In this document: piece after piece, positions 1 to 21,020 of the stretch
Numbering within the stretch: position 1 is the stretch's first letter
Layout: each line of letters starts with the position of its first letter
Origin: a virus
Reading direction: 5' to 3' (one strand)
Virus record (IMG/VR): IMGVR_UViG_3300021069_000014
Location: 1 to 21,020 of that record
DNA: 21,020 bases
Notes under the pieces: generated by a model
What the model was told of the DNA's origin: nothing
Database searches by the model: none
What the model saw: the letters and a program-made list of their open reading frames with translations, nothing else
Position numbers and translations under genes: made by a program

Positions 1-8
1 ACCCTTAA

Positions 9-710
9 CTAATCGAGAGTATATGTCTTTTCTGTGTTTTGTAGTATATACTGTATAGTGTAATTAATAACAAGTTCATCCACATCCGGCGGTAGCGTTA
101 CCTCTGTTTCCACTGTCTGAGTCTCATCGTACAACTCTATGGCGTGGAGCACGGCTGTGTACCATATCTCAAAATGGACTTGGTTCCCCCATGCGTCCTG
201 GTATAGGGTATGGTTCGCATCGTTCTCATCCAGCCAATTTAAGCCAGAGACCAATATAGATTTACTGATTGGATTATGCGCCTGCTCTAGTGTATATATT
301 GGCCTATCTGGTGTAGGGACAGCGAACGCGTTCATTTGTACGTTCCAATATTCGCTCTTCGGGACTCTCCGGCATTGTTGCCGATAAGTCACATCCGTAG
401 TCGCGTCCTTCCACATAACGATAACTTCGTAAGCATCTATGAAATCATCCGGCAAGGCAACTCTATATACATACATCGGGCTCCCCGAATAAGATACCGC
501 TGGGGATAAGTTTAACTCTGGCCCCTGATTTACCGTTGTGATCCGGAGTATTTTTGCATACCGTTCCGGGAACAATGGCAGGGTCATATCCTGTACCTGC
601 TTGCGCGCCTTGTTAAGATAAGTCATGATTAGCTGGTCGCTACTATTAGCCGCTACATCTTCTCGCTCTAGTCTTATCTTAATCTCGTCTAAATATTCTA
701 TCGATGTCAT
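9..710 (-). CDS. Head-completion / tail-adaptor-like virion protein (233 aa)
   Basis: I see no catalytic motif. The N-terminus (about residues 1-40) is a short amphipathic helical segment ending in a 'YLNKARKQV' stretch, followed by a beta-rich body with many Tyr/Pro/Asp. The same plan (about 35-residue helical start with an 'I..N.A...' motif, then a beta-rich domain, 230-275 aa) recurs in the genes at 707-1531, 2678-3400 and 3397-4143, so I infer divergent paralogues. Position downstream of capsid and portal genes suggests connector or tail-adaptor subunits, like the gp4-type accessory factors of short-tailed phages. The ATG at 710 overlaps the upstream stop as ATGA, so translation is probably coupled. 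Virion protein is fairly secure; the exact role is inference. Confidence 0.6.
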   Translation of the reverse strand: MTSIEYLDEIKIRLEREDVAANSSDQLIMTYLNKARKQVQDMTLPLFPERYAKILRITTVNQGPELNLSPAVSYSGSPMYVYRVALPDDFIDAYEVIVMWKDATTDVTYRQQCRRVPKSEYWNVQMNAFAVPTPDRPIYTLEQAHNPISKSILVSGLNWLDENDANHTLYQDAWGNQVHFEIWYTAVLHAIELYDETQTVETEVTLPPDVDELVINYTIQYILQNTEKTYTLD

Positions 711-1531
711 TGCTGACCCCCAATAAGATTAGCTGGCAATTCCCCTGTTGTTGGTTTCCTGTCGAAAAACGGTGGCACCGGATCGGTAAAGCTAGCTAGC
801 TCTCTATCTTCTGTCCTCTGTTTTTCCATGTATCTTTCTGTTATTTTCTGGCGCTCAATGGCAATTTGCCTCTGTATCCCTAATAGGGTTTGTGTATCGG
901 CTACTTTGCTCACCCACCTCAATAAGGTATTAAGAACTACCAATTCCTCGAATTCTGCTGGTATAGGGATTACATCTGCATCGCCTACTAAATCTGCGGG
1001 GACTGTGTAACATTCCATTATCCCGGACATGTCCGCGCCGGTATAATATTCTATCCCTGGCGGTGCTGTCCCTGTCTGTCCACCCGAGTTTGGGGCCAAA
1101 TGGATCGAAACTCGCGCTGTATTGAGAGAAGGTGTCGCAGGCGTTACTAAGTACCCCCACAACGTGTAAATAGGCCGCTCTAAAGATGCCATGTTCCATG
1201 CGCTTTTCCTTTGCCAATTAGTGACTGAATACCATTCTTTCACATCTACATAACGGGCTTCGTTGAACGGTGACCCGCCAGTTTCCGATATTAACACGCG
1301 TATAGCTTTTAAAAACCTACGAGGCAAAATAGTGCCATTACTGACATATAGTGTTTCTACATAAGCCCAATCTTTATAGGGTAATGTCTTAACCAATACC
1401 TCTTTTATAGATTTATTCGCCATAATAACAAGAGTATCCCAATCGAAGTTCATTGGATTAATGAACATAGTCGCTCTTAGCGCGACCTCGTCGATCAGTT
1501 GTCTCAGGGTTATATTTTGGTATATTATCAT
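707..1531 (-). CDS. Head-completion / tail-adaptor-like virion protein (274 aa)
   Basis: The protein opens with 'ITLRQLIDEVALRA', then a segment around residues 30-50 containing 'LVIMANKSIKEVL'. This is the same helical opening seen in the neighbouring adaptor-like genes. The middle is beta-rich, and the C-terminus (about 200-260) is helical and charged ('RQIAIERQKITERY'). The ATG overlaps the stop of the 385-aa gene by 4 bp, and its own stop overlaps the next ATG by 4 bp, so it sits in a translationally coupled string. No named family is recognised from sequence alone. Most likely a connector or tail component rather than an enzyme. Confidence 0.6.
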   Translation of the reverse strand: MIIYQNITLRQLIDEVALRATMFINPMNFDWDTLVIMANKSIKEVLVKTLPYKDWAYVETLYVSNGTILPRRFLKAIRVLISETGGSPFNEARYVDVKEWYSVTNWQRKSAWNMASLERPIYTLWGYLVTPATPSLNTARVSIHLAPNSGGQTGTAPPGIEYYTGADMSGIMECYTVPADLVGDADVIPIPAEFEELVVLNTLLRWVSKVADTQTLLGIQRQIAIERQKITERYMEKQRTEDRELASFTDPVPPFFDRKPTTGELPANLIGGQQ

Positions 1532-2685
1532 TTATTCGCTAATCCATTTACTGGCACTAATGGTGGTGGCGGCTTGTATTGCGACCATGTAATTGGCCTG
1601 CTACCGTGTGGGTTCACCGGCATATCCTCATAAGAGAATGGCAATACGTTTATCCCCTGCTGTCGCATCCCCTGTGCCTGTGGATTAGGTATCTTCTGCC
1701 CCTGCGCATTATACATTTCCTCATTACCACCCATGTAATAGAACTTCTTATTATAGGGATCCCATTGTACCGCTGCCTGATGCCCGGCTTCGTGCGTCTT
1801 ATCTGGTGTCATTGAGAGCGTCCAGTAGTTTGGCTTGCTTTGGTCGAATTCTGGGATCTTATTCCTTGTTGTCGTAAAGTCTTTATTCTTTTTAATTAGG
1901 GACAATGTCTTGGCTGAATTCCCCGTTAATACACTCTTGAAGGACTCGTATTCAGCTGGGCTTAAATTACCCTGCGCTGCGTCATTTGCGGTCTTTCCTG
2001 TAAGCGCGCACCATGCTGCATATAAGCCATAGCCATTCTTTCGGATCTGCTTGTTCCATTCCGCTAGCTTTGCATTGGCTACGGGGTCTTTGGGATCGGC
2101 TGACCTGAAGCCATTGTTCTCTACTCCGCCGGCATTATTCTCGCGTATGTATTTTGACATTTCTGCCACATACTTCGCCCTTGGATCCCACTGGTAATAA
2201 TCCCCAGGCGCATCTGATTGCGGTGGCAATAATGCTGGCGGGGGCAGCGGGGGTGCAGTTTGTTGAGGTGGGACGCCCCAATCTCCTGCTTTATAATATT
2301 CTTGCCCTTCTTGGATTTGATTTTGTAGCCAGCCTGGATAATTAGGCCTAGTTAAGTTCCCCCATTTCTGGACATATGGATCATAGAATTCTGCGCCTCT
2401 CTCATGCAATAACTCTGCTTGCCTAGCCGCTTGGTCCGATGATGCCCATTTACCGAAATGCTTCCCCGTGTCCAGATATTGCTTAAATGCTTCTTCTCTA
2501 CTTAATCGCCTATCTCCGTTCAAAGAAACCCCCGGATAATTAACAGGTGTCCCATTAACGTTAGTAGTTATTGTATTATAGGTTGAATACGATCCATCTG
2601 GGTTCCATGTAATCGGTCTTGTATTAGGGTCTATATTCCCTTGCTCCAATGGCATATCTGGAGAATATGGCAATCTATTAGGCAT
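1528..2685 (-). CDS. Virion-associated protein with HEAGH motif (385 aa)
   Basis: Start chosen at ATG 2685 because AGGAGG lies five bases upstream. Residues about 27-95 carry 'DGSYSTYNTI', 'NGTPVNYPGV' and 'RRLSREEAF..YLDTGKHFGKW', ending in a helical stretch 'AELLHERGAEFYD'. I recognise this as a recurrent module at the start or middle of virion proteins, often in ejected or tail-associated proteins. A Pro-rich linker follows (about 135-160). Residues 298-302 read HEAGH, matching the HExxH zinc-peptidase signature, but without the usual hydrophobic helix before it. The C-terminus is Pro-rich. It lies between adaptor-like genes, so a tail or ejection protein is likely. Peptidase activity is speculative. 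Confidence 0.6.
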   Translation of the reverse strand: MPNRLPYSPDMPLEQGNIDPNTRPITWNPDGSYSTYNTITTNVNGTPVNYPGVSLNGDRRLSREEAFKQYLDTGKHFGKWASSDQAARQAELLHERGAEFYDPYVQKWGNLTRPNYPGWLQNQIQEGQEYYKAGDWGVPPQQTAPPLPPPALLPPQSDAPGDYYQWDPRAKYVAEMSKYIRENNAGGVENNGFRSADPKDPVANAKLAEWNKQIRKNGYGLYAAWCALTGKTANDAAQGNLSPAEYESFKSVLTGNSAKTLSLIKKNKDFTTTRNKIPEFDQSKPNYWTLSMTPDKTHEAGHQAAVQWDPYNKKFYYMGGNEEMYNAQGQKIPNPQAQGMRQQGINVLPFSYEDMPVNPHGSRPITWSQYKPPPPLVPVNGLANK

Positions 2686-3400
2686 TATCGCCTCCTGTCA
2701 TATTGGCATTTAGCTTCTGGTTCTGGAAGGCTACTTCGCCTCTCTCCATTTCAGCCACATCAATATCGTTAAGCATTTCCGCTGCCATAAAGCAAACTTC
2801 AGGGTGATACTCCGGCGGTAGTTCCAGCGCGCCATCGAGATTAGCGTTCGCTTCATCGTAGTTAAAAGTTGGCTCTTTTATATACCATATATCTGCTTTG
2901 CTAAATAACGGCGTGGCGTTCCATAGCAACTTAGTTACTGGCGTTAATATAAAAGGCAATGGGTCTAGCTGTTCCTGTGCCTTACTCAATGTATATACCG
3001 CTGTCTTTGGATATAATGGTGCGTTCGCTACTGTATTATAAGCTTCGTAGGATGGATAATTCATATTGATGAACTTGTAATAGTCCATATAAGTCGCGGT
3101 TACGGACTTATATTGAGCATCTGTATCTTTGTTATAAACCCTCACTGCTCTTGGGTACATCACGTTAGCCGGGCCTATTTTAACATTGTTTGTATCTCTG
3201 GCTGAGATAGTATCATTGTACCCGAGGAACCAATCCTTCCTATATAAAGGAGCGATGCAACTTTCATCCTGCAAGGCGTAATATTTCCTTGTGATTTGGA
3301 TTTGGGCTTCACTAATGGCTTTTATAATGTCCGGGAAATACCAATCCTGGCTATCGTCCAGACACATTCTTACAAGCGATATGGTTTCATAAGCTGTCAC
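2678..3400 (-). CDS. Head-completion / tail-adaptor-like virion protein (240 aa)
   Basis: Opens with 'ETISLVRMCLDDS' and 'FPDIIKAISEAQIQITRKYYAL', the same start-plus-helix pattern as the gene just upstream at 3397-4143, followed by a beta-rich body with repeated Tyr-containing strands. The start codon is GTG and overlaps the upstream stop as GTGA. A GGAGAG lies too far upstream (more than ten bases) to be ideal, so re-initiation after the previous gene is the likely route. Its own end overlaps the 385-aa gene by 8 bp. The role as connector or tail adaptor is inferred from position and from resemblance to its neighbours. Confidence 0.6.
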   Translation of the reverse strand: MTAYETISLVRMCLDDSQDWYFPDIIKAISEAQIQITRKYYALQDESCIAPLYRKDWFLGYNDTISARDTNNVKIGPANVMYPRAVRVYNKDTDAQYKSVTATYMDYYKFINMNYPSYEAYNTVANAPLYPKTAVYTLSKAQEQLDPLPFILTPVTKLLWNATPLFSKADIWYIKEPTFNYDEANANLDGALELPPEYHPEVCFMAAEMLNDIDVAEMERGEVAFQNQKLNANMTGGDNA

Positions 3401-4143
3401 GCGTTCTGTTGCTCTCCTTGTACTTCTTTCGGCCGTCCTACTTTATTTTTTATCCCGGTAAATTCTGCTTCTAATATGTGATTGGCGTATATACCAGGGT
3501 TCATCATCATCTCGCCCATAACCCTTTTGTATTTCTTGAAGTCCCTTTGGTTTGTAGTCTCCTTCAATCCGCATATAACAGCGGCATGATTAGCAATCAC
3601 GTCGTTATATACCCAGTCTTCAAAGTCTATACTGTACCAATCGGTCTTAGGTACGATTGGCGGTATTGGTGCGCTTGGATTATCTCCCAGGCTTGTTGCC
3701 CCTATATAACTAGGGTAAGTATAATAATGAAGCACGCCCCAACCATTTTTGGGGTCAGTGTATGCGCCATCGATGAAATATACATCTTTGCCGATTAAGA
3801 TAACTGCTTTGTGGTGTGTATTTTCGTAGTACATGCCATCGCCTCCCATGTATATCCTTGCCGGTTTCAGGTTATCTATATCTCCTACTTGTGCGGATAT
3901 ATAGCTGAAACATTCAGGGCTGAAGACATAATTGGTGGCGCTGGTTGAATATACGGTTTTGCGCACGAGTTGTGCGAGGAGATAGTGTAATTCCAGCTCA
4001 AGTGCGTGCTTAATAAAGATACTCTGTGCGGCATTAATGGCAAGGATAATCTCTCGATCGCTCCAGAAATTACCCTGCGCCACATTTGTCGCTTCATCTT
4101 TTAATACGCGCCGTACCCGTGTAATCAAGGAATCGCCATTCAT
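3397..4143 (-). CDS. Head-completion / tail-adaptor-like virion protein (248 aa)
   Basis: First of the four adaptor-like genes in transcription order. The N-terminus 'LITRVRRVLKDEA' followed by 'FWSDREIILAINAAQ' is a typical helical opening of phage connector/adaptor proteins: a sentence of hydrophobic helix, a 'W.D..I..A.N.A' motif, then a long beta-rich domain. The C-terminal tail is basic ('KNKVGRPKEVQGEQQ'). AGGAGG sits four bases before ATG 4143, a strong start that would supply ribosomes to the coupled genes behind it. No enzyme motif. I take it as a head-tail connector candidate; the family was not confirmed by search. Confidence 0.6.
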   Translation of the reverse strand: MNGDSLITRVRRVLKDEATNVAQGNFWSDREIILAINAAQSIFIKHALELELHYLLAQLVRKTVYSTSATNYVFSPECFSYISAQVGDIDNLKPARIYMGGDGMYYENTHHKAVILIGKDVYFIDGAYTDPKNGWGVLHYYTYPSYIGATSLGDNPSAPIPPIVPKTDWYSIDFEDWVYNDVIANHAAVICGLKETTNQRDFKKYKRVMGEMMMNPGIYANHILEAEFTGIKNKVGRPKEVQGEQQNA

Positions 4144-4152
4144 AGCGCCTCC

Positions 4153-4656
4153 TTAACCGAACATGGGTATACCGCCTCCAGGCCCAGCTGGTGCGGGTGG
4201 CGGTGGTCCTGCGTCTGCTCCTACGGGTAATGGTGGTGGCCCGCCTTCGGGTCCCATGCCGACTCCCGGGGGTAACCCTTGTGGGTCAACTGGTAATGGC
4301 GGAGGCCCGCCCATAGCCATTGGATCCCCAACGCCTAGCGGTGGTGGTCCACCCATACCTGAGCCCAACATACTATTCATTCTATAAGTAGCGGCTTCTA
4401 CATCAGTTAGCTTATTCGATGCCTGTAACACAAATTCTTGGATCATTTGGCGGAATTGAGTTTTTGCCAAAGTATCGTACAGGTCTACGATTTGCGTCCG
4501 GGCATCAAGGGCCGCTGCCTTTGCTTCCATAGACGCGGCTGTCTTCCCTAAAAAGAAGAAGTCTTTCTCTTGTCTTTTCTGGACAGCCTTCTTTTTAGTA
4601 GGTAAGCCATTAGATAGATCGCTGGTTTTGATGTCGCTATTTTTATTGCTTCCCAT
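4153..4656 (-). CDS. Gly/Pro-rich small virion-operon protein (167 aa)
   Basis: The N-terminal half is Lys-rich (residues 1-35), then a helical segment at about 35-95 ('AKAAALDARTQIVDLYDTLAKT'-like, predicted coiled or amphipathic). The C-terminal 70 residues are almost only Gly, Pro, Met, Leu and Ala with three 'GGPPPL' units. Such tails are disordered and common in small structural or assembly proteins of phages. The gene lies nine bases ahead of the adaptor genes in the same operon, and AGAGG precedes the ATG. Function unknown; a minor structural or assembly role is the only supportable inference. Confidence 0.55.
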   Translation of the reverse strand: MGSNKNSDIKTSDLSNGLPTKKKAVQKRQEKDFFFLGKTAASMEAKAAALDARTQIVDLYDTLAKTQFRQMIQEFVLQASNKLTDVEAATYRMNSMLGSGMGGPPPLGVGDPMAMGGPPPLPVDPQGLPPGVGMGPEGGPPPLPVGADAGPPPPAPAGPGGGIPMFG

Positions 4657-4666
4657 TTAAAACCTC

Positions 4667-5098
4667 TTAATTAGAATCTGTTGGTTCTTCTTCATTAACC
4701 AAGCTAATGGATTCCTTGTCTTTCTTCTTTTTCTGTATCACCCATTCGGGGTATGTGCCTTCCCAATACTCCTGTTCGAGCTGAGGGCTTTTACGCAAAT
4801 ACTCTATCTCTTTCGGGTCTGCCGTAGAATACATGCTTTGATTAAAGCGGATATACTCTGTTGGTTTTAATGGATCCGTAAAGAACATAGGTGACCTATG
4901 TAGTGATAAGAATGTAATTTTTTCAACTGGCGTACTATCTGGTAGCGCAATCCCGTCAGCAGGAGGAGCTGGTACAGCAACTTCTACTACGGGAATCGCA
5001 TTACCTTCAAGTTCTTTTTTCACGTCAAGTGTGCCAGGTGCTATAGCCTGAGCCGGTTTTTTGCCGGGGAAAGGCCTTGCTGGATTGTTCTGTGACAT
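4667..5098 (-). CDS. Hypothetical late-operon protein (143 aa)
   Basis: A hydrophilic protein. Residues 1-50 are Pro/Ala/Val-rich and probably disordered. The middle (about 60-115) contains 'ITFLSLHRSPMFFTDP' and 'RFNQSMYSTADPKEIEYLR', which looks like a short compact domain dominated by aromatic residues. The C-terminus is Lys/Asp/Glu-rich. AAGGGA precedes ATG 5098. The position between the decoration-like gene and the Gly/Pro-rich gene suggests a minor capsid or head-completion factor, but no family is recognised. Confidence 0.5.
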   Translation of the reverse strand: MSQNNPARPFPGKKPAQAIAPGTLDVKKELEGNAIPVVEVAVPAPPADGIALPDSTPVEKITFLSLHRSPMFFTDPLKPTEYIRFNQSMYSTADPKEIEYLRKSPQLEQEYWEGTYPEWVIQKKKKDKESISLVNEEEPTDSN

Positions 5099-5122
5099 AA
5101 TTTTTCCCTTATTTGTTTATGA

Positions 5123-5758
5123 TTAGGTTCTTACATAACCTATGAAATCATCGCTGTTAGGATCTACGCTATTGCGTGCTGTGTAACCAGTATTCCAATC
5201 CCAATAACCGTTGACTTCATCGCCGACTTTAAGATTTTTAATCTTGTACTCTTCTTCTCTGAAAGCATTACATGCGTTGACCAAATCTAATGGTAGATAA
5301 GGTGCAACTCGTCCGCTTGATACATTCACGAAGTTAGTGCCATAAGTGGTTTCAACAACATCCCCTCTGGAATATGCGACACCACCATAGGTTACTGATC
5401 CGGATGTTACCTGCCAGCGCTGGCCAGCGAGAATGGTCTCTGTGCCTGCCACTACTGGGTTAGCCATGAAGAACTTTCCTCTATAGCCGTATGCCATTTT
5501 GGCTAACGATGTTCCCCCATAATCTTTGCCGTTTAAAGAACCTAAACCAACATGCTCAAGGTCGTGGGCTGTCCCGCTACCATCTAAGTCAGTTGCGAAT
5601 AAGTGCGGCAAGGATGTTGGGTCTATCACGTTTGCTGCTCCCCCATTTGTAGTGGGATCTCCAACAATCAAAATCCCTTGGTCGAACAAGTGGATCAGAT
5701 CCCCGTTGAAGGTATTTAGAAGCATGAGTTTGTCGTGTTGACTTATATAACGCGCCAT
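5123..5758 (-). CDS. Probable capsid decoration or head-fibre-like protein (211 aa)
   Basis: The gene immediately follows the major capsid gene, the usual place for a decoration protein. It has no transmembrane segment and is rich in Gly, Asn, Tyr and Val. Residues about 112-140 contain 'WQVTSGSVTYGGVAY' and 'GDVVETTYGTNF', a beta-hairpin style motif often found in short surface domains of phage structural proteins. AAAGGAG lies before ATG 5758. Decoration or stabilising protein is inferred from context. A short fibre or a chaperone is possible. Confidence 0.5.
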   Translation of the reverse strand: MARYISQHDKLMLLNTFNGDLIHLFDQGILIVGDPTTNGGAANVIDPTSLPHLFATDLDGSGTAHDLEHVGLGSLNGKDYGGTSLAKMAYGYRGKFFMANPVVAGTETILAGQRWQVTSGSVTYGGVAYSRGDVVETTYGTNFVNVSSGRVAPYLPLDLVNACNAFREEEYKIKNLKVGDEVNGYWDWNTGYTARNSVDPNSDDFIGYVRT

Positions 5759-5784
5759 TTTAAAACTCCTTTATTTTTATAAAA

Positions 5785-7101
5785 TTACACTGTTCTCAAT
5801 AATGCGTGTGCTTGTTCCAATTGGAAGGCAATAGTTCCCTGCCATTCAGTCATGAGTTTATACATGCGCTGGTTTGGTAGATCGTATTCTCTTGTATTGA
5901 ATTCTCTCTTAACGCGCCATTCCATCAATCCTGGATCGACCACCAAACACCAATTTTCCATTGGGGTTCCCTGACGGAAGCCCTGATAGTTGATCATGCC
6001 GAGTGTGTTGCCCATGAAGTCATAAGCATCGATATTGAAGCCAACATCGCCAGATACTTTCAAGCTGGTTGTTCTTCTATAGGCTGCGAAGGATTGGTTA
6101 AACTTCATTAAGAACTTACCGCCGCAAATTGCGAGTTTCTGTGAGCCACCTGGGTTATAGCGGAAGGCTTGTTCATACATGAACCACTGAATCATTTTTT
6201 CAAATGCTTCGCCTGGCGCCATAGTTGGATCGTAGAAGGATACGTTAGTTTTAATGGAGTTAAGCACACCGCCCATGAAGTGTTTCGGGCGAGCCGATAC
6301 AGTGCCGTCGAATTCGCGAACGCCGAAGATTGTCTTTCTTTCAATTTCGCGTTTGAACTCTTCGATCATTCTCGTCTGCTGATGATTCCAATCTGGGACT
6401 TTATGGTAAGTCTGGATTAGACTCTTCTGATCTTCTGTCATCTCAATAACTGCTTCTTTGTGCTCGACAAAGTTGCAATCCCAGATGAAGTCGCGTTGCT
6501 TTGGTGTTGCTTCGATATCCTGGGACTCGAAGATTGTTCTACCCATGAATACGGTATAAGTTGTAGTGAATCTTCTCAATGCGTATGGCTCAACATTGCG
6601 GACCAAAATGGTTCCGGCTGGTGTTCTGGATACTGTTCCAGTTGCACCACCATAAATGTTGTCATTGATAGAGAAGAAATCAGTGGTTCCCAATCCGGTG
6701 CGGATCGAGGCTGATGGAGTCATTACCACTTCTACGTTCTGGCCTGTGCTTTCCAGGTAGAGGGTATCCTGTGGCGAATAATATACAACATCGTTTACAT
6801 CTGGTCTTGATGCTTGATCCAGTGTCAATAATGCGTATCTCTTCCAAGCTGCGACATGGTCTTCGCAATATACGACTGTTGAACAGTAGTCGATATCATC
6901 GAATAGATGCTCTTGGACGACCCAAATCTTATGGCCTTTTGGTGGTGCTCCTTTACCGAACTTGCCACTAATGGCCATGAGGGGTGCGGACTCTGGAGAC
7001 AACGTCTTAATGCTGTAGGAGATATCCTGCATCACCGATTTTGGATCGATTGTCTGCGAGGTACGTGGCCCCGGTCTGTTTGAGTTTCTGTAATTGTTCA
7101 T
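5785..7101 (-). CDS. Major capsid protein (HK97-fold, SU10-like)
   Basis: 438 residues, no signal or membrane segment, and it directly follows the scaffold gene. The C-terminal part contains 'NWCLVVDPGLMEWRVKREF' and ends 'TEWQGTIAFQLEQAHALL', resembling the closing strand and helix of SU10-type (DUF5309-like) capsid proteins. In the middle 'EEFKREIERKTIFGVREF' and 'MGGVLNSI' match the E-loop/spine region style of that family. There is no N-terminal delta domain or visible protease site, consistent with a separate scaffold. AAGGGA precedes ATG 7101. Being the likely most abundant protein, it can also be transcribed from the promoter at 8097-8105. Confidence 0.75.
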   Translation of the reverse strand: MNNYRNSNRPGPRTSQTIDPKSVMQDISYSIKTLSPESAPLMAISGKFGKGAPPKGHKIWVVQEHLFDDIDYCSTVVYCEDHVAAWKRYALLTLDQASRPDVNDVVYYSPQDTLYLESTGQNVEVVMTPSASIRTGLGTTDFFSINDNIYGGATGTVSRTPAGTILVRNVEPYALRRFTTTYTVFMGRTIFESQDIEATPKQRDFIWDCNFVEHKEAVIEMTEDQKSLIQTYHKVPDWNHQQTRMIEEFKREIERKTIFGVREFDGTVSARPKHFMGGVLNSIKTNVSFYDPTMAPGEAFEKMIQWFMYEQAFRYNPGGSQKLAICGGKFLMKFNQSFAAYRRTTSLKVSGDVGFNIDAYDFMGNTLGMINYQGFRQGTPMENWCLVVDPGLMEWRVKREFNTREYDLPNQRMYKLMTEWQGTIAFQLEQAHALLRTV

Positions 7102-7129
7102 CTTTTTCCCTTATAAAATGGAACGTGAA

Positions 7130-8050
7130 TTAACTAAAAAACGAATTTTTCTTTTGAATTCTTTCTTCCATAGACACGTTTTCCGTTTTCTCTTTCCCCT
7201 TCATGGTACCTGATGTGGCTCGTATGCCACCCTTCCCGCTGAGGATTCTAGGTATTCTCGTGCCCTTGGTTATAGCTTTCACTTGCGAGTTCTTCCTGAT
7301 AGGTTCGGATTTGAATGTTGCCGATATTAGAATGTTAGCCAAATTATCGTCGAACATCTTTTTCCTCAAATCCTGACCAGGGTACATGGTCGCTAAGTTA
7401 TTTACTAATCTTTGTGTTTCGGCTTCAGTGAGGTTCCTTGTAATGCCAGAACCGGCTAATGCTTTTTGGAGCACTACGTTGTTATGGCGTTGGGTTTGCT
7501 CAATTTGCCTTTCTTCTTCTAATTTGGCGAGTTTCGCTTCGAGTGGCTTGGTTCTGAATTCCAGTTCCTTAGCCGCCTTGTCGCGGATCTCGTCATCGTA
7601 ACTTCCGTAATTATTTTTACTCGATAACTCTTCGCCCCAGAGTTTTACAAGACCTTCTTTAATTTGGTCTTCGCTATACCCCTGCCCCTTGTAGTGGAGG
7701 ATATGTTGCAGGATTGTGGATTCATTGAAGGTATTGACCAGAGGTACTGTGTTCTCCACGTACTTGTTCATGTTCTCATCAACGTCTTTCCTATTCTCCG
7801 ATTCCCAAATGGTACGGCCCAATTCGCCATACTTCATTTTCTTTACGTAGTCTTTGCCTTCGGGCGTTTTCCAATTGATTTCAACTTCTTCGTCAAAATC
7901 ATCCGAGTCATCGTCTTCGGTTGATTCATCATCATCTTCTAACTCTTCCTCGTCGTCATCGAGAAGTTCTAATTCATCGTCATCGATCAATTCATCGTCC
8001 AAATCCTCGATGGGAAGATCATCTTCTTCGGGGGTCAACTGAACTTTCAT
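7130..8050 (-). CDS. Scaffolding protein with extreme acidic N-terminus
   Basis: 306 residues. Residues about 8-60 are almost entirely Asp, Glu and Leu/Ser. A helical middle (about 165-205, 'KPLEAKLAKLEEERQIEQT') is a coiled coil, and the last 50 residues are strongly basic with 'RKNSQVKAITKGTRIPRIL'. A coiled-coil body with a basic C-terminal arm is the classic layout of phage scaffolds, where the basic end binds the capsid subunit. The gene lies between portal and major capsid. No protease motif is present, so I infer a scaffold not joined to a prohead protease. AAGGAG precedes ATG 8050 and a promoter lies upstream. Confidence 0.65.
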   Translation of the reverse strand: MKVQLTPEEDDLPIEDLDDELIDDDELELLDDDEEELEDDDESTEDDDSDDFDEEVEINWKTPEGKDYVKKMKYGELGRTIWESENRKDVDENMNKYVENTVPLVNTFNESTILQHILHYKGQGYSEDQIKEGLVKLWGEELSSKNNYGSYDDEIRDKAAKELEFRTKPLEAKLAKLEEERQIEQTQRHNNVVLQKALAGSGITRNLTEAETQRLVNNLATMYPGQDLRKKMFDDNLANILISATFKSEPIRKNSQVKAITKGTRIPRILSGKGGIRATSGTMKGKEKTENVSMEERIQKKNSFFS

Positions 8051-8096
8051 TGTAGCTCCTTTTAAAAAAAATAATTAACTATATACAATATAACAA

Positions 8097-8119
8097 ATTA
8101 TACCATCGACTTGCAAGTC
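8097..8119 (-). promoter_or_regulatory. Extended -10 promoter with palindromic operator-like site
   Basis: Reading the minus strand, TGG-TATAAT (8105 down to 8097) is a perfect extended -10 hexamer, and GACTTGCAAGTC (8108-8119) is a perfect 12-bp palindrome immediately upstream. TTGCAA inside the palindrome could also serve as a -35 for a later TATATT 18 bases on. The ATG of the scaffold gene is about 47 bases downstream. I infer an internal late promoter for scaffold and capsid, with the palindrome as a possible regulator site. Confidence 0.5.
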
Positions 8120-8136
8120 TTTCTTAAAGATTTTTT

Positions 8137-10233
8137 CTAACTCACTGGTGCTTGAGCAGCTTCGCGTTGCCCTAACTCCTGTGCAGTATTGAGTTTCCCG
8201 TATAATTTATTTTTTTCTTCTATCGTGACATTCGGGTTCTGTAGCTCCGCACGAAGCTTCTCGATATCATCTAATTTAACTTTTAAGCTGCCTGTTTTCT
8301 TATCAACTTCTTTCTGCTGGTCATCCAACTGCTGGGAAGTCTCCAATTGCTGGCGCATCTGCATGCGGGCGTATGAGTCCTTTGCTTGTTCTTTGAGCGT
8401 TTCTTGGTGCTGTTTATCTTCCTGCTCTTGCTTATATTGAGTATAGAATCCGAGCATGCTTTGTATCTTCTGCTTTTTGCTTTCAGGCAATGGCATATAC
8501 TCGAGCATAAGTGGCATTGTAATCTCTGGAGGATACTGAACTGTCGCGAACAACTCCTTGAGTTGTAAGAAGTAACGCTCTTGAGCTGTGTCGGATTTCA
8601 TTGCTTCGTCTACTATAACATCAAGTTTCATTTCTCTCATTGATTGCAAAATGCCATCATCGAGTTCCACGTACTGCACATCTTCATCTTTGCCGATTAT
8701 GCGGAGTATTTGCCCCGGCGACATGTAATTCTTTATATACCAGATGGCTTTATATGTTGTATTCTGCCTCCAGAATCTTAACCTATCAAATAGGGGCAAG
8801 CGAGCGACACCGCCCTGTTCGGCTCTGGCAATGACAGCCCTCCCCGATTCTGCGGCGTTTTCCTGTTGCCCCAGTACATTACGTCCGCCCGCATAATCAG
8901 TCATCCTTTGGATACCGAAGTTTACCTCGGTGAATAACTCCGGCTGTATCCTGCCCGCTGGTATTGGGCTAAATGCTTTATGGTCAAGTACCGGTATAAA
9001 TGGCGATGTTTTCGACCATTCATTACGCGCGGTCTCGATGCTATAGCCTTTATAGAGTAAAGAGGGTATAACCGTAACTGCACCTTTTACTGTGGCACCT
9101 AACTGGTAATCTAACTGGGAAAAGGCTCTGTTTACCAAATCCTGTGGGGATATTAAGTTATCTACGAAAGCCCAGTAATCCCCTTTATTGAAATAACTGA
9201 AGCACACATCCCATGGGAAGAATGGCGTTTCTATCTCCTCGTGGGTGATAACCTGGTCGCCTACTATAATCGTTTGGTAGTAATCTCTTTCCATGACCGA
9301 AACAACTGCTACCCTTGGGGAGGCATCAGGATTGACAAGGATTTCCCCGCCTTCTGTATAGCCTTCGATAAGCCCTTCGTAGTAGCTGAGGGCATCCTCG
9401 GGGTCTTCAAACTCCTTCTTTTCGTCCCTTACTTCGTCGGCTACTATATAGGTAGGTTTTAATTCCCACTCATAGTATTCGACAAGAGGCATGAAGTCTT
9501 CGTCTTTGTTCCATTTATGGCTTAACCTTTGGGATTGCGCCAGCCTATGATCGAGAACATTCTGCACATGCGCCCCATAATTATTCGAGGCCCACGTTTC
9601 GCTAATCTTATCAATCGCCCCTTCATGTTCCGGGAACATTTCTTTGCACTCTCTTCTGGTTCTATACTGGACTCTAGCCATCCATCTGGCATCTGAGAGA
9701 TCCATCTTTTGGCTATTAGTATCCCAATATAGTTCATTGATGGGAACTGGCTCAATAGAAGGATACCCGTACTGGATTTCTTCATCTTTCCATCTAATGA
9801 CTGAGGCTCCCGCGGCTCTGATTGTTGCATCTGTAAATACCTCTGTTTCTGTGTACTCAATGGCATTTACCTGTTCATACCATTTAATAATAAAATTAAT
9901 TAATGCTACCCTCTGATCATCGCTCTTTTCACGGGGCATAACCTTGGCATCCATACGTGTCTGCGTCTGTGTCCCGATAAGATGATCGACCTTGCTGAAT
10001 GTTTCATTGAATACGTAGGCTTTCCGGTACTGTCTTTTGTGGGCGATTAGCTCTTCGTCTGTCCACTGACGGCCCATATAATAGTCTAGATTTCTTAGCC
10101 CGATAAGATTTTTCTCGTAAAAGATAGGCCACACATCATCTAGATTCTGTGTAACCCTGTCGAAGATTTCTTCTTTCTTATCTGAGCTTAGGTTTATGGT
10201 ACCGGCACTCGTCGCGAGAATTTGGTTTGCCAT
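8137..10233 (-). CDS. Portal protein (P22-like, 698 aa)
   Basis: Size and position, just behind the large terminase and ahead of scaffold and capsid, fit a P22-type portal (about 700 aa). The N-terminal third has 'NLDYYMGRQWTDEE', 'VDHLIGTQTQTRMDAKVMPRE' and 'YWDTNSQKMDLSDARWMARV', the standard clip/wing region of these portals. Mid-protein 'GDYWAFVDNLISPQDLVNRAFSQLDYQLG' and 'RNVLGQQENAAESGRAVIARAEQGG' are typical of the crown and core. The C-terminal 120 residues form a Gln/Glu-rich coiled coil (barrel-like extension). AGGGAGC precedes ATG 10233. Forms the 12-mer ring at one capsid vertex through which DNA enters and leaves. Confidence 0.85.
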   Translation of the reverse strand: MANQILATSAGTINLSSDKKEEIFDRVTQNLDDVWPIFYEKNLIGLRNLDYYMGRQWTDEELIAHKRQYRKAYVFNETFSKVDHLIGTQTQTRMDAKVMPREKSDDQRVALINFIIKWYEQVNAIEYTETEVFTDATIRAAGASVIRWKDEEIQYGYPSIEPVPINELYWDTNSQKMDLSDARWMARVQYRTRRECKEMFPEHEGAIDKISETWASNNYGAHVQNVLDHRLAQSQRLSHKWNKDEDFMPLVEYYEWELKPTYIVADEVRDEKKEFEDPEDALSYYEGLIEGYTEGGEILVNPDASPRVAVVSVMERDYYQTIIVGDQVITHEEIETPFFPWDVCFSYFNKGDYWAFVDNLISPQDLVNRAFSQLDYQLGATVKGAVTVIPSLLYKGYSIETARNEWSKTSPFIPVLDHKAFSPIPAGRIQPELFTEVNFGIQRMTDYAGGRNVLGQQENAAESGRAVIARAEQGGVARLPLFDRLRFWRQNTTYKAIWYIKNYMSPGQILRIIGKDEDVQYVELDDGILQSMREMKLDVIVDEAMKSDTAQERYFLQLKELFATVQYPPEITMPLMLEYMPLPESKKQKIQSMLGFYTQYKQEQEDKQHQETLKEQAKDSYARMQMRQQLETSQQLDDQQKEVDKKTGSLKVKLDDIEKLRAELQNPNVTIEEKNKLYGKLNTAQELGQREAAQAPVS

Positions 10234-10241
10234 GTTGCTCC

Positions 10242-11681
10242 CTAATATAATGCTTTATCTGAAAATGTGTTTAATCCCAAGAAGTCGTTATATGGGGCTT
10301 GCATCCCCCAATCAGAGTATCTCTTTTCTCTTTCTTCTCTACGCCGTTCTGTTTGTACATATGTGCCCTGCTCTATCTGATCTTCCGTTGTAGGGTATTG
10401 ATACCCGGATACCATAACGTAACGGAGTGCATCGGCAGCATCATCCTGCATTTTCGTATCCATGTCGTTTTTCTTTATCCGAGTGTTAATATCGTACCGT
10501 AAGATTGGCATTGTTTGGATTAATAGCCTACATTCGTTGAATACGCGGAGTTTTGGGCCTCGCCTGTTGTTATGGTGGATCCATTGCTTTAGAACGCGCC
10601 ATCCCTGCACGCGATCGTTTATAGCTGGTTGCAGGTATCTCCCTTTCCGTAGAAATATATCGCTGTCGCTTTCTGCAAAACCATCTTGTGGCTTTTGCTT
10701 ATAGAACATTGCGGGGTCAGCGTATGCCTCAACGTACCCATCTTCTGCCTCCAGCATATTAATCTCATCGGCGTACTGCTCTGTGTTGCCTGTGCAGGTA
10801 TATTCTCTATAGACATAGACCTCTAGTGTCTCCGGGTTTTGCGCCGTCCAAACACATACTGTCGGATGTTTCGTAGACCAACCCAAATCCATTCCAGATT
10901 TCCGAACCCAATTGGAGGGGATATCAAATGGTTCCACCACGTGTATATCGGGGTTCCATTCCTCGAAAAACTGACCCTCGAAAATCCCCCACCTCCCTTC
11001 TAACCAGGCGAGGCGCAGGTGTTCGGGCAGGCCCTCGAGGGTTTCCCTGTAGTCTGCTGTAACATGCGGATTATCGTAGACATTTGCAGGTATAAAGATG
11101 TACTTCGCTTTGTGTTTGAGTTCGTAACTTTCCCATTCTTTATATATCGGATTAACGAATCTTGTCTGGAAATAGACATCCGATATACCGCCCGGGTTCC
11201 CTGTTTGGAGAACGGTTGGTATAAAGGTATTCGCCAATGCTGAACGTAATGAACCCGTTAGCTTATGGATTGTCATTACGTCAAAGTTTGGTGCTTCATC
11301 TATAATCATAAATTGGTATTCAATACCCTGAATTTTCTTGGCGGCTTTCGGTGAGTCGCAGGCTTTGAATATTAATTTAGAGCCATTTTTGAAGGTAGCA
11401 GTCTTTGTCTTGTCTTTGTAGATATAACCAAATGGTTCTTCCGGGTACTTTGTTTGTAGTGGGGAGATGAAGGCTTCTTCAAGCTCTCCGTATGTTTCAC
11501 GGATTGCCACGCATTTTAGTTTGGGGAATTGGAGGCATGCCGATACTGCGGCATATAGGGCGAAGGCTGATTTACCACCACCGCGCGCTCCACCGTAGAA
11601 GATTCTGCCCCCTTTGCCTACATATTTGAAGGCTTCGCGCTGTTTCTCCGTCGGTATAAAATAATCATTAATACTAGGCAT
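10242..11681 (-). CDS. terL: Terminase large subunit (packaging ATPase-nuclease)
   Basis: 479 residues. Walker A is GGARGGGKS at residues 30-38, Walker B is MIIDEA at 125-130 with its catalytic Glu at 129, and a coupling motif TGNPGG occurs at 160-165. The C-terminal nuclease shows the three expected acidic clusters: SGMDLGW (Asp265), AYADPAMF, and QDDAADALRY near the end. It translocates genomic DNA into the prohead and cuts concatemers. It follows the presumed small subunit with a TAATG overlap of one base, and the portal starts eight bases later. Length is on the normal to compact side of the family. Confidence 0.92.
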   Translation of the reverse strand: MPSINDYFIPTEKQREAFKYVGKGGRIFYGGARGGGKSAFALYAAVSACLQFPKLKCVAIRETYGELEEAFISPLQTKYPEEPFGYIYKDKTKTATFKNGSKLIFKACDSPKAAKKIQGIEYQFMIIDEAPNFDVMTIHKLTGSLRSALANTFIPTVLQTGNPGGISDVYFQTRFVNPIYKEWESYELKHKAKYIFIPANVYDNPHVTADYRETLEGLPEHLRLAWLEGRWGIFEGQFFEEWNPDIHVVEPFDIPSNWVRKSGMDLGWSTKHPTVCVWTAQNPETLEVYVYREYTCTGNTEQYADEINMLEAEDGYVEAYADPAMFYKQKPQDGFAESDSDIFLRKGRYLQPAINDRVQGWRVLKQWIHHNNRRGPKLRVFNECRLLIQTMPILRYDINTRIKKNDMDTKMQDDAADALRYVMVSGYQYPTTEDQIEQGTYVQTERRREEREKRYSDWGMQAPYNDFLGLNTFSDKALY

Positions 11682-11995
11682 TATATCCTCAAATCATCTG
11701 GTATCTGCATTGAGTTGTCTTCTTTAGACCGCTCTCTCTCTTTCCGCACATCTACCAATTTCCCAAGGCTCAATATGGCATTAAACGCCTTTATCTTGTC
11801 CGATGGGTATATCGTAATCTTCACGCCAGATTCAGTCTCATATTCATCCGTATCCATGATATTTGTCATTTTTTTCATGCCACGGAGGATAGCTATATCG
11901 GCATGGTGCTCGAGCACTGCCAAATCTGCTTTTTCTGGTATCAATTCTGCGAGTTGTTGCCGCTGGTTGTTGATACTTTTTATTAAATCAGGCAT
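11681..11995 (-). CDS. Probable terminase small subunit (104 aa)
   Basis: Identified mainly by position: first gene of the late operon, one-base overlap with TerL. It is charged and helical, with Ile/Leu heptads around residues 5-45 and a C-terminal 'LVDVRKERERSKEDNS' helix. I see no classical helix-turn-helix typical of many small terminases, so it could be another packaging factor. A purine-rich AAGGGG lies before the ATG at 11995. The promoter 12028-12056 sits just upstream. Confidence 0.5.
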   Translation of the reverse strand: MPDLIKSINNQRQQLAELIPEKADLAVLEHHADIAILRGMKKMTNIMDTDEYETESGVKITIYPSDKIKAFNAILSLGKLVDVRKERERSKEDNSMQIPDDLRI

Positions 11996-12027
11996 ATTAA
12001 CCCCTTATTCCTAAAAAAGTTATGTTA

Positions 12028-12056
12028 AAAATAAGAATGATTTTGTTTTTATGCAA
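12028..12056 (-). promoter_or_regulatory. Sigma70-like promoter of the late operon
   Basis: On the minus strand TTGCAT (12056-12051) and TATTTT (12033-12028) are separated by exactly 17 bases, in a region of very high A+T. The start codon of the small terminase candidate is about 33 bases downstream. No repeated operator was found in it. The same 108-bp gap must also hold the promoter of the divergent plus-strand gene, for which I see only a TATAAA at 12073-12078. Confidence 0.45.
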
Positions 12057-12103
12057 ATTCTTTTTAATTTTGTATAAATTATTGAATATATGGGCGGTAT
12101 GGT

Positions 12104-12838
12104 ATGGGACTTCACATCGATACAGATGAATTTATCACATTCGCATTGCGAAGTAATATAATGATCAAGGAGTTAGTAGAATATGATAAAAAACGGGCAC
12201 ATAATTGCAGAAAAAGGCTTCTGAATTATTGCTTAGAGGGCGAGAAAACTCTTTGGCGTCTCAAGAAGGTATTGCGGCTTACCCGGAGTTTCAGGAGTGC
12301 GCACCACAAGATATACGATCTCCAAAAGGTTGGTGCTGAAGAAGTGTTCGGGGGCTTTACCGCGAATGATATAAGCGACCCGCGCGCTCCATACGCTATT
12401 ATCTTTGTCGGGTTCCAGGCGTTAATGCAGCGTTTGATCTCTTCTATTTACGCCGATGGCAAAGAGGTGGTATTATATTTGGCTAATTTATTTGATGCTC
12501 CCGGCCGGGAGAATAAGACCTTCTGGAAAGATGCTCATACTTATGGCAGAGCCATTGATGTCTTGATAGAGGGTTATAACGCAGAGGAAAGTTACCTATA
12601 CATAGAGACCATGCTAGAAAAACTCGGCATAAACGTTTATCTTGTTGAATATGCCGATTATGTTCATATACAATACTCTAACCGTAGGGATCCTATTCAC
12701 CACAGGATTAATGTATTGCGCCGTCCCTGTGCTACCTTCTACAACGATTTAGAGTACGTCAGTTCCCGTAAGCGTCGCGGAGTCGCTGGTAGCGGTGTAC
12801 TTGATAGCGAAGTTGGCACTATCGAGAGTCAGGAGTAA
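12104..12838 (+). CDS. M15-like peptidoglycan peptidase, candidate endolysin
   Basis: The only plus-strand gene longer than 100 codons that I accept. The central part has the VanX/M15 metal-site pattern: His145 followed by seven residues to Asp152 in HTYGRAID, and later Asp185-Tyr-Val-His188-Ile in DYVHIQ. In M15 peptidases these are the two zinc ligands, the third histidine and a nearby acidic residue, so a D-Ala-D-Ala or L-Ala-D-Glu type cleaving enzyme is likely. The N-terminus is Lys/Arg-rich and helical, without a signal peptide, so release would need a holin not seen here. Start ATG 12104 has a poor GGGCGG site. The last 30 codons run antisense to the 69-aa gene. Confidence 0.6.
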   Translation: MGLHIDTDEFITFALRSNIMIKELVEYDKKRAHNCRKRLLNYCLEGEKTLWRLKKVLRLTRSFRSAHHKIYDLQKVGAEEVFGGFTANDISDPRAPYAIIFVGFQALMQRLISSIYADGKEVVLYLANLFDAPGRENKTFWKDAHTYGRAIDVLIEGYNAEESYLYIETMLEKLGINVYLVEYADYVHIQYSNRRDPIHHRINVLRRPCATFYNDLEYVSSRKRRGVAGSGVLDSEVGTIESQE

Positions 12839-12958
12839 TCCTGCTGCCGTATGAAGAATCCAATCGTCTGTAACTAAAGAGCCTAGTACGCCATAGTCCC
12901 CAGCCAGGTCTGTTTGATAGGCATCGACTACTACTGTTTTTTTGGCATATCTTGCCAT
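12749..12958 (-). CDS. Small phage protein of the KTVVVDAYQ type (69 aa)
   Basis: Starts 'MARYAKKTVVVDAYQ' and contains 'AGDYGVLGSLVTDDWILHT'. This resembles small phage proteins that open with a 'Y.KKPV.V.A.Q' strand and carry a later 'GDW.(V/I)' strand, a short beta-sheet domain of unknown function. AGGGGG lies five to ten bases before ATG 12958. The first 40 codons are outside any other gene, which argues for a real gene. Codons 40-69 overlap the tail of the M15-like gene head-on. It lies just downstream of a terminator and palindrome, so it may be its own small transcription unit. Confidence 0.55.
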   Translation of the reverse strand: MARYAKKTVVVDAYQTDLAGDYGVLGSLVTDDWILHTAAGLLLTLDSANFAIKYTATSDSATLTGTDVL

Positions 12959-12979
12959 AGAATACCCCCTATATGTAAG

Positions 12980-12991
12980 TGTTAGCTAACA
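12980..12991. promoter_or_regulatory. 12-bp palindrome TGTTAGCTAACA (operator-like)
   Basis: Perfect inverted repeat 22 bases upstream of the 69-aa gene's ATG, in the 200-bp non-coding stretch that separates the early operon from it. Its spacing would place it in or just after a promoter. No matching second copy was noticed in the window. Repressor binding is inferred only from symmetry and place. Confidence 0.35.
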
Positions 12992-13025
12992 TACAAAGAT
13001 ACGAAAGATTGTTGGGGATTGCAAT

Positions 13026-13051
13026 AAAAAAAAACAGGAGGGAGACCTCCT
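13026..13051 (-). terminator. Rho-independent terminator of the early/replication operon
   Basis: On the minus strand AGGAGG-TCTC-CCTCCT forms a six-base-pair hairpin followed by G and nine T residues. It lies 110 bases after the methyltransferase stop, so it would end transcription of the replication module. The stem happens to contain the AGGAGG core of a ribosome binding site; in RNA it would be sequestered. Confidence 0.75.
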
Positions 13052-13069
13052 ATTCGTCTAGGTGAAGTA

Positions 13070-13150
13070 ATGGAAGAGCTGGGCCTTATTGTAACCGAGT
13101 TACCCAGAAGCGGTATAGAATCAACCAAGTTTTTAACGATACAAACTTAA
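13070..13150 (+). CDS. Possible plus-strand small ORF (26 codons)
   Basis: ATG 13070 has AGGTG five bases upstream. The reading frame encodes 'MEELGLIVTELPRSGIESTK' and closes at TAA 13150. The frame is open upstream back to 13028 and reads 'GGRPPIRLGEV' before the ATG, so it looks protein-like over about 40 codons, perhaps the remnant of a longer gene. It runs opposite to the terminator. No homologue is known to me. The non-coding explanation (structured RNA: CTGGG 13079-13083 can pair with CCCAG 13103-13107) is equally open. Confidence 0.25.
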   Translation: MEELGLIVTELPRSGIESTKFLTIQT

Positions 13151-13161
13151 TCAACTTTTCT

Positions 13162-13830
13162 TTAATTAGCAAATAGTTGCAGATTATTTTCTTCGTTACC
13201 TACTACATCTTTCGCATTATCAAAATAAATTAATTCTGTCTCGCATCCTATAAAGCTCCGTTGCAATTTTACAGCTGCGACTCCGGTACTGCCAGAACCC
13301 ATAAATGGATCCAGTATGATATCCCCTTCTTTGCTGCATAGCGATAACAGCATCCCTAAAAGCGGTATTGGTTTTTGATGCGGGTGCATGGGGCGTCCCG
13401 CTTCCCGCGCGTATCTAAATACATTACCTCTAAAGAAATTCTGCTTCGCATCCCCCTTTTTGAGCACCACAATTTGCTCGTATTGTTCAGCAAGCCCACC
13501 GCCGGATAGACCTGCATTTTTCTTATCCCAAACGCCAACCGTCCGGATTGTAAATCCGGCCCGGATTACTGCTTCTGCCAATATTGGATATGTTCTCCAT
13601 TGCCAGAACATAACGCAATGGCTTTTATCTGCTAGCACACGGTAGGCTTCATGGGCCCACTCATCTAACCAATCCAGGTTATCATCATTCTTAATAACCC
13701 GTGTCCCGAGTTGTCCTCGTCCGTATTCCAGATTTTGCCCAAATGGCGGATCGGTTAAAATCATATTGACATACTTATCGGGTATCGTCTCCATCTTGTC
13801 GAGACAGTTCCCAAGATATAATTCTACCAT
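13162..13830 (-). CDS. DNA methyltransferase, beta class (N6-A or N4-C)
   Basis: 222 residues. The catalytic motif IV is DPPF at residues 27-30, and the SAM-binding motif I FMGSGS is at 176-181. The order IV then I marks the beta class (N6-adenine or N4-cytosine). A small recognition segment lies in between. No restriction nuclease gene is next to it, so it is a solitary enzyme, likely modifying phage DNA to resist host restriction or to influence replication. GGAG precedes ATG 13830 by eight bases. It is the last gene of the replication operon before the terminator. Confidence 0.85.
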   Translation of the reverse strand: MVELYLGNCLDKMETIPDKYVNMILTDPPFGQNLEYGRGQLGTRVIKNDDNLDWLDEWAHEAYRVLADKSHCVMFWQWRTYPILAEAVIRAGFTIRTVGVWDKKNAGLSGGGLAEQYEQIVVLKKGDAKQNFFRGNVFRYAREAGRPMHPHQKPIPLLGMLLSLCSKEGDIILDPFMGSGSTGVAAVKLQRSFIGCETELIYFDNAKDVVGNEENNLQLFAN

Positions 13831-13845
13831 TTGACCCGCTCCACT

Positions 13846-14049
13846 TTAAAATGGAATATCAGCTGGTTCTGGGTAATCGTTGTTATCTTTCTCTTCCACA
13901 CTAAGCGTCCAATCGGGATGCTTGTCACTTTTTTTGTCATTATTTTTAAATACAAAATATTTAACTCCTTCCTGTGTTTTTCCACTGAGGTACATATCAC
14001 CATTTTTGGTTTTACTTTCATACATACCCGTTAATTTTTTCAATGCCAT
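13846..14049 (-). CDS. Small DUF736-like phage protein (67 aa)
   Basis: Reads 'MALKKLTGMYESKTKNGDMYLSGK', then 'KYFVFKNNDKKSDKHPDWTL', the pattern of short DUF736-like proteins found beside phage replication and DNA-modification genes: a Leu-Thr-Gly start, 'G..YLSG', 'FKN..K', 'PDW.L'. Function is not known. Perfect AGGAGC lies four to five bases before ATG 14049. It sits 16 bases upstream of the methyltransferase. Confidence 0.65.
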   Translation of the reverse strand: MALKKLTGMYESKTKNGDMYLSGKTQEGVKYFVFKNNDKKSDKHPDWTLSVEEKDNNDYPEPADIPF

Positions 14050-14081
14050 GCGTGCTCCTAATAGTTAGTTAATTTATGTTC

Positions 14082-14444
14082 CTACTCCAGCGTATTATGC
14101 AAGAGGTAGTTCGCTAATTTTAATCCTTCGTGCCGGATTATCGGCTGGATTTCCGGCGGTAATTCCAGCATCGTTTTCGCCTCCACGAATTTTTCCATTA
14201 GTTCTCTCCGGTGTCGGTACAACGTCCTAGTGCCATCTCTATTGTTTATACCACTTAATTCATTTAGAATGAATAGGTTAATGAATCTAGTTAAGATATC
14301 ATGTAAGCCTTCTTCCGTAAGTATTAACAATTTCTTGGCGTTAAAGTACAGTTCTATGTCGTCATAGTCGAATTTCTGCTCGATTGGGAGTTCGTTGTGG
14401 ATCTCCCCCAAATTTTCCTTGTAAAGTTTTCTTTCGATTTCCAT
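14082..14444 (-). CDS. Hypothetical replication-operon protein (120 aa)
   Basis: Start moved from an upstream GTG (14480) or ATG (14468) to ATG 14444, because AGGAGAG lies close before it. All-helical, rich in Leu, Glu and Lys; 'LTEEGLHDILTRFINLFILNELS' is a likely amphipathic helix, followed by 'TRTLYRHRRELMEKFVEA'. No enzyme motif. It is placed between the helicase and the DUF736-like gene, so a helicase loader or ssDNA-related accessory is conceivable but unproven. Between 14445 and 14550 there is a possible hairpin (TTACCC/GGGTAA) and a basic 44-codon frame starting at about 14500; I list neither. Confidence 0.55.
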   Translation of the reverse strand: MEIERKLYKENLGEIHNELPIEQKFDYDDIELYFNAKKLLILTEEGLHDILTRFINLFILNELSGINNRDGTRTLYRHRRELMEKFVEAKTMLELPPEIQPIIRHEGLKLANYLLHNTLE

Positions 14445-14550
14445 GTTCTCTCCTGAGTTTATAAACATTGTTTTTGCCACCTGGCTTGCCCGCCATTCAA
14501 TTTTTACCCCCTAGTCCATAGTTTGGTTAGGGTAAGGGGATTTCCGTTGC

Positions 14551-15873
14551 TTAAAACGGGTCTTCTGAGTATTTTCTAGATTGGAAATGAGCCAGCTGGG
14601 TATTGTACTCAACGACCACTTTCCCTGTCCCTGTATTTCTTCCCTTCGCAACATTAAGCTCTGCCTTATTCTGCGTCAATTCCCCATCCTCAAATGTTGC
14701 AGTACCGTAGTATTCTGGGCGGTAAATCAATACGACCGTGTCTGCGTCATTCTCTAGCGATCCCGAATCTCTTAAATCTGAAAGCATTGGTCGGTTAGAA
14801 GCCCGGGTTTCTGTTCCCCGGTTGAGCTGGGTAAGGAGAACCACGGGGATGTCTAAATCCTTTGCCATAGCCTTCAAACTCGTTGAAATTATACCCACTT
14901 CCCTCTCTTTTTTGTCCAGAGATTTCACGGGTTTGATGTGTGAGAGTTGGTCGATGAACACGATTTCTACCTTGTGTCTCCGGATGTAATCCCTGCAAAG
15001 CGCCTTTATTTCACCGACTGTCATTCCACTCCTATCGTTGATGTACAATGGTAGCTCTTTTAGCTCACCCAGATACTTGAAGATCTCGCTTGTCTCATAA
15101 TCGCTGATCTGCCCGGTACGCAAACGTTTGGAATCTATCCCGTTATTGAAGCCGATAAGCCTGTCGTATATTGCGGTTGCGCTCATTTCCATAGTGAAGA
15201 ACGCCACTGGCACTTTGTGTCTGGCCATATTATTAGCGATTGTTAGCCCCAACCCTGTCTTACCCATAGATGGCCTGCCAGCTATCAGCACCAGGTCTTG
15301 TTTGGCGAATCCACTGGTTACTGCATCCAATTCGCGGATGTAGGTGTAGTAGGGCTTAATTAAACCAGATTTACGTTTCTCGATCAGGTCCACAACATCG
15401 CTGGTGTGGGCATCTTTGTCCTGGCGTTTCATACCCCTATCGACCAATTTCTCCATCTGGGTAAGATGGTTATCGATAGTGTCAAACACATCTTCGCTAG
15501 AATCGATCTTGTGTATCAGCGCTTTCCCTTGCTTTACAGCTTCGCGCTTGTAGTAGAACTCCATCAGTTGCCGTAAGTAGTGTTCAAAATTATGCGTAAC
15601 CATTACGTCAGCTGTGTAGGAGAGGATTGCGTGTGTGCCACCGCAGGCTTCGAGCAGTCCGCGGTTAGCCAATTCTGTTACCAGGTTGATGGTATTCACC
15701 GACCCGGCTTCGTCATAGACCTCGAGCATCATGCTCACCACCAGGTTTGTATTATCCAGGTAGAAGATGTTCTTATCTCCCTTGTATTCCAAGAAGATAG
15801 GTATATGGTGATTGTTGAATAACAATGTCCCGATGATCTGGTTTTCAAGAATTTCGTTAGTGTGCTGGTTCAT
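14551..15873 (-). CDS. dnaB: Replicative DNA helicase, DnaB type
   Basis: 440 residues from ATG 15873 (a TTG at 15891 is open in frame but has no ribosome site). Residues 1-105 match the DnaB N-terminal helical domain ('ENQIIGTLLFNNHHI'). The RecA core has Walker A GRPSMGKT at 199-206, Walker B 'VEIVFIDQLSHI', the H3 region 'VVLLTQLNRGTE', and the arginine-finger region 'DLRDSGSLENDADTVVLIYRPEYYG'. It forms the hexamer that unwinds the phage fork. Its start overlaps the end of the initiator-like gene by 17 bp, indicating coupling with that gene. Confidence 0.92.
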   Translation of the reverse strand: MNQHTNEILENQIIGTLLFNNHHIPIFLEYKGDKNIFYLDNTNLVVSMMLEVYDEAGSVNTINLVTELANRGLLEACGGTHAILSYTADVMVTHNFEHYLRQLMEFYYKREAVKQGKALIHKIDSSEDVFDTIDNHLTQMEKLVDRGMKRQDKDAHTSDVVDLIEKRKSGLIKPYYTYIRELDAVTSGFAKQDLVLIAGRPSMGKTGLGLTIANNMARHKVPVAFFTMEMSATAIYDRLIGFNNGIDSKRLRTGQISDYETSEIFKYLGELKELPLYINDRSGMTVGEIKALCRDYIRRHKVEIVFIDQLSHIKPVKSLDKKEREVGIISTSLKAMAKDLDIPVVLLTQLNRGTETRASNRPMLSDLRDSGSLENDADTVVLIYRPEYYGTATFEDGELTQNKAELNVAKGRNTGTGKVVVEYNTQLAHFQSRKYSEDPF

Positions 15874-16597
15874 CGTAAGGTAGCCTTTCAAGTGGGACAG
15901 ATGTGCCTCTAGGTGTAGGGGCTACGACCGTTCCATTGGTTGTAAATTTGTTTGAATTCCAGGTGGCGGCTGCTGCCTTCCAATTTCTCATTGGGTTTTT
16001 CCCAACTTTCCATCCGTTGGATTCGTAATAGTTATAAAATTTTTCTGCCTGTACAGGAGGATTAATATATTCTCGTTCGGTAAATAGTTGTATTACTTCT
16101 TGTGCATTATTTGGCCTATGTAAATCAATACTTTCTTTTTTTACTTTTTCTTTAAGATTTACTTTACTTTCCTTTACTTTACTTGCATTGCTTTTGGATT
16201 GCAATTGGTTATCCTTTTGTAATGCAATTGCATTGCTTTTGGATGACCACCTTACCTTCGCATTGTCACTCATTTTGCGACGTTTTGAATCAAGCGCTTC
16301 CATCCTTGAAAGCAAACTTTCACTCCAAAAATAATTTTCATCTTGAGATAAGAGACCGAAAGAAAAAATACAGTCATGCAAAAATTGTTTAACTTTTTCG
16401 GATTCTATATGTAATTCGTATGCAATTGCATTTTCACTATATTCATCTAATGGATAACGGTACCCATCCTGTTCTCTGAGGATTTCTATTATCATAAAAT
16501 ACCATTGATACCCCATTGGGTACTTTGTGAGCATTTTTACTATTTTTGGGTCATGCCTGGCATTAGAATCGTGAGAAAAATAAAATGCGTCTTTCAT
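15857..16597 (-). CDS. Replication initiator-like protein, Lin1244/DUF4373 N-terminus
   Basis: Start ATG 16597 has GGAG five bases upstream; the GTG at 16618 and ATG at 16615 lack a site. It gives 246 residues starting 'MKDAFYFSHDSNARHDPKI', the signature of the Lin1244/Lin1753 winged-helix domain (about residues 1-100). A low-complexity Lys/Ser linker (130-165) follows, then a C-terminal 'FYNYYESNGWKVGKNPMRNWKAAAATW' helical segment typical of phage replisome organisers. The linker DNA carries iteron-like repeats (16183-16244), so the initiator may bind inside its own gene, as lambda O does. It is coupled to the DnaB gene. Confidence 0.75.
   Translation of the reverse strand: MKDAFYFSHDSNARHDPKIVKMLTKYPMGYQWYFMIIEILREQDGYRYPLDEYSENAIAYELHIESEKVKQFLHDCIFSFGLLSQDENYFWSESLLSRMEALDSKRRKMSDNAKVRWSSKSNAIALQKDNQLQSKSNASKVKESKVNLKEKVKKESIDLHRPNNAQEVIQLFTEREYINPPVQAEKFYNYYESNGWKVGKNPMRNWKAAAATWNSNKFTTNGTVVAPTPRGTSVPLERLPYDEPAH
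16183..16244. repeat. Iteron-like repeats inside initiator gene (candidate origin)
   Basis: The 17-bp sequence TTGCATTGCTTTTGGAT occurs twice, at 16183-16199 and 16228-16244, 45 bases apart. The second overlaps a perfect 14-bp palindrome AATGCAATTGCATT (16221-16234). Its 12-bp core ATGCAATTGCAT recurs exactly at 16420-16431, and GCAATTG occurs at 16201. An AT-rich stretch with 'TTTACT' repeats (about 16130-16182) adjoins. This matches the iteron plus AT-rich layout of intragenic phage origins. Confidence 0.4.
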
Positions 16598-16613
16598 AAT
16601 GGCTCCAAAATTC

Positions 16614-16763
16614 ATCACAAGGCAGTGTCAAAATACCAACTAGGTGAGGATTTTTGTGGGCATTACTGCTACCACCTACCTTGTGATTGATTAATTTCAT
16701 GATTTGTACTTTCGATAATTAGTATTTTGACAATTGCAATATACAAGATCAAACATCGAAAGT
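16614..16763. repeat. Interlocked inverted repeats upstream of the initiator gene
   Basis: Four arm pairs interlock in 150 bp: A, ATCACAAGG 16614-16622 with 16679-16687; B, TGTCAAAATAC 16626-16636 with 16722-16732; D, TAGGTG 16641-16646 with CACCTA 16673-16678; C, ACTTTCGAT 16708-16716 with 16755-16763. D lies inside A, while A crosses B and B crosses C. It covers the non-coding gap between the two initiator genes. A weak 45-codon frame (ATG 16700 to stop 16563) also exists there and I do not list it as a gene. Confidence 0.5.
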
Positions 16764-16767
16764 CAAG

Positions 16768-17238
16768 TTATTGTAAAATATTTAATAGTTTTTTAATTGC
16801 CTTTATCTCGTTTAGGTTAATTTCGCTTGCATCGAGTATAGCTGAAATACTTTTAAGCCACAGCTTGTAACCATTTGAATTTATAACCGATTGACCCAGT
16901 TCACTTATCACCTTCAGGACGTTTGTCATGATGGATGAGTTAAGTGGTTTATGTGCCAACGACCTAGGTATGATTATCCATGCGTTTGACACAAAGAATA
17001 TCCTGCCATCTAAAGCGAACTTATCCAGGCATCCGATAAGCAATTCGTCGCTTAAATCGGTTTCGATTGCCGCCCTCTTCAGCGATATATTGTATATACC
17101 AGAGATATGGAAATTAGGGCAAGTTAGAAAATACAGGAAGGCGTATTTTTCTATTGGTTCTAAACTTTGGATATATTTATCATTCCAAAATTCGTTCGCT
17201 ATGTAGCGATATTTTTTCTTGTTATATGAGCGACTCAT
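16768..17238 (-). CDS. Winged-helix initiator-like protein (156 aa)
   Basis: N-terminus 'RYIANEFWNDKYIQSLEPIEKYAFLYFLT' followed by 'HISGIYNISLKRAAIETDLSDELL' matches the recurring 'W.D..i..L.P.EK..F.Y.LT.....GIY.i' pattern of phage replisome organiser winged helices. It lacks the C-terminal DnaD-like tail; the last 60 residues are helical and end abruptly. Together with the next gene it gives two winged-helix proteins in a row. Its start overlaps the 65-aa gene as ATGA. Either a second initiator or a regulator binding the intergenic repeats. Confidence 0.6.
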   Translation of the reverse strand: MSRSYNKKKYRYIANEFWNDKYIQSLEPIEKYAFLYFLTCPNFHISGIYNISLKRAAIETDLSDELLIGCLDKFALDGRIFFVSNAWIIIPRSLAHKPLNSSIMTNVLKVISELGQSVINSNGYKLWLKSISAILDASEINLNEIKAIKKLLNILQ

Positions 17239-17432
17239 TGTAAACTTTCATTAGTTAATTTTAAATCATCTGAAATTCCGTAACAGGATTCTCTGAGAGC
17301 AAAGTCTAAATCCTGGGTAAACTGGCCATTTAAGTATTCATACAAATCCATCTTATTAAAACCCATTTTCCAGTTAGATAGCGCCATGTAGGCTGTAAGG
17401 AGCTTTGTGTTAATGTTAGGCCCAATCTTCAT
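17235..17432 (-). CDS. Hypothetical 65-aa protein
   Basis: Start is ATG 17432, because GGAGGT lies four bases upstream; a frame from 17453 is open but has no site. Small and soluble ('MKIGPNINTKLLTAYMALSN'), mixed helices, no known family. It is coupled to the winged-helix gene by an ATGA overlap and to a preceding tiny ORF by 17 bp. An adaptor or inhibitor of the replication module is possible but unproven. Confidence 0.5.
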   Translation of the reverse strand: MKIGPNINTKLLTAYMALSNWKMGFNKMDLYEYLNGQFTQDLDFALRESCYGISDDLKLTNESLQ

Positions 17433-17493
17433 TGAACCTCCGGTGCATATCATTTTTCATTTCTTCGTGCCATAAACCACCCACATCTTTCAT
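17416..17493 (-). CDS. Coupled 25-codon ORF after the glycosyltransferase
   Basis: The ATG at 17493 overlaps the stop of the glycosyltransferase gene (ATGA), and the frame reads 'MKDVGGLWHEEMKNDMHRR' then 'FNEDWA' and TAA at 17416-17418. The composition is protein-like, and it ends 17 bases inside the next gene's start. There is no strong ribosome site; re-initiation would be needed. It fills the gap between two coupled genes, which favours a real micropeptide, but a leader for the next start is equally possible. Confidence 0.4.
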   Translation of the reverse strand: MKDVGGLWHEEMKNDMHRRFNEDWA

Positions 17494-18323
17494 TGTTTCA
17501 CCCAATCTTCCTTTAGTTCATAAAGCGTAGCGGCATCAAGGAACCACTGGCTATCTTTTATTTCTTTATTTTGGATTGCCCATTTATATCCATGTTTAAA
17601 ACATCTGGCTATCATTAGAGGATTTTTCAATCCCAGCAAAATGGCAGCTTTATAGTTATCTATACACTCGGCATAATTGCCTTCGGTTTGATAACATTGG
17701 GCGAGGTGATATCTTTGGGATGCGGTATCTCGCCCTTCCTTAATATCTTGGAGTAAAAGAACTTTATTCCTCTGCATTTTCGCAACCATATCCTCGAACG
17801 GGATATCGTAGCCATGATGGATGAAGAAAACTTCCTCAGCATCCCCAAATCTAATATTTGCCTTTTCCAGCCCGGAAATCACCTCTTCGTGGGCTAAGTT
17901 AGTATAGGCTAAGCCTCTAAACGCCCTGTACAATCGATTTATGGGGCTTTTTATGAAACCCCGCTGTAGTCCTTGTTCTGTGAGGGGTCCAATAACTTGC
18001 ACGACAATAGACCCGATATATTTGGTCATTGCCTTATCGATTTCTTTTTTCAGGTCACCTCTGCATCTTTCATCGGCATCAATTTGGACAACCCAATCTC
18101 CCCGTTCCATTAATCGCAAGAGGAAGTTTCTAGCGGTACTAAAATCCTGCCATTTTGACTGGTACAATTTCGCGCCTTCCGTAATTGCTATTTCCCGTGA
18201 GTCATCTTTGGACCCGGTATCGAGACACCAAATCTCATCTACATTGGACTCCCTCAGCGACCTGATGCAATCACCAATATGTCGAGATTCGTCCTTCATG
18301 ATTATGTTCGCTACGATTTTCAT
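17490..18323 (-). CDS. GT2-family glycosyltransferase with TPR-like tail
   Basis: 277 residues. Residues 2-12 form the first beta strand of a GT-A fold ('KIVANIIMKDE'), DTGSKDDS lies at 35-42, and the DXD-type metal site QIDADER at 80-86 (Asp82, Asp84). The distal part (about 195-260) has 'QRYHLAQCYQTEGNYAECIDNYKAAIL', a TPR-like repeat. This is the layout of TPR-containing GT2 enzymes that modify peptides, glycans or surface polymers. Position among replication genes is unusual. Substrate could be modified phage DNA bases, a host surface sugar, or a protein. AAAGG lies before ATG 18323. Confidence 0.8.
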   Translation of the reverse strand: MKIVANIIMKDESRHIGDCIRSLRESNVDEIWCLDTGSKDDSREIAITEGAKLYQSKWQDFSTARNFLLRLMERGDWVVQIDADERCRGDLKKEIDKAMTKYIGSIVVQVIGPLTEQGLQRGFIKSPINRLYRAFRGLAYTNLAHEEVISGLEKANIRFGDAEEVFFIHHGYDIPFEDMVAKMQRNKVLLLQDIKEGRDTASQRYHLAQCYQTEGNYAECIDNYKAAILLGLKNPLMIARCFKHGYKWAIQNKEIKDSQWFLDAATLYELKEDWVKQ

Positions 18324-18591
18324 CTATTGCCTTTGATAATTGGTTATGAATATCTCTTAATAAAATACCGCTGAATGTACCTCTTAAATCTTTCATCTCT
18401 TCACTTATGGTTATCGCAGCTAGCCGTGGGTTGTTCATATACTGGACTTGCCCGGGAAAATTCTTCCCAACAAGTTTAATCAAATCCCATTTCAGGTCAT
18501 CTGTTACATCTCGAATCCGGACCATTATTGGGGGTTGGCTGACGAAGTTAAAGAAGCTCTTTATATCTCGCTCTACATGTACTGTTACCAT
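18271..18591 (-). CDS. Hypothetical early protein (106 aa)
   Basis: Starts 'MVTVHVERDIKSFFNFVS' and has 'VRIRDVTDDLKWDLIKLVG', a mixed alpha/beta protein without known motif. GGAGGT lies before ATG 18591. The last 17 codons overlap the glycosyltransferase start, a long overlap (53 bp) for this phage and thus suggestive of coupling. Function unknown. Confidence 0.5.
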   Translation of the reverse strand: MVTVHVERDIKSFFNFVSQPPIMVRIRDVTDDLKWDLIKLVGKNFPGQVQYMNNPRLAAITISEEMKDLRGTFSGILLRDIHNQLSKAIDENRSEHNHEGRISTYW

Positions 18592-18842
18592 GATTGTAAC
18601 CTCCAGGCAAGTTTGCCTAAGTCTAATGTAAGTTGTTCGTTAAGAATTCTATCTGCTATTACCATATCTAATTGGCGGCTTGCGCCGAACCGGCTTTTCA
18701 TACCACCCCAAAATATAAGGGACTTCCAGGTTATTATACCGCTAGCCGACCGCTCATGCGGGATAGTGCGCCACAGCCAATCAGGCCCACCATATATTTT
18801 TCGCAGCCTTACATCGATCGATTTCCTTTTAGCTAAACGCAT
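18585..18842 (-). CDS. Hypothetical basic early protein (85 aa)
   Basis: Basic and Trp/Leu-rich ('MRLAKRKSIDVRLRKIYGGP', 'ITWKSLIFWGG'), consistent with a small nucleic-acid or membrane-peripheral protein, but no helix-turn-helix or membrane segment is convincing. AGGAGG precedes ATG 18842. It overlaps its neighbours by 7 and 14 bp in the same operon. Confidence 0.5.
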   Translation of the reverse strand: MRLAKRKSIDVRLRKIYGGPDWLWRTIPHERSASGIITWKSLIFWGGMKSRFGASRQLDMVIADRILNEQLTLDLGKLAWRLQSW

Positions 18843-19071
18843 TTTTAATATCCTCCTCTATTTGCTGTTCCAGTTCTGCTCTTGCAGCGTAAGGGGCGCG
18901 ATTGGGGAAATAGTCACCTTGAAAGTTCATTAATTTTAGAAACCCGAATACACCATCTCTTTCCATGTGCGCTATCGGCCAGAGATGCGGCCCAAACTTC
19001 TGGACAAAGATATATTCATCTATCCCGCCGGCGTCCGGTATTCGCCCTGATATTAATCCCATATTAGCCAC
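18829..19071 (-). CDS. Hypothetical early protein (80 aa, GTG start)
   Basis: The start at 19071 is GTG, but AGGAGGAGG lies only five bases upstream, so it is well supported. Contains 'GIDEYIFVQKFGPHLWPIAHMERDGVFGFLKLM', a compact aromatic-rich domain, and a Glu/Gln-rich helix at the end ('ARAELEQQIEEDIKNAF'). No known family. Confidence 0.5.
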   Translation of the reverse strand: MANMGLISGRIPDAGGIDEYIFVQKFGPHLWPIAHMERDGVFGFLKLMNFQGDYFPNRAPYAARAELEQQIEEDIKNAFS

Positions 19072-19486
19072 TTATGCCTCCTCCTCGCCTGACCCATTTC
19101 TCATACAATCGTTCTTGTTCTTTTCTTTTTTCTTCTTCGGGATCAACCCAACCCTGCCAGGAACCGCTAACGCCTGCGATACCGGAGCCACATGTGTAAC
19201 CGGTTCTACCACCATCGAAACTCCGCCGATCTGAGTTAGCATTAATACGGCGCATTTCTTCATTGCGGACGAACTGTTCTTGTTCCCTCCTGGCTTTATC
19301 CCGTTCTTTCTCTAAGTCAATAGCTGCTATAGCATCCCGTTCGCCTTGAGCTTTCCATTCCGCAATTCTTCTGGCATGTTCATCCTCGAAAGCTTTCTTT
19401 GTTGCCTGGAGTTCTGCCTTATTAGTTTTCCCACCAAAGGACGACTTCTTATCCAGCCGGAGGTCGACTCTATACTTGGGCCGCAT
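19064..19486 (-). CDS. Hypothetical coiled-coil early protein (140 aa)
   Basis: Residues 20-85 form one long charged helix ('AELQATKKAFEDEHARRIAEW', then 'LEKERDKARREQEQFVRNEEMR'), a clear coiled coil. The tail has a Gly-rich stretch ('GGRTGYTCGSGIAGVSG') and another charged helix. GGAGAGG lies before ATG 19486. Such proteins often act as oligomeric adaptors. Function unknown. Confidence 0.5.
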   Translation of the reverse strand: MRPKYRVDLRLDKKSSFGGKTNKAELQATKKAFEDEHARRIAEWKAQGERDAIAAIDLEKERDKARREQEQFVRNEEMRRINANSDRRSFDGGRTGYTCGSGIAGVSGSWQGWVDPEEEKRKEQERLYEKWVRRGGGISG

Positions 19487-19769
19487 GATTCCTCTCCAGT
19501 TCGCATATAACTTTATCCATAAACTCCTTTGGCGTAATCCAGCCGCGATAGCTAATTTTCACCATTTCCTTATTAGGCGACAGCTCTATAACCCTAACGC
19601 CTACAGTACGATGGAACATTCCCCTATCTATAAACATACCTACGTATCGTTTCCCGACTTCGATATTATCCCATATCGCTCCTTTAACTGCTTCCTCAAT
19701 AGCATCTATCTCCTGCATTTTGGTTTTACAGCATTGAAGCTTTTCGTATTCTTCTTTATTTATCCACAT
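19470..19769 (-). CDS. Hypothetical early protein (99 aa)
   Basis: Opens 'MWINKEEYEKLQCCKTKMQE', a helix often seen at the start of small phage coiled-coil proteins, followed by a beta-rich part ('KRYVGMFIDRG', 'VGVRVIELSPNKEMVKISYRG') that looks like an SH3/KOW-like barrel. AAGGAA lies before ATG 19769. No catalytic residue. Its end overlaps the coiled-coil gene by 17 bp. Confidence 0.5.
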   Translation of the reverse strand: MWINKEEYEKLQCCKTKMQEIDAIEEAVKGAIWDNIEVGKRYVGMFIDRGMFHRTVGVRVIELSPNKEMVKISYRGWITPKEFMDKVICELERNHAAQV

Positions 19770-19772
19770 AAA

Positions 19773-19925
19773 TTATTCCTTCCCGCTTAATAAATTAAAC
19801 AACTTATCCATTTGTATTTTAGTTAGCATTACCAGTGTTACCTCTTCCCACCATTCGGGCTGGGTCTCTACAACTGCCTTATCGTAGAACATCGGGGACT
19901 GCCGATAATCCCGGTGCCGAGACAT
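19773..19925 (-). CDS. Small 50-aa protein overlapping the 155-aa gene
   Basis: ATG 19925 opens a 50-codon frame reading 'MSRHRDYRQSPMFYDKAVVE' and later 'EWWEEVTLVMLTKIQMDKLF', with TAA at 19773-19775. It overlaps the 3' end of the upstream gene by 47 bp, lies three bases from the next ATG, and has GAGAGAG close upstream. Composition with Trp pair, acidic middle and a helical end is protein-like, and it fills an otherwise empty gap in a tightly packed operon. Function unknown. Confidence 0.55.
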   Translation of the reverse strand: MSRHRDYRQSPMFYDKAVVETQPEWWEEVTLVMLTKIQMDKLFNLLSGKE

Positions 19926-20346
19926 AATCTCTCTCGCTAAACCGATTAAAGTGCATACCCTCTATCACTACCACAACATTCTCTGCCGTACCGGAACGCC
20001 TCGGATAAACACCTGACTGCATAACCAGACCAGTGTCTAACTCGAACTCGTTAATCGTTCTAATTATCTCTAACTCCAACCGCTTAATGCGATTATCCAA
20101 AACCTCTCTGAAAGATTCGCCTGCTGCGATACCTTTAATTAATGATTCCTGTGGCATAATTTCTCCTTTAATATATTGCTGAATTCCCCCCACACTATAT
20201 GGAGGATTATTTCTCACGTTAAAATCCATTCCCATTAATGCTTTTAATAAAGCTTGCTGATCCGCCAGCCACTCCCTCTTGATTAGCCGCTGGCGCCTTT
20301 TGCTCATTCCCACCTTGCCGAAACCGGACCTTGGTTTGCGTACCAT
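19879..20346 (-). CDS. Hypothetical early protein (155 aa)
   Basis: Basic N-terminus ('MVRKPRSGFGKVGMSKRRQR'), then a helical middle ('ESFREVLDNRIKRLELEIIRTIN') and a beta-like end. No recognised motif. GGAGAT lies five bases before ATG 20346. A nucleic-acid-binding role is possible from the Lys/Arg-rich start, nothing more. Confidence 0.5.
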   Translation of the reverse strand: MVRKPRSGFGKVGMSKRRQRLIKREWLADQQALLKALMGMDFNVRNNPPYSVGGIQQYIKGEIMPQESLIKGIAAGESFREVLDNRIKRLELEIIRTINEFELDTGLVMQSGVYPRRSGTAENVVVVIEGMHFNRFSERDYVSAPGLSAVPDVLR

Positions 20347-20627
20347 CCCAAATCTCCTTTCATCCCCAAATAATAAAACACAAAATCTCTACGTCTGACC
20401 TTGAGGTCATCTACCAGCGCACGAGTTAATGGACTCCCCCCGGGCCTACTACTAGGAAAATTCTTCCGATCCATAGCCACAACCACTTGGCTACTATGCT
20501 CCATAACCAACCAAAACTCCGTTTCTCTCCCCGGCTCCCAACAAGTATTATCCTTTAACCTCTGCACCATCTTATCGTTGGCTCCCCTCTGGTGACCAGG
20601 AGAGCATACATAATCCAGGATTCTCAT
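20304..20627 (-). CDS. Hypothetical early protein (107 aa)
   Basis: Start taken at ATG 20627, because AGGAAGG lies just before it and it overlaps the previous stop as ATGA. A longer frame to 20723 is open but is glycine-rich and has no site. Reads 'MRILDYVCSPGHQRGANDKM', with a later 'RRRDFVFYYLGMKGDLGWY'. No family recognised. Confidence 0.5.
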   Translation of the reverse strand: MRILDYVCSPGHQRGANDKMVQRLKDNTCWEPGRETEFWLVMEHSSQVVVAMDRKNFPSSRPGGSPLTRALVDDLKVRRRDFVFYYLGMKGDLGWYANQGPVSARWE

Positions 20628-20833
20628 ACTATAACCTTCCTGAAAGCATAATACATCCTCTCCAACTCCTCCACCGGCAATACCTCCAGCTTCTCCAACA
20701 CCCATTCCCAATCCTCGTGCCATTGGTTGCCGCTGAACCGCATTAAACCATTTAACGTAAGTTTAGCTGCCATCGTTATGCTCGGCCGCGTAGTGCTAAC
20801 CAATGCTACCAATTCCTCTTTCCCGTATTCCAT
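20624..20833 (-). CDS. Hypothetical early protein (69 aa)
   Basis: Small helical protein ('MEYGKEELVALVSTT', 'EDWEWVLEKLEVLPVEELER'). GAGGGAG lies before ATG 20833. It overlaps both neighbours by short stretches, the next by ATGA. No known function. Confidence 0.5.
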   Translation of the reverse strand: MEYGKEELVALVSTTRPSITMAAKLTLNGLMRFSGNQWHEDWEWVLEKLEVLPVEELERMYYAFRKVIV

Positions 20834-21018
20834 GAAGACGCTCCCTCCATATTAATTGAAAAATTCCACATCTGCTGATTAAAACCGCCCACGATCTGCT
20901 GATATAAAAACATATAATAACCAGGATGAATAGCATTCAACGCCGCATTGTAAACTGAGTACAAATCATCTACCCTGGCGTCGGGCGGCTTCCCCTGCAC
21001 CCGCTGGCCTAATTCCAT
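20806..21018 (-). CDS. Hypothetical protein, possibly truncated by window edge (70 aa)
   Basis: Frame starts at ATG 21018, only two bases from the window end, so the true start may lie outside. Reads 'MELGQRVQGKPPDARVDDLY' and ends 28 bp inside the next gene. No motif recognised. Confidence 0.4.
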   Translation of the reverse strand: MELGQRVQGKPPDARVDDLYSVYNAALNAIHPGYYMFLYQQIVGGFNQQMWNFSINMEGASSWNTGKRNW

Positions 21019-21020
21019 TT

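Follow-up and report, generated by a model that had tools for sequence, protein, structure and literature searches.

A probable c4-2 type RNA and its complementary upstream site in the leader of a phage replication operon

Results

The region studied here lies in the replication module of the window, by which we mean the whole 21,020-nucleotide stretch of viral DNA that was analysed. On the minus strand, a gene for a replication initiator (Lin1244_N; phrog_2562; positions 15857–16597) begins with an ATG at 16597, preceded by a GGAG ribosome site at 16606–16603, and the module also encodes a DnaB-like replicative helicase (14551–15891, minus strand). An earlier note on this DNA had described a set of interlocked inverted repeats between two initiator-like genes, and PHROG matches indeed identify both neighbours as initiator-like, with proteins that are unlike each other in sequence. 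A glycosyltransferase family 2 gene (17490–18323, minus strand) adjoins the replication module. The closest matches of the window proteins are distant, and no DNA similarity was found between the region and phage records.

All four pairs of arms proposed in that note are exact, namely A (16614–16622 and 16679–16687, 9 bp), B (16626–16636 and 16722–16732, 11 bp), C (16708–16716 and 16755–16763 on the minus strand, 9 bp, of putative function) and D (16641–16646 and 16673–16678, 6 bp), and A, B and C do follow the crossing order A-B-A'-C-B'-C'. The note had allowed that shuffled sequence might be equally rich in such pairs; when the 150 bases were shuffled 5000 times with dinucleotides preserved, however, at least three pairs of at least 9 bp were never obtained (0/5000), an arm of at least 11 bp occurred in 16, and any crossing pair in 2. 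The interlocked set of three pairs is thus beyond chance, even though arm C taken alone is weak, as at least one 9-bp pair was present in 286 of the 5000 shuffles. The minus strand of the region, which is also the strand of the neighbouring genes, has a better fold than any of its shuffles (z -3.4), whereas the plus strand shows no unusual folding (z -1.2). Helix A can be lengthened to 12 pairs with one G-U (16614–16625 with 16676–16687), and helix B to 17 pairs, G-U included (16626–16642 with 16716–16732). Arm D was rejected as a helix of the structure described below because it competes with better-supported elements, one of its halves overlapping the P2 helix and the other lying in the loop of hairpin 2.

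When 1.5 kb of sequence was compared to all Rfam families, the minus strand between 16690 and 16609 matched the c4-2 RNA (RF02944, of the C4 antisense clan) over its full length, with 29.5 bits and an E-value of 0.0011, or 3.6e-6 when RF02944 alone was scanned over the whole record; the score falls short of the family's gathering cut-off of 41 bits, which is a curation threshold. On its own, this RNA folds with a z of -3.5 against shuffles. Other Rfam matches in the region (mir-33, SmY, SNORD28 and BSR0626) were far under their cut-offs and were set aside as chance or simple repeats.

We then compared the window to an architecture obtained by dissecting about 60 loci at which genomes or viral contigs carry c4-2, using a script that chooses the best-pairing segments and is therefore biased towards finding the structure. 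These loci have a closing helix and a P2 of 4 bp, two hairpins, the first of 20 bases and capped by a GNRA loop, and a linker; every one of these elements is found in the window. The closing helix P1+P2 corresponds to the extended arms A, with AUCACAAGGUAG (16676–16687, minus strand) as the 5' side and CUGCCUUGUGAU (16614–16625, minus strand) as the 3' side of 12 continuous pairs, and 7 bases separate its end from the GGAG ribosome site. Hairpin 1 (16656–16675, minus strand), which reads GUGG-UA-GCA[GUAA]UGC-CCAC and has a GNRA loop, contains a 19-base core, GGTAGCAGTAATGCCCACA, that is present unchanged in eight viral contigs, all of which (8/8) score as c4-2 there, with 32 to 50 bits and four above the cut-off; three of the eight, which carry terminator-linked copies, score 32 bits. 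Hairpin 2 and a GACA linker (16626–16655, minus strand) match the variable loop and linker of the c4-2 relatives and of P1 C4. The core together with a TTTTGACA linker was not found in any viral contig.

The earlier note had called for a look at covariation in relatives, and this spoke in favour of the structure, in that the relatives covary in the hairpin and their antisense part keeps its complementarity to the flanking sites. Each of the six hairpin 1 pairs detected by RNAalifold covaries, with both sides changed in 2 to 17 of 30 sequences, and P2 occurs across the relatives in many different paired forms. A covariance model built from a MAFFT alignment (R1) recovered only 6 pairs with the outer helix misaligned, and was discarded. 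In spite of the sub-cut-off score, the shared core, the full complement of elements and the covarying pairs make it very probable that the window RNA belongs to c4-2, as a divergent relative of the C4 immunity RNA of phage P1.

Arm B makes up the 3' side of hairpin 2 and the GACA linker, while its partner B' lies outside the RNA and upstream of it. In their extended form, the putative antisense part UAGUUGGUAUUUUGACA (16626–16642, minus strand) and its candidate target UGUCAAAAUACUAAUUA (16716–16732, minus strand) form 17 uninterrupted pairs. The candidate target, a counterpart of P1 a1 b1, is thereby complementary to loop and linker; it lies upstream, where the transcript is predicted to begin, and its position relative to the RNA is that seen in the c4-2 relatives and in P1. 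At the ribosome site and start codon, where a counterpart of a2 b2 would be expected, complementarity is at background level (best helix 6 pairs), and the best duplexes elsewhere in the window are no better than background. Opening the antisense part is predicted to cost 4.7 kcal/mol, while the B:B' duplex is worth -19.8 kcal/mol and no structure is predicted for the leader of 42 bases containing B'; because the duplex energy exceeds the opening cost and the leader is unstructured, pairing of B with B', in trans or in cis, is favoured with the core of the RNA intact. By duplex energies, none of 54 other RNAs equals the window's own RNA in matching its upstream flank, and the flanks of two other loci equal the window's own flank in matching its RNA. 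A search by terminase for sister phages, in which co-change of B and B' would show, found none among viral contigs.

Read by eye, most relatives share one layout, in which a promoter box of the Bacteroidetes type is immediately followed by a site complementary to the RNA's loop and linker, and then by the c4-2 RNA and a second complementary site that touches the start codon of the next gene, with linker and site types that go together (UGACA with TGTCA, and UAGGA with TCCTA). This was assessed with a permutation test in which, for 33 distinct loci with the window left out, each antisense part was scored by its best unbroken helix with its own flank or with a swapped one. Own flanks were unbeaten in 20000 permutations both upstream (mean score 19.4 vs 15.4) and downstream (16.8 vs 12.7), and the window's upstream match, with 17 pairs and a score of 34, shares first place in the set. 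In L026, L028, L030, L031, L032, L076 and L078, a terminator follows the upstream site, about 50 bases before c4-2, and in the relatives it appears by eye to overlap an alternative hairpin to which the target contributes the 5' side; pairing could in these cases promote termination, which gives such leaders the look of an antisense-controlled attenuator. A different setting is seen for the near-identical c4-2 copies of three viral contigs (L027, L029 and L033), which have no evident flanking targets and carry a terminator-like hairpin just downstream. Several Bacteroidota genomes (L094–L117 and similar loci) hold three to six c4-2 copies each, with both target sites; the next gene is in most cases an orphan ORF, about 77 aa long, from one family with no Pfam match.

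Replication modules of four viral contigs (L026, L028, L030 and L031) also contain c4-2, followed by a small ORF of 77–98 aa and a replication-initiator-like protein; a DnaB-like helicase comes next, according to a test for L031 and to the translated sequence for L026 and L028. The window initiator shares a phrog_15768 match with the L028 and L030 proteins, and a C-terminal stretch of the L028 protein is 62% identical to it. At other loci the next gene encodes a Bro-N protein (L072, with L075 and L076 looking alike), or a small ORF and then a pRha protein (L078). Among 80 viral contigs with related initiators, none had c4-2 in the initiator leader (0/80), and one weak, shortened match was seen elsewhere in one contig, which indicates that the combination found in the window is sporadic.

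A promoter-like TTGACT-17-TATATT (16738–16766, minus strand) is the best such site predicted on this strand, although five sites of this kind were found in 800 bases with 3.7 expected, and it is by itself weak evidence. It would set the transcription start at the beginning of B', near 16731. Arm C' sits in the spacer of this predicted promoter, which the two arms C straddle, and if the predicted start is right, C and C' would for that reason not form an RNA hairpin in the resulting transcript, even though they could do so in a read-through transcript. Arms C probably lie outside the RNA and are at most a candidate operator. Inverted repeats flanking the promoter were also considered as a general trait of c4-2 loci, and this was abandoned as few relatives have one.

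Discussion

We favour, with a probability of about 0.6, the reading that the locus carries an antisense RNA of the C4 clan together with its own target in the leader of a replication operon, exerting a control similar to that of P1 C4 and P4 CI. Transcription would start near 16731, making B' the first bases of the transcript, and the next element would fold as c4-2, with helix A closing it and hairpin 1 as its conserved core. The RNA would then be released from the leader and, through arm B (the 3' part of hairpin 2 and the GACA linker), pair in trans with the 5' end of replication-operon transcripts, lowering the expression of initiator and DnaB in a negative feedback or immunity circuit. 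Expression might drop through faster decay from the 5' end or through self-inactivation of the RNA in cis. That the RNA probably turns replication down is suggested by analogy with P1 and P4, as the window is without the start-codon site and terminator of the relatives. We acknowledge that the missing site and terminator, which are the known or suggested routes to repression in relatives, the sub-cut-off score, the 0/80 initiator leaders, the failure to find sister phages in which to compare B with B' and the fact that the promoter is only predicted count against the antisense reading.

The layout itself is already known from P1, from which the window differs in its type of RNA and in which gene this RNA heads. 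In the P1 record, the C1 operator, two c4 promoters, putative a1 and b1 sites, C4, a2 and b2, icd and ant1 follow one another, with kilA and the lytic initiator gene repL after ant1, and the a2/b2 sites are annotated with 'repression of icd ant translation'. Rfam recognises C4 (RF01695, 68.8 bits) and a separate c4-a1b1 family (RF03163) in P1, and the linker of C4 matches the a sites while its loop matches b2 and, with one change, b1. The window has a predicted promoter, a candidate upstream target, a C4-type RNA and an operon in the same order, with pairing through loop and linker as well; however, P1 C4 regulates icd and ant, whereas the window RNA heads a replication initiator and a2 b2 are missing. 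With c4-2 (RF02944) it shares the full-length match, the hairpin core, the P1 and P2 helices, the variable loop and linker and the upstream site, but it scores below the cut-off and differs from the relatives in a longer hairpin 2, in an antisense pairing unbroken through the 3' side of that hairpin, and in the lack of a start-codon site. In pT181-type plasmids, an antisense RNA controls the replication initiator, as proposed here, but it is transcribed from the opposite strand and acts via a terminator, unlike what is seen in the window. That an antisense RNA can control the replication genes of a phage has a precedent in the CI RNA of P4, which pairs with seqA and seqC, premature termination then blocking the replication genes (PMC4825925). 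By that description, P4 CI is, as proposed for the window RNA, a processed leader RNA that pairs upstream of itself and shuts off replication genes (PMC4825925), although P4 has sites on both sides and relies on premature termination, whereas the window holds no terminator, of the P4 CI or pT181 kind or any other, between target and RNA.

The earlier note had offered two explanations for the repeats, and the first, an RNA leader with alternative or pseudoknotted pairing, holds in that A closes the c4-2 RNA and B:B' crosses A, while a cruciform DNA site is superfluous for explaining A and B. Such crossing pairs could also belong to a leader acting purely in cis, in which the B'/B pseudoknot across helix A would alternate with hairpin 2 and tune initiator translation or leader stability, with no free RNA acting in trans. 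B' and B do reside on one transcript, their pairing preserves helix A and hairpin 1, helix A is a mere 7 bases from the ribosome site, and the window offers no other convincing target; we nevertheless regard this as rather unlikely, since P1 C4 and P4 CI are released antisense RNAs, the second site at the next start codon in the relatives fits action on other transcripts, and predicted access to the ribosome site is little altered by B:B' pairing. It is considerably less probable that the locus is a degenerate remnant, that is, an acquired c4-2 module that lost its start-codon site and terminator and regulates nothing any longer. The absence of both, the score and the sporadic occurrence are what such a remnant would show, but no helix is disrupted and no other member of the set has a longer upstream complementarity, which is unexpected under decay.

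If the antisense reading is correct, the window might represent a one-site RNA of the C4 type that needs neither a target at the ribosome site nor a terminator and acts directly on initiator and helicase by way of the extreme 5' end of their transcript, as an antisense copy-control circuit in a phage replicon, probably outside Bacteroidota; we put this forward tentatively, as a possible but doubtful extension. Regarding the host, most window genes have ribosome sites of the AGGAG type, whereas start regions differ in the c4-2 relatives that were found, mostly from Bacteroidota, so that a host of another group is probable. We found no statement on c4-2 function in the literature searched. In the loci gathered here, the loop and linker of c4-2 match the flanks as P1 C4 matches a1 b1 and a2 b2, and the genes downstream of c4-2 are antirepressor-like, belong to replication modules or are small orphans; the family thereby gains a testable function, and one antisense design may hold down either phage antirepressor genes or the replication genes themselves.

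Control at the DNA level alone, with the repeats as operators or initiator-binding sites at the promoter, is very improbable, since it leaves the c4-2 match, the strand-specific fold and the core common to c4-2 loci unexplained, even though arms C do straddle the promoter predicted here and a copy of TGCAATTG, a sequence repeated in the initiator gene, is located at the predicted start. Arm C may, however, serve such control in addition to the RNA. The earlier note had tied a GCAATTG motif next to the repeats to iterons, and a link of this motif to repeats in the initiator gene is plausible. All exact copies of TGCAATTG in the 21 kb window (16200–16207, 16223–16232, 16421–16430 and 16731–16738) fall in the initiator gene or its predicted promoter. 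This layout resembles that of origin iterons within an initiator gene combined with an autoregulation site at the transcription start.
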